64,000 bases of DNA from Confluentibacter lentus. Lineage in GTDB: Bacteria > Bacteroidota > Bacteroidia > Flavobacteriales > Flavobacteriaceae. Positions within the stretch are counted from its first letter, which is position 1. Each line of letters begins with the position of its first letter. Shown here piece after piece: positions 1-64,000 of the stretch. The stretch covers positions 496,001 through 560,000 of the forward strand of contig NZ_NIHE01000001.1 in the NCBI RefSeq assembly GCF_002806995.1, given 5' to 3'. The notes beneath the pieces were generated by a model. That model was not told the origin of the DNA. It worked only from the letters and a program-made list of their open reading frames with translations, and ran no database searches. The translations under genes and the position numbers were made by a program.

Positions 1-113
1 TGTTGCAATATGATTTCTGATAACCAAATGTAATAAGGGTTACTAGTTTGCCGCCAAGGAAGCTCTCTCTTATTGTTTGAATACCAACTAATTAAGGTTT
101 TTGAAAATATCAT
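1..113 (-). CDS. mutY: A/G-specific adenine glycosylase MutY, N-terminal part (runs off the window)
   Basis: Only the first 37 codons are inside the window; the gene continues past base 1. The minus-strand translation from the ATG at 113 contains WYSNNKRELPWR and then NPYYIWLSEIILQ, which match the start of the MutY family (the LPWR...P-x-x-IWLSE-hhLQQ signature of the helix-hairpin-helix glycosylases). MutY removes adenine mispaired with 8-oxoguanine in base-excision repair. It is divergent from the HU gene, and mutY next to HU and rng is a usual arrangement in flavobacteria (from memory). The catalytic Asp and the iron-sulfur cluster Cys cannot be seen here. Confidence 0.85.
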   Translation of the reverse strand, partial: MIFSKTLISWYSNNKRELPWRQTSNPYYIWLSEIILQ

Positions 114-175
114 GGACTCATTATATCGAGCAAACAAAAATAAACGTTTATAATCTTAAATTTTAATGAATTAGG

Positions 176-208
176 TTTGAAATATTGAATTTTTAATTCC
201 TATATTTG
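176..208 (+). promoter_or_regulatory. Promoter of the HU gene (TTTG ... TATATTTG)
   Basis: A perfect -7 element TATATTTG (201-208) of the Bacteroidota consensus TAnnTTTG lies 42 bases before the HU start. A TTTG at 176-179 can serve as the -33 element, with a spacer of 21. The assignment rests on the known consensus, not on a mapped start. Confidence 0.6.
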
Positions 209-250
209 CATCCCTTTTAAATATATAATAACCAAAATAAAATATTAAAA

Positions 251-541
251 ATGACGAAGGCTGATATAGTAGCAAAAATTTCTGAGAAATTAGGAATTGA
301 AAAAGGAGATGTTCAAGCAACTGTTGAAACATTTATGGAAGAAGTAAAAACTTCATTAGAAAGTGGAGATAATGTTTACCTAAGAGGTTTTGGTAGCTTC
401 ATTATTAAAACAAGAGCAGAAAAAACAGGTAGAAATATTTCTAAAAATACCACTATTAAAATTCCTGCGCATAATATCCCTGCGTTTAAACCTGCAAAAG
501 TTTTTGTTGAAGGTGTTAAAGGTAGTGTTGAAGTAAAATAA
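251..541 (+). CDS. HU/IHF-family DNA-binding protein
   Basis: This 96-residue protein is the histone-like nucleoid protein HU (Bac_DNA_binding family), which bends and compacts DNA as a dimer. The sequence starts MTKADIVAKISEKLGI, has the helix-turn-helix body, and carries the family signature in GFGSFIIKTRAEKTGRN followed by the beta-arm and the IPAHNIPAFKPAK end. The length is close to the usual 90-100. The ATG at 251 is 42 bases after a clean -7 element. The next gene, a 30-aa basic peptide, starts 39 bases downstream and is probably in the same transcript, since no terminator lies between them and a clear one follows the peptide gene. Confidence 0.95.
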   Translation: MTKADIVAKISEKLGIEKGDVQATVETFMEEVKTSLESGDNVYLRGFGSFIIKTRAEKTGRNISKNTTIKIPAHNIPAFKPAKVFVEGVKGSVEVK

Positions 542-580
542 CGCATTAAAATAAATTATTAATCAAAAAATATACTATTT

Positions 581-673
581 ATGCCAAGTGGTAAAAAACG
601 TAAAAGACATAAGGTTGCAACGCACAAGCGTAAAAAACGTAGACGCGCTAATCGTCACAAAAAGAAAAAATAA
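581..673 (+). CDS. 30-residue Lys/Arg-rich AURKAIP1/COX24-domain peptide
   Basis: This ORF is too short for usual gene finders but looks real. It begins MPSGKKRKRHKVATHKRKK and ends RRRANRHKKKK, so about two thirds of the residues are Lys, Arg or His. Peptides of this kind at this locus in Bacteroidota are assigned to the AURKAIP1/COX24 C-terminal family (DUF1713), which also holds mycobacterial bS22 and mitochondrial mS38, both bound to the small ribosomal subunit. A ribosome-associated role is therefore likely but is inference. It sits 39 bases after HU and is followed directly by a terminator at 681-706. That position supports a real, cotranscribed gene. Confidence 0.8.
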   Translation: MPSGKKRKRHKVATHKRKKRRRANRHKKKK

Positions 674-680
674 TTCGAAG

Positions 681-706
681 AAGTAGTTATAACAAACTAC
701 TTTTTT
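681..706 (+). terminator. Intrinsic terminator after HU and the basic peptide
   Basis: Perfect 8-bp stem AAGTAGTT (681-688) / AACTACTT (695-702), loop of six, followed by more T. It begins eight bases after the peptide stop codon. Confidence 0.75.
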
Positions 707-1043
707 CGATTTAAAAAAACGCTCTTTGAAATGAGGTTTTGAAACGTATTAAACTTTTACGTGAATTAATCTCCACGGACTTAAAAAATCCTGTGAAATA
801 CCTTAACCAAATATTTGATAAAATTCGATATTGTTCAATTTAAGGTATTCAATCTGACTGTTGAAAAACAATATCAATGATCAGATTAAAAAATAATGTA
901 TAATCCATCTGTACGGTTTGGTTGTTCGTTGTTAGTTGTTGGTCGTTGGTTGATCGTTCTAAAGCTTTAAAACTTTTTTACTTTCTACTGTAGCTTTTAA
1001 CTTTTAACTTTTAACTTAAAAAGTATGGATAAAAATTAACTCA
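707..1043 (+). promoter_or_regulatory. Intergenic region and probable structured leader of rng
   Basis: This stretch holds no convincing gene. It contains three inverted repeats: A 797-806/840-849 (10 bp, AATACCTTAA), B 827-835/867-875 (9 bp, GATATTGTT, extendable by CAA/TTG after a bulge), and C 851-857/881-887 (7 bp, AATCTGA). A and C can form together; B crosses both. Then come a degenerate GTTG/GTTC-rich stretch (916-958), three perfect CTTTTAA units (994-1014), and a four-codon ORF ATG-GAT-AAA-AAT-TAA at 1025-1039. The ORF copies the first nine bases of rng (ATGGATAAA). No perfect TAnnTTTG was found; TACGGTTTG at about 912-920 is a poor candidate. Whether the repeats are transcribed is unknown. 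Confidence 0.5.
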
Positions 1044-2591
1044 ATGGATAAAGAATTGATCATTAGATCTAGTTCCGAGCATGTTGATTTTGCCTTATTA
1101 AAAGATGGAAGACTTATTGAATTACAAAAAGAAGAAGGTGGTAACAACTTTTCTGTTGGTGATGTGTTTATAGCCAAAATTAGAAAATCTGTTCCTGGTT
1201 TAAATGCTGCATTTGTTAATGTAGGTTATGAGAAAGATGCATTTTTGCATTATCATGATTTAGGGCCAAAGCTCCCTTCCCTTTTAAAATTCACAAAAAA
1301 TGTAAGCGCAGGTAAACAAAAAGATTTCTCTTTAAAAAATTTCCCATTTGAAAAAGATATTGATAAAGACGGCAAAATTGCCGATGTCTTAAAATCAAAT
1401 CAATCGCTATTGGTACAAATAGTAAAAGAACCCATATCAACCAAAGGCCCAAGGGTAAGCTCCGAGCTTTCCATTGCCGGAAGATATATTGTTTTAGTGC
1501 CTTTTTCCAACCGTATTTCCATTTCTCAAAAAATAGAAGACAAAGAAGAAAAAGACCGGTTAAAACGATTGGTAAAAAGCATAACGCCGCCGGGGTTTGG
1601 CATTATTGTACGCACTGTAGCACAAGGCAAAAAAGTAGCCGAACTAGATAAAGATTTACAAAATTTGCTAAGTCGTTGGACTGCAATGTGTAAAAAACTT
1701 ATTAAAGCACACCATCCAAGTAAAGTATTGGGAGAAATGAATAAAGCCTCGTCCATTTTACGAGACATATTTAATGATACCTTTACAAGTATTCATGTTG
1801 ATGATGAAGAGCTTTATTATCAAATAAAAGATTATGTGCAGGAAATTGCACCAAATAAAGAATCAATAGTTAAATTGTATCAAGCAAACGTTCCAATATT
1901 CGAAAAATTCGGGATTGAAAGACAAATAAAAACCTCTTTCGGTAAAACCGTATCTATGGCAAAAGGCGCCTATTTAATTATAGAGCACACCGAAGCACTA
2001 CACGTTATAGATGTAAATAGTGGCAACAGATCTAACAAAGCCAATAACCAAGAGGATACAGCACTAGAAGTTAATATCATCGCTGCTACAGAAATAGCCC
2101 GACAATTACGCTTGCGTGATATGGGAGGCATTATTGTAATCGATTTTATAGATATGACTAATGCCGATAATAGGCAACAGCTCTTCAACCACCTTCGTGA
2201 TGAAATGAAGGATGATAGAGCAAAACACAAAATATTGCCTCCTAGCAAATTTGGATTGATACAAATTACCAGACAACGCGTTCGGCCAGAAATGAACATT
2301 GAAACCCGCGAGGAAAATCCGGACGGAGTTATTAATGGCGCTGATGTTGAAGCTCCTATAGGCATTGTGCCAAAAATAACGCACGACCTAGAGCAACTAT
2401 TTAAAAAAGACTATAAAAAGCTGACTTTAAACACACATCCTTTTATAGCAGCCTTCTTAACAAAAGGTTTTCCATCAATACGTTCAAAATGGTTTTTTGA
2501 ACACAAAAAATGGGTTAAAGTTTTACCAAGAGACGCTTACACATATTTAGAATACCACTTTTTTGATAAAAATGGTAATCAAATAAAATAA
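1044..2591 (+). CDS. rng: Ribonuclease G (Rne/Rng family)
   Basis: The 515-residue endoribonuclease cuts single-stranded RNA in rRNA maturation and mRNA decay. An N-terminal S1-like region (about 35-130) includes NAAFVNVGYEKDAFLHYHDL. The catalytic DNase-I-like subdomain is marked by VIDVNSGNRS and GIIVIDFIDM, which carry the two metal-binding Asp residues. The length fits RNase G; the long disordered tail of RNase E is absent. The start at 1044 gives the usual MDKELIIRSSSE beginning. A decoy ATG-GAT-AAA lies 19 bases upstream in a four-codon ORF, and a structured leader lies before that; rne of enterobacteria controls itself through its leader, so the same is possible here. A bidirectional terminator follows. 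Confidence 0.95.
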   Translation: MDKELIIRSSSEHVDFALLKDGRLIELQKEEGGNNFSVGDVFIAKIRKSVPGLNAAFVNVGYEKDAFLHYHDLGPKLPSLLKFTKNVSAGKQKDFSLKNFPFEKDIDKDGKIADVLKSNQSLLVQIVKEPISTKGPRVSSELSIAGRYIVLVPFSNRISISQKIEDKEEKDRLKRLVKSITPPGFGIIVRTVAQGKKVAELDKDLQNLLSRWTAMCKKLIKAHHPSKVLGEMNKASSILRDIFNDTFTSIHVDDEELYYQIKDYVQEIAPNKESIVKLYQANVPIFEKFGIERQIKTSFGKTVSMAKGAYLIIEHTEALHVIDVNSGNRSNKANNQEDTALEVNIIAATEIARQLRLRDMGGIIVIDFIDMTNADNRQQLFNHLRDEMKDDRAKHKILPPSKFGLIQITRQRVRPEMNIETREENPDGVINGADVEAPIGIVPKITHDLEQLFKKDYKKLTLNTHPFIAAFLTKGFPSIRSKWFFEHKKWVKVLPRDAYTYLEYHFFDKNGNQIK

Positions 2592-2593
2592 TT

Positions 2594-2634
2594 AAAACCC
2601 GCTACTTTTAAAAAGTTAGCGGGTTTTTGTTTTT
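2594..2634. terminator. Bidirectional terminator between rng and the aldo/keto reductase
   Basis: Stem AAAACCCGCTA (2594-2604) / TAGCGGGTTTT (2617-2627), extended inward by CTTTT/AAAAG, with a T run after it on the plus strand and an A run before it. It lies between two convergent genes and can serve both. Confidence 0.85.
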
Positions 2635-2654
2635 TAAAAAATGGATGCTAAATA

Positions 2655-3695
2655 TCAAGTCGCAGGATTAGGAATCACCGCATGCACCTCATTAATTTGT
2701 TTCAATACCTCATCACTTAAAGTAATATTTATACTTTCTATATTTTCTTTAAGCTGTTCTAAATTGGTTGCTGCCACAATATTACTGGTTAAAAAAGGCT
2801 GTTGGTTTACAAAAGCCAATGCCATTAGCGCCAATGATAATTCATTATTGCCTGCAATTTCCATATAACGTTTGGTGGCTTTAACACATTGCTCACTGCT
2901 GTAACGCGCCATATGTGGGAATAAATTTAATCGGGAGTTTGGGTTTGCCGTACCATTTATATATTTACCTGTGAGCATTCCAAACGCTAAAGTTGAATAA
3001 GATAATAACCCAATATTTTCTCGATGTGAAATCTCGGCAATGTCACCTTCAAACGTTCTGTTAAGGAGTGAATACGAATTTTGAATGGTAATCATTTTTG
3101 GTAAGTTATGCCTTTTGTGTTCTTCTAAAAAACGCATGGTTCCCCAAGCTTTTTCATTGGACAAGCCAATATGCCTGATTCTGCCTGCCTTTATTTGTTT
3201 ATCCAAAGCATGTAGCACTTCATTAAAATTATCCTTCCATGAATCTTCTGGATCGTGTTTATAATCCCTAATTCCAAACGTATTGGTTAGGCGTTCTGGC
3301 CAATGCAGTTGATACAAATCAATATAATCGGTTTGTAAGCGTTTCAATTCCTTTTCAATGGCATCGTTAATGGAATCTGGACTAAAACCATCTTTACGGA
3401 TATGCGCTACATAATTGCTTGTTCTCCCAACTATTTTACTGGCTAAAATAACCTTATCTCGGTTTCCTGTTTTTTTTAACCAAGCACCTATTATTCTACT
3501 GGTTTTACCACTTGTTTCTGGTCTTGCTGGTACGGGATACAACTCGGCCGTATCAATAAAATTAATCCCTTGTTCAAAAGCATAATCTAATTGCTCATGT
3601 CCGTCAGCCTCTGTGTTTTGTTCGCCCCAAGTCATGGTACCTAAACAAATTTTACTGACTTTAATATTGGTGTTGGGTAGTGTTGTGTATTTCAT
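2655..3695 (-). CDS. NADP-dependent aldo/keto reductase, Tas-like
   Basis: At 346 residues it has the same length as E. coli Tas and similar blocks all along: LGTMTWGEQN near the start, DTAELYPVP with the catalytic Asp and Tyr, LASKI with the catalytic Lys, LHWPE with the His, and the NADP-binding end around NIVAATNLEQLKENIES. The fold is a TIM barrel and the reaction is NADPH-dependent carbonyl reduction; the real substrate is not known from sequence. It is a single gene between two terminators (2594-2634 and 3760-3794). The upstream region 3704-3745 contains degenerate TTAGA repeats. Confidence 0.9.
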   Translation of the reverse strand: MKYTTLPNTNIKVSKICLGTMTWGEQNTEADGHEQLDYAFEQGINFIDTAELYPVPARPETSGKTSRIIGAWLKKTGNRDKVILASKIVGRTSNYVAHIRKDGFSPDSINDAIEKELKRLQTDYIDLYQLHWPERLTNTFGIRDYKHDPEDSWKDNFNEVLHALDKQIKAGRIRHIGLSNEKAWGTMRFLEEHKRHNLPKMITIQNSYSLLNRTFEGDIAEISHRENIGLLSYSTLAFGMLTGKYINGTANPNSRLNLFPHMARYSSEQCVKATKRYMEIAGNNELSLALMALAFVNQQPFLTSNIVAATNLEQLKENIESINITLSDEVLKQINEVHAVIPNPAT

Positions 3696-3756
3696 GTTAG
3701 ATTCTTAGAATGCTCCGCATTTAGATGCTTAGACCGTTTAGATGACAGCTAAAGAT

Positions 3757-3794
3757 AAAAAAACCTTTCAAGTAGAAAAAACTTGAAAGGTTTT
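3757..3794 (-). terminator. Terminator of the OmpA lipoprotein gene
   Basis: Perfect 14-bp inverted repeat AAAACCTTTCAAGT (3760-3773) / ACTTGAAAGGTTTT (3781-3794), loop of seven. Read on the minus strand it ends in a T run and lies downstream of the gene at 3880-4839. Confidence 0.85.
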
Positions 3795-3879
3795 AAATTA
3801 TAGTAGTTCTATTTTTGGATTTCCCCCTATCAGGATTCGAGGGAAATCGAAGATTCGACGAAAGTCAATGGCAAAATTT

Positions 3880-4839
3880 TTAGTTTTCGCTTAACAACTT
3901 AGAAAGCTCGTCCAATTTAGGCGTTAAAATAACTTCTATACGTCTGTTTTTTGCTTTCCCCTCTGGAGTGCTGTTGGTAGCTATAGGGGCATATTCACCA
4001 CGACCAGCAGCTGTTAAGTTTTCTGGATTTATGGAAGCATTCTCCCTCAATATATTAACAATGGAGGTAGCACGTTTGGTAGATAAATCCCAGTTGCTTG
4101 TTAATTGTCCGCTACCTTGATACGGCACATTATCAGTATGGCCTTCAATTAGAACTGCAATGTCTGGATTCTCGCCTAAAACACTTCCTAATTGTTGCAC
4201 AGCTCTTCTACCTTCTGTACCAACTGCCCAACTTCCAGATTCAAACAACAATTTATTTTCCATCGAAACATAAACTTTTCCATCGCGTTGTTCAACGGTT
4301 AATCCTTTGCCTTCAAAATCGGTTAAGGCCCTGGAAATTGCATTTTTTAAAGCTGTCATAGCAGCATCTTTATCTGAAATCACTTTTTCTAATTCAGCAA
4401 CTCTGTTTGAACGGTCTGCCAATTCTCTTTTAAGAGCTTCCAAACGCGCATTTTCGGTAGCAAGGGCTTTTTCTTTAGCTTCTAGCTCAGCCAATAATTC
4501 TCTGTTCTTTTTGGTATTTGCAGCAATGGCAGCAGAGCTGTTTGTTTCCAAAGCATCGTAAGACGCTTTTAAGGCATCATAATTTGCTTTTGTAGCATTA
4601 AAATCATTTTGCAATCTATCACGGTCGGCTACAGCTTGGTCATACTCAGATTGTAGTTTTTTCAATTCATTTTCAGCGGCTGTTTTTTCATTTAAAAGTA
4701 CTTCATTATCGTCTGAAAGTTTTCTGTTTTCAGATTTTAAATCGGCGTATTTAGCTTCCAAATCTTTATACACTTTAGGCGATACGCATGATGCAGCAAA
4801 CAATAGTGTTAATGCTACCAATGAAAGTTTTTTAATCAT
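3880..4839 (-). CDS. OmpA-family peptidoglycan-binding lipoprotein with a long coiled coil
   Basis: The 319-residue protein starts with a lipoprotein signal (MIKKLSLVALTLLFAASCVS, lipobox Cys 18). Residues about 25-165 are Lys/Glu/Ala-rich heptads typical of a coiled coil. The OmpA/MotB C-terminal domain follows (about 190-315), with LLFESGS, VLIEGHTDNVPY and AAGRGEYAPIA...NRRIEVIL, where the conserved Asp and Arg that bind diaminopimelate are present. It probably anchors the outer membrane to peptidoglycan across the periplasm. It follows xth by 25 bases on the same strand. A second protein of the same plan but shorter coil is encoded at 54077-54910. Confidence 0.9.
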   Translation of the reverse strand: MIKKLSLVALTLLFAASCVSPKVYKDLEAKYADLKSENRKLSDDNEVLLNEKTAAENELKKLQSEYDQAVADRDRLQNDFNATKANYDALKASYDALETNSSAAIAANTKKNRELLAELEAKEKALATENARLEALKRELADRSNRVAELEKVISDKDAAMTALKNAISRALTDFEGKGLTVEQRDGKVYVSMENKLLFESGSWAVGTEGRRAVQQLGSVLGENPDIAVLIEGHTDNVPYQGSGQLTSNWDLSTKRATSIVNILRENASINPENLTAAGRGEYAPIATNSTPEGKAKNRRIEVILTPKLDELSKLLSEN

Positions 4840-4864
4840 TTTGTTTGGGTTGTTGATTTATAAA

Positions 4865-5629
4865 TTAATTCTCAATTTCTATTAAAATGGGGCAATGGTC
4901 GCTATGAACGGCATCCGATAATATAACGGCTCTTTTTAATTTTTCTTGTAACGGTTTTGTAATCATGGCATAATCCAATCGCCAACCTTTGTTGTTAGCT
5001 CGAGAATTGGCTCTGTAACTCCACCATGTATAATTATGAGGTTCTTTGTTAAGATGTCGGAAAGAATCAATGAATCCGTTATTGATAAAATTACCAATCC
5101 ATTTACGTTCCACAGGTAAAAAACCAGATACATTACTCAAACCTTTTGGGTTATGAATGTCAATTTCTTCATGGCAAATATTATAATCGCCACAAATAAT
5201 AAGATTGGGAATGACTTGTTTAAGCGTATTAATATAATTTTGAAACATGTCCATATATTCAAATTTATGGTCTAGGCGTAAATCATTAGTTCCAGAAGGC
5301 AAATACAAACTCATCACTGAAAAGCCATCGAAATCGGCTCTTAAATTTCTACCTTCAAAATCCATCGAAGCAATTCCTGTGCCATATTCTACATGATTCG
5401 GTTTTATTTTACTCAAAATGGCAACGCCACTATAGCCTTTTTTTTGGGCACTAAACCAATAATGATATTTATAACCGGCTTCTTCAAAAACATCTAAATC
5501 CAACTGCTCTTTTAACGCCTTTATTTCTTGTAAACATATAACATCTGGATTGGCACTTTTTAACCAACCCATAAAACCTTTGTTAATCGCCGAACGAATA
5601 CCATTCACATTATAGGATATAATTTTCAT
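4865..5629 (-). CDS. xth: Exodeoxyribonuclease III
   Basis: A 254-residue AP endonuclease of the exonuclease III family. The start MKIISYNVNGIRSA, the metal ligand Glu in CLQEIKAL, the catalytic pair in CGDYNICH (Asp and Asn), and the C-terminal SDHCPI with the catalytic His are all present. It repairs abasic sites and 3'-blocked ends in base excision, in the same pathway as MutY at the start of the window. Length is normal for the family (250-260). It is divergent from the large outer-membrane protein gene and is followed at 25 bases by the OmpA lipoprotein gene. Confidence 0.95.
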   Translation of the reverse strand: MKIISYNVNGIRSAINKGFMGWLKSANPDVICLQEIKALKEQLDLDVFEEAGYKYHYWFSAQKKGYSGVAILSKIKPNHVEYGTGIASMDFEGRNLRADFDGFSVMSLYLPSGTNDLRLDHKFEYMDMFQNYINTLKQVIPNLIICGDYNICHEEIDIHNPKGLSNVSGFLPVERKWIGNFINNGFIDSFRHLNKEPHNYTWWSYRANSRANNKGWRLDYAMITKPLQEKLKRAVILSDAVHSDHCPILIEIEN

Positions 5630-5749
5630 TTGTTAAAATAAGATTTTCAGCTAAAATAAATAATGCGTTACTTTTACACTATTATTTGTGGGCGGATTTA
5701 TCAAAATCTATCAACAAAATATTTTAAACTTATTGTAGTTTAAGTACCA

Positions 5750-8700
5750 ATGAGGCACATTGCAGCGATTCTTATTTTTTTAATTGGCTTTTGCGGATTT
5801 TCGCAAAACCAACCTTCAAACTATAGAACTAAAAAAGTTGCTGTAAACGATACCATTGTTATTGATAGTGTGAGTATTAATCCTAATTCGTTTTCGATAA
5901 AAGACAAAAACAATGTATTGGTAAATTCTGCATTTTACACCATTGATTTTCCTAAAGCTATTTTAATTCTGAAACAGCCTTTGGAAACGGATTCCATTAC
6001 CATCGATTATTTACGATTTCCAGATTTTTTGACCAAAACCTACAAACAACTCGATGAAAATATTATTGTTGAAAATACCGAGAATCAACAAAAACTCTAT
6101 AAACTATCACAACCAAACGACACTAAAAATTTTATTCCTTTTGATGGATTAACCACTTCAGGAAGCATTTCCCGTGGCGTTACCGTTGGGAATAATCAAA
6201 ATTCAGTTTTAAGAAGTGAACTCGATTTACAAATAAGCGGAAAACTAAATGATAAGGTGTCTTTGAGAGCGTCTATTCAAGATGCTAATATTCCTTTACA
6301 AGAAAGCGGTTATTCACAACGTTTGGATGAATTTGATCAAGTATTTATTGAATTGTTTAGCGATACGTGGAGCATTCGCGCTGGTGATATCGATTTACAA
6401 AATACCAACTCTTATTTTGCCAATTTTTCTAAGCGTGTGCAAGGATTATTTGTAAATACCAAATTTGGTAATGAAGATAGTCAAACCAATGTGTTTGCCG
6501 CTGGTGCATTAGTGCGAGGGCAGTTTACAAGAAGCCAATTTACGGCACAGGAAGGCAATCAAGGGCCTTATAAATTACAGGGACAAAATGGTGAACTGTT
6601 TGTGCTCATTGTTTCTGGAAGCGAAACGGTTTACGTCAATGGTGTGGTAGTTCAACGTGGTGAAAATAAAGATTATATCATCGATTATAATGCGGGTGAA
6701 ATTATTTTTAACTCCACATTTCCTATCACTTCTGAAATGCGTATTACGGTAGATTACCAATTTAGCGAACGTAATTATTCGCGGTTGGTAGCTTATGGTG
6801 GCGGTCATCATCAAAGTGAAAAACTGAGTTTTGGCGTTTCGGTATATTCTGAAAACGATTCTAAAAATCAACCGCTTCAGCAAAACCTCTCGGAAGAACA
6901 AGTTCAAATACTGGCTGATGCAGGCGATGATAAATCGCTTATGGTCGCACCTTCGGGAGTTTTGGAACCTTATAATGAAAACCGAATTCTTTATAAAAAG
7001 GAATTCATTAATGGTGTAGAAGCGTATGTGTTTTCAAATAATCCGGAGGACGAATTGTATCGAGTAACGTTTTCCCAAGTCGGTCCAAATCAAGGAAATT
7101 ATGTATTAAGCAGCATTAATGCCATCAACAATATTTATGAATATGTGGAACCAATTGCTGGTATTCCACAGGGAAATTTCAATCCCATTGTTCAATTAGT
7201 GGCACCAACAAAACTTCAAATTGCTGTTTTAAACGGACAATACAATCCGACCGAAAAAACCAATATTCGTTTTGAAGCAGCTGGAAGTAAAAATGATTTG
7301 AATTTATTTTCGACTACAGATGATGCCAATAATGATGGCTTTGCAGGAAAACTAAAAATAACACAAACCATTTTTAAAAAAGATAGTCTATGGACTTTAG
7401 ATGCTTTTGCAGATGCTGATTATATCCATAAGAATTTTAAAACCATCCAACGTTTATACAATGCCGAATTTTCCCGTGATTGGAATATTGATACGCCATT
7501 GGGAAACCAACAATTAATTATTACAGGATTGAATTTATTCCATCCAGAAAAAGGAAGCGCGAACTATCATTTCGAACATTTGGAATTCTCTGAAAATTTC
7601 AATGGAAACCGTCATGTTTTTAATGCGAATTTGTTCTTGAATAAATTCCAAATCACATCGTATTCCAGTTTTTTAAATGCGGAATCCAACATCAATACCT
7701 CAACGTTTTTAAGGTCTTTCAACAGAGTTACTTACAACATGAAAAACAATTGGGTTGGTACCAAACTCGCTATTGAAGATAATGAGCAAACCAATAAATC
7801 AACCTCACAATTAACACCATTAAGTCAGAAATTCAAATCTTATGAAGTATTTACTGGTGTTGGTGATAGTTTAAGGGTTTTTGCTGAAATTGGTTATAAA
7901 TTTAGGGTGAACGACAGTATTAAAAACAATCAATTGCAAAAAGTAAATAGCTCGAATACATTTTACTTAAAGTCGAAACTGATACAAAACACGAATACCA
8001 ATTTAGCTCTTTATGCCAATTATAGAACGCTTAAAAATGAAGATGAAACCATTGAGGATGAACGTTCCATCAATTCTAGAATTCAATACAATCAAAATCT
8101 TTTCAAACAACTTTTACTTTGGAATACCTTGTTCGAAACCAACTCTGGAGCCTTCCCACAACAAGATTTTACATATGTGGAAGTAGAGCCCGGACAAGGC
8201 ACTTACACGTGGATTGATTATAACAATAACGGCATCCAAGAGTTAGAGGAATTTGAAATTGCGCAATTTCAAGACCAAGGAAAATACATTCGGGTATTAT
8301 TGCCAAACCGGATTTTTGTAAAAACCCACCAGAATCGGTTTAGCCAAACGGTAACGTTCAATCCGTCGCAATGGGCCGTTTCAGAAGATACATCCGAAAA
8401 ATTCTGGTCGCATTTTTACAACCAAACCAGTTATTTGATCGATAGAAAAATAAGGCGTGATGGCAATAATTTCAATTTAAATCCTTTTGAAAATGATGCT
8501 GATAATCAATTAGGCTTGCAATTAAATTTTAGAAATGTGTTGTTTTTTAATCGTGGCAAGCAGCATTATACAACGTCTTACACCTATTTATCAAATAAAT
8601 CAACAAACACCTTATCCATTGGGTTTATTGAAAACAGTTTGAAAAGTCACCAATTGAATATCATTCATAAAATAGAAGAAAGTTGGTTGCTGAATTTTCT

Positions 8701-9160
8701 AACCGCTTTTGAAGCCAACGAAAGCATCAGTGAAAACTTTGCCAGTAAAAATTTTAATTTCAACCAAAACCGTTTTAATCCTAAAATCTCCTATTTACTG
8801 GGTGATAATACCCGCTTCGATTTGTTTTATCAATACGCTTCCAAAGACAATACTATTGGTGATTTAGAATCCTTAAAACAACAAAAATATGGCACCTCAT
8901 TTACATTTGCCAACAATGAAAAAGGTGCCATAAATGGGGAATTTAATTATTTTTCGAATGTGTTTGTTGGAAACCCAAATACGCCCGTAAGTTACCAAAT
9001 GCTTGAAGGGTTGCAGCCTGGTAAAAATTTTACATGGACTTTGTTGGCACAAAAAAAATTAACTGATTTCTTGGACATAAACTTAAGTTATTACGGTAGA
9101 AAAACTGAAACCAGCAAAACCATCCATACAGGAAGCGTTCAATTAAAAGCTTATTTTTAA
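5750..9160 (+). CDS. Large outer-membrane beta-barrel protein of unknown function
   Basis: The 1136-residue protein has a signal peptide (MRHIAAILIFLIGFCGFSQ). Its mature N-terminal part (about 25-125) looks like a small beta domain. The rest is built of alternating hydrophobic/polar strands with many Phe, Tyr and Asn, as in outer-membrane barrels, and ends in LKAYF with a terminal Phe. A marked conserved-looking block is SGSISRGVTVGNNQNSVL, then RAGDIDLQNTNSYFANF. No plug domain, TonB box or type IX secretion tail is visible. I recognise it as a conserved Bacteroidota outer-membrane protein but know no function for it. It stands alone and is divergent from xth. Confidence 0.75.
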   Translation: MRHIAAILIFLIGFCGFSQNQPSNYRTKKVAVNDTIVIDSVSINPNSFSIKDKNNVLVNSAFYTIDFPKAILILKQPLETDSITIDYLRFPDFLTKTYKQLDENIIVENTENQQKLYKLSQPNDTKNFIPFDGLTTSGSISRGVTVGNNQNSVLRSELDLQISGKLNDKVSLRASIQDANIPLQESGYSQRLDEFDQVFIELFSDTWSIRAGDIDLQNTNSYFANFSKRVQGLFVNTKFGNEDSQTNVFAAGALVRGQFTRSQFTAQEGNQGPYKLQGQNGELFVLIVSGSETVYVNGVVVQRGENKDYIIDYNAGEIIFNSTFPITSEMRITVDYQFSERNYSRLVAYGGGHHQSEKLSFGVSVYSENDSKNQPLQQNLSEEQVQILADAGDDKSLMVAPSGVLEPYNENRILYKKEFINGVEAYVFSNNPEDELYRVTFSQVGPNQGNYVLSSINAINNIYEYVEPIAGIPQGNFNPIVQLVAPTKLQIAVLNGQYNPTEKTNIRFEAAGSKNDLNLFSTTDDANNDGFAGKLKITQTIFKKDSLWTLDAFADADYIHKNFKTIQRLYNAEFSRDWNIDTPLGNQQLIITGLNLFHPEKGSANYHFEHLEFSENFNGNRHVFNANLFLNKFQITSYSSFLNAESNINTSTFLRSFNRVTYNMKNNWVGTKLAIEDNEQTNKSTSQLTPLSQKFKSYEVFTGVGDSLRVFAEIGYKFRVNDSIKNNQLQKVNSSNTFYLKSKLIQNTNTNLALYANYRTLKNEDETIEDERSINSRIQYNQNLFKQLLLWNTLFETNSGAFPQQDFTYVEVEPGQGTYTWIDYNNNGIQELEEFEIAQFQDQGKYIRVLLPNRIFVKTHQNRFSQTVTFNPSQWAVSEDTSEKFWSHFYNQTSYLIDRKIRRDGNNFNLNPFENDADNQLGLQLNFRNVLFFNRGKQHYTTSYTYLSNKSTNTLSIGFIENSLKSHQLNIIHKIEESWLLNFLTAFEANESISENFASKNFNFNQNRFNPKISYLLGDNTRFDLFYQYASKDNTIGDLESLKQQKYGTSFTFANNEKGAINGEFNYFSNVFVGNPNTPVSYQMLEGLQPGKNFTWTLLAQKKLTDFLDINLSYYGRKTETSKTIHTGSVQLKAYF

Positions 9161-9208
9161 AAGCTTTATGAGAAATAATCAATCATTTTTCGTAATATTA
9201 CTTCTAGT

Positions 9209-9601
9209 ATGAGTAAACTAGTTGTCATCATTTATTCTTTTTTGATTCTTTTTCAAAGTTTCAACATTAACATTGAAGACATTTCAAAGTTCAATGCCCT
9301 TTTGGAACATGCTCAGTATCACAAAGAAATGTATGGCGACACTTTTTTTGAATTTTTATCTGAGCATTATGGCGATGACATGGTATCGCATGGAAACAAA
9401 CATAGCGAACATCAGGATTTACCTTTCAAAGACCACCATCATATCCTTTGCCATATTAACACTCCTTTCATACTTACACCACAATTAAACTACGTTATTA
9501 ATTATCAAGAATTTACAGAAAAACCTGTGATTTTTTTATACAAAGAATCTTTTTCTTCCTTTGAAAAACCATCCGTTTTTCAACCTCCCAAACTAACCTA
9601 A
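9209..9601 (+). CDS. Small His-rich exported protein preceding a metal efflux pump
   Basis: The 130-residue protein has one N-terminal hydrophobic segment (MSKLVVIIYSFLILFQSF) and then a His- and acid-rich stretch, with HAQYHKEMYGD, EHYGDDMVSHGNKHSEHQD and KDHHHILCHI. It ends in VFQPPKLT, an ending I associate with such proteins beside CusA/CzcA genes in Bacteroidota (from memory). The His cluster suggests periplasmic binding of a divalent metal, and the gene lies 75 bases upstream of the RND pump, so a role as metal-binding accessory or sensor is a reasonable inference. No family name can be given. Confidence 0.65.
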   Translation: MSKLVVIIYSFLILFQSFNINIEDISKFNALLEHAQYHKEMYGDTFFEFLSEHYGDDMVSHGNKHSEHQDLPFKDHHHILCHINTPFILTPQLNYVINYQEFTEKPVIFLYKESFSSFEKPSVFQPPKLT

Positions 9602-9676
9602 TTCCTTTTTATATCTTTTTAAACTATTCAAATTGAACTATTTGAGTAGCTTTTATTAATTTCTATTAAATGAATT

Positions 9677-12600
9677 ATGTTAGAAAACATTATAAAATTC
9701 AGCTTAAAGAATAAGCTCGTTATTCTACTGTTTACAGCTTCTATTATTGGCTTCGGAATTATTTCGTTAACCCAAATTCCCATTGGTGCTGTGCCCGATA
9801 TTACCAATAACCAAGTACAAGTAATCACGACGTCTAGAAATTTATCTACCCAAGATATTGAGCAATTTATTACCTACCCCATTGAACTTGAGATGGCAAA
9901 TCTGCCTGGAGTAGAAGAAATTCGATCAGTTTCAAAATTTGGCCTTTCTGTAGTAACTATTGTCTTCGAAGATAATATGGGTACTTATTTACCCCGACAA
10001 CTGATTGCCGAAAAAATAAAATCTGCCAGCGAAAAAATCCCTGAAGGTTTTGGGTCGCCAGAAATGGGTCCTATCACCACTGGTTTAGGTGAAATTTACC
10101 AATATATTTTAGATGTAAAACCTGAATTTAAGAATCACTACACTACCACAGAATTAAGAACTATTCAAGATTGGATTGTTAAACGGCAACTTTCTGGTAT
10201 TCCCGGTGTTGTTGAAGTGAATACTTGGGGCGGACATTTAAAACAATATGAAATAGCTATAAATCCCCAAAAACTGAAAGCCATGAATATTGATTACATG
10301 GCTGTTTTTAATGCTCTAGAAAAAAATAATAGCATTGCTGGCGGCGGATACATTGAAAAAACCAACAAAGCCTTTTTTATTCGCGGTGAAGGTTTGGTAG
10401 CATCATTAGAAGATATTGAAAATATTGTTATAAAAAATGATGGCTTACCCATTTACATTAAAGATATTGGTGAGGTAGGCTTTGGTAGTGCCACTCGTTT
10501 TGGTGCCATCACAGGAAACGGTGAAGGCGAAAAAGTATTGGGGCAAGTTATGATGTTAAAAGACGGTAATTCCAAAGAAGTTATTGATGCCGTTAAGGAC
10601 CGTGTTGCTTCCATTCAAAATTCCCTTCCTGAAGGTGTGTATATTAATGGTTTTTTGGAACGAAGCGAGCTTATTGGAAAAACAACGTTTACTGTTGCTG
10701 AAAACTTAATACTGGGTTCGCTCATCGTCATTTTTGTGGTGGTTTTGCTATTGGGAAATTTACGATCCGGATTGGTAGTGGCATCGGTGATTCCCTTATG
10801 CCTGTTGTTTGCTATTTCATTAATGAACATCTTCGGCATTGACGCTAATTTAATGAGCTTGGGAGCCATCGATTTCGGAATCATCATTGATGGTGCCGTT
10901 ATCATAGTAGAATTTATTGCTTTTCAAATTACGTCACAAAGTGGAAAAATTAAAGCCCTATCATTTAAGGATCAGCAATCAACCATAGATGCTATTACAC
11001 ATAAAAGTGCAGCTAAAATGATGAACTCTGCCATTTTTGGGCAGCTTATTATTCTCATTGTATTCATTCCCATTTTATCATTAAGTGGCGTAGAAGGAAA
11101 AATGTTTAAACCTATGGCGTTAACGTTCAGTTTTGCATTAATAGGCGCCATGATTTTTTGTTTGACCTATGTTCCTGTAATTTCTTCCATGTTTTTAAAA
11201 CCAAATAAACAAAGTGATAAAAATATTTCGGTTAGAATCATGACATTTTTAACCAAACTATACAAACCATCTATCCATTGGGCATTAGAAAATAAAAAAA
11301 TAGTCGTCTCGCTTGCAGGACTTTTACTGGCGATAAGTATTTGGATTTTCAGTACCATGGGAGGGGAATTTGTCCCTACGTTAGATGAAGGGGATTTTGT
11401 TATTCAACCCGTTTTAAAAACAGGAACCTCTTTAAGCAAAACCATTGAAATTACCACAAAAATTGAAAAAATCCTTTTGGACAAATTTCCCGAAGTAGAT
11501 CAAGTTGTTAGCAGAATTGGTGCCGCTGAAGTGCCTACAGACCCCATGAGTATGGAAGAAAGCGATGTGATTATCAAGTTAAAACCAAAAGATGAATGGG
11601 TTTCTGCAGAAAGCAAAGATGAATTAGCCGATAAATTTAAAGAAGCACTTGCTATTATTCCAGGCATGGAGGTTGAATTTACCCAACCTATTGAAATGCG
11701 CTTTAATGAGTTGATTACTGGTGTAAGAGCCGATGTGGCTATTAAAATTTTTGGAGAAGACTTATCCATTTTAACACATAAAGCAAATGAAATTAAAACG
11801 CTAATTCAAAACGTGGAAGGTGCATCAGACATCATCATTGAAAAAGTAGAAGGCTTACCGCAAATGACCGTAACGTTTAACCGAAGCAAGATTGCACGAT
11901 ATGGCTTGAATATCTCCGATATAAACGAATTAATCTCCATGGGATTTGCGGGTAAAACCGTGGGGACTGTTTTTGAAGGCGAAAAACGATTTGATATGGT
12001 TATTCGATTGGATGAAGCACACCGCGAAAATATAGAAAATCTAGAAAACCTATATGTTGACACACCAAGTGGATTGAAGATTCCTTTAACGGAACTAGCC
12101 GAAATACAATACAATATGGGACCTGCTAAAATTTCAAGAGATGATACGAAACGACGCATTGTAGTGGGCATTAATGTTAGAAACCGGGATTTACAATCTG
12201 TTGTAGATGATGTCAGGCAAATTATTGAAAGCAAAGTAACACTACCTGTAGGTTATAGTATTAGTTATGGCGGGCAATTTGAAAACTTGCAAAGCGCCAA
12301 AGCACGGTTAATGATTGCGGTACCTATTGCACTGATACTTATTTTTATTTTGCTTCACTTTGCCTTTGGCTCTATAAAAGAGGCTGCTATGGTATATTCA
12401 GCCATACCCCTTTCTGCTGTTGGGGGTATATTATTACTATGGATAAGGGACATGCCTTTTAGTATTTCTGCAGGTGTTGGCTTTATTGCACTTTTTGGTA
12501 TAGCCGTACTTAATGGCATTGTATTAATTGAACATTTTAAAGAACTTAAAGAGGAAGGGGTAAACAATATAGAAGAGCGTATAAAAAGAGGAACGGCAGA

Positions 12601-13987
12601 ACGATTAAGACCAGTTCTATTAACAGCCGCTGCCGCAGCTTTAGGGTTTTTGCCCATGGCTATTTCTACGAATGCCGGAGCAGAAGTACAACGCCCATTG
12701 GCCACCGTTGTTATTGGCGGTTTGGTAACTGCAACCATTCTTACCCTCATTGTTTTACCAGTTTTATACGCTTGGTTCGAAGAAAAAACTGAAATTAAAA
12801 TGAATAAAAAAACCATAATATCTGTAATCATCATACTTTTTGCTCTAAAAATAGACGCGCAAAACAAACCGTTAACTGTTGATGAAACTTTCAATTTAGC
12901 CATTGAAAATAATGCCGATTTAAAAGCATATTCCTTAAAAACAGATGAAGCTAACGCCTTAATTGGCAGTGCTTTTAATTTTGATAAAACATCGGTTTAT
13001 TACAACTACGATGAAAATAATTTAGCCATTAATGGAATTCCTTTAAAGGTTTTTGGAGTCTCCCAAGATTTTAAATTTCCAACGGTTTATTTTGCCGAAA
13101 AAAAAGTTAACAAAGCAAAATCGAATCTTCAGGAATCCAATTATGATATCAGATTACAGAGCTTAAAGCGGGATGTTTATTTAGCTTATTATAATTTGAT
13201 TTATACCAAAAACAAAGCTAAAACTTTTAAATATTTAGATAGCTTATTTCAAAATTTTGCTAGTGCCGCAGAACGTCGTTTTGAACTTGGAGAAACCAAC
13301 TATTTGGAAATGATTCATGCGAAATCTAAACGTAAATTATTAGAAACTACTTATAAAAAATCGCTACAAGACGTTGTTTTAGCCGAAGAGGAATTAAAAA
13401 AATTAGTGCAAGTGGATAGTTTAACAATCTTAGATGTTCCTCTAAATAAACTTGAATTAGAAACTATTTCTGTAGACAGCAATATAGGACTTTTATATTA
13501 TGAAGAATCTAAACACTACTACAAAGCTTTAAATCAACAAGAAAAACAAAATCTGTTGCCAGATTTAAGCATTGAATATTTTCAAGGCTCCAATAGTAGT
13601 TTAAACAACATACAAGGCTATCAATTTGGATTGAAAATTCCTTTGCTTTTTAGCGGTAATGCTTCAAAAATAAAAGCATCAAAAATCGCCCAGGACATTG
13701 TTGAAGCTGAAAAACAAGATTATAAAGTTAAGTTACAAGCCGAATATAACATGTTGTTAGCCCGACTTGAGCAACAGGATGAAGCTATTCGTTATTATGA
13801 TTCACAAGGAAAAACACTTTCAGAAGAAATTATCAAAACCGCCGACCGCACTTTTAAAGAAGGTGAAATCGACTTCTTTCAATATATACAAAGCATGGAA
13901 ACTGCCATGGAAATTGAGTTATCATACCTCAATAGCATCCATGCATACAACCAAACCATCATCGCTATCAATTATTTAATATTATAA
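9677..13987 (+). CDS. Heavy-metal efflux RND pump fused to a TolC-type outer-membrane channel
   Basis: One 1436-residue ORF. Residues 1 to about 1035 are an HME-RND inner-membrane pump of the CusA/CzcA family. The transmembrane-4 motif DFGIIIDGAVIIVE (Asp399, Asp405, Glu412) is the form described for divalent-cation exporters (Zn, Co, Cd), not the CusA silver/copper form. At Met1042 (base 12800) a typical Sec signal, MNKKTIISVIIILFALKIDA, begins inside the ORF. It leads into a TolC-like domain (about 1065-1436) with two coiled-coil repeats and no lipobox. Pump, channel and adaptor (next gene, 3 bases on) would form the tripartite system. Either one polypeptide is made and cut at the internal signal, or a second start is used. 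No separate tolC lies nearby. Confidence 0.9.
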   Translation: MLENIIKFSLKNKLVILLFTASIIGFGIISLTQIPIGAVPDITNNQVQVITTSRNLSTQDIEQFITYPIELEMANLPGVEEIRSVSKFGLSVVTIVFEDNMGTYLPRQLIAEKIKSASEKIPEGFGSPEMGPITTGLGEIYQYILDVKPEFKNHYTTTELRTIQDWIVKRQLSGIPGVVEVNTWGGHLKQYEIAINPQKLKAMNIDYMAVFNALEKNNSIAGGGYIEKTNKAFFIRGEGLVASLEDIENIVIKNDGLPIYIKDIGEVGFGSATRFGAITGNGEGEKVLGQVMMLKDGNSKEVIDAVKDRVASIQNSLPEGVYINGFLERSELIGKTTFTVAENLILGSLIVIFVVVLLLGNLRSGLVVASVIPLCLLFAISLMNIFGIDANLMSLGAIDFGIIIDGAVIIVEFIAFQITSQSGKIKALSFKDQQSTIDAITHKSAAKMMNSAIFGQLIILIVFIPILSLSGVEGKMFKPMALTFSFALIGAMIFCLTYVPVISSMFLKPNKQSDKNISVRIMTFLTKLYKPSIHWALENKKIVVSLAGLLLAISIWIFSTMGGEFVPTLDEGDFVIQPVLKTGTSLSKTIEITTKIEKILLDKFPEVDQVVSRIGAAEVPTDPMSMEESDVIIKLKPKDEWVSAESKDELADKFKEALAIIPGMEVEFTQPIEMRFNELITGVRADVAIKIFGEDLSILTHKANEIKTLIQNVEGASDIIIEKVEGLPQMTVTFNRSKIARYGLNISDINELISMGFAGKTVGTVFEGEKRFDMVIRLDEAHRENIENLENLYVDTPSGLKIPLTELAEIQYNMGPAKISRDDTKRRIVVGINVRNRDLQSVVDDVRQIIESKVTLPVGYSISYGGQFENLQSAKARLMIAVPIALILIFILLHFAFGSIKEAAMVYSAIPLSAVGGILLLWIRDMPFSISAGVGFIALFGIAVLNGIVLIEHFKELKEEGVNNIEERIKRGTAERLRPVLLTAAAAALGFLPMAISTNAGAEVQRPLATVVIGGLVTATILTLIVLPVLYAWFEEKTEIKMNKKTIISVIIILFALKIDAQNKPLTVDETFNLAIENNADLKAYSLKTDEANALIGSAFNFDKTSVYYNYDENNLAINGIPLKVFGVSQDFKFPTVYFAEKKVNKAKSNLQESNYDIRLQSLKRDVYLAYYNLIYTKNKAKTFKYLDSLFQNFASAAERRFELGETNYLEMIHAKSKRKLLETTYKKSLQDVVLAEEELKKLVQVDSLTILDVPLNKLELETISVDSNIGLLYYEESKHYYKALNQQEKQNLLPDLSIEYFQGSNSSLNNIQGYQFGLKIPLLFSGNASKIKASKIAQDIVEAEKQDYKVKLQAEYNMLLARLEQQDEAIRYYDSQGKTLSEEIIKTADRTFKEGEIDFFQYIQSMETAMEIELSYLNSIHAYNQTIIAINYLIL

Positions 13988-13990
13988 ACA

Positions 13991-15127
13991 ATGAAACACA
14001 TATATACCATACTTTTTTCGCTTGTTTTAATAGCTTGTGGAAATTCAGATAAAAACAATCAAACAGACATTTCAGCACCATCAAACAGCAACAACGTTGT
14101 AATCACTCAATCGCAATTTACTAGCGAACAAATGCAATTGGGAAAACTGTTAGAAACATCTTTTGATGAAACTATTAAAACCAGCGGGATAATTGATGTA
14201 CCTCCACAAAATAAAGCAAGCATTAGCACCTTTATGGGCGGATATATTACCAAAAACCCATTATTAATTGGCGATAAGGTAAAAAAAGGACAACTATTAG
14301 TAACGCTTGAGAATCCAGAATATGTTGAAACCCAGCAACGCTATTTAGAGATTTCAGAACAACTTAATTACTTGAAATCTGAATTCGACCGTCAAAAAAC
14401 ACTTTATGATGAAAAAATCACATCACAAAAAAACTTTCTAAAAGCTGAAAGTAGTTATAAAAGCAGTCTAGCACAATATAATGGCTTAAAGAAGACCTTA
14501 AACATGCTGAACATTAATCCATTGTCTGTTGAAAAAGGACAAATAACTTCAACAATCAATCTATATGCTCCCATTGATGGCTACGTCACAAAAGTGAACG
14601 CAAACAATGGCATGTATGTGTCGCCATCGGATATTATTATGGAAATTATTAATACTGAACATATTCACTTAGAATTATCAGTTTTTGAAAAAGATATTTT
14701 AAACGTGAAAAAAGACCAAAAAATACTATTTAAAATACCTGAAGCATCTAAAGACACTTTTGAAGCCAAAGTGCATTTAGTAGGCACTGTTATTGATGAA
14801 AAAAGTAGGATTGTTAAAGTACATGGACATATTATTGACGAAACTCAAGCTAATTTTATTGTTGGCATGTTTGTAGAGGCAACTATTATAAATAATGCGA
14901 CCAATTATTTAGCCCTACCAAATGATGCTATTGCTGAAGTTGATGGTGATTCTTTTGTACTTGTGTTAAAAAATAAAACAAGCGACAGCTTTTACTTTGA
15001 AAAAATCAAACTCGATATAGGAATACAAACAGAAACATTTACCGCCATAGCAAACCCAGACATTTTATTGAATAAAGAGATTTTAACAAAAGGAATTTAT
15101 ATGCTATTGAATGAAGGTGGAGAATAG
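13991..15127 (+). CDS. Periplasmic adaptor of the metal efflux system (CusB/CzcB type)
   Basis: A 378-residue membrane-fusion protein with a lipoprotein signal ending LVLIACGN (Cys 17). The order is beta-barrel strand, lipoyl half (GYITKNPLLIGDKVKKGQLLVTL), helical hairpin (about 110-165), second lipoyl half (INLYAPIDGYVTKVNANNGMYV) and C-terminal barrel. It links the RND pump to the outer-membrane channel in the periplasm. It begins 3 bases after the fused pump-channel gene, so the two are surely cotranscribed, with the His-rich gene probably first in the operon. The N-terminal metal-binding His domain of some CzcB proteins is not seen. Confidence 0.92.
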   Translation: MKHIYTILFSLVLIACGNSDKNNQTDISAPSNSNNVVITQSQFTSEQMQLGKLLETSFDETIKTSGIIDVPPQNKASISTFMGGYITKNPLLIGDKVKKGQLLVTLENPEYVETQQRYLEISEQLNYLKSEFDRQKTLYDEKITSQKNFLKAESSYKSSLAQYNGLKKTLNMLNINPLSVEKGQITSTINLYAPIDGYVTKVNANNGMYVSPSDIIMEIINTEHIHLELSVFEKDILNVKKDQKILFKIPEASKDTFEAKVHLVGTVIDEKSRIVKVHGHIIDETQANFIVGMFVEATIINNATNYLALPNDAIAEVDGDSFVLVLKNKTSDSFYFEKIKLDIGIQTETFTAIANPDILLNKEILTKGIYMLLNEGGE

Positions 15128-15143
15128 CCTTAAAAAGGATTTA

Positions 15144-16064
15144 CTATAGCCCTAACGTATCTATTTGTTTAAAAACAGAGATGATGGTATTTACGGCATC
15201 AATGTAAAATTCTGGTTGAATATTCTCAAAGTCATCTGTAGGTTGGTGGTAGTCTTTATGGTCTGCCACACCAAAATATAAAAACGGCATATTCTTTCTG
15301 TGAAATGATGCATGGTCTGAAGAATATGTCCAATTTTCTTGTAGATTTCCTCCATCATGTCCTGCTGTAAGCTTTATTTCTCCAAAAGGTTTGAAATTTA
15401 AAATGAATCGTTTTAAGGTTTCATTATACCGTGTCCCAACAACAAACAATTCTTTATCATCACTTCGGCTTATCATATCCATGTTTAAGTTTAACGTAAT
15501 TTTATTTAAAGGGATAATCGAATTTTCCACATAGTATTTAGACCCTCGAAGTCCAAGCTCCTCAGCATCAAAAGCAGCTAATATAACTGAATGCTTTGGC
15601 GGATTTTTTTTAAAATATTCGGCAAAACTAAACAAGGCACATAGTCCAGAAGCATTATCATCAGCTCCGTTAAATATATTGCCATTTTTAATCCCTTCGT
15701 GATCGTAATGGGCGCTAATGACTATAAAACTATTTGGTTTTTCGGTGCCTTTAATCCATCCCAATACATTGGTAGCTCTATAGTCCTTTCTTTGATCTAC
15801 AAATGAAAATGATTGTTCAAACGTATTACCTAATGGCAATAATCCGTAACTATAAAACTGATTAATAATATATTTTCTTGTTTTAATGCCACCATCAGAC
15901 CCTGTTCTTCTACCCTCATAGGCATCGGATGACAAGGTTTTCAAATGCATCAATAATAAATCCTGATTAAAGGGTAGACTGTCATTTATTTGGTTTTTTT
16001 GGGCATTTAATACTTGTAGCACAACCAAAGAAAAAAGACAGCAAATAAATATTTTTAGGCTCAT
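15144..16064 (-). CDS. M28-family zinc metallopeptidase, exported
   Basis: I place the start at the ATG at 16064, giving 306 residues with a proper signal peptide (MSLKIFICCLFSLVVLQVLNA). The longer ORF would start at 16103, inside the terminator stem of the upstream gene. The M28 metal-site motifs are in order: SAHYDHEG (His), NGADDNASG (bridging Asp), DAEELGLRG (catalytic Glu and metal Glu), NLNMDM (Asp) and SSDHASF...HQPTDDF (His). These enzymes are aminopeptidases with two zinc ions; here it acts outside the cytoplasm, probably in peptide scavenging. It is convergent with the adaptor gene, with 16 bases between stops. Confidence 0.9.
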   Translation of the reverse strand: MSLKIFICCLFSLVVLQVLNAQKNQINDSLPFNQDLLLMHLKTLSSDAYEGRRTGSDGGIKTRKYIINQFYSYGLLPLGNTFEQSFSFVDQRKDYRATNVLGWIKGTEKPNSFIVISAHYDHEGIKNGNIFNGADDNASGLCALFSFAEYFKKNPPKHSVILAAFDAEELGLRGSKYYVENSIIPLNKITLNLNMDMISRSDDKELFVVGTRYNETLKRFILNFKPFGEIKLTAGHDGGNLQENWTYSSDHASFHRKNMPFLYFGVADHKDYHQPTDDFENIQPEFYIDAVNTIISVFKQIDTLGL

Positions 16065-16093
16065 AGATTTTATAGGATGACCAAATCTAAATA

Positions 16094-16129
16094 AAAAATC
16101 CAAAGCAATTCATATTACTTTGGATTTTT
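16094..16129 (-). terminator. Terminator of the PiT transporter gene
   Basis: Perfect 12-bp stem AAAAATCCAAAG (16094-16105) / CTTTGGATTTTT (16118-16129), loop of twelve. It lies between the PiT stop (16149) and the M28 start (16064), reading minus. Confidence 0.85.
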
Positions 16130-16148
16130 GTTCTATAAACAATGGGTT

Positions 16149-18434
16149 CTATTCCTCTTCTTCCGATGAAGTTACCTTTTTTGCTGGTTTTACGGAAGCA
16201 TCATGCGATTTATAATATTCTTCTAGAAGATTCATGGTTGCGTTCAATAAATCCTTGGTTTCAAGCAAAAGACTAAAATATAGGGTTGTGTTCTTTGGAC
16301 TAGTTTCTTCAGAACGTGTGCGACCAACCTGTTTTTGGATTTTAGATGTTACCAAACCTAAAATTTCTTGCTTTCTTCCTAAAATAACCCCAATTTGTTC
16401 AAAAGATCTGGACTCAAAAGCGGCTTGTGTATTGTTAAAGAAAATATCGAATCGATCGTCAATTTCCTTTAATTCCTTTATTTGATTAAACTTTAATTTT
16501 TTATGGTTGTTATTGACGTGCTTGTAACTTACTTTAGATATATATTCTAATGACTGAACAATATCTTGCAAATACGCTAAAATATGGATATAAAAATTAC
16601 TAGCTCCAACACTGGATTCATCTAAATTTTTAATAAAATAGAAGATGTTATCGCGCAATTCGTCAACCTCGGCAGATAATTTTTTAATTTGCTTATCATT
16701 CTTTTTTAATAATGATAAATCTTGTAATGCCAATCCGTTTATAGCATTTGTGTAAATCTTATTTCCACGTTTAACCACATTGGCAATATTATCAGCACTT
16801 TCATGAATAATACCTTGGATGGAGCTACTTTCAGAAGTCCGCAAACTATCTGATGCTTTATCAGACTGCATTTTTTTAGTAAAACTAATAGAACTTTTTA
16901 CGATAAGAAAACCGGCTATGAGGAATAAAACACCAATAGCAATCGGGCCACCAATATACATTAAATAAGCCAAAGTTCCCGCAACTACAAAAGCAATAAT
17001 GGCGGTTAAAAACCATCCAGCTATCACGTTAAGCACACCGGCAACGCGGTAAACGGCAGTTTCGTTGTTCCATGCTCTATCTGCCAATGAGGTTCCCATC
17101 GCCACCATAAACGTTACATAGGTGGTTGACAATGGCAATTTCATAGATGTTGCCGCCGCTATTAAAATACTAGATACAATTAAGTTGATGGAAGCTCTTA
17201 CTAAGTCGAAAGCAGGTAAATCTGCATTATCCTTTGCAGACACTGTAGAATTATCTTTTTCAAAGCGTTTGTTTATCTTTTCGTGTATGGAATTTGGTAA
17301 AATATATTTGTATGCATAAGATAATGCAATGGAAGAACGTACTATGGCACGCGATAAATAATTTGGCTCGAAACGTTCTTTTGCTTCACCTTCTCTGGAA
17401 AGGTTTAATTCTGTTTGGGTAACATATCTCGACTTTTTTGAAAGCCATAATGTAATCACCATAACAATTCCAGAAAAAACCAATAAAATGGCAGGTGTAG
17501 TTGCATCTTCTTTAAGACTACTCATATTATACAAGGTATCTGAAACTCCAGAAGCTTGCCATAATTCAAAGGATTGCCATGCGGTAATAGGTACGCCAAC
17601 AAAATTCACCAAATCATTTCCCGCAAAGGCCAATGCCAAAGCAAACGTTCCAATGAGGATAATAAACTTATAAATATTGACTTTAAAAACAGTTGTTAGC
17701 AATGTGCTTATAGCTATCCAAAAAGCAAAATTCGCAACTAAAATCGTAAGGGTATTATTCTTGATATAACTTAAAGTATCTTTATCTATTAAAGACGTGC
17801 TTTTAAGTCCTTTTATGATAATAAAATAGGTAATAGCCGATGCTGCAATACCACCTATCAGCACATTAACCCAATTGCCGTGACGTTCAAACTTAAACGA
17901 TAAAAATGCCCTGGTAACATATTGAACAAAAGAACCTACTGAAAACGCAATAACCACTGAAAGTAATATCCCATATATAATTTCTGTTGCTTTGTCCGTA
18001 TTTATGTAATTATAAACATCTCCAAAAGTTCCATCAATACTATACACTTTTATAAGTGCCATGGCTACGGAAGCTCCCAGTAAATCAAAAACAATAGAAA
18101 CCGTTGTTGAAGTTGGCAGCCCTAAACTATTGAAAAAATCCAATAGTAAAATGTCGGCTATCATCACAGCCATGAAAATAATCATGATTTCATTGAAACT
18201 AAACATGGAAGGATTTAAAATACCTTCACGTGCAATTTCCATCATCCCGTTTGAAAATACGGCGCCAAGGATAAGCCCAATGGAGGCAACAATCATGATG
18301 GTTTTAACAGGCACAGCTTTTGAACCTATAGCAGAATTTAAAAAGTTTACAGCATCATTGCTTACTCCTACTACCAAATCAGCAACTGCTAAAATGCCTA
18401 GGGCAATAATCATGTACAAGTAAATGTTTTCCAT
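16149..18434 (-). CDS. Inorganic phosphate transporter, PiT family, with PhoU-like C-terminal domain
   Basis: The 761-residue protein has the two PiT/PHO-4 halves. The first is near residues 5-130, with VGVSNDAVNFLNSAIGSKA and GLPTSTTVSIVFDLLGA. The second is near 265-490, with AGNDLVNFVGVP and LPLSTTYVTFMVAMGTSLAD. The duplicated GANDxxN-like and PxSTT motifs are the family signatures of cation-coupled phosphate symporters. From about 545 to 745 the protein is helical, charged and cytoplasmic, resembling PhoU/DUF47; this extension is usual in Bacteroidota PiT proteins and suggests built-in control of transport. It follows the porin gene by 99 bases and has its own Pho-type promoter there. 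Confidence 0.93.
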   Translation of the reverse strand: MENIYLYMIIALGILAVADLVVGVSNDAVNFLNSAIGSKAVPVKTIMIVASIGLILGAVFSNGMMEIAREGILNPSMFSFNEIMIIFMAVMIADILLLDFFNSLGLPTSTTVSIVFDLLGASVAMALIKVYSIDGTFGDVYNYINTDKATEIIYGILLSVVIAFSVGSFVQYVTRAFLSFKFERHGNWVNVLIGGIAASAITYFIIIKGLKSTSLIDKDTLSYIKNNTLTILVANFAFWIAISTLLTTVFKVNIYKFIILIGTFALALAFAGNDLVNFVGVPITAWQSFELWQASGVSDTLYNMSSLKEDATTPAILLVFSGIVMVITLWLSKKSRYVTQTELNLSREGEAKERFEPNYLSRAIVRSSIALSYAYKYILPNSIHEKINKRFEKDNSTVSAKDNADLPAFDLVRASINLIVSSILIAAATSMKLPLSTTYVTFMVAMGTSLADRAWNNETAVYRVAGVLNVIAGWFLTAIIAFVVAGTLAYLMYIGGPIAIGVLFLIAGFLIVKSSISFTKKMQSDKASDSLRTSESSSIQGIIHESADNIANVVKRGNKIYTNAINGLALQDLSLLKKNDKQIKKLSAEVDELRDNIFYFIKNLDESSVGASNFYIHILAYLQDIVQSLEYISKVSYKHVNNNHKKLKFNQIKELKEIDDRFDIFFNNTQAAFESRSFEQIGVILGRKQEILGLVTSKIQKQVGRTRSEETSPKNTTLYFSLLLETKDLLNATMNLLEEYYKSHDASVKPAKKVTSSEEEE

Positions 18435-18453
18435 AATTTAACAAATAAGTTTG

Positions 18454-18497
18454 CAAATATCTTATGAATTTTAATAAGCTAAGTTACGCAATTGTTA
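18454..18497 (-). promoter_or_regulatory. Candidate Pho-type promoter of the PiT gene
   Basis: Minus-strand -7 element GATATTTG (plus 18454-18461), one mismatch to TAnnTTTG, 20 bases from the start codon. Upstream are two 7-mers 11 bp apart, written on the plus strand: TAAGTTA (18480) and ATTGTTA (18491). The distance from the element's edge (18454) to the first clear repeat is 26, the same as at the TonB receptor and at 26141. Confidence 0.5.
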
Positions 18498-18533
18498 TTT
18501 TTTATAGCTTACTTAAATTTGAAATTAATATGC

Positions 18534-19736
18534 TTAAAAATTTACCTGAAACTGTAATCTTAGCAGACTTCCTTTTTGGTGGTTATCTGGATTTATGAAA
18601 TCCTCATATCTTCTATCTGAAAATGTATAAGCAGCAACAAATTCTATGCTCTTGTAGGGTTGCCATTCTAAACCAAACTCAAGTTCTTTTACGTCATAGC
18701 TTCTAGCATCCAATTCGTGCTTTTTACCACCATTGTAATACTGTAACTTGGCGAATGGATATACTAATTGCCTATTAATTGGCAACTTAGCATTGAGCAT
18801 AAGATAGCCGCCATGTAAATTTTGAACCTCTATACTATTTCTAACTTTATCAAACTCTGGACCTTTACCAAAATTATACTCGGCTTGAATGCCAAAAGGT
18901 TTTGGGTACAATATAGCAGATACGGCAAATCGCTGGTCTATATAAGTATTGTTTTCTCTATGTTGAACCCCTTCCGATATTTGTTTGCTATCAATAGTAT
19001 AGTCACCTGTATAAGCTTGAATTCCAGCCTCAAAAATTTGCGTACCAATTTCAAAAGGATATGCTAAGCGTGCAACAATGTGTTTTTTATTGTTCAGTTC
19101 CTCTAAATTCGCGGTTTGACCGTTGTAAATACCAAATCCAAAAACACCGTAATCCCCAGAGCCTTTGTACCCATCTTTAACTAACATTGAGAAACGCTCA
19201 CGGATTTTTTTAGGAGCCCAATAGAAAAACACACCCAAATCCCGTTCGTTTCTTAAGGCACTATTTAAAGCATCGTTACGGTCTAACGTTAACCTATTTT
19301 GGCTTGATTGCATGTTTTCAAAACCAAAAGGCACTTTACTTTGTCCCACTCGAAAACGAAACTCATTTTTTGAATCTAAGCCAACATCAACATAAGCATC
19401 GCGAATTTGACCAAAATGTTGGTTGGAGCCGGAAGCACTTGCAAAGTCGGGTTGAATATAAAAGTAAACCCTTGGATGAATTTGTCCATAAAATACCAAA
19501 CGGATACGTCTAAAAAAGAAATCACTATCGCCTCCCCAAGATTTATCACATTGTTCGCAAGTTAAATCTGGGTTTGTTTGGATTAACCCATTGTACCTTA
19601 ATTGGGCATAACCTCTTAAATTAATTTCTTCATACCACTCTTTTTCTAGGGTATCGTTTGAAGTAGGATTATTTTGCGCGATGGAAAATAATGAACAGCA
19701 GAATATAATAGTAAATACTATTAACGGTTTTTTCAT
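18534..19736 (-). CDS. Phosphate-selective porin (OprO/OprP type)
   Basis: The 400-residue protein has a signal peptide (MKKPLIVFTIIFCCSLFSIAQ) and an amphipathic beta-strand body ending LRLQFQVNF with the terminal aromatic typical of barrels. It resembles the porin O/P family of Bacteroidota: the start of the barrel reads NLRGYAQLRYNG, and VGQSKVPFGFENMQSS and RNERDLGVFFYW follow, as I remember for that family. Such porins let anions, mainly phosphate, cross the outer membrane. The gene is 99 bases upstream of the PiT gene on the same strand, so outer- and inner-membrane phosphate uptake are paired. A Pho-like box precedes it. Confidence 0.85.
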   Translation of the reverse strand: MKKPLIVFTIIFCCSLFSIAQNNPTSNDTLEKEWYEEINLRGYAQLRYNGLIQTNPDLTCEQCDKSWGGDSDFFFRRIRLVFYGQIHPRVYFYIQPDFASASGSNQHFGQIRDAYVDVGLDSKNEFRFRVGQSKVPFGFENMQSSQNRLTLDRNDALNSALRNERDLGVFFYWAPKKIRERFSMLVKDGYKGSGDYGVFGFGIYNGQTANLEELNNKKHIVARLAYPFEIGTQIFEAGIQAYTGDYTIDSKQISEGVQHRENNTYIDQRFAVSAILYPKPFGIQAEYNFGKGPEFDKVRNSIEVQNLHGGYLMLNAKLPINRQLVYPFAKLQYYNGGKKHELDARSYDVKELEFGLEWQPYKSIEFVAAYTFSDRRYEDFINPDNHQKGSLLRLQFQVNF

Positions 19737-19761
19737 TGGTAATTATTAGTTTTTGTCGCTG

Positions 19762-19796
19762 CAAATAACTTAACCGAATGTTAATTAAATGTTTCC
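19762..19796 (-). promoter_or_regulatory. Candidate Pho-type promoter of the porin gene
   Basis: Plus-strand repeats AATGTTA (19777) and AATGTTT (19788), 11 bp apart, lie next to a weak minus-strand -7 element with TTTG (plus 19762-19765), 26 bases from the start codon. The edge-to-repeat distance is 15, that is 26 minus one 11-bp turn, so it keeps the register of the other sites. Predicted leader about 20 bases. Confidence 0.55.
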
Positions 19797-19815
19797 TAAT
19801 AATTAAGTTAACAAT

Positions 19816-19843
19816 AAAAAAAGCTGCCTTGGCCTAAGGCAGC
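19816..19843 (-). terminator. Minus-strand intrinsic terminator with no gene in front of it
   Basis: Stem GCTGCCTT (19823-19830) / AAGGCAGC (19836-19843), loop of five, followed on the minus strand by seven U (19822-19816). On the plus strand no T run follows, so it acts on minus transcription. No minus-strand ORF lies between it and the plus-strand MORN gene. The rest of the 387 bases from 19737 to 20123 holds an AT-rich 12-bp hairpin (19957-19968/19976-19987), the porin promoter, and the repeat array of the MORN gene. Confidence 0.8.
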
Positions 19844-20038
19844 CTTATTAGAAATCATGATAATGTAGTCGACAAAAACTAATAGATTACATGAAAAACT
19901 AATTATTGTGTCTTAAGACTTAGCGAATATCATTCTTTAACTTTAGCTTATTGTAATGTAAATATTAACTAATTATTAATATTTACAATGTTAAATTTTA
20001 TATTATTATATAATTGATTTATAATATGTTACATAATT

Positions 20039-20095
20039 AAAGTTAATTTAATGTTATCTAAGTGTTGTTTTAATGTTACCAAATAACTATATTTG
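20039..20095 (+). promoter_or_regulatory. Promoter of the MORN protein gene with four 11-bp-spaced repeats
   Basis: Repeats AAAGTTA (20039), AATGTTA (20050), AGTGTTG (20061), AATGTTA (20072), exactly 11 bp apart, followed after nine bases by a perfect -7 element TATATTTG (20088-20095). Here the repeats point toward the gene, as in the E. coli Pho box; at the minus-strand genes they point away. Confidence 0.6.
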
Positions 20096-20123
20096 TTATA
20101 TAATGTTAAAAACCCCCATAATT

Positions 20124-20474
20124 ATGAAGAAATGTATTTTGTTTTTTGCCTTTTTAGTTACTGTGGTTTCTTTTGGACAACAAAAGAAAGAATTAAAACT
20201 TAACACTGACACTAATTTAATTGAAGCAGTTTATTATCATGACAATGGTGTTGTAAGCCAAACTGGATCTTACACAGCAGATGGTAAATTACAAGGAGAG
20301 TGGTTAAGTTTTGATACAGCAGGCAAAAAAGTTGTTTCTGGAAATTATGATAATGGTAAAAAAGTCGGCAAATGGTTTTATTATACTAATGAAACTATTA
20401 AAGAAGTAGATTACAAAAACAATGTTATTGCTAGTTTAAAAGAATCAGAAATAAAAAGTAATTCAGATTTTTAG
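20124..20474 (+). CDS. Small exported MORN-repeat (YwqK-like) protein
   Basis: The start is set at the ATG at 20124. The longest ORF begins at 20073, but that lies inside the repeat array and before the -7 element. The 116-residue product has a signal peptide (MKKCILFFAFLVTVVSFGQ). It then has two to three MORN-like units around YYHDNGVVSQTGSY, GKLQGEWLSFD and GNYDNGKKVGKWFYY. Proteins of this kind are often labelled YwqK-family antitoxin, but there is no toxin here and the periplasmic location makes that role unlikely. Its promoter suggests it belongs to the phosphate set. The molecular function is unknown. Confidence 0.75.
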   Translation: MKKCILFFAFLVTVVSFGQQKKELKLNTDTNLIEAVYYHDNGVVSQTGSYTADGKLQGEWLSFDTAGKKVVSGNYDNGKKVGKWFYYTNETIKEVDYKNNVIASLKESEIKSNSDF

Positions 20475-20496
20475 ATTTTTTTGACTATAGTAATAG

Positions 20497-20532
20497 AAAA
20501 AGGGTTTCAAAATATAATTGAAACCCTTTTTT
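20497..20532. terminator. Bidirectional terminator after the MORN gene
   Basis: Stem AAAAGGGTTTCAA (20498-20510) / TTGAAACCCTTTT (20518-20530), loop of seven, followed by TT and preceded by A. It lies between convergent genes. Confidence 0.85.
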
Positions 20533-20554
20533 ATGTTTTATTGGCACTTAAATT

Positions 20555-21148
20555 TTATTCCTTTTGAGACGGCTTCTTTAGAGATTCATAAGGGTTTTCT
20601 AGGGTTGAAATCCACTGTCTTTTTTTAGAATCATAATACGTGTTGGCATCAGGGAATTCAATATATTCCTCAGGTTTTGAATTTTTGAATTCATATTTTT
20701 TAACATCTTTATTCTGAATAACATCCTTAAACATTAATGCAGTTTTTTGAAAAAGTGGTGTTTCTTCCATTTTATAAGTCCGGAAAATTTCTTCATAATA
20801 AGTAATGTTATTGTTCCCATCCATTTTTAGCTTTCCAACGGTTGCTACTTTCTTTACTTTTAAACTTGGTGCAATTTTAGTAATGGCGAAATATGTTTCT
20901 CCTTTATCTTCATAATAAAATAACAAATCTACTTGCTTAGCCTGTAATTGATAGTTAGAATCAAATTGCTGATTAAACTTGGTTTCATGGGTTGCTTTGG
21001 GAGCCAATCTATCCACATACCTAATAACGGCATATTTAAATGCTTCTTCTTGATCTTCGGTAAGATAGATTTTCGGATTTATGTCAAGTTCTTTATTTTG
21101 ACAGGATAATAAAGGAATAAAAAGTAATAGTAAAATAAAATATTTCAT
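20555..21148 (-). CDS. Lipoprotein of unknown function downstream of the TonB receptor pair
   Basis: The 197-residue protein has a lipobox (MKYFILLLLFIPLLSCQNKE, Cys 16) and a soluble, charged body with no motif I know. It includes DLLFYYEDKGETYFAITKIAPSLKVKK and ends in a polar Ser/Pro/Lys tail. It is the third gene in line after the TonB receptor and the large lipoprotein. A hairpin with a T run lies between it and the second gene, so its expression may be lower than theirs or start separately. An accessory role in phosphate or phosphate-ester uptake is only an inference from position. Confidence 0.7.
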   Translation of the reverse strand: MKYFILLLLFIPLLSCQNKELDINPKIYLTEDQEEAFKYAVIRYVDRLAPKATHETKFNQQFDSNYQLQAKQVDLLFYYEDKGETYFAITKIAPSLKVKKVATVGKLKMDGNNNITYYEEIFRTYKMEETPLFQKTALMFKDVIQNKDVKKYEFKNSKPEEYIEFPDANTYYDSKKRQWISTLENPYESLKKPSQKE

Positions 21149-21160
21149 AAGTGATATTAT

Positions 21161-21194
21161 AAAAAAGAGCCTAACCTATTAGGCTAAGCTCTTT
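21161..21194 (-). terminator. Terminator or attenuator inside the TonB-receptor gene line
   Basis: Outer stem AAAGAG (21164-21169) / CTCTTT (21189-21194) and inner stem CCTAA (21170-21174) / TTAGG (21179-21183), with six U after it on the minus strand. It separates the genes at 21215 and 21148. Confidence 0.65.
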
Positions 21195-21214
21195 CAAATA
21201 TAAAGAATTAATTT

Positions 21215-22624
21215 TTAGTATGCTTTTTGAATTGGGTTAAACTCAGCCCAACCATCAGTCCAATCTGTTGCTCCAAAAGCACCTCTGTAAGTTGTAGGTG
21301 TAAAGAATGCATCTGTTAATTTTGCATTAGTAAATGAAGCCCCAGTAGCTAAAGTTCCAGATGTTACTGTAAAAGTTGCACTATTTGAATAACCTGTGCT
21401 TGTATTAGTACCAAAGAAAATATTTTGGTTTAATCCTAAATCAGCGTATACCGTATTGAAATCTGTTGAAGTAATAGTGGTGTTAGTTGCTTCCCATAAA
21501 GCTTGTACGTTTGCAGCTGTAGCCGTCATACCAGAACCAACAGAATATGTAGTTGCAGGAGCAACCATGATATTATTCAATAATGCACCTGTATTGTTAT
21601 TATAATTGTCGTAAACCGATTGTTGGTTCATACGGATACCTCTTGGCATACCAACAAAAACTGAGTTTGCAATAGTAAGTGCTGTTCTTCTTCTTAAGTC
21701 TAAAGCATGTTGGTAGTTACCATTTATTGATTGACTATTTGTTAATCTTGGCCCAATACCTGTAATATTTGAAAACACACCAGTTGTTAATAACGTTGTA
21801 AGGTTATCATTAGGTCCATTATCAGTTTCAAAAATGTTAGAACCAGATTGATCGGCATAACTACCATATCTAATATCTAAGCCAAATTGCACTTTGCCAG
21901 TAAAGCCATAATCTACGTCAAAAGAATCATCCCACATACCAAAAGTGATTAGGTATTTTGAATTCACAGAACCACCAAACCATTCAAAACCATCATCACC
22001 ACCAAAAGATACTTGGCAATAATCCATTACAGTACCACTTCCAACACCACCTAAAGTAATAGAGTTTGTTTCATTATTTGGCGTTAATTCAATACCAGCA
22101 AATTCTACTCTAACATATTTTAAAACACCAGAGTCATCAGCATCATTTGTACCACCAAAAACAACAGTTGGTGTAATCCCTTCAATAACTGGGTCTGCTT
22201 GATTGGTATTTGCTCTACCCAATATTACAATACCGCCCCAATCACCTCTATCTCTAGAACCTTGTGCTAAAGCAGATGTAAATACAATAGGCTCGTTAGC
22301 AGTACCTTCCGCCATTATTTTGCCGCCTCTATCAATTACCAATGTTCCTTTAGTGCCTTTATCACCAAAAATAGTAGTTCCTGGCTCAATAGTTAAAACT
22401 TGATTTTCTCTAACAAAAACCTGACCAACAAGTAAATATTTGTTATCACTTGTAAGTGTTTGTGTTTGTAAATTTCCTTGTAATTCAACATATTCCTCTT
22501 CAGGAGTTCCGCCACCGCCATTTTCAACAATAACTGTTATAGGAGGCGTTTCTTCTACAGTACAAGATGTTATAGCGAGCATAGAAAAAAGGATGCTAGC
22601 AAAGTAAAAAAGATTTTTTTTCAT
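21215..22624 (-). CDS. Large beta-rich surface lipoprotein paired with a TonB receptor
   Basis: The 469-residue protein has a lipobox (LFSMLAITSCTVEE, Cys 21) and a Gly/Glu linker. It then has a repetitive Gly/Asn/Thr-rich body suggestive of a right-handed beta-helix: LLVGQVFVRENQVLTIEPGT, GDWGGIVILGRAN, DDGFEWFGGSVNSKYL, WDDSFDVDYGFTGKVQFG. Such proteins are sometimes misnamed multidrug transporters in databases; nothing here suggests transport. They commonly sit right after a TonB receptor, as here (gap 40 bases), so it is probably the receptor's surface partner for ligand capture, comparable in logic to SusD but unrelated in fold. No type IX tail is visible. Confidence 0.8.
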   Translation of the reverse strand: MKKNLFYFASILFSMLAITSCTVEETPPITVIVENGGGGTPEEEYVELQGNLQTQTLTSDNKYLLVGQVFVRENQVLTIEPGTTIFGDKGTKGTLVIDRGGKIMAEGTANEPIVFTSALAQGSRDRGDWGGIVILGRANTNQADPVIEGITPTVVFGGTNDADDSGVLKYVRVEFAGIELTPNNETNSITLGGVGSGTVMDYCQVSFGGDDGFEWFGGSVNSKYLITFGMWDDSFDVDYGFTGKVQFGLDIRYGSYADQSGSNIFETDNGPNDNLTTLLTTGVFSNITGIGPRLTNSQSINGNYQHALDLRRRTALTIANSVFVGMPRGIRMNQQSVYDNYNNNTGALLNNIMVAPATTYSVGSGMTATAANVQALWEATNTTITSTDFNTVYADLGLNQNIFFGTNTSTGYSNSATFTVTSGTLATGASFTNAKLTDAFFTPTTYRGAFGATDWTDGWAEFNPIQKAY

Positions 22625-22664
22625 GATTATCAGTTTAAATTAATTGTGTTTTAGTATTTGCTTT

Positions 22665-25475
22665 TTAATTAAGATTGTATGTTACATTAAATGTTAACAG
22701 CGTTCCTCTTTTGAAAACTGAGGTAGCATTATCAATATTTTTTCTGATTTGTTCGTCTCTGTTTGAATCTTCAAAGAATTGATATTTAGCATTCAACAAA
22801 TCTTGAATACCTAATTTATAAGTAACTTTTTTGAATTTTTTAGAAATTGTGAAATCGATATTGTCTCTTGATAGCTCGTAAATTGTTGGAAAGTTATTAT
22901 CTCCAACAGAGAAGATTCTATCACCAAAACGGTTGTAAATTACATTGGCCGAAAAACCATTTTCATCCTCATAACCTAAAGCCGCATTTATGATATAAGG
23001 CGATTGTCCCTGCAAAGCTCTGTTTTGGTCTTGCGAAGTTACATTGCTACCCAAATCTACTTCCGATACAATGTAGGATGCATTGATGTTAGTAGATAGT
23101 TTGCTAATGAATGGATTATCTGAAATGTCCTTAAACGATTTACGAATTTCTATTTCCACACCGTAATTGTAAGCACTCTCTGCATTGGCATATAAGAATT
23201 GAGGCTGCTCTGTGGTAATTTCAGTAACATTTTCAATAGGATTTTTGAAGTTTTTATAGAACAATCCTAAACTCATGGTTTCTCCCATATTGGGATAAAA
23301 CTCGTAACGTAAGTCGATATTATCTATTTCTGCTGTTTTAAGATCGGCACTACCACGTCTTCCCGCTTCATTTTTATAATCATAAAATACGAATGGTGCA
23401 ATTTCCCTAAACTCAGGTCTGTTTACAGTTTTGCCATAAGCCAATCTTAATGTAGAACGGTCGCTTAAATTGTAAGACACGTTAAAGGATGGCAAAACAG
23501 ATGTGATGGGATTATCAACTGCTACGGGTTCTGTATCGGTACTACTATCTAACTTTTGAATGTTGTGTTCTACGCGAACACCACCAGAAATATCGAACCT
23601 ATTTAACGGTATTTGTGCATATAAGTAACCCGCTGTTAAAAAGTTACTTGCTTCATACGAATCAATTGGCCTTGTTCCTTCGCTTAATATCCAACCATCA
23701 TTTGGATTTACATTTACAGAATTAAAAATTTCAGTTAATGGTAATTGCTTTAATTCATTTCTGTTTTCAGTAACATATCCTGGAATTAAATATGAAAAAT
23801 AACGTGCCCCAAAATTTCTTTCTCTGTAATCAACCAAATACCCAGCTTTCAGAGTGGCACTGGTTCCATCTTCATCTTCAGTCTTGTTAAATGTATGAGT
23901 GAAGTTGGCAGCATTGTTAAAAGCATATTCATCTAACTGTCCAAAATATCTACCAGTATCAAATAAGTTTGATGATGCTGGGTCAATCATTTCAAACGGA
24001 CCGTTTGGATTATCTGCTGCTTGTATGGTTCTAAAACGTCTTAAGTCTGGTTCAGATTCATAAATATAATTCCCTCCCAAAACCCAATCAATTTTATCAG
24101 AAGGTGACAATTTGTGTTCTCCTTCAAACTGTCCTACATAAATAGTTCTAGCTTTGTATCCAAATAAATAGTTTTTGAATAAATCATTACCTCTTTGAAG
24201 AAAATTGTTCCCTGTACGAAGTATGGTTTCATTTTCACCTATTTGATTGAAAAGGTTTTTAAATTTAAGTGTGTTATTATCGTTTAATTTTAGAATCCAG
24301 TTTGATAAAGCAGTGATTCTTGTTTCATTTTTATAAGTGTCGTCAACATAATTTAACCATTGTGGTGGTCTTGTTTCACCTGGATTTAATGTAGTATAGC
24401 GGTTAAATTGTCTTGAAAAATATTGATACCCGTTAGAATGGTTTATACTATTGATAGATGACAATCTTACACCGTTTTCAAAGTTTTTTACCCTTCCAAA
24501 ACTTAATCCAAGACTATGGTCCAACCAAGCCATTGACGAGGTAGGATTAAAATTGTTTTCAAGTATTTGATTGGCAGCAGTGTTAACTCCAGGCAAATCA
24601 TTGATTTGTGATTTAGTTGGAAAACCACTTGGTAACATTCTAAAATTTCGATCGAATCCTAAACCATCCGTAGAAGAACCTCTAGTTTGAAAATAATCTT
24701 CAAACGTACTATTGCTTCTATAACCAACTCCAATACTTACTTTTGTAAAGTCTGTAATGATTTCTGAAGTTGTTAAACTAATAACACCTCCCGAAAAATC
24801 TCCAGGCTTATCAGATGAAGCTGTTTTGTATATTAATATTTTATCAATGGCATCCGTTGGAATTAAATCGAACGAGAATGTACGTTTATCTACCTCGGTA
24901 CTTGGCGCAATAGAATTATTGATCAGTACATTATTATAACGCTCATTCAAACCTCTAATCATAACAAATTTACCGTCCACAATAGTAACTCCGGGAACTC
25001 GTTGTACAGCTTCAGCAGCATTTCCATCAGTTCCTCTTGTTATTTGCTCAGAAGAAATCGCATTAATAATTTGTTTTGCTTTCTGCATTTCAATTAATAC
25101 GGCGCTTTCTGTGTTGCTTCTTCTTGGCGCACTAATAATCACGTCATCTAAACTTACAGCTCCCGCAGCTATTGGCACATTAACTTCCGTTGTTTTCTTG
25201 TTTTCAACTTTAACGTTTGGCACTTCAATGGTTTCGTAACCAACAAAACTTACTACAATGGTATAAACTCCTGGATCAAGATTATTTACAGAATAGTTAC
25301 CATCTATATCAGAAATGGTTCCTAGGGTTGTATTTTTAATTAAAATGTTTGCAAAAGCAAGTGGTTCATTATTATAATCTTTATCAGTAATTTTTCCAGA
25401 GATAGTACCCGAACCTGTTTGAGAGTAAATAAGGGATGTTGTAAAGAGGGTTAAATAAAATAATAGTTTTTTCAT
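22665..25475 (-). CDS. TonB-dependent receptor with N-terminal carboxypeptidase-regulatory domain
   Basis: The 936-residue protein has a signal peptide (MKKLLFYLTLFTTSLIYSQ). A CarboxypepD_reg-like domain lies at about 22-110 (SGKITDKDYNNEPLAFANI, VSFVGYETIEVPNVK). A plug lies at about 125-240 (AVQRVPGVTIVDGKFVMIRG, LNERYNNVLINN), and a 22-strand type barrel follows, ending LLTFNVTYNLN. It imports a ligand across the outer membrane using TonB-ExbBD energy. The ligand is not known from sequence. The gene is preceded by a five-unit Pho-like array and neighbours PiT and the phosphate porin, so a phosphorus compound is the best guess. It heads a line of three genes. Confidence 0.9.
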   Translation of the reverse strand: MKKLLFYLTLFTTSLIYSQTGSGTISGKITDKDYNNEPLAFANILIKNTTLGTISDIDGNYSVNNLDPGVYTIVVSFVGYETIEVPNVKVENKKTTEVNVPIAAGAVSLDDVIISAPRRSNTESAVLIEMQKAKQIINAISSEQITRGTDGNAAEAVQRVPGVTIVDGKFVMIRGLNERYNNVLINNSIAPSTEVDKRTFSFDLIPTDAIDKILIYKTASSDKPGDFSGGVISLTTSEIITDFTKVSIGVGYRSNSTFEDYFQTRGSSTDGLGFDRNFRMLPSGFPTKSQINDLPGVNTAANQILENNFNPTSSMAWLDHSLGLSFGRVKNFENGVRLSSINSINHSNGYQYFSRQFNRYTTLNPGETRPPQWLNYVDDTYKNETRITALSNWILKLNDNNTLKFKNLFNQIGENETILRTGNNFLQRGNDLFKNYLFGYKARTIYVGQFEGEHKLSPSDKIDWVLGGNYIYESEPDLRRFRTIQAADNPNGPFEMIDPASSNLFDTGRYFGQLDEYAFNNAANFTHTFNKTEDEDGTSATLKAGYLVDYRERNFGARYFSYLIPGYVTENRNELKQLPLTEIFNSVNVNPNDGWILSEGTRPIDSYEASNFLTAGYLYAQIPLNRFDISGGVRVEHNIQKLDSSTDTEPVAVDNPITSVLPSFNVSYNLSDRSTLRLAYGKTVNRPEFREIAPFVFYDYKNEAGRRGSADLKTAEIDNIDLRYEFYPNMGETMSLGLFYKNFKNPIENVTEITTEQPQFLYANAESAYNYGVEIEIRKSFKDISDNPFISKLSTNINASYIVSEVDLGSNVTSQDQNRALQGQSPYIINAALGYEDENGFSANVIYNRFGDRIFSVGDNNFPTIYELSRDNIDFTISKKFKKVTYKLGIQDLLNAKYQFFEDSNRDEQIRKNIDNATSVFKRGTLLTFNVTYNLN

Positions 25476-25500
25476 GTGTTGGTATCTAAATATTTTGATG

Positions 25501-25622
25501 CAAAGAAACCGCCACTATGTAAAGATGAAGTTACCTAAAAGTTAAACCTACTTCAAAAAACAGTTACCTGTGTGTTACGAAAAAAGGCGTTTTTATTAAA
25601 AAAGAAACATTAAGTTAACATT
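25501..25622 (-). promoter_or_regulatory. Five-unit 11-bp repeat array and promoter of the TonB receptor gene
   Basis: Plus-strand units GAAGTTA (25527), AAAGTTA (25538), TACTTCA (25549), ACAGTTA (25560), TGTGTTA (25571) are all exactly 11 bp apart. The minus -7 element TTTCTTTG (plus 25501-25508), one mismatch, is 26 from the first unit. A further pair in the other orientation, AAACATT (25605) and TAACATT (25616), is also 11 bp apart. Confidence 0.6.
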
Positions 25623-25730
25623 GAAAAACAATAAATAATTCAATACAAAAGGACACCAACTCGAGATGGCTTTAAAAAATAAAAAGTCTTGTAAAAAGCG
25701 TTATTTACTTACTTAAGTAAATAAAGTTAA

Positions 25731-26117
25731 TTATTTAGAAGCGTTAAAAGTAATGTCTTCTTTTTTTGAAGTACTAACCAAAGAAGCTAGTTCCAGTAAA
25801 GAAACTGAGGTTGCTGATAATGACAGATTCACTTCTACTGGATTTAAAGCATAAACATGAACTTTAATCTCTTGCGTTTCGTAACCAGGAAAACTACAAA
25901 CCAATGTATAATCACCTGCTTCTAAATTTTCAATCACAAATAATCCTGTTAAGTCAGTTTGAACTTCTATGGATGTTCCTTTAACAGACATATTTGCAAA
26001 TACCAAAGGTGTATTGTCCATTTCATTATCCATTACTTTACCAACAATTAAGCCTGTATTTTGGGCATAACCAACCGTGGCAAACAACATGATGAATAAG
26101 TAAAAAATGTTTTTCAT
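25731..26117 (-). CDS. Stand-alone copy of a TonB-receptor N-terminal (CarboxypepD_reg) domain
   Basis: The 128-residue protein has a signal peptide (MKNIFYLFIMLFATVGYAQ) and a single carboxypeptidase-regulatory-like domain: GLIVGKVMDNEMDNTPLVFA, LTGLFVIENLEAGDYTLVCS, FPGYETQEIKV. It matches the first 110 residues of the neighbouring receptor in layout and wording (compare VSFVGYETIEV there) and stops where the plug would begin. No stop-codon scar, plug or barrel remnant follows, so it looks like an intact small protein and not a pseudogene. It has its own strong five-unit repeat array, which suggests coexpression with the receptor. Function unknown; a partner or regulator of the receptor is possible. 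Confidence 0.8.
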   Translation of the reverse strand: MKNIFYLFIMLFATVGYAQNTGLIVGKVMDNEMDNTPLVFANMSVKGTSIEVQTDLTGLFVIENLEAGDYTLVCSFPGYETQEIKVHVYALNPVEVNLSLSATSVSLLELASLVSTSKKEDITFNASK

Positions 26118-26140
26118 AAAACGGACAAATAATAACAGTG

Positions 26141-26217
26141 CAAATTAAAAGCTTTACTACTAAGTGAATGTTACCTAAATATTAAGCAACGGTCATTAAA
26201 ATGTTAGCTTAATGTTA
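26141..26217 (-). promoter_or_regulatory. Five-unit 11-bp repeat array between the domain protein gene and dgt
   Basis: Plus-strand units AATGTTA (26167), AATATTA (26178), ACGGTCA (26189), AATGTTA (26200), AATGTTA (26211), all 11 bp apart. Minus -7 element TTAATTTG (plus 26141-26148), one mismatch, stands 26 from the first unit, as at the PiT and TonB sites. The array also lies 60 bases before dgt on the plus strand, whose own weak -7 may be TATCTTGC (26251). Confidence 0.65.
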
Positions 26218-26276
26218 CCAAGTTCGAGTTTTATTTTAACTGAATTTCTTTATCTTGCCTTACTTAAATCCGCACC

Positions 26277-27617
26277 ATGAACTGGGAACAATTATTATCC
26301 TTAAAACGCTTTGGCGATACCAATAAACGCATTAGAAAAGAACAAGATGAAACCCGTTTGGGTTTTGAAGTTGATTATGACCGCATTATTTTTTCTTCTG
26401 AATTTAGAAGCTTACAAGATAAAACTCAGGTTATTCCTTTATCGCAAACGGACTTTGTCCACACGCGTTTAACCCACAGTTTGGAAGTGAGTGTGGTTGG
26501 GCGTTCGCTTGGTAGATTGGTTGGTAAAAAATTATTGGAAAAACATCCGCATTTACTAAACGTTCATGGTTATCAAGTAAACGATTTTGGCGCTATTGTA
26601 GCGGCGGCGGCCTTGGCGCATGACATTGGGAATCCGCCATTCGGACATTCAGGTGAAAAAGCGATTGGCGAATTTTTTAAAACCGGTGCTGGTAGTAAAT
26701 ACAAAAGCCAACTCACAGCAAAGGAATACCAAGATTTATGTGACTTTGAAGGCAATGCTAACGGTTTTAAAATTTTAACCGAAAGCCGCGCTGGAAGAAG
26801 TGGCGGTTTGCGTTTAAGTTATGCCACCTTGGGTGCTTTTACCAAATACCCAAAAGAATCGCTTCCTAAAAAGCCGACAACTCACATTGCCGATAAAAAG
26901 TATGGATTTTTTCAAAGTGACAAAGATGCTTTTGTTGATGTCGCATCTGAATTGGGTTTGATAAAACGCAGTAATAAAGATTTAAGTTTTTCCCGCCATC
27001 CGTTGGCGTTTTTAGTAGAAGCTGCCGATGATATTTGCTATACCATCATCGATTTTGAAGATGGCATCAACTTAGGGCTCATCCAAGAAGAATTTGCTTT
27101 GGAATACCTCATCAATCTAGTGCGAGATAGAATTAAAACTGAAAACTATTATGCGCTGACTAATAAAGAAGACCGTGTGAGTTATTTGCGCGCCTTAGCG
27201 ATTGGTACTTTAATTGACGAAGCCGTCACTATTTTTATGAAATATGAAGATGCCATTTTAAATGGAGACTTTGATTGTGCTTTGTTGGATAAAAGCAAAT
27301 ACGATGCCCAAATAAAAGATATTATTAAAATAAGTGTTGAAAATATCTACCAATCCACCGAGGTGGTCGATAAGGAAATTGCGGGTTACGGCGTTTTAAA
27401 CACGCTTTTAACCACCTACACCAACGCTATAAATAACATATTTGATGGCACGGCTTCCAATTACGACAAACTTATTTTTAAAAGCCTCCCAAAAACCATA
27501 AACATCGAAAATTCCAGTTTGTACCAACGCTTGTCTAGCGTGTGTTTTTATGTGTCTCTACTTTCAGATAGTAAAGCTATTTTGGAGTACAAAAAGATAA
27601 AGGGGTTTGAAATTTAA
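26277..27617 (+). CDS. dgt: Deoxyguanosinetriphosphate triphosphohydrolase (dGTPase)
   Basis: A 446-residue HD-domain protein that splits dNTPs, mainly dGTP, to nucleoside and triphosphate. The HD motif is complete: His in FVHTRLTHSLEVS, His-Asp in ALAHDIGNPPFGHSGEKAI, and the later Asp in LVEAADDICYTIIDFEDG. The N-terminus MNWEQLLSLKRFG and the RSLQDKTQV block fit Dgt of Bacteroidota. Its stop overlaps the dxs stop by four bases in a tail-to-tail arrangement, with no room for a terminator. It takes part in dNTP pool control, as do nrdAB and dCMP deaminase at the far end of the window. Confidence 0.93.
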   Translation: MNWEQLLSLKRFGDTNKRIRKEQDETRLGFEVDYDRIIFSSEFRSLQDKTQVIPLSQTDFVHTRLTHSLEVSVVGRSLGRLVGKKLLEKHPHLLNVHGYQVNDFGAIVAAAALAHDIGNPPFGHSGEKAIGEFFKTGAGSKYKSQLTAKEYQDLCDFEGNANGFKILTESRAGRSGGLRLSYATLGAFTKYPKESLPKKPTTHIADKKYGFFQSDKDAFVDVASELGLIKRSNKDLSFSRHPLAFLVEAADDICYTIIDFEDGINLGLIQEEFALEYLINLVRDRIKTENYYALTNKEDRVSYLRALAIGTLIDEAVTIFMKYEDAILNGDFDCALLDKSKYDAQIKDIIKISVENIYQSTEVVDKEIAGYGVLNTLLTTYTNAINNIFDGTASNYDKLIFKSLPKTINIENSSLYQRLSSVCFYVSLLSDSKAILEYKKIKGFEI

Positions 27618-29383
27618 GAAAATGTATTTAAAAACTTAGCTAGACTTTCCGCATCCAAACCAATACTTTTTTGAAGTTCAGCTACACTACCATGGTCTAT
27701 AAACACATCTGGAATGCCTAAAAGTTTGATATTATTTTTATAGTTATGGGTTGCAGCAAATTCTAAAACAGCACTTCCAAACCCGCCTTTAATACTGTTG
27801 TCTTCAATGGTGATAATAATATCAAATGTTTTTAAAATAATGTGTAATAATGGTTCATCTAAAGGCTTTACAAAACGCATATCGTAATGTGCGATATCAT
27901 CAGGATTTTTAGATTTTTCAATAGCATCGCTGACATTCTTAGCAATAGCACCTATACTTAAAACCGTTATTTTTTTACCATCTTTTAGTTGAACGCCTTT
28001 ACCAATTTCTATTTTAGAAAATGGTTGTTTCCAATCTAAAGTGATGCCTTGTCCTCTTGGGTATCTTATGGCAATAGGCTGTTGCAAACCTAGTTGTGCG
28101 GTGTACATGATGTTGCGTAACTCCACCTCATTTCTAGGTGCAAAAATGATGAGATTGGGAATACACCTTAAATACGACACATCAAAAACCCCATGATGCG
28201 TGGCACCATCTTCACCCACCAATCCGGCACGATCCAAACAAAAAATAACAGGTAATTGTTGTAGAGCGACATCATGAATAATTTGGTCGTAGGCACGTTG
28301 CAGAAACGTGGAATAGATATTACAAAACGGTATCAATCCTTGGGTCGCCATACCCGCTGCTAAAGTTACGGCATGTTGTTCGGCTATGCCCACATCAAAC
28401 GCACGGTCTGGAAAAACATCCATCATATATTTTAACGAACTTCCCGTTGGCATCGCAGGTGTAATCCCGACAATCTTGCTGTTGGCCTTTGCAAGTTCCA
28501 CAATGGTATAACCAAACACATCTTGATATTTAGGTGGTTGCCCAGCCGTGGATTTTGAAATTAAATCGCCTGTTATGGCATCAAACTTTCCTGGCGCATG
28601 GTATTTTACTTGGTTTTCTTCCGCTTGCTTTAAACCTTTGCCTTTGGTGGTAATGATGTGTAAAAATTTCGGGCCTTTAATCGTTTTTAAACGTTGTAAT
28701 TCTGAAATGATTTTATCAATATCATGTCCGTCGATAGGGCCTGAATAATCAAAATTCAAAGCTTTAATAATATTATTTTTTTTCTGAATGCCTTTTTTAA
28801 CGTTGGTCAAATATTGTTTTAAAGCCCCCACGCTTGGGTCGATACCGATGGCATTATCATTTAAAATAACCAATATATTGGCATCGGTAACGCCTGCGTG
28901 GTTCAATCCTTCAAACGCCATGCCGCTCGCAATAGAGGCATCCCCAATAACAGCAATGTGTTGCTTTTCCAAATCGCCTTGTAGTTTGGAAGCAATCGCC
29001 ATACCCAAAGCCGCAGAAATAGACGTTGAGGCATGCCCAACACCAAACGCATCATACACACTTTCGCTGCGTTTTGGAAATCCGCTCACACCATTCATTT
29101 GTCTGTTGGTGTGAAAATTGTCTTTTCTGCCCGTTAAAATTTTATGGCCGTACGCTTGGTGACCCACATCCCAAATAATTAAATCTTCTGGCGTATTGAA
29201 TACATAGTGTAAAGCAATGGTTAATTCTATCACACCCAAACTAGCCCCTAAATGCCCTTCTTTGGTTGCCACAATATTGATGATAAACTCCCGTAACTCT
29301 TGGGCAAGTTGGGATAAGTCCTTTTGGTTTAAAAGGCGTAGTTCTTTGGGCGAGTTAATATGGTCTAAAATTGAATTTTGCAC
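27614..29383 (-). CDS. dxs: 1-deoxy-D-xylulose-5-phosphate synthase
   Basis: I start it at the GTG at 29383 (VQNSILDHINSPKEL read with Met first), giving 589 residues, the usual length. The longer ORF adds 57 residues that overlap tadA in antisense and match nothing. The enzyme condenses pyruvate and glyceraldehyde-3-phosphate with thiamine diphosphate, the first step of the MEP isoprenoid pathway. Visible are WDVGHQAYGHKILTGR, the ThDP motif GDASIASGMAFEGLNHA with NDN further on, and the transketolase pyrimidine part with GIAEQHAVTLAAG. Isoprenoid units made here feed the polyprenyl synthase at 41673. Confidence 0.93.
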   Translation of the reverse strand: MQNSILDHINSPKELRLLNQKDLSQLAQELREFIINIVATKEGHLGASLGVIELTIALHYVFNTPEDLIIWDVGHQAYGHKILTGRKDNFHTNRQMNGVSGFPKRSESVYDAFGVGHASTSISAALGMAIASKLQGDLEKQHIAVIGDASIASGMAFEGLNHAGVTDANILVILNDNAIGIDPSVGALKQYLTNVKKGIQKKNNIIKALNFDYSGPIDGHDIDKIISELQRLKTIKGPKFLHIITTKGKGLKQAEENQVKYHAPGKFDAITGDLISKSTAGQPPKYQDVFGYTIVELAKANSKIVGITPAMPTGSSLKYMMDVFPDRAFDVGIAEQHAVTLAAGMATQGLIPFCNIYSTFLQRAYDQIIHDVALQQLPVIFCLDRAGLVGEDGATHHGVFDVSYLRCIPNLIIFAPRNEVELRNIMYTAQLGLQQPIAIRYPRGQGITLDWKQPFSKIEIGKGVQLKDGKKITVLSIGAIAKNVSDAIEKSKNPDDIAHYDMRFVKPLDEPLLHIILKTFDIIITIEDNSIKGGFGSAVLEFAATHNYKNNIKLLGIPDVFIDHGSVAELQKSIGLDAESLAKFLNTFS

Positions 29384-29417
29384 TTGACAAAAGTACAAGA
29401 ATGAATTTGTATTTTTG
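29384..29417 (+). promoter_or_regulatory. Promoter of tadA, with the -7 element almost touching the start codon
   Basis: Perfect -7 element TATTTTTG (29410-29417) only five bases before the ATG at 29423, with TTG at 29384-29386 as a possible -33 element (spacer 23). The transcript may begin at or next to the start codon. Confidence 0.55.
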
Positions 29418-29422
29418 TTATT

Positions 29423-29872
29423 ATGATAGAACCTTTTGATGACATCTATTTTATGAAAAAAGCATTTCAGGAAGCTGAATTGGCTTATAGTAAAGGTGAA
29501 ATTCCTGTGGGTGCCGTGATTGTTATTGATAACAAAATAATAGCAAGAGGCCATAACCTAACCGAAACTTTAACCGATGTAACCGCGCATGCCGAAATGC
29601 AAGCCATTACCGCGGCTGCTAATTTCTTAGGTGGAAAATATCTTCAAAAATGCACATTATATGTTACTTTAGAACCTTGCCAAATGTGTGCCGGTGCCTT
29701 GTATTGGAGTCAGATTTCCCATATTGTTTATGGAGCGAGGGATATGGAGCGAGGGTGTATTCACTTAAACACAAAATTGCATCCGAAAACAACCATTAGA
29801 GGTGGCATCATGGAAGCTGAAGCGTCTGAGCTTTTAAAACGGTTTTTTATTGAACGGCGGAATTTGAATTGA
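29423..29872 (+). CDS. tadA: tRNA adenosine(34) deaminase / nucleoside deaminase TadA
   Basis: A 149-residue zinc deaminase. The signatures are TAHAEMQAI (zinc His and catalytic Glu) and LEPCQMCAGALYWS (two zinc Cys), together with GEIPVGAVIV near the start. TadA turns adenosine-34 into inosine in tRNA-Arg. Some flavobacterial relatives are called nucleoside or guanine deaminases, so the substrate is likely but not certain. It is divergent from dxs, and the promoter position suggests a leaderless message. Confidence 0.88.
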   Translation: MIEPFDDIYFMKKAFQEAELAYSKGEIPVGAVIVIDNKIIARGHNLTETLTDVTAHAEMQAITAAANFLGGKYLQKCTLYVTLEPCQMCAGALYWSQISHIVYGARDMERGCIHLNTKLHPKTTIRGGIMEAEASELLKRFFIERRNLN

Positions 29873-29927
29873 TTTGGGTGCTGGGTGTTGGGTGCTTGGT
29901 AATGCAAAGAGGGATGTTCAGTAACCT

Positions 29928-30161
29928 TTATTTTTCTTTATCCCGTCGGTCACGCATTTTATCTAAATTCTCTTTAGTTAGCATGTAATCTTTAATGTCT
30001 TTGTCTTTCCAACGGTAATAGGCAAATACGGGGAAAGCGACAAAAAATAGCCCTAAAACACCAAAACCAATGAGTTTTTGTGAAAACTCAGAATCTATAA
30101 GATAGCCTGTAAAGATACTTCCCAAAGTGGCTATAAATAAAAAAATGATAAAGTATTTCAT
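29928..30161 (-). CDS. Small two-helix membrane protein of unknown function
   Basis: A 77-residue protein with two hydrophobic segments (about 3-22 and 32-50) and a charged C-terminal tail of alternating Lys, Asp, Glu and Arg, ending KMRDRRDKEK. It follows the ClC channel gene by eight bases on the same strand, so it is probably cotranscribed. I do not recognise a family. The 55 bases between it and tadA hold a degenerate GGGTGCTGGGTGTTGGGTG stretch. Confidence 0.65.
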   Translation of the reverse strand: MKYFIIFLFIATLGSIFTGYLIDSEFSQKLIGFGVLGLFFVAFPVFAYYRWKDKDIKDYMLTKENLDKMRDRRDKEK

Positions 30162-30169
30162 GTCTTAAC

Positions 30170-31957
30170 TTAATTAGTGAAATTAATAAGCTGCCTTCTG
30201 TAAGCAGTTAAAAGTTTGGATTTTGAAATGAACCCAATATAGACATCGTCTTTTACGACTGGTAAATTCCATGCGCTGCTATCTTGAAACTTTTTCATAA
30301 TATCGGTCATTTTATCTTTATCCATATCAATTATTTCTGGAGCCGGTTGCATGATTTCGTGTGCTCTTACTTCATTATACAAATCTTGATCGAACATAAT
30401 CGGTCTTAAATCATCTAAAAGAATAATCCCCATCAATTGCTTCGTTTTAGCATCAATCACGGGAAAAATATTTCTATTGGATTTAATCACAGCCGTATGG
30501 ACTATTTCTCCTAAATTCATGTTCGATGTGATACTCACAAAATTGGTTTCAATCACTTTATCAATATCCATAAACGATAATACCGCATGATCTTTATCGT
30601 GTGTGATGAGTTCTCCTTTTCGACCAAGTTCCATATTATAAACAGAATGCGGACTGAAATATTTTGTAATGATAAACGAAATGGTCGCTGTCAACATTAA
30701 AGGAATAAACAACTCGTAACCGCTTGTAAGTTCCGCAATTAAAAAGATGGCCGTTAATGGTGCATGCAAAACGCCCGCCAATAAACCTGCCATGCCTACC
30801 AAAGTAAAATTACTTTCGGAAATTGGTGTGTTTATAAAACCACTATTATTAATAATCTTAGCCATGCAATTCCCCATAATACTTCCCATAAAAAGTGTAG
30901 GTGCAAAAATACCTCCCACACCTCCTGCTCCAAAAGTGAGGCAACTGGCAATAATTTTAAAGAAAACCAATCCAGCTAACAGACCAATAACAATCCATAC
31001 ATTGGTTAAATCCATTTGTAAAAAATTGTTTTCTAAGGCCTTCTCTGGATTTCCTGCTATTAAGTTATTGATAACCTCAAAACCTTCACCATAAAGTGGC
31101 GGAATAAAAAATATCAAAATACCCAAAAGGACACCGCCGAGAAGCAGTCGTTTGATAGGCGATTTTATTTTTTCAAAAAACTTATTAATGCGGTCATATA
31201 CCTGTGCGAAATAAATAGATGTAAATGCCGCGGCAACTCCCAGAACCATATAAAAAGGCGCATCTTGAATGACGAACTTATCTTCAATTTTAAATGGCAA
31301 TAAGATGTCATCACCAAAGAAAAAATAAGAGGTCAATATCGCTGAAAGTGATGCTAATAATAATGGCAATAAAGACGCTATGGTTAAATCTAAACTAAAA
31401 ACTTCAATGGCAAAAATAATAGCAGCAACAGGGGCTTTAAAAATTGAAGACATCGCACCAGCGGCGGCACAACCTATTAATAAATTCCGAGTCGTTTGGT
31501 TCATGTGAAACATTCTGGAAATGTTTGAGCCAATAGCGGCTCCTGTGGCGACTGTTGGCCCTTCCAACCCTACAGAACCTCCAAAACCGACGGTAATTGG
31601 TGCTGTCAAAATAGAACCAAACATTTGATGCTGCCTCATTATCCCTTTCCGTTTCGAAATGGCATAGAGCGTTGACGGAATACCATGACTTACTTTGTTT
31701 CTTATCACATATTTCATGATAAGATACACAAATGTTAGTCCGAGAATAGGAAATAGAAAATAAAAGGCGCTATGGTAGTATTTTACCAAATTACCTTCTA
31801 AAATATGTTGAAAAAAGTGGGTTAAGTTTTTTAACACCACGGCCCCAACACCCGAAGTAAAACCAACTACAATACTTAAAATATATACAAACTGTCTGTG
31901 AGAGATGTGTTTTGCTCTCCAAATAAGTACGTGTTTTAAAATGGTTTCTTTCGGCAT
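30170..31957 (-). CDS. ClC-family chloride channel/transporter with two CBS domains
   Basis: The start is placed at the ATG at 31957 (MPKETILKHVLIWRAK), giving 595 residues; the longer ORF begins at 31984 inside the aspS terminator. The membrane part (about 25-430) has the ClC selectivity motifs: SHGIP, GSVGLEGPTVATGAAIGS with the gating Glu kept (which favours a proton-coupled exchanger), and GAGGVGGIFAPTLFMG. Two CBS domains follow (about 450-590), one around NIFPVIDAKTKQLMGIILLD and one around WNLPVVKDDVYIGFISKSK; these usually sense adenine nucleotides. It is followed closely by a small membrane protein gene. Confidence 0.92.
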   Translation of the reverse strand: MPKETILKHVLIWRAKHISHRQFVYILSIVVGFTSGVGAVVLKNLTHFFQHILEGNLVKYYHSAFYFLFPILGLTFVYLIMKYVIRNKVSHGIPSTLYAISKRKGIMRQHQMFGSILTAPITVGFGGSVGLEGPTVATGAAIGSNISRMFHMNQTTRNLLIGCAAAGAMSSIFKAPVAAIIFAIEVFSLDLTIASLLPLLLASLSAILTSYFFFGDDILLPFKIEDKFVIQDAPFYMVLGVAAAFTSIYFAQVYDRINKFFEKIKSPIKRLLLGGVLLGILIFFIPPLYGEGFEVINNLIAGNPEKALENNFLQMDLTNVWIVIGLLAGLVFFKIIASCLTFGAGGVGGIFAPTLFMGSIMGNCMAKIINNSGFINTPISESNFTLVGMAGLLAGVLHAPLTAIFLIAELTSGYELFIPLMLTATISFIITKYFSPHSVYNMELGRKGELITHDKDHAVLSFMDIDKVIETNFVSITSNMNLGEIVHTAVIKSNRNIFPVIDAKTKQLMGIILLDDLRPIMFDQDLYNEVRAHEIMQPAPEIIDMDKDKMTDIMKKFQDSSAWNLPVVKDDVYIGFISKSKLLTAYRRQLINFTN

Positions 31958-31970
31958 AATTAAATCTAGT

Positions 31971-31995
31971 AAAAAATCCTGCATGAAGCAGGATT
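31971..31995 (-). terminator. Terminator of aspS
   Basis: Stem AATCCTGC (31975-31982) / GCAGGATT (31988-31995), loop of five, followed on the minus strand by a U run. It lies six bases past the aspS stop. Confidence 0.85.
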
Positions 31996-32000
31996 GATTT

Positions 32001-33755
32001 TTATTTTTTTAGATGAAGCTTTAAGCTCAGTTCTTCTAATTGCTTATCGTCTAGCGGTGCTGGCGCATCAATCATCACATCGCGCCCCGAATTATTTTTC
32101 GGGAATGCAATAAAATCGCGGATGGTTTCTTGTCCGCCTAAAATAGCCACCAATCTATCCAATCCAAAAGCCAAACCGCCATGTGGTGGTGCACCATATT
32201 GAAAAGCATCCATTAAAAACCCAAATTGTGCTTTGGCTTCTTCTGGGGTAAACCCTAAATAATCAAACATTAAGGCTTGTGTTTTTTTATCATGAATACG
32301 AATAGAACCTCCACCTATTTCATTTCCGTTAAGAACCAAATCGTAGGCATTGGCTTTAACATCACCAGGATTCGTTTTTAACAAGTCTATTTGCCCTGGT
32401 TTTGGAGAAGTAAACGGATGGTGCATGGCGTGGTAACGTTTGGTTTCTTCATCCCATTCCAATAAAGGAAAATCCAATACCCAAAGTGGGGCAAACTCGT
32501 TTGGTTTACGTAACCCTAAACGTTCTGCCAATTCCATGCGCAAGGCTGAAAGTTGTGTTCTTGTTTTATTAGTTTCTCCGGAAAGTACACAAATTAAATC
32601 GCCTGCTTTGGCTCCTGTAACTTTTGCCCATTTGGACAAATCGGTTTCATCATAGAATTTATCTACAGAAGATTTAAAAGAGCCATCTTCATTACAGCGC
32701 ACATAAACCATTCCTAAAGCACCAATTTGTGGACGTTTAACCCAATCAATTAATTGATCTATGTCTTTTCTTGTGTATGCATTTCCGCCAGGAACGGCAA
32801 TACCAACGACTAACTCGGCCGAATTGAAGACTCCAAAATCTTTATGCTGTGCTACTTCATTCAATTCTCCAAACTGCATTCCAAATCGAATGTCTGGTTT
32901 ATCATTTCCATACAAACGCATCGCATCATCATATAACATTCTTGGGAATTCCTTAACCTCAACACCATTCACTTCTTTAAGTAAATAACGTGTTAAGCCT
33001 TCAAAAACATTTAAAATATCTTCTTGCTCCACAAACGCCATTTCACAATCTATTTGTGTGAATTCCGGCTGTCTGTCCGCCCGTAAATCTTCATCCCTAA
33101 AACATTTTACAATTTGAAAATATTTATCCATGCCACCAACCATCAACAATTGTTTGAAGGTTTGGGGTGATTGTGGCAGTGCGTAAAACTGACCTTCATT
33201 CATTCTACTTGGCACCACAAAATCGCGGGCACCTTCAGGCGTGGATTTTATTAAATAAGGTGTTTCCACTTCAATAAAACCTTCATTGGATAAATATTTA
33301 CGAACCTCTTGAGCTACTTTATGCCTAAAAATCAGACTGTTTTTTACTGGATTACGACGAATATCCAAATAGCGGTATTTCATACGCAACTCTTCTCCTC
33401 CATCTGTTTTGTCTTCAATGGTAAACGGTGGTAATAAGGCTTCATTCAAAATAGTTAATTCTGAAACCAAAATTTCGATATCTCCTGTTGGAATATTGGC
33501 GTTTTTTGAAGCACGTTCAATAACCGTTCCTTTCACTTGAATGACAAATTCACGCCCTAAATTTTGGGCTTTCTGCATCATTTGTTTGGATGTACGTTCT
33601 TCATCAAATACCAATTGGGTAATGCCGTAACGGTCACGCAAATCTACCCAAACAATAAAACCTTTGTCCCTTGATTTTTGAACCCACCCTGAAAGTGTTA
33701 CGGTTTCATTAATATTTTCAGCTCTTAATTCGCCACAATGATGACTTCTGTACAT
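32001..33755 (-). CDS. aspS: Aspartyl-tRNA synthetase
   Basis: A 584-residue class II synthetase of the bacterial type. The N-terminal OB fold binds the anticodon (about 1-110; [20 protein letters not shown]). The catalytic core has motif 2 around [18 protein letters not shown] and motif 3 in [15 protein letters not shown]. The bacterial GAD insertion lies between them (about 290-420). Length fits the family. A perfect -7 element TAAATTTG lies on the minus strand at plus 33774-33781, 19 bases from the start, and a terminator follows the stop. Confidence 0.96.
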
Positions 33756-33773
33756 AGTTTAAAAATTGAAGAG

Positions 33774-33781
33774 CAAATTTA
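33774..33781 (-). promoter_or_regulatory. -7 element of the aspS promoter
   Basis: TAAATTTG on the minus strand, a perfect TAnnTTTG match, 19 bases upstream of the aspS start codon. Confidence 0.5.
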
Positions 33782-33802
33782 CATAAGTTATATGATTATA
33801 AT

Positions 33803-33832
33803 AAAAAACCCTCAAACAATTTTGAGGGTTTT
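33803..33832 (-). terminator. Terminator of the tetR-tolC-adaptor-RND operon
   Basis: Stem AAAACCCTCAAA (33805-33816) / TTTGAGGGTTTT (33821-33832), loop of four, between the RND stop (33857) and the aspS start. Confidence 0.85.
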
Positions 33833-33856
33833 ACTATCAATCGGATTTGAGTATTA

Positions 33857-36800
33857 TTAAACTTCTTGAACTTTGACTTCTGTTGAACTAAATTTACTCT
33901 TTAACCACATTTTGAATAAGGTTATTAAATAGAATAATATTGGTACAACAACTAATGTTAAGAATGTAGCAATAAATAGTCCGTAAATAACCGTCCATGC
34001 CAAAGGCCCCCAGAAAATAACGTTATCTCCACCAAAATAAATATGTGGGTTAAATTCACTAAATAATGTGAAAAAATTAATATTCAATCCAATCGCCAAC
34101 GGAATTAACCCTAAAATGGTTGTTATAGCCGTTAATAATACGGGGCGTAAACGTGCTTTACCTGCAACAACTATACAATCAAATAAATCGCTTGCTTGTA
34201 AATATTCGTCATCATCTAGGCCTAATTCATACTTTTTTCTATCTATCAATAATTGTGCATAATCTAGTAGCACTACCCCATTATTTACTACGATACCCGC
34301 CAAGGAAATAATCCCCATCATGGTCATCATGATAACAAAAGGCGCGCCCGTAATTACAATACCTCCAAAAACGCCGATGAGACTTAAAAAAACAGCAGAC
34401 ATAATAATGGCAGGTTTTGACACCGAATTAAATTGGAAAATAAGAATAAAGAAAATCAATGCCAATCCTTTAAAAAAGGCACTCATTAAAAAGGCTTGCT
34501 CCTTATTTTGTTCTTCAATTTGTCCTGTATAATCTACTTTAATAGTGCTTGGCAAACCTTCAAAATTTTTCATTTCATTTTGAATTTGATCGACTACTGC
34601 ACCTGCATCAGTATATCCTGGTGACAATGCTGAATACAGCGTTACCAAACGTTTTGCTTGCTTGTGTTTTATGGCACTGTAACCAGAATTGTTGCTTTGG
34701 CTAGCTACCGTTGACACGGGTATAGCCCTTATTTGCCCTGATGCCATATCCCTAAATGTGATATTCTGATTGAAAATAGCACTTTTGTTATATCTATTCT
34801 CTTCATTAAAACGCACGTAAATATCATAATCTTCGCCCGCTTCCTTATAAACACCAGCTTTCGCTCCAAAAATGGAGTTTCTAAGTTGTTGCCCAACTTG
34901 GCCACTACTAACGCCCAACTCACCTGCTTTTTCCCTATCAACTAGCACCTGCATGCTCGGCTTGTCTTTATTAACATCAATCTTTAATTCATCAATGCCT
35001 CCTATATTTTTAGAATTGATAAAGTCACGCATTTTTTCAGCTTCAGCTATCAATTCAGAATAATCGTCCCCTTTCAATTCAATATTAATTGGTGGTCCTG
35101 CTGGTGGCCCAGCGGCATCTTTTTCAACAGAAATTAAAACCCCAGGGTAAATACCAACCAATGCTTGCTGCACTTTTTGACGCATTAATTCGCTATCCTC
35201 GCCATTACGATATTTATACTCACGCATGGAAGCCGTAATTTTTGCCTTATGGGGCATCTCTGCTGCAGAACCTCCATCGGTTTGAGGATTTCCAGCACCT
35301 TCACCCACTTGGGATACCGCACTTTCTACCATGAAGTTTTTACCATCCTCAATATACATAGCTTCATTAATGACCGCATAGACTTTCTTTTCTATGTCTT
35401 TAGTAATTTCATTGGTTTTATTAATGTCCGTTCCTTCTGGATATTCAATATAAACTACTATTTGATTAGGTTTGTTATCTGGAAAAAACTCTACTTTGGT
35501 TCTTTTGGTTGCCATAGAAACCCCAAAAGCTACAAAAGCGATAATAAGTAGCAAAAATGTGCCAATAGATATCAAATAAGGTCGTTTACCTTTTAAAGCT
35601 CTTTTCAACGTTTTTTCATAAGCATCCTCTAATCTCACTAAGGTTTTGGCTTGAAAATTATTTGCCATTTTTCTAATTACCAATCTATAAACCCAAAGCA
35701 TGATGGCTGTAAACACCATAACACCACCTAAACCTCTATAAGCCCCACCAAAAATTAAAATGAGGATTCCTATAACTGAAATTATGGACGTTATTTTTAT
35801 GATACGGTCTTTTGGCATATCCTTATCTTCGGTGGTCATCAATTGAGATACCAATACGGAGTTAAAGAATATGGCAACAATTAAGGAAGACCCCAATACA
35901 ACCGACAATGTAATTGGGAAATAAATCATAAATTGCCCCATAAGACCAGGCCATAAACCTAGTGGGACGAAGGCCGCAACCGTTGTGGCTGTTGAAATAA
36001 TAATAGGCATGGCTATTTCGCCAATACCCTTTTTAGCGGCATCTACACGGTTCATTCCTTCATCTTCCATGAGACGATAAACGTTTTCAACTAAAACAAT
36101 CCCGTTGTCAACCAACATACCAAGTCCCATAATCAACCCAAAAAGAATCATGGTGTTCATCGTGTATCCTAAAGTATTTAAAATCATTATGGACATGAAC
36201 ATGGACATAGGAATGGCAAACCCCACAAAAAGGGCATTTTTAAACCCTAAGAAGAACATTAAAACGCCTACCACCAACATGATACCAAAAATGATATTGT
36301 TAACCAAATCGTCCACTTGCCCTAAGGTTTTTGATGATTGATCATTAGTAATATTCACTTTTAAGTTTGAAGGAAACACATTGGTTTTGGCTTCTTCAAC
36401 AATCTTTCTTATTTGCTCTACGGCAGCTACTTCATTTTGACCTGACCGTTTTTTAACATCCAACATCACAACAGGGGCGCCTTCACCTATTGAGGCATCA
36501 TATTCCCTCGCAAATGTGGTTTTATCTTTATCCTTAAAAGTTACTTTAGCAATGTCTGTTAGATAAATGGGGTTTTCGTTTTCAGACTTTACCACAAAGT
36601 TTTCAAGATCTGATGGTTTATCAATTTCACCAATAATCCTTATGGTTCTTCGCTGGCCACTCGCTATAAGATTCCCGGCAGACATTGTCATATTTCCATT
36701 ATTAATGGCACCAATAACATCATCAAAACTTACTTGTGATGCCATCATTTTATAAATATCTACGGCAACTTCAACTTCTTTTTCTTGAGCGCCTCGGATA

Positions 36801-37369
36801 TCAACTTGTTTGATTTCGATAAGACTTTCAATTTCATCCTCTAAATGCTCTCCATATTCCTTCAATTTATCTACTGGATAATCTCCAGAAATATTGATAT
36901 TTAATATGGGCATTTCCTCAGAAAGACTTAATTCAAATACATTCGGTTCTATCTTAGCCCCATTGAATGTTGGCCAATCTTCACTTGAGGTTTCGGTACT
37001 TATTTCATCTTCTACTTTCTGCTTCGCCAGTTCTACACTAATGCCTTCATCAAACTCAACAACAATCATAGAGTAATCTTCTTGCGATGTAGAGGTAATC
37101 TCTACCACATTACTAACTGTTTTTAGCTTTTCCTCTAAAGGATCTGTTATTAGTTTTTCAATATCTTCTGCTGTGTTACCAGGATACAGAGAACTTATAT
37201 ATATTTTTGTTTCGTGTACTTCAGGAAAATTTTCCCTTGGCATATTAAAATATGCTGCTACACCTAAAAAGAAAATAACCACCATCACCACATACATTGA
37301 GGTTTTGTTGTGTATGGCCCATGAGGACATACCAAATTCTTTATCAACTTGTTTCTTTTGCTTACTCAT
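33857..37369 (-). CDS. RND multidrug efflux permease
   Basis: The 1170-residue inner-membrane pump has 12 predicted helices in two halves, each with a large periplasmic loop. Visible are the first-helix end YFNMPRENFPEVHETKIYIS, the transmembrane-4 block GLGMLVDNGIVLVENVYRLMEDEG (Asp relay, acidic as in proton-driven pumps) and the second-half GIVVNNGVVLLDY. Unlike the pump at 9677, the DFG...DGAV metal signature is absent, so organic substrates are more likely. It is about 100-130 residues longer than AcrB, mostly between the halves and in the second periplasmic loop. It is the last gene of the operon, ten bases after the adaptor. Confidence 0.92.
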   Translation of the reverse strand: MSKQKKQVDKEFGMSSWAIHNKTSMYVVMVVIFFLGVAAYFNMPRENFPEVHETKIYISSLYPGNTAEDIEKLITDPLEEKLKTVSNVVEITSTSQEDYSMIVVEFDEGISVELAKQKVEDEISTETSSEDWPTFNGAKIEPNVFELSLSEEMPILNINISGDYPVDKLKEYGEHLEDEIESLIEIKQVDIRGAQEKEVEVAVDIYKMMASQVSFDDVIGAINNGNMTMSAGNLIASGQRRTIRIIGEIDKPSDLENFVVKSENENPIYLTDIAKVTFKDKDKTTFAREYDASIGEGAPVVMLDVKKRSGQNEVAAVEQIRKIVEEAKTNVFPSNLKVNITNDQSSKTLGQVDDLVNNIIFGIMLVVGVLMFFLGFKNALFVGFAIPMSMFMSIMILNTLGYTMNTMILFGLIMGLGMLVDNGIVLVENVYRLMEDEGMNRVDAAKKGIGEIAMPIIISTATTVAAFVPLGLWPGLMGQFMIYFPITLSVVLGSSLIVAIFFNSVLVSQLMTTEDKDMPKDRIIKITSIISVIGILILIFGGAYRGLGGVMVFTAIMLWVYRLVIRKMANNFQAKTLVRLEDAYEKTLKRALKGKRPYLISIGTFLLLIIAFVAFGVSMATKRTKVEFFPDNKPNQIVVYIEYPEGTDINKTNEITKDIEKKVYAVINEAMYIEDGKNFMVESAVSQVGEGAGNPQTDGGSAAEMPHKAKITASMREYKYRNGEDSELMRQKVQQALVGIYPGVLISVEKDAAGPPAGPPINIELKGDDYSELIAEAEKMRDFINSKNIGGIDELKIDVNKDKPSMQVLVDREKAGELGVSSGQVGQQLRNSIFGAKAGVYKEAGEDYDIYVRFNEENRYNKSAIFNQNITFRDMASGQIRAIPVSTVASQSNNSGYSAIKHKQAKRLVTLYSALSPGYTDAGAVVDQIQNEMKNFEGLPSTIKVDYTGQIEEQNKEQAFLMSAFFKGLALIFFILIFQFNSVSKPAIIMSAVFLSLIGVFGGIVITGAPFVIMMTMMGIISLAGIVVNNGVVLLDYAQLLIDRKKYELGLDDDEYLQASDLFDCIVVAGKARLRPVLLTAITTILGLIPLAIGLNINFFTLFSEFNPHIYFGGDNVIFWGPLAWTVIYGLFIATFLTLVVVPILFYLITLFKMWLKSKFSSTEVKVQEV

Positions 37370-37378
37370 AGCGTTTCT

Positions 37379-38539
37379 TTATTGATTGGCAATTTTAACG
37401 GTTTGGCCATCTTTAACACTTCGGGCACCTTCTTTAATGATTTCTGAATTATCATCAATCCCACTAATTACTTCTATGAAGTCGCCTTGTGTTTTTCCTG
37501 TTTCTATAATAACCCTATTTGCTTTGGCATTGTTACCATCTTTGTTCTTTACAACATAGATATACTGCTCTCCATTAGCATTTTCGGAAATAATATTTTG
37601 GGGTATTAAAATTGCCTTACTGTTTGTATAATCATTTATTTTAAGTTTTGCAGTAAGGTTTGGCTTAATCATCTTATCTGCATTGGGAACAGCCACTTCA
37701 ATTCTAAATGTTCTGTTGGCGGGATTAATAAAATTACCCGCTTGTCTAATTTTACCTTGTATTGTTTTACCTAAAACTGGAAATTCAATTTGAACATTTT
37801 TACCAACAACGACGTCGGTTATATAACTTTCTGGAACATCAGTTTCAATATACATATCATCCAAATTCACCATACGTATCACTGGCGATTGCGGTGCTAC
37901 CACACTTCCTTGTTCTATCATAACATCATCTACAATACCAGAAAATTGTGCTCTTAAAGAGTTTTTTGCCAATTGACTTTTTAATTGATTGACTGTTTGA
38001 AGTTGCGATTCGTAGCTTGTTTTGGCTTGTAAATACTGGATTTCACTCCCTATTTTTTGGTCCCACAAACGTTTTTGACGCTCAAAAGTTGTTTTTGCAA
38101 GATCTGATTGAATTTGAAGTTGCGCTAATTGCTGACTCAATCCGCCATCATCAATAGTCGCCAATAATTGGCCTTTTGCAACTTTATCGCCTTCCTTTAC
38201 ATACACTTTGGTTAAAATACCTTGTGTTTCTGGATATATGACAATGTTTTGTTTGGTATCTACATTTCCTTGAAGTTCTAAGTAATGATCAAAAAGTTCT
38301 GTTTTTGAAATAAACGTCGTTACCAAAGGCAAGTTTTTTTCAGGATCTAGCTCATGGATTTTATCTTCAAGCAATTTTATTTCTTGCAACAAAGCGTGTT
38401 GCTGGTTTACAAGTGCCTCCCTTTTAGCTTTGATTTTGGCTTCGTCATTTGTTGCTATAACGTCTGCAGCAGTTTCCTTTTTATCACCACAAGAAGTAAT
38501 TACTAAGGAAAACAATAGAATATATAATATATGTTTCAT
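37379..38539 (-). CDS. Periplasmic adaptor of the RND multidrug system
   Basis: A 386-residue membrane-fusion lipoprotein (lipobox YILLFSLVITSCGDKK, Cys 16) with an N-terminal Lys/Glu-rich helix. It then has the lipoyl halves (GILTKVYVKEGDKVAKGQLL and AQFSGIVDDVMIEQGSVV) around a helical hairpin, and barrel domains to the C-terminus. It bridges the inner-membrane pump and TolC. It lies between tolC (18 bases) and the permease gene (9 bases) in one operon. Confidence 0.92.
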   Translation of the reverse strand: MKHILYILLFSLVITSCGDKKETAADVIATNDEAKIKAKREALVNQQHALLQEIKLLEDKIHELDPEKNLPLVTTFISKTELFDHYLELQGNVDTKQNIVIYPETQGILTKVYVKEGDKVAKGQLLATIDDGGLSQQLAQLQIQSDLAKTTFERQKRLWDQKIGSEIQYLQAKTSYESQLQTVNQLKSQLAKNSLRAQFSGIVDDVMIEQGSVVAPQSPVIRMVNLDDMYIETDVPESYITDVVVGKNVQIEFPVLGKTIQGKIRQAGNFINPANRTFRIEVAVPNADKMIKPNLTAKLKINDYTNSKAILIPQNIISENANGEQYIYVVKNKDGNNAKANRVIIETGKTQGDFIEVISGIDDNSEIIKEGARSVKDGQTVKIANQ

Positions 38540-38557
38540 GATTGTTTTTATTGTTGA

Positions 38558-39901
38558 TTAATGATTTGTTGAGTTTAAAACGGTTTCTAGCTCTGCTTTT
38601 TTGTTGATGACATCAAGCATCGCTTGTAAATATTCTTGTTGAGAACTATATAGTTGAATCTGGGCTTGTCTTAAATCGAAACTAGAGGTAACGCCTTCAA
38701 AAAACTTGGTTTGGTTTTTACTTTCTATGCGTTCTGCCAATTGCAAATTTTGCTTTTTGTTTTCATATTCTTCTATCGCTAATTGATAATCGCTTTTTGA
38801 AGCTGCAATTTGAAGTTTTAGATTTTGCTCTGTCTCAGTTAAATTATCTTTAGATTTTTCAAGATTTATTTTAGCACGTTGTGTTGCAGCACTTCTTAAT
38901 CCAGAACTGAATATGGGAATACTTAAATTAACTCCGAAAACCCCGAAGCCATAATAAGGTTGGTCACTTTCAAAAAAACTAAATGTATCACTGTATGATA
39001 AATAACCGCCAGATAAAGAAGCACTTAACGTTGGTAATGCTTTACTTTTTTCTAGTTTCACAAGCAATTCCTTAGATGTTTTATCATTTAAAGCAATTTT
39101 GTAATCTATATTGTTGTCAACAGATTCTTCGGCATTTAGTAAATCCAAATTCATATGTTGCAGGGTTAAACTTTCTAAATTATCCGTCAGGTTTATTTGA
39201 GAATTAATATCCAATCCTAAAGCAATATTTAACATTTGATATCCAATCCTTTTTAATCGCTTTACATTATTTAAATTACTTTCTATACTGGATAAGGTTA
39301 TTTGTAATTGCTCTACACTTTCTTCTTCCTCTAACCCATTTTCAAAAATGGCGGTCGTTTCTTTAAGGTTCTTTTTCAGTACATCAAGATTTCGTTGTAG
39401 TATACTTTCACTTTCGGTTGTAAGCAATACATTGCCATAAGCGTTTATGATGGATTTCCTGACTTCTAAGTCAGTTTTCTCTTTGGCGTTTTCAGATATT
39501 TCCAAAAATACTTTAGCCGATTGCAAGCCCACTAAATAAGACCCATCAAACAACAACTGATTTAATGTAGCCGTCGCATTAAAGTTTTGTTTTATTCCAA
39601 AATTAATGGCAGCATATTCTCCAGCAGGACCACCAAAAGCCTGAGCCGGAACTACTTGAGTTTGTAGCTTTAAGAAATCTTGGTAACTCGCATTTCCACT
39701 TATCTGTGGCAATCCCGTTGCAATAGTTTCCCATTTTTGTTTTTCTGCGGCCTGAATATCCAAGGCTGCATTTTTTACGGTTCTATTATGTTCCAAACCG
39801 TAATTAATAGCTTCTTCCAAAGAAAAATTCTGTGGATTTTCTTGAGCTATTATTACTGCTGAAATTAATAAACTAAAAATTAAAATTAGTTTTTGCTTCA
39901 T
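38558..39901 (-). CDS. TolC-family outer-membrane efflux protein
   Basis: The 447-residue protein has a signal peptide (MKQKLILIFSLLISAVIIAQ) and two repeats of the outer-membrane efflux family, each with long helices and a beta-hairpin region. The conserved starts are SLEEAINYGLEHNRTVKNA and, in the second repeat, LKLQIAASKSDYQLAIEEYE. Three such proteins make the trans-periplasmic channel. It follows tetR by three bases and precedes the adaptor, so it belongs to this operon and not to the metal system, which has its own fused channel. Confidence 0.92.
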   Translation of the reverse strand: MKQKLILIFSLLISAVIIAQENPQNFSLEEAINYGLEHNRTVKNAALDIQAAEKQKWETIATGLPQISGNASYQDFLKLQTQVVPAQAFGGPAGEYAAINFGIKQNFNATATLNQLLFDGSYLVGLQSAKVFLEISENAKEKTDLEVRKSIINAYGNVLLTTESESILQRNLDVLKKNLKETTAIFENGLEEEESVEQLQITLSSIESNLNNVKRLKRIGYQMLNIALGLDINSQINLTDNLESLTLQHMNLDLLNAEESVDNNIDYKIALNDKTSKELLVKLEKSKALPTLSASLSGGYLSYSDTFSFFESDQPYYGFGVFGVNLSIPIFSSGLRSAATQRAKINLEKSKDNLTETEQNLKLQIAASKSDYQLAIEEYENKKQNLQLAERIESKNQTKFFEGVTSSFDLRQAQIQLYSSQQEYLQAMLDVINKKAELETVLNSTNH

Positions 39902-39904
39902 GTT

Positions 39905-40510
39905 TTATGATTGATTTGATGTTATAAACTTGTTTAATATTTGTAAGCCTTTGTCTGTTACTATGGCTCTTAAATGGTATTCTAAATAACTTTCCATTAA
40001 ATAATCCATAGTGAAAATATTTTGGGGGAAAATGGTATCATCTTTTATTCCCGTCATCCCATTAAAGTACATTCTCGAAATAAAATCCACATTAATGTTA
40101 GGTCTGAACAACTCGGTATCAATACCTTTTTGCAAACTTTGTTTAACAGAATCGTGCATTTTTTCGAACTGCTTGATTTTTAAAAGCTCGTATATTTGGG
40201 GGTAATACTTTTTAAGTTGATATTGAGGTGATGATTTTTCGTTTTTTAAATGATGCATCACAAACATTTTTATATCGTACAATTGTTCAATAGGGTTTAA
40301 TGCTGTGTTACAAATACCATCAATACCTTCACATATCCTACCAAAAAGCTCGAATGTTACAGCTTCAACCAACTTTGTTTTATTAGCAAAATGTACATAT
40401 ATGGTTTTTTTTGATATGCCTATTTCATTGGCAATATCATCCATGGTAACACTTTTAAACCCAAGGGTTAAAAATAATTCTGCGGCAGTATTTATAATCT
40501 GTTCTCTCAT
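39905..40510 (-). CDS. TetR/AcrR-family repressor of the efflux operon
   Basis: A 201-residue regulator. The N-terminal helix-turn-helix is typical: IINTAAELFLTLGFKSVTMD then IANEIGISKKTIYVHFANKT. The C-terminal ligand-binding part is variable, as usual. It is the first gene of the operon, three bases ahead of tolC. A 9-bp inverted repeat straddles its -33 element (40534-40561), so it very probably represses itself and the pump genes until a ligand binds. Confidence 0.93.
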   Translation of the reverse strand: MREQIINTAAELFLTLGFKSVTMDDIANEIGISKKTIYVHFANKTKLVEAVTFELFGRICEGIDGICNTALNPIEQLYDIKMFVMHHLKNEKSSPQYQLKKYYPQIYELLKIKQFEKMHDSVKQSLQKGIDTELFRPNINVDFISRMYFNGMTGIKDDTIFPQNIFTMDYLMESYLEYHLRAIVTDKGLQILNKFITSNQS

Positions 40511-40520
40511 TTTGAAGGCG

Positions 40521-40561
40521 CAAAACTACAACAGGAAACTTTAAAAACCAAAAAAGTTTCC
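40521..40561 (-). promoter_or_regulatory. Promoter and TetR-type operator of the efflux operon
   Basis: Minus strand: -33 TTTG (plus 40548-40551), spacer 19, -7 TAGTTTTG (plus 40521-40528, perfect TAnnTTTG), ten bases from the tetR start. The inverted repeat GGAAACTTT (40534-40542) / AAAGTTTCC (40553-40561) encloses the -33 element, a classic repressor site. Confidence 0.75.
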
Positions 40562-40628
40562 AAAGTTTTAATTAAAAATAACTATTTCGAAACATTCAAT
40601 TTAAAAACTAAATGGTTTTTGATTGTGT

Positions 40629-40952
40629 TTAGCACTTATTTCTGTTATAGAATCGGCATTTCCAGGCTTCTTTAAATGCCATGCGTTCTTCTGGCGACAT
40701 ATTTTTAATTTTGTTGATGAACTGCCTTTTACTCCTACCATGGTTGGGATTTCCGCATTTTGAAAAACTGCCAAATAGTATTTTACTCAGCACTAAAATT
40801 CCCATGGCTTGCCAATAAGTTATGGATTTTACATAAATGATTTCGGGTAAAATAGCGTTCCAGAGCCACATTACGATAAATGTTAGTCCGAATAGAATGA
40901 CTATGGGAACTAAAAAAAAGAATTTTCTTTTTGATCTGAATGTATGGTTCAT
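40629..40952 (-). CDS. Small membrane protein, partner of the sigma factor
   Basis: A 107-residue protein with two hydrophobic helices: about 11-32 (FFLVPIVILFGLTFIVMWLW) and about 43-60 (around YWQAMGILVLSKILFG). A basic/Cys tail follows, with KCGNPNHGRSKRQF, MSPEERMAFKEAW and KCRFYNRNKC. The layout helix, WN-x-hhP, TYWQA-hGhhhLxxhLFG, MSPEER is one I have seen in small genes after sigma factors in several phyla. It lies ten bases after the sigma gene and may be its anti-sigma factor or membrane sensor. That role is inference; no zinc-binding anti-sigma motif HxxxCxxC is present. Confidence 0.65.
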   Translation of the reverse strand: MNHTFRSKRKFFFLVPIVILFGLTFIVMWLWNAILPEIIYVKSITYWQAMGILVLSKILFGSFSKCGNPNHGRSKRQFINKIKNMSPEERMAFKEAWKCRFYNRNKC

Positions 40953-40962
40953 AATATTTCGT

Positions 40963-41541
40963 TTAATCGTTGTTTAAGTCTTCGTATAATAGTTTAAGTT
41001 TGAGCCTTAAATGCTTTACGGCATAAGATTTCCTGCTTATAATGGTTTTGATGTTTTCGCCTTCGTCGTCAGCAATTTGTTGAAGTGTTTTGTTGTTAAA
41101 CTCATTTTCTACATATACCAAACGTTGTTTTTCAGGAAGTTCATCAAGCGCGTTTAAAAGTGCTTGCCAAATATCTTCTTGAAAAAGTTTTAGTTCTGTA
41201 GATTCTGAGTCCATCAACAAAATATCCTTAATCATTAAGGTTTCATTGTCGTCTTCATAAGTGTAATCTTCTAAATTTTTTGTTTTCTTTTTTCGGTAAT
41301 TATCAGTTATCTTATTCCGGGTCACCGAAAACAGCCAATTACTAATATTTACTATGTCCGATATATTGGTAAGATTGCTAAGTTGAAACCAAACTTCCTG
41401 CAAAATATCCTCTGCATCTTCTGCACTTCTAACTTTCGGTTTTATGAAAGTCATAAGCTTTTCGCCATACTTGTTTACGGTATGCGAAATGATATGTTCC
41501 TTTTCTTGTTTGGACATAGTAAAGGGTTCTGGTGGCCTCAT
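40963..41541 (-). CDS. ECF-type RNA polymerase sigma factor
   Basis: A 192-residue sigma-70 family member with region 2 (about 20-90; AEDAEDILQEVWFQLSNL, then SNWLFSVTRNKITDNYRKKK) and region 4 (about 130-185; LDELPEKQRLVYVENEFNNK then LQQIADDEGENIKTIISRK). Regions 1 and 3 are absent, as in group 4. Length and motifs fit well. The adjacent small membrane protein gene suggests control by membrane sequestration. No target promoters can be named from this window. Confidence 0.9.
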   Translation of the reverse strand: MRPPEPFTMSKQEKEHIISHTVNKYGEKLMTFIKPKVRSAEDAEDILQEVWFQLSNLTNISDIVNISNWLFSVTRNKITDNYRKKKTKNLEDYTYEDDNETLMIKDILLMDSESTELKLFQEDIWQALLNALDELPEKQRLVYVENEFNNKTLQQIADDEGENIKTIISRKSYAVKHLRLKLKLLYEDLNND

Positions 41542-41636
41542 ATAGTATAAGACGAATGAAACCGTGTTTTACTTTAAATTATTTGTAAAATTAAAAGAAG
41601 TCTTTGTGTTATTTTGTAGTTCAAACAATAATTAGC

Positions 41637-41668
41637 TTGTTATTATTAAGGCTTTTCATGTATTTTTG
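41637..41668 (+). promoter_or_regulatory. Promoter of the polyprenyl synthase gene, next to the start codon
   Basis: TTG (41637-41639), spacer 21, perfect -7 element TATTTTTG (41661-41668), then only four bases before the ATG at 41673. As at tadA, the message may be leaderless. Confidence 0.55.
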
Positions 41669-41672
41669 CTTC

Positions 41673-42647
41673 ATGCTTTCAATAGAAAAATATCAAGAAG
41701 AATTTATTGAATATCTAAACAACTATTCAATTGTAAAAGAACCTAAAGGCCTTTACAGCCCCATTGCGTATATTTTGAACTTGGGAGGCAAGCGTTTACG
41801 CCCTGTTTTAACATTACTGACTGCAGATATTTTTAATGGCGATTATAAAAAAGCATTAAGCGCCGCATTAAGTATTGAGGTTTTTCATAATTTCTCTTTG
41901 GTACATGATGATATTATGGACGATGCGCCCTTACGTCGCGGACAAAAAACCGTTCATGAAAAATGGAACATCAATACTGGTATACTCTCTGGTGATGCCA
42001 TGTTAATTATGGCCTATCAATTATTTGAAAATTATGAGCCAGAAACATTTCAAGCATTGGCAAAATTATTCGGAAAAACAGCATTAGAGGTTTGTGAAGG
42101 CCAACAATACGATGTGGATTTTGAAACCAGAAATGATGTCTCCATTCCTGAATATCTAAAGATGATTGAATTTAAAACAGCTGTTTTGCTTGGTGCTGCT
42201 ATGCAAATGGGCGCTATTATAGCAAATGCTTTAGAAAAAGACCAAGACCGTATTTATGAATTTGGCAAAAATTTAGGGATTGCTTTTCAGTTACAGGATG
42301 ATTACCTGGATGCGTTTGGCGACCCAAAAACCTTTGGAAAACAAGTTGGTGGCGACATTATTGAAAACAAAAAAACATACCTTTATCTAAAAGCTTTAGA
42401 GTTTGCTACAGAAAGCGAAAAAGTATATTTGTTAAAGTTATTTAATGAAAAGCCTATTGACAACCTTTACAAAATAGAGCAAGTTAAAACGCTATTTTTA
42501 ACAACGGGGTCGGCGGAAGCCATTCAAAAAGAAATTAAAAATTATACCAATAAGGCTTTTTCAGTTTTAGAGTCTTTGAACATTTCCGAAGATAAAAAAG
42601 ACCTTTTAAAAGCATTTGGCAATCAATTAATGAACAGAACAATATAA
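41673..42647 (+). CDS. Polyprenyl diphosphate synthase
   Basis: I start at the ATG at 41673 (MLSIEKYQEEFIEYL; 324 residues). The longer ORF would begin at a TTG at 41604 and run through the promoter. The two aspartate-rich motifs are present: LVHDDIMDDAPLRRG and QLQDDYLDAFGD, with GGKRLRPVLTLL at the start of the fold. The enzyme extends allylic diphosphates with isopentenyl diphosphate, probably to the octaprenyl or similar chain of menaquinone. It overlaps the next gene by one base (TAATG). Confidence 0.9.
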   Translation: MLSIEKYQEEFIEYLNNYSIVKEPKGLYSPIAYILNLGGKRLRPVLTLLTADIFNGDYKKALSAALSIEVFHNFSLVHDDIMDDAPLRRGQKTVHEKWNINTGILSGDAMLIMAYQLFENYEPETFQALAKLFGKTALEVCEGQQYDVDFETRNDVSIPEYLKMIEFKTAVLLGAAMQMGAIIANALEKDQDRIYEFGKNLGIAFQLQDDYLDAFGDPKTFGKQVGGDIIENKKTYLYLKALEFATESEKVYLLKLFNEKPIDNLYKIEQVKTLFLTTGSAEAIQKEIKNYTNKAFSVLESLNISEDKKDLLKAFGNQLMNRTI

Positions 42648-42997
42648 TGCAATTGCCTGCGACCCTTGAAGATTTAATTAATGAAGCCAATCAATTAAAT
42701 CTATACAACAAATTGGTTCTTCAGCTGAATAAGGATTTTAAATTAGCTAATATTGAGTTAGATTTTCATGAAGACATTTTGCCCACAAGTTTAAAACTAC
42801 TACTTCACGAAACCATTTATAAGCTTATTCAAGAAAAATTTACCGATTACCTAAACCTTCTTTACATTATTGATGTGCCAGAAAACAAAATAAAAGCTTT
42901 AGATGGCAACGATACATTTCAACTCTCTGAAGATGTTTCATTTTTAATATTGAAACGTGAATGGCAAAAGGTTTATCTTAAAAACAAGTACAAATAA
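42647..42997 (+). CDS. Small conserved-looking protein cotranscribed with the polyprenyl synthase
   Basis: A 116-residue soluble protein with no signal, membrane helix or known motif. It starts MQLPATLEDLINEANQLNLY and contains LLHETIYKLIQEKFTDYLNL. The one-base TAATG overlap with the preceding gene implies translational coupling. I recall similar short proteins in this position in flavobacteria but know no function. Confidence 0.7.
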   Translation: MQLPATLEDLINEANQLNLYNKLVLQLNKDFKLANIELDFHEDILPTSLKLLLHETIYKLIQEKFTDYLNLLYIIDVPENKIKALDGNDTFQLSEDVSFLILKREWQKVYLKNKYK

Positions 42998-43000
42998 ATT

Positions 43001-43044
43001 AAATAAGATAAATTTGTCCTATTTAAAAATATGTCTTATATTTG
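43001..43044 (+). promoter_or_regulatory. Promoter and operator of the Rrf2 regulator gene
   Basis: Inverted repeat AAATAAGATAA...TTTGTCCTATTT (43001-43024) overlaps the -33 TTTG (43013-43016). The perfect -7 element TATATTTG is at 43037-43044 (spacer 20). A further half-site, TATGTCTTATATTT, covers the -7 region. Near-identical repeats lie at 43512 and 49032. Confidence 0.7.
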
Positions 43045-43063
43045 TAACCATTAAATTATTAAT

Positions 43064-43498
43064 ATGTTTTCAAAAGCATGCGAATATGGTATTAAAGCGT
43101 CTATTTTCATTGCGATAAATTCGTATGAAGGCAAGCGTGTTAGTCCAAAGGAGATAGCTAAGGAAATTAACTCACCGCAGGCTTTTACAGCAAAAATTTT
43201 ACAAGCTTTGGTAAGACATAAGGTTATTAATTCTGTAAAAGGTGCTTATGGCGGTTTCGAGGTTAACAAAAATGAACTTAAATACATTAAGCTATCGCAA
43301 ATTGTAAAGGCCATTGATGGCGACAACATTTATAACGGATGCGGTTTAGGTTTAGAAAAGTGTGATGAAAACCATCCTTGCCCTGTACACGAGAAATTTA
43401 AAAATGTTAGGGATGAACTAAAACAGATGTTAGAAAACACCAGCTTAGAAGATCTTGCCTTGGATATTAAATCGGGCGTTTCATTTTTAAAGGCTTAA
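43064..43498 (+). CDS. Rrf2-family regulator, NsrR-like iron-sulfur sensor
   Basis: The 144-residue protein has the Rrf2 winged helix: SKACEYGIKASIFIA at the start, SPKEIAKEINSPQAFTAKIL and VINSVKGAYGGF. Three Cys stand in the position of the cluster ligands (Cys93, Cys100, Cys106 in NGCGLGLEKCDENHPCPVHE), as in NsrR and IscR. Next to ric and with an operator shared with nirK, NO sensing through a [Fe-S] cluster is the most likely role. It probably represses itself from the repeat at 43001-43024. Confidence 0.88.
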   Translation: MFSKACEYGIKASIFIAINSYEGKRVSPKEIAKEINSPQAFTAKILQALVRHKVINSVKGAYGGFEVNKNELKYIKLSQIVKAIDGDNIYNGCGLGLEKCDENHPCPVHEKFKNVRDELKQMLENTSLEDLALDIKSGVSFLKA

Positions 43499-43511
43499 AA
43501 AATTTGAATAT

Positions 43512-43535
43512 AAATAGGATAAATATATCCGAAAT
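43512..43535 (+). promoter_or_regulatory. Operator copy in front of ric
   Basis: AAATAGGATAAATATATCCGAAAT, as left half AAATAGGATA and right half TATCCGAAAT, has the same 24-bp frame as the sites at 43001 and 49032, with about 19 of 24 positions shared. It lies 11 to 34 bases before the ric start. Confidence 0.6.
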
Positions 43536-43545
43536 AAACCGTATT

Positions 43546-44277
43546 ATGGAAACAATAAGTAAAAACACCCAAAAACAGATAGGGCAATTTGTTGCCGAAG
43601 ATTTTAGAACCGCAGCGGTATTTTCAAAATATAAAATTGATTTTTGTTGCAATGGCAACAAAACCATTGAAGAAGCTTGCTCAAAAAAAGGTATTGACAA
43701 CAATATTTTAGTAGATGAACTTAAGGCGGTTTTGAACTCTAAAACAGACCAAACGATTGATTATAAATCATGGCCTATAGACTTATTGGCCGAGTATATC
43801 GAAAAAAAACACCATCGATATGTGGAAGAAAAAATTCCGATATTAAAACAGTTTTTAGATAAGTTATGTAAAGTTCATGGCGAAAGACATCCTGAATTAT
43901 TTGAAATCAACGAACTGTTTCTGGGTTGTTCGGGTGAATTGGCATCACACATGAAGAAAGAAGAATTGATTCTTTTTCCGTTTGTTAAAAAAATGGTAAA
44001 GGCAAAATTAGAAAATAGCGCTGTGCCATCGCCAGCCTTTGGGACAGTTGAAAATCCAATTGTCATGATGATGCAAGAACACGAAAATGAAGGAGATCGT
44101 TTCAGGAAAATAGCAGAGCTAACCAATAACTACACTCCACCAGCCGATGGTTGTAACACGTATAAAGTTACCTTTGCCATGCTAAACGAGTTTGAGCAAG
44201 ACTTGCATTTACATATTCATTTAGAAAATAATATTTTATTTCCTGAAGCTATCAAGTTAGAGCAACAATTTAGTTAA
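43546..44277 (+). CDS. ric: Iron-sulfur cluster repair di-iron protein RIC (ScdA/YtfE)
   Basis: The start at 43546 (METISKNTQKQIGQFV, 243 residues) is preferred over the ATG at 43504, which lies before and inside the operator. The N-terminal ScdA domain (DUF542; FRTAAVFSKYKIDFCCNG with the Cys pair) is followed by a hemerythrin-like di-iron domain. Its His/Glu ligands are seen in KKHHRYVEEKI, VHGERHPELFEI, ASHMKKEELILFPF, QEHENEGDRF and HLHIHLENNILFPEAI. RIC repairs Fe-S proteins damaged by NO or oxidants. It follows the Rrf2 gene by 47 bases and is followed by a terminator. Confidence 0.93.
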   Translation: METISKNTQKQIGQFVAEDFRTAAVFSKYKIDFCCNGNKTIEEACSKKGIDNNILVDELKAVLNSKTDQTIDYKSWPIDLLAEYIEKKHHRYVEEKIPILKQFLDKLCKVHGERHPELFEINELFLGCSGELASHMKKEELILFPFVKKMVKAKLENSAVPSPAFGTVENPIVMMMQEHENEGDRFRKIAELTNNYTPPADGCNTYKVTFAMLNEFEQDLHLHIHLENNILFPEAIKLEQQFS

Positions 44278-44318
44278 TGGTTTTAAGCAAAATTTACAGT
44301 TCTTATTTTGTTAATGAA

Positions 44319-44360
44319 AAAAATTCCGAAAGATTACTTTTTGTGTCTTTCGGAATTTTT
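44319..44360 (+). terminator. Terminator after ric
   Basis: Perfect 15-bp stem, AAAAATTCCGAAAGA (44319-44333) with TCTTTCGGAATTTTT (44346-44360), loop of twelve, ending in T. Confidence 0.85.
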
Positions 44361-44394
44361 ATGTTATATTCAAGTTTAACTTAAAATGATTTGA

Positions 44395-45597
44395 ATGCCT
44401 AAAAAACTTGTTTTAGTGTGTTTACTTAACTTTTTCATAGCAGCGGTTTTTGGGTTACTATTGCGTTATGCTTTTGTACAACCCATAGAAATTAATTATC
44501 GCTTTTTAACGCATGCACATTCGCATGTTGCTATGCTGGGGTGGGTGTATTTAATGCTTTATATATTAATAATTCACTACTTTATTCCTAATAAAAAGCC
44601 TATTTATAATCGTTTGTTTTGGGTAACCCAATTGGCTGTGGTTGGGATGTTATTTAGTTTTCCTTTTCAAGGGTATGCAGCGATTTCCATTTCCTTTTCA
44701 ACCTTGCATATTTTTTGTAGTTACTATTTTGCCTATTTAATTTTCAAACATCATAAAACCAACCATAAAGGAACAAGTCGTTTACTTAAAATGGCATTAG
44801 CTTTCATGTTAGTTTCCACTATTGGCGTCTGGTGTTTGGGCCCAGCAGTCGCTATGCTTGGGCAAGCATCGGCATTTTATCAAATAGCTATTCAGTTCTT
44901 TTTACATTTTCAATTCAACGGATGGTTTTTATTGGCTGTTATCGCGGTGTTTTTTCATAAGTTACAACTTCAAGATCCCAAACAATTTCGATTGTTTTTT
45001 AAATTTTTAATCATTTCAATCATTCTCACTTTTGCATTGCCCATAAATTGGTTTGCGCCAAATCCAATTTTATTATGGATTAACGGTATTGGTATTATTT
45101 GCCAATTAACAGCCTTATTTTATTTTGTAATCATTGTAAAATCTCCATTAAAAAAGCTGCTTCAAACGCAAGCAACTATTACAAAATATATGTATGTGTT
45201 TGCATTGGTTTGTTTTGTCCTTAAGATTGTGTTGCAATCGGCATCATTCATTCCTGAAGTTTCAAACTTAGCATACCAACATCGAAATTTCGTCATTGGG
45301 TTCATCCATTTAACCATGTTAGGTGTTATTTCTGGATTTTTATTTGCTTTTTTATTCCAAAACAACTTGATAAAGCATTCTAAAACACTAACTTTCGGAA
45401 TGTATGCCTTTATCCTAGGTTTTGTATTAACAGAACTTATTTTATTGATTCAAGGAGGCTTTTTTTATTTTGGAATAGGTCTGCTACCCAATTATTACTT
45501 AATACTATTCTTATGCAGTATGTTATTGCCTTTAGGCGTTGGATGCCTCATTTATAATATTTTAAACACTCAAGAAAATGTCCCAAAAACCACTTAA
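44395..45597 (+). CDS. Polytopic His-rich membrane protein (heme-copper oxidase I / NnrS-like)
   Basis: A 400-residue protein with about 12 hydrophobic helices. His residues cluster at helix edges: FLTHAHSHVAMLGWVYL (His40, 42, 44), FFLHFQFNGWFLL and HRNFVIGFIHLTMLGVISGF. These recall the heme-binding pattern of heme-copper oxidase subunit I-like and NnrS proteins, and the surrounding NO genes fit such a role. There is no complete copper-site motif as in true oxidases or NorB, so it is probably not a working NO reductase of the usual type. It starts 35 bases after the ric terminator and overlaps the hemerythrin gene by 20 bases. The family is uncertain. Confidence 0.65.
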   Translation: MPKKLVLVCLLNFFIAAVFGLLLRYAFVQPIEINYRFLTHAHSHVAMLGWVYLMLYILIIHYFIPNKKPIYNRLFWVTQLAVVGMLFSFPFQGYAAISISFSTLHIFCSYYFAYLIFKHHKTNHKGTSRLLKMALAFMLVSTIGVWCLGPAVAMLGQASAFYQIAIQFFLHFQFNGWFLLAVIAVFFHKLQLQDPKQFRLFFKFLIISIILTFALPINWFAPNPILLWINGIGIICQLTALFYFVIIVKSPLKKLLQTQATITKYMYVFALVCFVLKIVLQSASFIPEVSNLAYQHRNFVIGFIHLTMLGVISGFLFAFLFQNNLIKHSKTLTFGMYAFILGFVLTELILLIQGGFFYFGIGLLPNYYLILFLCSMLLPLGVGCLIYNILNTQENVPKTT

Positions 45598-46036
45598 ACG
45601 TCACAAAGCATTACAACCATTAAGCAGAGAGCATCACCATGGTTTATTATTATCATGGAAAATTAGAGCTGGATTTAGCAAAAATATAGCACCAGAACGC
45701 ATTAAGATGTATGCGGATTGGTTTTTTAAAACGCATTTAACTTCACATTTTGAAATGGAAGAACAGTATGTTTTTTCAGTTTTAGAACCAAATAATGAGT
45801 TTGTTAAAAAAGCATTGGCAGACCATAAACTTTTAAGGCGTTTGTTTGCAGATGACAATATAGAAATGGCTTTAAGTAAGATTGAAGAAGTGCTGGATGC
45901 CCATATCCGATTTGAAGAACGCGTTTTGTTTCAAGAAATTCAAAAAGTTGCCACTGAATTACAATTAGTGGACATAGAAAAAATTCATCAAGAAACTGAT
46001 TTTGTAGATAAGCTAGATGATGAATTTTGGAAATAA
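45578..46036 (+). CDS. Hemerythrin HHE-domain protein
   Basis: A 152-residue four-helix protein with iron ligands in SREHHHGLLLSWKI (His), HLTSHFEMEEQYVF (His, Glu), LADHKLLRRLF (His) and AHIRFEERVLFQEI (His, Glu). Hemerythrin domains bind O2 or NO, or store iron. It begins 20 bases inside the preceding membrane protein gene (different frame), which implies coupling. Together with ric it gives two di-iron proteins in this NO module. It is convergent with the SCO gene, with seven bases between. Confidence 0.88.
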   Translation: MSQKPLKRHKALQPLSREHHHGLLLSWKIRAGFSKNIAPERIKMYADWFFKTHLTSHFEMEEQYVFSVLEPNNEFVKKALADHKLLRRLFADDNIEMALSKIEEVLDAHIRFEERVLFQEIQKVATELQLVDIEKIHQETDFVDKLDDEFWK

Positions 46037-46042
46037 AACTTT

Positions 46043-46756
46043 TTAAGGTGTCACTTCCATAATAGACGCAATGGTTTCTTTATTATCAACTCCCAAACCT
46101 TCTTGCTGATGCTTTAATTCGCCTTGCGGATTGAATACAGAAATGATATTGGAATGTGAAAAATCTATGGGGGATATTTCTTTGTATTTAACCGATAACA
46201 CATTGGCAAACTCACGAACACCACTTTCGGTACCTTGCAAAAAAGTCCAATGTGCGTCGTCCATAAAGTTTTCTTTGGCAAAGGCTTTTAGTTTTTCAGG
46301 CGTGTCGGTTTCTGGGTCAATGCTTACCATAATAAACTGCATGTTTTTTATCTTTTCGTCAGGAATTTGAGATTCAATGTTACGCATATCCGCAACCAAT
46401 CGGGGACAAGCAGCTTTGCATGAGGTGTAAATCATCACCATTACCAAAGTCTTTCCTTTTAAATCTTTAAGCTGAAATGCTTCCCCTTCTTCGTTATGCC
46501 ATGTAGACGTTAGATTGAAGATGGATTCTTCTGAAACACTATCATCCTCTCCTAATTTCGAGTTCTTTTCAACAAGCGCTAAGTCCATTTTACAAATAGG
46601 ACAACTTCCCTTTCCATTATATGTTTTATCGCCTTCACATTGCATAGGGCACTGATATACTTCAGTAATATTCCCTTTTGATTTTTTATCTGAATTACAA
46701 CTTTGAAATGCAACAAAAACTAGCAGAGCAACTATAGTATATTTTAATGTTTTCAT
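46043..46756 (-). CDS. SCO-family copper chaperone with N-terminal heavy-metal-binding motif
   Basis: A 237-residue lipoprotein (lipobox ALLVFVAFQSCNS, Cys 20). Residues about 34-64 hold a metal-binding module (YQCPMQCEGD...GSCPICKMDL). The SCO1/SenC thioredoxin-like domain follows, with the copper-binding CxxxC in YTSCKAACPRL and the distal His in FSHSNIISVF. SCO proteins deliver copper to CuA or other copper sites in the periplasm. It is the third gene of the nirK operon and overlaps the SUMF1 gene by four bases (ATGA), so it probably loads copper into NirK. Confidence 0.9.
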   Translation of the reverse strand: MKTLKYTIVALLVFVAFQSCNSDKKSKGNITEVYQCPMQCEGDKTYNGKGSCPICKMDLALVEKNSKLGEDDSVSEESIFNLTSTWHNEEGEAFQLKDLKGKTLVMVMIYTSCKAACPRLVADMRNIESQIPDEKIKNMQFIMVSIDPETDTPEKLKAFAKENFMDDAHWTFLQGTESGVREFANVLSVKYKEISPIDFSHSNIISVFNPQGELKHQQEGLGVDNKETIASIMEVTP

Positions 46757-47532
46757 TTTAAGTTATTTATATCTTTTACACAACGAAATCCTAAGTTTTT
46801 CATGGAATACTTGGCTTTTAAACTACCACGAATGGCATAACGCATGAAAGCGGCATAATTCATTAAATCGGTAGCATTCAAAGATGCGCTGCCACAAAAA
46901 AGACTACTGTCTTTGTCTACATCTTTCCTAGATTCTCCAGTTATTAAAATCGAATTGAAATCTAAAGTCCATTCCCAAACCAACCCATGTAAATCATAAA
47001 CGCCCCAAACATTCTTCGGGTTCATCCCAATGGTATTTTCGTTAGAGCGCGGTGCTTCATACCAAGCTAAAATCTGTTCGTTATATGATGGTTTAACGCG
47101 AGCATCTTTGGTGGTTTCATCTGCCATAGCAACATATTCCCATTCGTCAACGGTTGGTAAGCGTTTGCCTTGACATTCACAATAATCTTTTGCAGCAAAC
47201 CAAGACACATAGGTTACTGGACTATTGGGCTTTTCAGAATCTCTAAGTGCAAAATCGTTTTTCCAATTGGTTAAATAGCTCCCATCCACAAATAATTTGA
47301 TGGCTTTCGATTTTTGCCACTTCGGATATTTCTTAACAAAAGCAACATATTCTGCATTTGTAACAGGATAGATATCCATTTCAAAATCCTTTACTTCAAC
47401 AACGGTAGAATCTCTTCCGTACAATGGAATATAACGACTCCCTTTTATAGAAACCATGCCTTTAGACTGTGCAAAAACAAATGTTTGAAACACAAATAAA
47501 GCAAGCAATATTCTAAAGGCATGGTTCTTCAT
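46753..47532 (-). CDS. SUMF1/formylglycine-generating-enzyme-like exported protein
   Basis: The 259-residue protein has a signal peptide (LLALFVFQTFVFAQS) and a SUMF1 (FGE-sulfatase) domain: IYPVTNAEYVAFVKKYP, PVTYVSWFAAKDYCECQGKR, LPTVDEWEYVA, GVYDLHGLVWEWTLDF and GFRCVKD. The family includes formylglycine-generating enzymes that bind copper through two Cys; I cannot confirm those two here, and no sulfatase is nearby. It lies one base after nirK and overlaps SCO, so a role in nitrite reductase maturation or nitrite respiration is likely by position only. Confidence 0.85.
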   Translation of the reverse strand: MKNHAFRILLALFVFQTFVFAQSKGMVSIKGSRYIPLYGRDSTVVEVKDFEMDIYPVTNAEYVAFVKKYPKWQKSKAIKLFVDGSYLTNWKNDFALRDSEKPNSPVTYVSWFAAKDYCECQGKRLPTVDEWEYVAMADETTKDARVKPSYNEQILAWYEAPRSNENTIGMNPKNVWGVYDLHGLVWEWTLDFNSILITGESRKDVDKDSSLFCGSASLNATDLMNYAAFMRYAIRGSLKAKYSMKNLGFRCVKDINNLK

Positions 47533-47533
47533 T

Positions 47534-48982
47534 TTATTTACTGTTTTTAACTTTGTCTACCATCGCTTTGGTGACTACTTTTTTGGAGTTGCCCCAACTA
47601 TTATATACATAAGTTAATACATTGGCAATGTCATCGGATGATAACGATTGTCGTGTCATAACACTATTATATTTTTTACCGTTTACAGTGATTTCGCCTG
47701 TTAAACCTTTAAGTACAACGCCGATGGCTCTATCGACATCTGCATTTAAGTAATCGGATTTTGCCAATGGTGGAAAGGCATTAGGAACTCCTTGTCCTTC
47801 ACCTTGGTGACAAGCAAAACAGGTTTGCATATAGGCTTGTTTCCCAAATTCCATTTGTTCTTCAAAAGATTTAGCAGGAATTTCAGAGGTTACAATTTCA
47901 TCTGTAGTTGGCATGCTTTGGATGCCCGGTCCTTCAGGCAAATAAATATCGTCACGTATTTCTCCAGAGTATATTTTTTTATCTTCTTCTCCTTCTACTT
48001 TCAACATGCCTAAAGCACCTTTATTGAAAGCTCTAAAAATAGAGTGGTCAACGAGGATAAATGTGCCTGGTACATCTACACGAAATTCCACTATAGCGGC
48101 TCCTCCAGCAGGAATTAAAGTTGTTTGCACATTTTCATTAATTACATCACCTCCTTCTACATGGACTTTATCAAATATTTCCCCTATAACGTGAAAGGAT
48201 GATACCAATCCTGGACCTCCGTTACCCACAAAAAGCCTAACCGTTTCCCCTACTTTGGCTGTTATGGCATTATCGCCAGTAAGTGCGCCAACTTTTCCAT
48301 TAAAAACAACATAATCAGCTTTTTCATCAATAGCTTTTTGCATATCGAAAGGTTGCAACCCGCGTTCACCATTAGCACCTTTTGTATAAAAATCGCCTTG
48401 CATAATATAATATTCTTTATCTACTAGCGGTAAACCACCCTCCGGCTCCACTAAAATTAAACCATACATACCGTTAGCAATGTGCATGCCTACAGGTGCA
48501 GTAGCACAATGGTAAACATACAACCCGGGATTTAAGGTCTTGAATGAAAATACTTTTTCGTGTCCTGGAGCGACAAAAGAAGACTCCGCTCCACCACCTG
48601 GGCCAGTCACTGCATGTAAATCTATATTGTGGGGCAACTTGTTGTCTGGATGGTTCTGTAAATGGAACTCCACTTCATCACCTACTCGTGTTCTAATAAA
48701 ACTACCAGGCACCGTACCTCCAAATGTCCAATATACATAGGTTACACCATCGGTCATTTCACCTTCTTTTTCAAGAATTTCCATTTTTACGATGAGTTTT
48801 TTTGCTTTTCTACTTCCAACTGGCGTTGGTACATGTGGCGGTGAGGTTAATTCTGCAAGCATTTCTCTGTTAACAGGAATGTCTGCTGCGTTATCGGAAA
48901 CCGTTTCTTTGTTATCGAAACAAGATGTTAAAAATAGCATGCTGGCTATTGAAAACCCGAATAGGAAATTTGATTGTTTCAT
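47534..48982 (-). CDS. nirK: Copper nitrite reductase with C-terminal cytochrome c domain
   Basis: A 482-residue lipoprotein (lipobox Cys21) that reduces nitrite to NO in the periplasm. Two cupredoxin domains cover about 55-335. Type 1 copper ligands are His118, Cys159, His167 and Met172 ([28 protein letters not shown]). Type 2 ligands are His123, His158 and His313 ([14 protein letters not shown]). The catalytic Asp121 and His264 ([11 protein letters not shown]) are present. A fused c-type cytochrome follows (about 375-480; CFACH with haem Cys388, Cys391, His392 and probable axial Met442), which can feed electrons directly. It heads an operon with the SUMF1 and SCO genes, under an Rrf2-type operator. 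Confidence 0.96.
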
Positions 48983-49019
48983 TTTTATCGTTTTCGTTTA
49001 GTATTAATAATTTAGATAT

Positions 49020-49055
49020 CAACATATTTATAAATAAGACAATTTTATCCTATTT
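49020..49055 (-). promoter_or_regulatory. Promoter and Rrf2-type operator of nirK
   Basis: Inverted repeat AAATAAGACAA...TTATCCTATTT (49032-49055), matching the site before the Rrf2 gene at 21 of 24 positions. A minus-strand TATGTTG (plus 49020-49026), a near -7 element, lies directly downstream, 37 bases from the start codon, so the repressor would cover the -33 region. Confidence 0.65.
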
Positions 49056-49124
49056 GTTTTAACAAAAATAATTAATAGTAAAGTTACTAAATATGATATT
49101 TGTCACTTTTAATAACTAAGAACA

Positions 49125-49652
49125 TTAAAAATAAAACCTAACAAACGGCATCCAAGGATCGGCATAAATACTCTTCTCTTCATCATATAAAACATCATAC
49201 CTAATACCGAAAGTAACGCTACCACTCCTATAACCTAAACCTAAAAATAATGCAGGTGACCAATAATTATCGTCTTGAAGATTATAAACAGCGTCATATT
49301 TCCTATTCACTCTAAGTTCTTCAAATTCAGTAGAAAGTTGCAATTCTGGAATAACATTTACCAAACCAATGACGCTTCCACCATAAATAGTCGACTTATA
49401 AAAACCTTTTCTGTTGTTAATGGTTCCATTCAATCCTAAACCCAAAGCAACAGTTTCATTAAATTCGTAAATGGCACTTGGGGCTAAAGTTCCACTAAAA
49501 AAACCATTTCCAAAACCCAATCCAATGCCACCGCCAAAACGCACATGACTCCAAAAATCATTGACCTGTTGGGATTGCACTAAATTATTAAAACCAAAAA
49601 AAAGGATAAAAATAAAGGTTGCTTTTTTGCGAATTACTATTTTTTTATTCAT
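49125..49652 (-). CDS. Small outer-membrane beta-barrel protein (often misnamed alpha-ketoglutarate decarboxylase)
   Basis: A 175-residue exported protein with a signal peptide (FIFILFFGFNNLVQS) and short amphipathic strands: VRFGGGIGLGFGNGFFSGT, ALFLGLGYRSGSVTFGIRYD. It ends PFVRFYF with terminal Phe, as in small outer-membrane barrels. Proteins like this are labelled alpha-ketoglutarate decarboxylase in some flavobacterial annotations (from memory), probably because they lie next to sucA. There is no thiamine-diphosphate domain and the length excludes that enzyme. It is divergent from sucA. Its substrate, if it is a pore, is unknown. Confidence 0.75.
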   Translation of the reverse strand: MNKKIVIRKKATFIFILFFGFNNLVQSQQVNDFWSHVRFGGGIGLGFGNGFFSGTLAPSAIYEFNETVALGLGLNGTINNRKGFYKSTIYGGSVIGLVNVIPELQLSTEFEELRVNRKYDAVYNLQDDNYWSPALFLGLGYRSGSVTFGIRYDVLYDEEKSIYADPWMPFVRFYF

Positions 49653-49761
49653 TGAATTGCAATTTTATAATAAATTAACGAAATCACTAACTTATTGATG
49701 AAAAGGAATCTAAAACTCTTATAAATATATTAAAAGAAACTTCTATTTTTAGCAAAAGTTG

Positions 49762-49769
49762 TATTTTTG
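49762..49769 (+). promoter_or_regulatory. -7 element of the sucAB promoter
   Basis: TATTTTTG, a perfect TAnnTTTG match, 39 bases before the sucA start; no clear -33 element was found. Confidence 0.45.
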
Positions 49770-49808
49770 ACGAAATTTTGAAATCACTTTTCTGAAGTAT
49801 TAATTATA

Positions 49809-52550
49809 ATGGATAAATTTTCATTTTTAAACGCAGCACATACGGCATATTTTGCCGATTTATACGATCAATATTTACAAAATCCAGATTCTGTGGAACC
49901 AAGTTGGAGAGCCTTTTTTCAAGGTTACGACTTTGGTAGCGAGAGTTATGGTTTAACCGGTGAAATTGTTGAAGGTGTATCAACTCAAATTCCTGAAAAA
50001 TTAGAAAAAGAATTTCAAGTTCTGAAACTAATAGATGGCTATAGAATGCGCGGACATTTGTTTACAAAAACAAATCCAGTTCGCGATAGAAGAAGCTATA
50101 CCCCAACTTTAGAAATTGAAAACTTCGGACTTTCAGCAAATGATTTAGACACTATTTTTAATGCAGGAGAAGTATTAGGTGTTGGTGCTAAAACATTACG
50201 TGAAATTGTTAAGCATTTAGAGCGTATTTATTGTAGCTCTATAGGTGTGGAATATATGTATTTGCGTAATCCAGATGTTATCAAATGGTGGCAAGACAAA
50301 CTTAATTTAAATGATAACCAGCCCAATTTTTCGGCAGAAAAGAAAAAATACATCCTTTCTAAATTAAACCAAGCCGTCACTTTTGAGAACTTTTTACAGA
50401 CAAAATACGTTGGACAAAAACGTTTTTCTTTAGAAGGTGGTGAATCGTTAATTCCAGCCATTAGCAACACGCTATTTTACGCTGTTGAAAAATATCAAGT
50501 TAAAGAATGTGTTTTGGGAATGGCGCACCGCGGCCGTTTGAGCACGCTTATAAATATATTCAGAAAACCAGCTCATGAGCTTTTTAGCGAGTTTGATGGT
50601 AAAGATTTTGAAGATGCACATATAGATGGTGACGTAAAATACCATTTAGGGTTAACATTAGATAAAACCTATCAAAATGGTAAAAACATTAAGATGAATT
50701 TGGTACCAAATCCATCACACTTAGAAACCGTTGCATCTGTAGCAGAAGGTATTACAAGAGCAAAAATTGATAGTGATTATGATGGCGACAATTCTAAAAT
50801 ATTGCCGATTATAGTACATGGTGATGCTGCTATTGCAGGACAAGGTATTGTGTATGAAGTAGCTCAAATGAGTCAGCTCAATGGTTACAAAACAGGAGGA
50901 ACCATACATATTGTGGTTAACAACCAAATTGGTTTTACGACCAATTATTTAGATGCCCGTTCAAGCACCTATTGTACTGATATTGCTAAGGTAACTTTGT
51001 CACCTGTGCTCCACGTAAATTCAGATGATGCTGAAGCTGTTGTACATGCTGTGGAATTGGCGTTAGACTATAGAATGCGCTATAAAAAAGATGTGTATAT
51101 AGATTTATTAGGATATAGAAAATATGGCCATAATGAAGGTGATGAACCTCGATTTACGCAACCTAACTTATATAAAGCCATTGCAAAACATCCAGATCCT
51201 TTTGAAATATATTCTTCAAAATTAATTGCAGAAAACACCATTGACAAAGCTTATGTTCAAGCCATCAATGAAGAATTCAAGAATACTTTAGAAAGTGAAT
51301 ATACCAAATCGAAAGAATTAGACGCTTCAAAAGTTAGGGAATTCATGCAAGAACGTTGGCAAGGCTTTACCCGAAGTGGTTTAAATACTATGTTGGAAGG
51401 CGAGGATACCACCTACCCATCAGATAAATTAAAAAATATTGCTAAGGTAGTTTCAACGGTTCCTGAAGGTGTAAAATTTGTTAAAAAAGCAGAACGAATT
51501 CTAGAAGGAAGAGCCAGTATGGTTTTTGAAACCGATACCTTAGATTGGGGTATGGGAGAAACCTTAGCTTATGGTAGTTTGCTTGAAGAAGGTTTTAATG
51601 TGCGTATTTCAGGGCAAGATGTTGAACGTGGTACATTCAGCCACCGTCATGCTATTTTACGTGATGAAATATCTGAAGAACGTATCAACTTATTAAATAC
51701 TAATCCGCAGAATAAAGGTAAAATGGATATTTATAATTCCCTTTTGTCTGAATATGCTGTTCTTGGTTTTGATTATGGTTATGCTATGGCAAATCCAAAT
51801 ACGTTAACCATTTGGGAAGCTCAGTTCGGTGATTTTAGTAATGGTGCTCAAATTATTTTCGACCAATATTTATCGGCCGCAGAAGACAAATGGAAAACCC
51901 AAAACGGTATTGTGGTCTTATTGCCTCATGGTTATGAAGGTCAAGGTTCAGAACATTCATCTGCAAGGATAGAACGTTATTTACAATTATGTGCTAACGA
52001 TAATATGTTTGTGGCAAATTGTACAACTCCAGCAAATATTTACCATTTATTGCGTCGTCAAATGAAACGCGATTACAGAAAGCCTTTAATTGTTTTCACT
52101 CCAAAAAGTTTATTGAGACATCCTAAAGCGGTTTCCTCAATTAATGAATTGGCAAATGGCAGGTTTCAAGAAGTTATTGATGATGTTTTAGAACCTGAAA
52201 ATGTGAAAAAATTAGTGTTCTGTACAGGTAAGTTTTACTATGACCTAGAAGCTCAGCGTGAAAAACTGGAAAGAAATGATGTAGCACTTGTAAGAATAGA
52301 GCAATTATTTCCATTACATCTAGATAAAATACAGAATGTTATTAATAAATATCCTCATGTTGAAAAATACATTTGGGCTCAAGAAGAACCTAGAAATATG
52401 GGATCATGGAGTTATATTGTAGAGCGTCTGACTTTAGTTAAGTTAGATGTGTTAGCAAGACCTTATAGCTCTGTGCCTGCCCCAGGATCTAGCACAAGAG
52501 ACAAAAAAAGACAACAAGCGGTTATTAATGCTGTTTTTGATATAGTTTAA
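49809..52550 (+). CDS. sucA: 2-oxoglutarate dehydrogenase E1 component
   Basis: The 913-residue thiamine-diphosphate enzyme decarboxylates 2-oxoglutarate in the citric acid cycle. Visible blocks are the N-terminal tail that binds E2 (FLNAAHTAYFADLYDQYLQN), the E1 domain with GMAHRGRLSTLINIF, the ThDP-binding GDAAIAGQGIVYEV with HIVVNNQIGFTT, the pyrimidine domain (SGQDVERGTFSHRHAIL, EAQFGDFSNGAQIIFDQYLS) and the C-terminal domain. Length is normal (900-940). It is followed by sucB after 31 bases. The E3 subunit (lpd) is not in the window. Confidence 0.96.
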   Translation: MDKFSFLNAAHTAYFADLYDQYLQNPDSVEPSWRAFFQGYDFGSESYGLTGEIVEGVSTQIPEKLEKEFQVLKLIDGYRMRGHLFTKTNPVRDRRSYTPTLEIENFGLSANDLDTIFNAGEVLGVGAKTLREIVKHLERIYCSSIGVEYMYLRNPDVIKWWQDKLNLNDNQPNFSAEKKKYILSKLNQAVTFENFLQTKYVGQKRFSLEGGESLIPAISNTLFYAVEKYQVKECVLGMAHRGRLSTLINIFRKPAHELFSEFDGKDFEDAHIDGDVKYHLGLTLDKTYQNGKNIKMNLVPNPSHLETVASVAEGITRAKIDSDYDGDNSKILPIIVHGDAAIAGQGIVYEVAQMSQLNGYKTGGTIHIVVNNQIGFTTNYLDARSSTYCTDIAKVTLSPVLHVNSDDAEAVVHAVELALDYRMRYKKDVYIDLLGYRKYGHNEGDEPRFTQPNLYKAIAKHPDPFEIYSSKLIAENTIDKAYVQAINEEFKNTLESEYTKSKELDASKVREFMQERWQGFTRSGLNTMLEGEDTTYPSDKLKNIAKVVSTVPEGVKFVKKAERILEGRASMVFETDTLDWGMGETLAYGSLLEEGFNVRISGQDVERGTFSHRHAILRDEISEERINLLNTNPQNKGKMDIYNSLLSEYAVLGFDYGYAMANPNTLTIWEAQFGDFSNGAQIIFDQYLSAAEDKWKTQNGIVVLLPHGYEGQGSEHSSARIERYLQLCANDNMFVANCTTPANIYHLLRRQMKRDYRKPLIVFTPKSLLRHPKAVSSINELANGRFQEVIDDVLEPENVKKLVFCTGKFYYDLEAQREKLERNDVALVRIEQLFPLHLDKIQNVINKYPHVEKYIWAQEEPRNMGSWSYIVERLTLVKLDVLARPYSSVPAPGSSTRDKKRQQAVINAVFDIV

Positions 52551-52581
52551 AAATATTATAATATAATTAAAATTATAAAGA

Positions 52582-53805
52582 ATGATTTTAGAAATGAAAG
52601 TGCCCTCGCCGGGAGAATCCATTAAAGAAGTGGAAATAGCTACATGGCTTGTACAAGATGGAGATTATGTAGAAAAAGACCAAGCCATTGCCGAGGTAGA
52701 TAGTGATAAAGCAACCCTTGAACTTCCTGCAGAAGCTAGTGGAATTATTACACTTAAGGCTGAAGAAGGTGACGCTGTGGCTGTTGGTGCCGTTGTATGC
52801 TTAATTGATACTAGTGCAGCAAAACCAGAAGGTGATGTGCCTAAAGTTGAAAAGAAAGAAGAGGCTCCAAAAGCTGAAACTCCAAAAGCTGAAGCCTCTA
52901 AACCAGTGACTGCAGAAACTAAAACATACGCAACAGGTTCTGCTAGTCCTGCTGCTAAGAAAATCCTAGCTGAAAAAGGCATCAGTGCATCTACCATTTC
53001 TGGAACAGGAAAAGATGGTAGAGTAACTAAAGAAGATGCTGTTAGCGCAGTACCTTCTATGGGAACTCCTACAGGCGGAAGCAGAGGTGCTAACAGAAGT
53101 AAAATGTCTATGTTACGCCGTAAAGTGGCAGAACGCTTGGTTGAAGCAAAAAATACAACAGCGATGTTAACTACTTTCAACGAAGTAGATATGTCTCCTA
53201 TTTTTGCTTTACGCGATGAACACAAAGAAACATTTAAAACCAAACATAATGTTGGTTTGGGCTTTATGAGTTTCTTTACATTAGCTGTAGTTAGAGCTTT
53301 AAAAATGTATCCTGCTGTAAACTCAATGATTAGTGGCAATGAAATGGTAAGCTATGATTTTTGCGACATTAGTATTGCCGTTTCAGGACCAAAAGGATTG
53401 ATGGTACCAGTGATACGAAATGCAGAAAATTTAAGTTTTAGAGGCGTAGAATCTGAAGTAAAACGTTTAGCATTACGTGCTAGAGATGGTCAAATTACCG
53501 TTGACGAAATGACAGGTGGCACTTTTACCATTACTAATGGTGGTGTATTTGGTAGTATGTTATCTACTCCAATTATCAATCCACCTCAGAGTGGTATTTT
53601 AGGGATGCACAACATTGTTGAAAGACCAGTTGCTATCAATGGCAAAGTTGAAATACGTCCTATTATGTACGTCGCTTTGTCTTACGACCATAGAATTATT
53701 GATGGCAAGGAAAGTGTTGGCTTTTTAGTGGCTGTTAAAGAAGCTCTAGAAAATCCCGTGGAATTATTAATGAATAATGATGTTAAAAAAGCTTTAGAAC
53801 TTTAA
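52582..53805 (+). CDS. sucB: Dihydrolipoamide succinyltransferase (E2 of 2-oxoglutarate dehydrogenase)
   Basis: A 407-residue E2 chain. One lipoyl domain (1-77) has the modified Lys43 in [11 protein letters not shown] flexible Ala/Pro/Lys/Glu linker (about 80-118) follows, then the peripheral-subunit-binding domain (about 122-160; [20 protein letters not shown]) and the catalytic domain (about 175-407) with the active-site His370 and Asp374 in [11 protein letters not shown]. It transfers the succinyl group to CoA. It is the second gene of the sucAB operon and is closed by a strong terminator. Confidence 0.96.
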
Positions 53806-53827
53806 TAACACCTATTAGATAATTTAA

Positions 53828-53862
53828 AAATGGTCAGACTTTAAAGTCTGACCATTTTTTTT
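53828..53862 (+). terminator. Terminator of sucAB
   Basis: Perfect palindromic stem AAATGGTCAGACTTT / AAAGTCTGACCATTT (53828-53857), followed by a T run. The 270 bases to the next gene show no other feature. Confidence 0.85.
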
Positions 53863-54076
53863 AGATTAAAATTTATAGTCTCGTGCAATTACATATCGCC
53901 ACAAAAACGGACCTAAGTTATTTTGTGTTAGTTGCTTTAGTCAGTTTATTAATAAATTCCGCCATCAAAATATCAAATAAACTCCATAAAATGTGCTACT
54001 ATAAAAATATTTTAACATCTAAAGCTTACTTATATCCGTAAATAAATTAAGTCTAATATAATAACATTAAAAAATT

Positions 54077-54910
54077 ATGAGAAAAATTTCAATTCTACTA
54101 ATTGCAATTATTGTAAGTTCTTGTGTTTCAAAAAAGAAATATGTAGCCTTAGAGCAAGAAAATGGGGAAATAAAAAGTGAACTACAAAAAACCAGAGTTG
54201 CTAAAGAAGATTTAGAAGCTAAATTTGATATCATCCAAGCTCGCGTTGATGAATATAATTCTAAAATTATGTCATTAAAAGAAGAAAGCGATTCTAAATA
54301 TGAAGTTGTTGGAGACAATGCGGCAATTATGTCGAACGATTCCAAAAAAGTCATGCGAGAAACATTAACAAAAGTAGATGCCAATAAACTAAGCCAAGCT
54401 AGAACGCTTAAAGATTCCATGAATTTGGCTATTGCTTATAATTTAGGAAAAACAATAAGTGCCAGTAACATGAATGAAGATGAAGATATTGCGGTAGATA
54501 TTAATGAAACGGTGGTTATGATTTCTATTGCCGATAATATGTTATTCAATACCGGGAGTTACCAATTGAGTTCTAAAGCAGATACAATTCTTCAAAAATT
54601 AGCGGATGTTATAAATTCTGAGCCTAGTTTAGAAGTTATGGTTGAAGGTCATACCGATTCTAGAACCATAAGTACTGCAAATATTTCAGACAATTGGGAC
54701 TTGAGTGTTTTAAGAGCAACATCAGTAGTTAGAAAACTTCAAGAAAAATTTGCTGTAGCACCTGAAAAAATGATTGCTGCTGGAAGAAGTAGTTATCAAC
54801 CACTTGTTGAGAATGACTCAAAAGAAAATATGGCTAGAAACAGAAGAACACGTATTGTTATTCTTCCCAACATTGATAAGTTTTTTGCTTTAATGGCTTC
54901 TAATAATTAA
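54077..54910 (+). CDS. OmpA-family peptidoglycan-binding lipoprotein
   Basis: A 277-residue lipoprotein (MRKISILLIAIIVSSCVSKK, Cys 16) with a short coiled coil (about 20-80), a variable middle part and an OmpA domain (about 145-275). Recognisable are NMLFNTGSYQLSSKA, VMVEGHTDSRTIS and AAGRSSYQPLVEND...ARNRRTRIVILP. It is a paralogue in plan of the protein at 3880-4839 but has a shorter coil. The role is anchoring the outer membrane to peptidoglycan. It stands alone, with a terminator downstream. Confidence 0.9.
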   Translation: MRKISILLIAIIVSSCVSKKKYVALEQENGEIKSELQKTRVAKEDLEAKFDIIQARVDEYNSKIMSLKEESDSKYEVVGDNAAIMSNDSKKVMRETLTKVDANKLSQARTLKDSMNLAIAYNLGKTISASNMNEDEDIAVDINETVVMISIADNMLFNTGSYQLSSKADTILQKLADVINSEPSLEVMVEGHTDSRTISTANISDNWDLSVLRATSVVRKLQEKFAVAPEKMIAAGRSSYQPLVENDSKENMARNRRTRIVILPNIDKFFALMASNN

Positions 54911-54934
54911 TATAAATTATCATATAATATAACT

Positions 54935-54963
54935 GAAAGGCACCTTTTAAAAGGTGCCTTTTT
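54935..54963 (+). terminator. Terminator after the OmpA lipoprotein gene
   Basis: Stem AAAGGCACCTTTT / AAAAGGTGCCTTT, perfect and nearly loopless, followed by T. Confidence 0.85.
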
Positions 54964-55048
54964 AAATTTATGCCTTTTAAACAATTATCTTTCATCCATT
55001 CTTTATTACTTCAGCTAAGTTCTCTATTTTCGCAAAAAAATAGAACAT

Positions 55049-55330
55049 ATGATTTCAATAAACGAATATTTTGGCGGTAACGTTAAATCTTTAGGATACA
55101 CGTCTTCAACAGGAAAATCCACAATTGGTGTTATGGAAGCTGGAGATTACGAATTTGGGACTTCTACCCATGAAACCATGATTGTTATAGAAGGTGAAAT
55201 GACCGTTAAATTACCTAACAGTTCTGAATGGACAACCTATAAAGCTGGAGAATCATACCAAATTGATGCCAACAACAAGTTTCAGGTAAAAGTATCTGGA
55301 CAAACGTCTTATTTATGTCAGTATAAATAA
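55049..55330 (+). CDS. ppnP: Pyrimidine/purine nucleoside phosphorylase PpnP
   Basis: A 93-residue cupin of the PpnP (DUF1255) family, full length. The start NEYFGGNVKSLGY and the blocks GVMEAGDYEFGTSTHETM, IEGEMTVKLP and YKAGESYQID are typical. The enzyme phosphorolyses several nucleosides in salvage. It stands alone between two terminators and is convergent with nrdA. Confidence 0.92.
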   Translation: MISINEYFGGNVKSLGYTSSTGKSTIGVMEAGDYEFGTSTHETMIVIEGEMTVKLPNSSEWTTYKAGESYQIDANNKFQVKVSGQTSYLCQYK

Positions 55331-55353
55331 GTATATCAAATTAAGGTATAATA

Positions 55354-55381
55354 AAAAAGCATCTCTTTCGAGATGCTTTTT
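55354..55381. terminator. Bidirectional terminator between ppnP and nrdA
   Basis: Stem AAAAAGCATCTC / GAGATGCTTTTT with a four-base loop TTTC, flanked by A and T runs. Confidence 0.88.
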
Positions 55382-55405
55382 AACTTTAAACACTTAAATA
55401 AAAAA

Positions 55406-57877
55406 TTAAGACCCACACATTAAGCAATCGTCGCCTTCAGCGGCTTTAGCTTGGGCAATTAAGGCTCTCATTTCTTCGGCAGACATGGGTTCTACTTCCG
55501 TATTTTGTTGGGCAAATTTAGTAGCTGCTTTAACCGCTAACTTTTTTTGTTGTGCTAAATGTGCTTCATCTATTACTTCTTCTACTTCGGCATTAGGCTC
55601 CAATTTTTGAGCTTTATCTAAAGTGAACTTAATAGCGTCTACAGCACTCTTAGTACGCAAATAGTACATACCTGTTTTTAAGCCACTTTTCCAAGCGTAA
55701 AAGTGCATAGACGTTAATTTCGCCATGGTAGCACCTTCTAAAAATAAATTAAGCGATTGTGATTGATCAATAAAATATCCTCTTTGGCGAGACATATCAA
55801 TAATGTCTTTCATACTCAATTCCCAAACCGTTTTATACAATTCTTTAATATGTTGCGGAATGATGTCTACGTGTTGTACAGAACCATTGGCGCGCATGAT
55901 TTCTTGTTTCAAACTATCATCCCAAAGACCTAATTCTACTAAATCTTCCAATAAATGTTTATTCACAACAATAAATTCACCAGATAACACACGACGCGTA
56001 TAAATATTAGACGTGTAAGGCTCAAAACATTCATTATTTCCAAGAATTTGTGATGTTGAAGCTGTTGGCATTGGCGCTACTAATAATGAGTTACGCACAC
56101 CGTGTTTCATGACTTGTTTACGTAATTTATCCCAATCCCAATTGCCGCTTAATTCTTCATCCTTCAAGCCCCACAAATTATGTTGGAATTCGCCTTTACT
56201 TATCGGAGATCCTTTAAAAGTTTGGTAAGGCCCATCTTCTTTGGCTTCTTCCATACTTGCCGTAACAGCAGCAAAATAAAGGGTCTCAAAAATATCTTGG
56301 TTTAACTTTTTGGCTTCGTCACTGGTAAAAGGCATACGTAATTGTATAAACGTATCTGCCAATCCTTGCACACCCAATCCTATGGGTCTATGACGCATAT
56401 TGGAGTTTTCAGCTTCTTTTACTGGATAGTAATTTCTATCAATAACCCTGTTTAAATTTTTGGTAACACGTTTTGTAATACGGAAAAGTTCTTTATGGTC
56501 GAATTCACCACCTTTCACAAACATAGGTAACGCAATGGATGCCAAGTTACATACCGCCACCTCATCTGGAGAGGTATATTCCAAAATCTCTGTACATAAA
56601 TTTGATGAACGGATGGTTCCCAAATTCTGTTGATTGGATTTACGGTTGGCAGCATCTTTATACAACATATAAGGCGTTCCTGTTTCAATTTGGGATTCTA
56701 ATATTTTCTCCCAAAGTTCTCTCGCTTTAATGGTTTTACGCCCTTTACCTTCGGTTTCGTATTTTATGTACAAGGTTTCAAAAGCTTCACTATGTACTTC
56801 ATCTAAACCTGGGCATTCGTTAGGACACATCAGGGTCCAATGTCCATCTTCTTGTACACGTTTCATAAACAAATCGGAAATCCACATCGCATAAAATAAA
56901 TCACGGGCGCGCATTTCTTCTTTACCATGGTTTTTCTTCAACTCTAAAAACTGAAAAATATCGGCATGCCAAGTTTCAATATAAATGGCAAAACTTCCTT
57001 TACGTTTTCCGCCGCCTTGGTCTACATAACGAGCTGTATCGTTAAACACTTGCAACATAGGTACAATGCCGTTACTAGTGCCATTTGTGCCACCAATGTA
57101 ACTTCCAGTAGCACGTATGTTATGAATTGCCAACCCAATACCACCGGCAGATTGTGATATTTTGGCTGTTTGTTTTAAAGTATCATATATACCATCAATA
57201 CTATCTTCTTTCATGGTTAATAAGAAACAAGACGACATTTGTGGTTTTGGTGTGCCAGAATTGAATAATGTTGGTGTAGCGTGTGTAAAGTATTTTTTGG
57301 ACATGAGCTCATACGTCTCAATAACCGATTCCATGTCATTTAAATGAATGCCAACAGCAACACGCATGAGCATGTGTTGTGGACGCTCGGCAATTTTCCC
57401 ATTTAATTTTAGAAGATAGGACCGTTCTAAGGTTTTGAATCCGAAATAATCATACCCAAAATCACGATTGTAAATGATGGTAGAATCCAAAACATCTTTG
57501 TTAGCCATAATCACTTCATAAACATCATCAGCTAAAAGAGGTGCTTCTTTTCCTGTTCTTGGATTTATGTAGGTATATAAATCGTGCATCACGTCACTAA
57601 AAGTTTTTTTAGTGTTTTTATGTAAGTTAGAAACTGATATTCTTGCTGCAAGACGTGCATAATCTGGATGTGCGGTAGTCATAGTTGCAGCAATTTCTGC
57701 GGCAAGATTATCCAATTCGCTAGTAGTTACACCATCATACAAGCCTTCAATAACGCGCATGGCTACCTTTAATGGATCAACCAATTCATTTAATCCATAG
57801 CAAAGTTTTCTAACTCTTGCTGTGATTTTGTCGAACATCACTTGTTCTTTTCTTCCGTCTCTTTTTAATACATACAT
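55406..57877 (-). CDS. nrdA: Ribonucleoside-diphosphate reductase, alpha subunit (class Ia)
   Basis: The 823-residue catalytic subunit converts ribonucleotides to deoxyribonucleotides. It has an N-terminal ATP cone (about 1-90; [18 protein letters not shown]), the first active-site Cys in [11 protein letters not shown], the thiyl-radical region in [20 protein letters not shown] (with the conserved Cys and Glu), and [20 protein letters not shown]-terminal redox pair CLMCGS is re-reduced by thioredoxin or glutaredoxin. The ATP cone gives overall control by dATP. It lies 254 bases after nrdB on the same strand. Confidence 0.96.
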
Positions 57878-58082
57878 TGCTTTACACGTTTTTTAGTTTT
57901 CCTGATACACCTTCAGAAAATGGGTTAATTGGTCATTCCAAGTTTGGGCTCTAATGGTCAGTTAGATGAAACTTAGTTGGTTTTGGTTACTTTTATAAGG
58001 TTAAAATGAATTCTGAAATTCAGATTTTAAACTTACACTTAATAAAAACTTAATTAACTTTCCATTGTTAATGGAAATATCA

Positions 58083-58137
58083 TTTTAATTGAATTCTCAA
58101 AAAATTGAACCTTTGAGAATTTAAAATTCAATTAAAA
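58083..58137 (-). repeat. Nested AT-rich inverted repeats between nrdB and nrdA
   Basis: Outer repeat TTTTAATTGAATT (58083-58095) / AATTCAATTAAAA (58125-58137) and inner repeat AATTCTCAAA (58092-58101) / TTTGAGAATT (58112-58121). The outer arm covers the nrdB stop codon. No U run follows, so it is not a clear terminator. Confidence 0.6.
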
Positions 58138-59112
58138 ATCGGCGTCAAAGGTAAATTTGTCCTTATCTTCTTCTTTATTAAGAACACCTGCTTTTTGATA
58201 TTCAGATACTCGTTTTTCGAAAAAGTTGGTTTTCCCTTGTAATGAAATCATATCCATAAAATCAAAAGGATTTGTAGCATTGTAAACTTTGTCACAACCA
58301 AATTCCCCTAATAATCTATCGGTTACAAACTCTAAATACTGCGTCATCAATTTGGCGTTCATACCTATCAAACTTACAGGAAGCGATTCGGTAATGAACA
58401 TACGCTCAATATCTAAGGCGTTTGTTAATATTTCCGTAATACGTTCTTTTGAAACTTTATTTACTATGTGGTTATTATGTAGATGCACCGCAAAATCGCA
58501 ATGCAACCCTTCATCTCTTGAAATCAATTCGTTTGAGAATGTTAAACCTGGTAACAATCCTCGTTTTTTAAGCCAGAAAATTGAGCAAAAACTACCTGAG
58601 AAAAAGATACCTTCTACAGCTGCAAACGCAATTAAACGCTCAGCAAAGCTTGGAGAATCTATCCATTTTAAAGCCCATTCTGCTTTTTCCTTAATGGCAG
58701 GAAACACTTCAATGGCTTTAAACAGTTCATCTTTCTCTTTGTCATCTTTTACATAGGTATCAATCAATAATGAATATACTTCTGAGTGAATATTTTCCAT
58801 CATGATTTGAAAACCATAAAAGAATTTTGCCTCTGTATATTGCACTTCAGAGACAAAGTTCTCTGCTAGATTTTCGTTTACAATACCATCACTGGCTGCA
58901 AAAAATGCTAACACATGTTTGATAAAATAGCGCTCATCATCCGTTAATTTGGTGTTCCAATCTGAGAGGTCTTGGTGCAAATCAATTTCTTCCGCGGTCC
59001 AAATACTTGCTTCTTGCTTTTTATACCATTCCCAGATATCATGATGTTTGATTGGAAAAATAACGAAACGATCTTTGTTTTCTTGTAAAATGGGTTCAAT
59101 AGCCTGCGACAT
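58132..59112 (-). CDS. nrdB: Ribonucleoside-diphosphate reductase, beta subunit (class Ia)
   Basis: The 326-residue subunit carries the di-iron tyrosyl radical. All ligands of the eukaryote-like type are seen: Asp44 in WTAEEIDLH, then [12 protein letters not shown] with Glu106, His109 and the radical-bearing Tyr113, then [13 protein letters not shown] and [14 protein letters not shown]. Presence of the Tyr makes this class Ia. It starts 291 bases from the DUF3109 gene; that gap is AT-rich and holds only a near -7 element (AATCTTTG on the minus strand at plus 59169-59176, seven of eight). nrdB precedes nrdA, the reverse of E. coli order. Confidence 0.96.
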
Positions 59113-59403
59113 TCTTTATGTGTTTTTTGTGAAAATTTAATCGAAAATTAGTTCCGACTTGGGATTAACAAAGATTCAAAAAAGAGCGTTAAAATGAAAG
59201 GCATAGTTATAAACATTGTCAACAAGTTTTTAACAAATCTAAGCGGCAACTTAAAAATTGACAATAATTACTTAAATTTTATATTACTGAAAATCAATTA
59301 TTTAAAAAATAAAAAATTGCTTAGCTACTGTAAAATAACGATTCTTAATTTTAACAAATAAGATTAAAATATAAAACGTTAAAATATGTTTTTGAAGTTA
59401 TAT

Positions 59404-59970
59404 TTAAGTGTAAGTTTCGGCAATTTTTTCCAATTCCATATACCAATCTTCACCAAATTTTCTGATGAGTGCCTGTTTAACAAATTTGTAGACGGGTACT
59501 TGAAGTTCTTTTCCTAGCGTACAAGCATCGTCACATATTTCCCATTTATGATAATTTACCGCCGAGAATTCAGTGTAATCTGTGACCCGTATGGGGTATA
59601 AATGACAGGAAACTGGTTTTTTCCAAGTGATTTCTCCTTGATTGTAAGCCTCTTCAATAGCACAAAGCGCCACATTTTTATCATTATAGATAACATAAGC
59701 ACAGTCGGCACCATCCAGTAAGGGGGTTTCAAAATCACCATCTTCCGTTGTTATAAAAGTACCTTGGGCTTCAATCGCATCAATACTTACCTGACGTAAA
59801 AATGGTTTCACTTTAGGATATATATCTTGTAAAATTTTAGTTTCTTCTTTTTCTAAAGGCGCACCTGCATCACCATCAACACAGCAAGCACCTTTACATG
59901 CCGATAAGTTGCACACAAAGTCCTTTTTTATAATGTCTTCTGAAACGATTGTTTTCCCTAATTGGAACAT
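59404..59970 (-). CDS. DUF3109-family Cys-rich protein
   Basis: I start at the ATG at 59970 (MFQLGKTIVSEDI, 188 residues), because the longer ORF begins at 59994, inside a perfect -7 element. It has many Cys: FVCNLSACKGACCVDGDAG, GADCAYVI, NVALCAIEE, KPVSCHLYPIR and EICDDACTLG. The C-x4-C-x3-CC beginning resembles the YkgJ/CxxCxxCC proteins and suggests a bound iron-sulfur cluster or zinc ion. The biochemical function is unknown. Confidence 0.85.
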   Translation of the reverse strand: MFQLGKTIVSEDIIKKDFVCNLSACKGACCVDGDAGAPLEKEETKILQDIYPKVKPFLRQVSIDAIEAQGTFITTEDGDFETPLLDGADCAYVIYNDKNVALCAIEEAYNQGEITWKKPVSCHLYPIRVTDYTEFSAVNYHKWEICDDACTLGKELQVPVYKFVKQALIRKFGEDWYMELEKIAETYT

Positions 59971-59991
59971 AATTACGTTAATATGAATGGA

Positions 59992-59999
59992 CAAAAATA
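59992..59999 (-). promoter_or_regulatory. -7 element of the DUF3109 gene
   Basis: TATTTTTG on the minus strand, perfect TAnnTTTG, 21 bases before the chosen start. Confidence 0.5.
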
Positions 60000-60075
60000 G
60001 ATAAACTTTGAATTTATAAGCTGAATGTTTTATAATTATTATCGACCTTTGCCTTAAAATTTAAAACGAAGCCTT

Positions 60076-60663
60076 ATGGAACTTGTTTTTAGGGAAATAT
60101 TTACTGCATTTATGGTTTTATTTGCGGTAGTGGATATTGTTGGCAATATTCCTATTGTGATAGATTTACGAAAAAAAGTAGGCCACATAAATAGCAGAAA
60201 AGCGTCCATCATATCTGGAGTCATTATGGTTGCTTTTTTATTTCTCGGAAAAAGTATTTTAAATCTTATTGGCATCGACGTCAACTCTTTTGCAGTTGCA
60301 GGTTCTTTTATTTTGTTTTTTATTGCTTTAGAAATGATTTTAGGCATTACCCTCTATAAACAAGAAGAACACACTGCCGATACCGCTTCTGTATTTCCTT
60401 TGGCGTTTCCCTTAATTGCCGGACCCGGAACTTTAACAACCTTATTGTCTTTAAGGGCTGAATTTAAAACGGAAAACATTATTGTCGCCATTATTTTAAA
60501 CGTTATTGTTATTTTTATAGTTTTAAAAACATCCAAATCCATTGAACGGTTTCTGGGTCAGAATGGCATCAACATTGTGAGGAAAGTGTTCGGAGTTGTT
60601 TTGTTGGCGATTGCCGTTAAACTATTTGCGCATAACGTTAAAGCTTTATTTGAAATCATATAA
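60076..60663 (+). CDS. MarC-family integral membrane protein
   Basis: A 195-residue protein with six hydrophobic helices. The MarC (UPF0056) pattern is clear: FAVVDIVGNIPIVIDLRKKV in the first third and FPLAFPLIAGPGTLTTLLSL in the middle, two internally similar halves. The family's transport substrate is not established; early links to multiple antibiotic resistance in E. coli were withdrawn. A small membrane protein gene follows after 16 bases. Confidence 0.9.
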   Translation: MELVFREIFTAFMVLFAVVDIVGNIPIVIDLRKKVGHINSRKASIISGVIMVAFLFLGKSILNLIGIDVNSFAVAGSFILFFIALEMILGITLYKQEEHTADTASVFPLAFPLIAGPGTLTTLLSLRAEFKTENIIVAIILNVIVIFIVLKTSKSIERFLGQNGINIVRKVFGVVLLAIAVKLFAHNVKALFEII

Positions 60664-60679
60664 AAAATATCATCTAGAC

Positions 60680-60883
60680 ATGAAAATAATAACCATCATC
60701 ATCAGTTTACTTGCCTTTGTATTAATTGTTTTTAACTTTACTAAAGTAGATTTTAATGCGCCTTTTGAAGGTGAAAGCATCACTGCGTTGATAACCATTC
60801 TAGCTGGATTTTGCGCTATATTTTTAATGCTTATATTAAGAATTTCTAAGCGAATTGAAGATAAAGTAAAAGAACACCGTTAG
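60680..60883 (+). CDS. Small two-helix membrane protein after marC
   Basis: The ATG at 60680 gives 67 residues. A longer ORF in the same frame starts at 60596 inside marC, but its first 28 residues have no membrane-protein character. The product has two hydrophobic helices (about 1-18 and 35-55) and a basic end, RISKRIEDKVKEHR. It is 16 bases after marC and probably cotranscribed. Function unknown. Confidence 0.65.
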   Translation: MKIITIIISLLAFVLIVFNFTKVDFNAPFEGESITALITILAGFCAIFLMLILRISKRIEDKVKEHR

Positions 60884-60946
60884 TGTTTTATGCTTTAAAA
60901 TAGCAAGAATCGTGTTGATATGTCTGTATTAAAAGGAATAAGAAAG

Positions 60947-62536
60947 CTAATTTCCCTCACTCAACTTAACAACCTCTTCAATCATAATATCTTTTTGATT
61001 CATGATTTCATCAAAAGAGCCTTCACCATAAAGTTGATCGGCCAAGGTGGCTTTAATGTAATGTTTTACTTCTTCGTTATAAGCTACAAACGTGATTTTA
61101 GAACCCGTTCTCAAATTTAAGTATTCTTGGAATTTAAAAACCATATCATCTGTAACTTCAAAATTTTCTATGAAGTCTTGTTTTGGCATGCCTTCATAAG
61201 CTCTTCTATCTTTTTCTAATATTTCAAAAGCAAAGTTTGCTATATATCCACGATGTTGTATATAGCTTAGGGTTTCGTTTTGCATACTATTATCGATAGG
61301 CACAAATACATCTGGAATAATACCTCCACCACCATATACAATTTTCCCTTTTGGTGTTTTAAACTTTAATGAGTCGTGTACCTTTACTTTTTTCGAATCT
61401 AGTAATTCACCGCTTTCCAATCTAGAAAAATAATCATCGTAGTAATCTTTATGTCCATTTTTATAAGGCCGTTGTATAGAACGTCCAGTTGGTGTGTAAT
61501 AACGTGATACCGTTAAACGCACGGCACTTCCATCTCCCAAATCCATTTCTCGCTGAACAAGTCCTTTACCATAAGAACGACGACCAACAATAGTTCCTTT
61601 GTCGTTATCTTGGAGCGCGCCTGCAACTATTTCACTGGCCGAGGCTGAATTTTCATTTATAAGCACATACACTTTACCATCTTCAAAATCCCCCTTCTCT
61701 GTAGCATAACTTTTCTCTATGTTCCCACGTTTATTTTTAGTGAATAGAATAAGTTTATCATCTTCTAAAAATTCATCTACCATTTGTTCTGCTATACCAA
61801 GAAATCCTCCAGGGTTGTCCCTTAAATCGAGTGCTATTTCTGTTGCCCCATAAGCAATGAGTTTATCTAAACCCATTTTAAATTCCCGATAGGTTGTTTC
61901 TGCAAACCGATTTACTTTTATATAGCCCAGTTTTTCTGTAAGCATGTAAGCGGCATCCACACTTTTTATGGGGATGTTGGAACGTTTAACCGTGAAGTTT
62001 AAAAGCTTTGGTTCGCCCTTTCTATAAATCTTAAGATTTACTTTGGAATTTATTTCACCTTTGAGTTTCTCTAAAATTTCTTTATTCTGTAATCGTTTCC
62101 CTGTCAAAGAATCATTATTTGCCATAACAATTCTGTCCCCTCCTTTAATACCAGCTCGTGCACTTGGGCCATTTTCAATGGGTCTAATAACCACAATAGT
62201 ATCTTTATAAGTATAAAAACTGATACCTATGCCCACAAAATCGCCCTTCATGTTTTCGGCAACACGATCCATATCTTCTTTTGGGATATAAACGGAATGT
62301 GGATCGAGATTATCTAAAATCCCATTAACGGTAACATCTACAATACTATCTGTATTTATATCATCAACATAGTCATAATCGATATAATCGATGAGTCTGT
62401 TAATTTTATCCTTCTTACTATTTTTAGAAAAGAGCCTATCGGAAGAATCCATAAAATTTAGTTTTCCTCCAATATAAATTCCTGCTGCAATGGCAGCACC
62501 CAAAATAAGGGGCAAATATTTTTTTTGAAACTGCAT
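60947..62536 (-). CDS. S41-family C-terminal processing protease (CtpA/Prc type)
   Basis: A 529-residue exported serine protease with an N-terminal signal anchor (about 7-25). A PDZ domain lies at about 85-165 (VGIGISFYTYKDTIVVIRPI, GDRIVMANNDSL). The S41 protease domain has the catalytic Ser in NENSASASEIVAGAL and the Lys in RSYGKGLVQ. A C-terminal tail of about 150 residues follows. It trims or degrades periplasmic proteins from their C-termini. Its start codon overlaps the stop of the dCMP deaminase gene by one base, so the two form an operon. Confidence 0.93.
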   Translation of the reverse strand: MQFQKKYLPLILGAAIAAGIYIGGKLNFMDSSDRLFSKNSKKDKINRLIDYIDYDYVDDINTDSIVDVTVNGILDNLDPHSVYIPKEDMDRVAENMKGDFVGIGISFYTYKDTIVVIRPIENGPSARAGIKGGDRIVMANNDSLTGKRLQNKEILEKLKGEINSKVNLKIYRKGEPKLLNFTVKRSNIPIKSVDAAYMLTEKLGYIKVNRFAETTYREFKMGLDKLIAYGATEIALDLRDNPGGFLGIAEQMVDEFLEDDKLILFTKNKRGNIEKSYATEKGDFEDGKVYVLINENSASASEIVAGALQDNDKGTIVGRRSYGKGLVQREMDLGDGSAVRLTVSRYYTPTGRSIQRPYKNGHKDYYDDYFSRLESGELLDSKKVKVHDSLKFKTPKGKIVYGGGGIIPDVFVPIDNSMQNETLSYIQHRGYIANFAFEILEKDRRAYEGMPKQDFIENFEVTDDMVFKFQEYLNLRTGSKITFVAYNEEVKHYIKATLADQLYGEGSFDEIMNQKDIMIEEVVKLSEGN

Positions 62537-62967
62537 TATGGGGTTAAATCTTCTATTAATTTAAGTTTTATTCCAGCTTTCTCTAAAAACCGTAAACCAG
62601 AATCATCTTTGTAGGCTTGGTTATAAACTACTTTTACAATACCTGCTTGATGAATAAGTTTACTGCACTCTTTACAAGGAGACATCGTAATATATAATGT
62701 AGCACCTTTACAAGATTGCGTAGAAGCTGCTACCTTTAAAATAGCGTTTGCTTCTGCATGTAACACATACCATTTGGTATAGCCTTCTTCATCTTCGCAA
62801 AAATTCTCAAATCCAGATGGTGTGCCATTATAACCATCAGAAATTATCATTCGGTCTTTAACAATAAGTGCTCCTACTTGTCTGCGTTTGCAATAGGACA
62901 ACTTACCCCACTCTTGCGCTATCCGTAAGTAAGCTTTATCATATTTTAATTGTTTAGTTTCCGACAT
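62536..62967 (-). CDS. dCMP/deoxycytidylate deaminase family protein
   Basis: The 143-residue zinc deaminase has the motifs LHAEANAILK (zinc His, catalytic Glu) and TMSPCKECSKLIHQAG (two zinc Cys), with a second Cys/His element near CKRRQVGALIV. This is the dCMP deaminase/ComEB family; it makes dUMP for thymidylate synthesis. It works on the same dNTP pool as nrdAB and dgt in this window. The stop overlaps the start of the S41 protease gene. Confidence 0.92.
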   Translation of the reverse strand: MSETKQLKYDKAYLRIAQEWGKLSYCKRRQVGALIVKDRMIISDGYNGTPSGFENFCEDEEGYTKWYVLHAEANAILKVAASTQSCKGATLYITMSPCKECSKLIHQAGIVKVVYNQAYKDDSGLRFLEKAGIKLKLIEDLTP

Positions 62968-63083
62968 TAATAAAATTTAATATAGTCTATTAAAAAATTG
63001 TATAACGAATATAAATGGTTGGTATTTTAATTACAATGCAAGTTCGTTAAAGTTTTACCAAATTTGATAGGATTGGCTTCTTT

Positions 63084-63674
63084 TTAGACCAAATAATCAC
63101 TTTTAAGTATCATAGGTATGACAAGGCCAACCACCACCGCTGAAATTACCATGGCCCAATCGCGTTTAGAGAACCTAAATAATGTTTGTACCAAATAGCC
63201 CAAAAACAAAACGATGAACACAATGATGACTTGAGCAATTTCTATGCCTAAAGCAAATTCTATCAGCAAAATTAGTTTAGAATCGGTATCGCTCAATAAA
63301 ATTTTAAATTCTCTTGCAAAACCCAAACCATGAATCAATCCAAAAAACAAAGCAGATAGAAACAAAACCCCTACTTTTCCTTTTTGTGGCCCCTTGCCTG
63401 CCGTAAATACATTAAAAATAGCCGCAATTAGAATAGTTATCGGAATTAAAAGCTCGACTAAGGCTGCTTTTACATTAATAAGATTATAAACTGCCAAAAC
63501 CAAAGTGAGCGTATGGCCTAAAGTAAACATAGTTACCAACAAAAAAACCCGTTTCCAATCTTTAAAAACATAGGGGACAGTTAAAGCAATTAGAAATAAA
63601 ACATGGTCGTAGGCGTTAATATCAAGAACATGATTGATTCCATACTGTATATTAAACCAGATATTTTCAAGCAT
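63084..63674 (-). CDS. HupE/UreJ-like membrane protein
   Basis: A 196-residue protein with about seven hydrophobic helices. It begins GINHVLDINAYDHVLFLIAL, and HTLTLVLAVYNLI and FGLIHGLGFAREFKILL follow, with His residues at conserved positions of the HupE/UreJ family. Relatives are thought to carry nickel or cobalt, but this flavobacterial branch is not next to hydrogenase or urease genes here, so the substrate is open. Confidence 0.85.
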   Translation of the reverse strand: MLENIWFNIQYGINHVLDINAYDHVLFLIALTVPYVFKDWKRVFLLVTMFTLGHTLTLVLAVYNLINVKAALVELLIPITILIAAIFNVFTAGKGPQKGKVGVLFLSALFFGLIHGLGFAREFKILLSDTDSKLILLIEFALGIEIAQVIIVFIVLFLGYLVQTLFRFSKRDWAMVISAVVVGLVIPMILKSDYLV

Positions 63675-63699
63675 TTTAATTAGATTTCAGGGAACGATT

Positions 63700-63707
63700 C
63701 AAATATA
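63700..63707 (-). promoter_or_regulatory. -7 element of the HupE-like gene
   Basis: TATATTTG on the minus strand, perfect match, 25 bases before the start codon. Confidence 0.5.
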
Positions 63708-63747
63708 TACAATTATTTGAAATGATATAAAAAATAAACTATTGCCA

Positions 63748-63755
63748 TATATTTG
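63748..63755 (+). promoter_or_regulatory. -7 element of the partial lipoprotein gene
   Basis: TATATTTG, perfect match, 25 bases before the ATG at 63781. Confidence 0.5.
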
Positions 63756-63780
63756 TGCCATAGGTTTTAAAATATTTAGA

Positions 63781-64000
63781 ATGACTGTAAAGTTTTTAGT
63801 TACATGTGTATTACTAATGTGCTTGTCTTGCAAAAAGACAAGCCAAACGAGTTTAGAAAATGGTGATGACAAAACCAAAAAGAGCCAAGTTATTACCGAA
63901 AAAGATATATCTAAATTAAATTATTTGGATTTTGCTATAGACGATAGAGTGGAGCCGATTATTGAATCTTGGCAAGAATTCAATCAATTAGAAGCGATTA
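63781..64000 (+). CDS. Lipoprotein, N-terminal part only (runs off the window)
   Basis: The first 73 codons are present. The start MTVKFLVTCVLLMCLSCKKT is a lipoprotein signal with lipobox Cys 17. A polar Ser/Thr/Lys linker and an acidic helix-like stretch (LDFAIDDRVEPIIESWQEFN) follow. The rest is outside the window, so no family can be assigned. Confidence 0.7.
   Translation, partial: MTVKFLVTCVLLMCLSCKKTSQTSLENGDDKTKKSQVITEKDISKLNYLDFAIDDRVEPIIESWQEFNQLEAI

Follow-up and report, generated by a model that had tools for sequence, protein, structure and literature searches.

Phased GTTA repeats as a putative Pho box, and a predicted antisense RNA, at a phosphate-acquisition locus of Confluentibacter lentus

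The window, that is the whole stretch of DNA that was analysed, comprises 64,000 nucleotides of the Confluentibacter lentus genome. One part of it contains the following genes.

16149 to 18434, minus strand: PiT-family phosphate permease, 761 aa (Pfam PHO4, 2.7e-30)
18534 to 19736, minus strand: Porin_O_P phosphate-type porin, 400 aa (Pfam PF07396, 1.2e-32)
20124 to 20474, plus strand: small secreted protein of the MORN_2 type, 116 aa (Pfam MORN_2, 1.7e-5, under the gathering score)
20555 to 21148, minus strand: lipoprotein-like protein of unknown function, 197 aa, which trails the FII homologue in Flavobacterium too
21215 to 22624, minus strand: homologue of the low-phosphate lipoprotein FII (Fjoh_0546 type)
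22665 to 25475, minus strand: TonB-dependent receptor of the Fjoh_0545 type (Pfam Plug and CarbopepD_reg_2; Flavobacterium loci)
25731 to 26117, minus strand: CarboxypepD_reg-like domain standing alone, with homology to the N-terminus of the receptor (Pfam; a box precedes its homologue in the relative L085)

A sequence-only reading of this DNA had named the PiT transporter, phosphate-type porin, TonB receptor, MORN protein and stand-alone receptor domain, and these identities held, the Pfam match to MORN_2 being weak. The TonB receptor is 66–71% identical, and the lipoprotein that follows it 73–83% identical, to genes lying divergent from phoB in Flavobacterium. Four Flavobacterium loci have the receptor divergent from phoB and then homologues of 21215–22624 and 20555–21148, with the porin type of the window nearby in two of the four. 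The arrangement matches the phoBR cluster of F. johnsoniae (Fjoh_0541-0549), where the receptor and the FII lipoprotein are raised by log2 8.0 and 9.9 on phosphate depletion and OprP shows no induction in the published table (PMC8115612). The genes of the window were equated with Fjoh genes by their arrangement and description, and not by sequence comparison with F. johnsoniae. The same receptor, FII and porin types stand beside phoBR in the F. johnsoniae PHO regulon, whereas here the cluster is separate from phoBR. Neither pstS nor PhoX was found in the C. lentus genome, and phosphate entry may therefore depend on the PiT permease and the outer-membrane proteins of the window.

The intergenic regions of this locus contain short direct repeats, arranged as follows.

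18480 to 18497, plus strand: two-unit box before PiT, units TAAGTTACGCA and ATTGTTATTTT in 11-bp phase
19777 to 19798, plus strand: two-unit box in the porin promoter, supported by ladder scores, profile and a fixed distance to the leader in relatives
20039 to 20082, plus strand: four-unit box before the MORN gene, supported by matrix, profile and shuffles and conserved in other genera
25527 to 25581, plus strand: five-unit box in the receptor promoter, the middle unit unmatched (genome-wide match at 25518–25544)
25606 to 25626, minus strand: second two-unit box upstream of the receptor, in the opposite orientation, supported by the matrix
26167 to 26221, plus strand: five-unit box between the CarboxypepD gene and dgt, the strongest site of the genome (E 0.0012)

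Five of these sites, beginning at 18480, 19777, 20039, 25527 and 26167, had been proposed as arrays of 7-mers in strict 11-bp phase. This claim held, with the GTTA of the units on the plus strand throughout. The array at 25527 held only in part as a run of five, because its middle unit at 25549 (TACTTCA) is no match. Several units are degenerate, among them GTGTTGT at 20061 and AATATTA at 26178. The further claim that one unit reads GGTCA is correct: CGGTCAT at 26189 is TGTCA-like. Three features had been overlooked, namely the minus-strand site at 25606–25626, the phoB site elsewhere in the genome and a small-RNA gene in the porin–MORN gap. The orientation of the boxes varies with the gene, being the same as that of the gene for MORN and phoB and the opposite for porin, PiT and receptor.

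At 34% GC, GTTA and TTAA are common words, and the repeats could in principle be chance similarity in AT-rich intergenic DNA. Three GTTA words at free spacing are, genome-wide, no commoner than the reversed pattern; this count was set aside as uninformative, being swamped by heptamer microsatellites. Perfect repeats of this kind, (GTTAAAA)n and (GTTAGTT)n, occur at C1:11908, C2:127634, C3:74572, C12:78248, C27:29352, C31:55367, C31:153514 and C32:142839. Shuffle tests and spacing controls contradict the chance reading, as do its deep conservation across genomes and the ranking of the sites genome-wide, and chance can be all but excluded. With a unit matrix trained only on other genomes, ladder scores beat 2000 dinucleotide shuffles of each region at every one of the five sites: p = 0.0015 for the two units at 18480 in the PiT–porin gap, 0.001 for two and 0.0005 for three units at 19777, 0.0005 for the four units at 20039, 0.0015 for the five at 25527 and 0.0005 for the five at 26167. 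Ladder scores at control spacings of 9, 10, 12 and 13 bp were much below those at 11 bp in nearly all regions. All sites of the window, 25606–25626 included, are conserved footprints in comparison with Confluentibacter citreus, the receptor of which is 93% identical, and the 26167 array is intact there despite an adjoining 87-bp indel. The 18480 site is weak alone and missing from the genome-wide profile list described below, yet it too forms a conserved footprint, together with a TATTTGC element resembling a -7 box.

The same element stands before phoB. The genome encodes five proteins with an OmpR/PhoB DNA-binding domain, only one of which is clearly PhoB, its gene being followed by that of a PhoR-like kinase. 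PhoB was found in 59 of 60 genomes of the family, and the copies in the other genomes are 63–89% identical to it. The phoB promoter of C. lentus bears an array of the kind seen in the window, and GTTA-N7-GTTA lies before phoB in all 30 Flavobacteriaceae genera read, about 85–170 bp before the start codon. Among GTTA pairs in these promoters, 37 are spaced at 11 bp and 9 at 22 bp, against 0–6 at nearly all other spacings. The box is separated from a TAnnTTTr -7 element by 46–48 or 53–56 nt. In other families of the class the core upstream of phoB is TTAAC, and TTAA pairs occur at 11 bp in 26 of 45 upstream regions and at 22 bp in 17, other spacings giving 1–10; this class-wide phasing before phoB indicates that the phasing is old. 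A comparison of PhoB with solved structures yielded no conclusion on base contacts.

A matrix was built from the phoB promoters of other genomes, C. lentus excluded. It gave 32.9 bits for the phoB site of C. lentus, 23.5 bits at 26203 and 18.8 bits at 20064, the latter two ranking first and second among about 128,000 positions of the 64-kb window. In 240 kb of other genome stretches a single position reached 18.8 bits. A calibrated profile (R1), made from 44 sites of other genomes, was searched over the whole 3.35 Mb genome. It placed 26192–26220 first, the phoB promoter second, 20039–20060 fifth and 25606–25626 sixth, with 25518, 19772, 26161 and 20063 further down the list. Eight of the 27 listed matches fall within the 8-kb stretch 18454–26217, and the remaining matches other than phoB lie beside assorted, unrelated genes. 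As the model is short its E-values are rough, and it is the ranking that carries the argument.

Nine further genera likewise have arrays between MORN and PiT or porin, and three have them between receptor/lipoprotein and dgt. Arrays are also found in other genera before one stand-alone CarboxypepD gene and before a porin–pst operon. They persist in the PiT/porin–MORN and receptor–dgt gaps of genera in which the lipoprotein is only 33–47% identical. Of the predictions made by the sequence-only reading, enrichment upstream of other phosphate genes held for phoB and for the receptor, lipoprotein, porin and PiT cluster. Matches before pst and PhoX genes failed or could not be met, the genome being without pstS and phoX; the PhoX genes of seven relatives have no box directly upstream, and 30 pstS upstream regions across the phylum gave only a faint 11-bp signal. 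The suggestion of a first consensus for the phylum held in part, since the phasing upstream of phoB is class-wide, the pstS signal is faint phylum-wide and partial precedents exist. As a separate observation, an 11-bp-phased GTTA array at C1:682697-682724 (L255) lies in a long intergenic region flanked by genes for a secreted protein of 202 aa and an AraC-like regulator, without an obvious phosphate gene beside it.

These comparisons establish that the arrays exist, are phased and conserved, rank high genome-wide and are associated with phoB and phosphate genes. They support the phosphate-regulon reading, for which there are no data on PhoB binding or phosphate response in this species. A Pho box is recognized by direct repeats every 11 bp, by its position upstream of phosphate-acquisition genes and phoB, and by a TGTCA core. 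The first feature is present and so is the second, except for PhoX genes; the third is absent, the core being GTTA with a single GGTCA unit. Like the E. coli Pho box, the element consists of head-to-tail short units every 11 bp, possibly several, before phosphate genes and phoB; it differs in having GTTA rather than TGTCA, a Bacteroidota -7 promoter, and units that may point either way with respect to the gene. The GTTA Pho box (about AATGTTANNTA) appears to be a new variant of the E. coli TGTCA box, binding by PhoB being inferred.

The arrays could instead serve another regulator of the OmpR/PhoB family, for example one that is RprY-like or ArcA-like. Head-to-tail GTTA repeats at 11 bp are also the architecture of the ArcA box, two more response regulators that carry this DNA-binding domain and are plausible candidates are encoded in the genome, and the DAP-seq motif of Riemerella anatipestifer PhoP, TTTAACA, was termed ArcA-like (PMC9603813). 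Against this, no genus read lacks the element before phoB, elsewhere it is concentrated on phosphate genes, the F. johnsoniae orthologues respond to phosphate, and the short stretches read upstream of the two other regulators contain no such array. The geometry and GTTA core of the ArcA box are shared; the genes here are phosphate genes. This alternative is regarded as improbable. It is very probable that the arrays are PhoB sites upstream of phosphate genes and that the same locus encodes a porin-repressing small RNA (described below), with PhoB binding, activation, the phosphate response of the species, transcription of the RNA and repression all inferred.

Under this model phosphorylated PhoB would bind the arrays as head-to-tail dimers. 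Under phosphate limitation it would substitute at these sites for a -33 element and increase the transporters. From positions immediately ahead of the -7 box it would switch on PiT, porin, receptor, lipoproteins and MORN protein, and it would regulate its own gene as well. Bacteroides fragilis PhoB, from the same class, binds the pstC promoter and is required for the low-phosphate response, but no box consensus is given in the text (PMC3547664). A study with a Dokdonia strain among those covered marked putative Pho boxes at plcP clusters (PMC4796936). Riemerella PhoP, a flavobacterial phosphate-type regulator whose orthology to the present PhoB is untested, regulates its own gene and has targets that are mostly not phosphate genes. 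Its motif is the complement of TGTTAAA, and 11-bp arrays are not described in the text (PMC9603813). The F. johnsoniae PHO study reported no promoter motif (PMC8115612).

The gap between the porin and MORN genes also contains a predicted small RNA, directly upstream of the porin and on the same strand; it is listed here with its seed and its predicted target.

19816 to 19922, minus strand: predicted small RNA of about 107 nt
19870 to 19884, minus strand: antisense seed UAUUAGUUUUUGUCG of the RNA, matching the porin leader by complementarity (duplex -27 kcal/mol)
19744 to 19758, minus strand: porin mRNA leader CGACAAAAACUAAUA, the predicted target, complementary to the seed

The RNA consists of a 5' hairpin (GUC-UUAA-GAC), a central hairpin with the apical loop UUUGUC, the antisense stretch and an intrinsic terminator. 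The apical loop and the sequences beside it are antisense to leader and start codon of the porin; the 5' flank of the seed, UUCAUGUAAU, prolongs the pairing over the start codon. An unbiased search found the common porin type of the family in 85 of 150 genomes, and 72 porin upstream regions were read, the own genus included. RNA and leader are both present in 56 of the 72, about 120 nt apart, and at least twelve of the loci have no recognizable RNA or leader. The terminator occurs in all 56 loci with the RNA, with 46 distinct stem sequences, compared with 5% of random pieces. The alifold energy is -30.5, as against -0.9 (sd 1.1) for column shuffles, and the hairpins show many compensatory changes.

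Pairing between RNA and leader averages -22.3 kcal/mol within a genome and -19.0 kcal/mol with those of other genomes (own-versus-cross permutation test, z = -10, 0 of 20,000). The test ignores the relatedness of the genomes, and relatedness alone should not favour complementarity. Co-varied pairing is exemplified by UUACAGUUUUUGUC with GACAAAAACUGUAA in the relative L229 and by GCAAUUCAU with AUGAAUUGC, inside the coding start, in L197. The hairpins, the terminator and the co-variation with the target are demonstrated; transcription and repression are inferred. What would be expected of an antisense RNA, namely its own intrinsic terminator, a conserved structure and complementarity to the target start kept by co-variation, is present, and membership of a described RNA family is not, as Rfam gave no match for the small RNA. 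A lone sub-threshold match to VrrA at 21161–21258 was judged to be chance. No second obvious target was found, the 12-mer GACAAAAACTAA occurring only twice elsewhere in the genome, once at a gene start and once inside an ORF.

The two complementary arms could alternatively be read as an inverted repeat acting in cis, in which a read-through fold masks the porin start or a protein binds both DNA arms. The arms share a strand and keep a fixed arrangement, with about 120 nt between them, which would fit this reading. However, a strong terminator separates the arms in 56 of 56 loci, a separate box and -7 element for the porin follow the terminator, and the upstream arm lies in a covarying hairpin of its own that is preceded by the 5' hairpin. 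The cis reading is thus considered unlikely, and a small RNA acting on the porin message is preferred. The distance from the porin box to the leader core is 17–18 nt in 42 of the 56 loci of relatives. The -7 box of the porin, GTTMTTTGC, is poor, which suggests that the promoter may depend on an activator.

Directly before the small RNA the matrix recognizes no box; all that is seen there is TTAAT, twice and in 11-bp phase, a pair that is conserved. About 100 nt upstream is the strong array, which probably belongs to the divergent MORN promoter. The TTAAT pair, followed by TTACA, is seen at 19925–19990 on the minus strand and at the same place in relatives, and is possibly a weaker site or that of a different regulator.

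In the proposed mechanism the independently terminated RNA would contact the single-stranded 5' end of the porin mRNA through its UUUGUC apical loop. YUNR-like U-turns are known from antisense RNAs, and the UUUG of this loop is YUNR-like. Pairing would then spread over the start codon and probably block porin translation. The RNA may restrain the porin when phosphate is ample or act as a brake on induction, the sign and timing being inferred.

GibS is likewise a small RNA that pairs with a translation start, and differs in sequence and target (PMC7366714). Antisense RNAs of the OhsC/ShoB type, known from type I toxin systems, pair with the target start and are encoded next to the target; the present RNA has a different sequence and a phosphate porin as its target, and lies directly upstream on the same strand. 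MicF and MicC regulate enterobacterial porins, are encoded away from their targets and depend on Hfq. Porin repression at the start codon, predicted here, is shared with them, but the present RNA is adjacent and dedicated. The open-access literature searched (subscription papers were outside the scope) contains neither a Bacteroidota box consensus nor such an RNA, and within that literature and Rfam the RNA family is apparently undescribed.

A bolder reading, which we consider probable, is that a new Flavobacteriaceae family of antisense RNAs in the phosphate regulon and a Bacteroidia-wide GTTA Pho box together form a two-level control of outer-membrane phosphate entry, the RNA tracking the porin message through UUUGUC despite changes of leader, start-codon context and porin type. 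One short region would then seem to govern phosphate uptake at two levels. Much of the turnover of organic matter in marine, soil and gut habitats is dominated by Bacteroidota, many of which are without the classic Pst system; the matrix makes their regulon predictable from sequence and testable. If real, the small RNA would, within the literature searched, be the first RNA regulator dedicated to a phosphate porin, and also a rare case of antisense RNA among bacteria with no obvious Hfq.

In two relatives, L218 and L228, the porin leaders carry the GACAAAAACUA core with no recognizable small RNA upstream, making both natural candidates for RNA loss. The Confluentibacter porin, at 18534–19736 in the window, shares about 20% identity with the subfamily that most relatives have there and is of a different type; the leader and RNA (19737–19925) are still retained. 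It is possible that the porin gene was exchanged while its control region remained.
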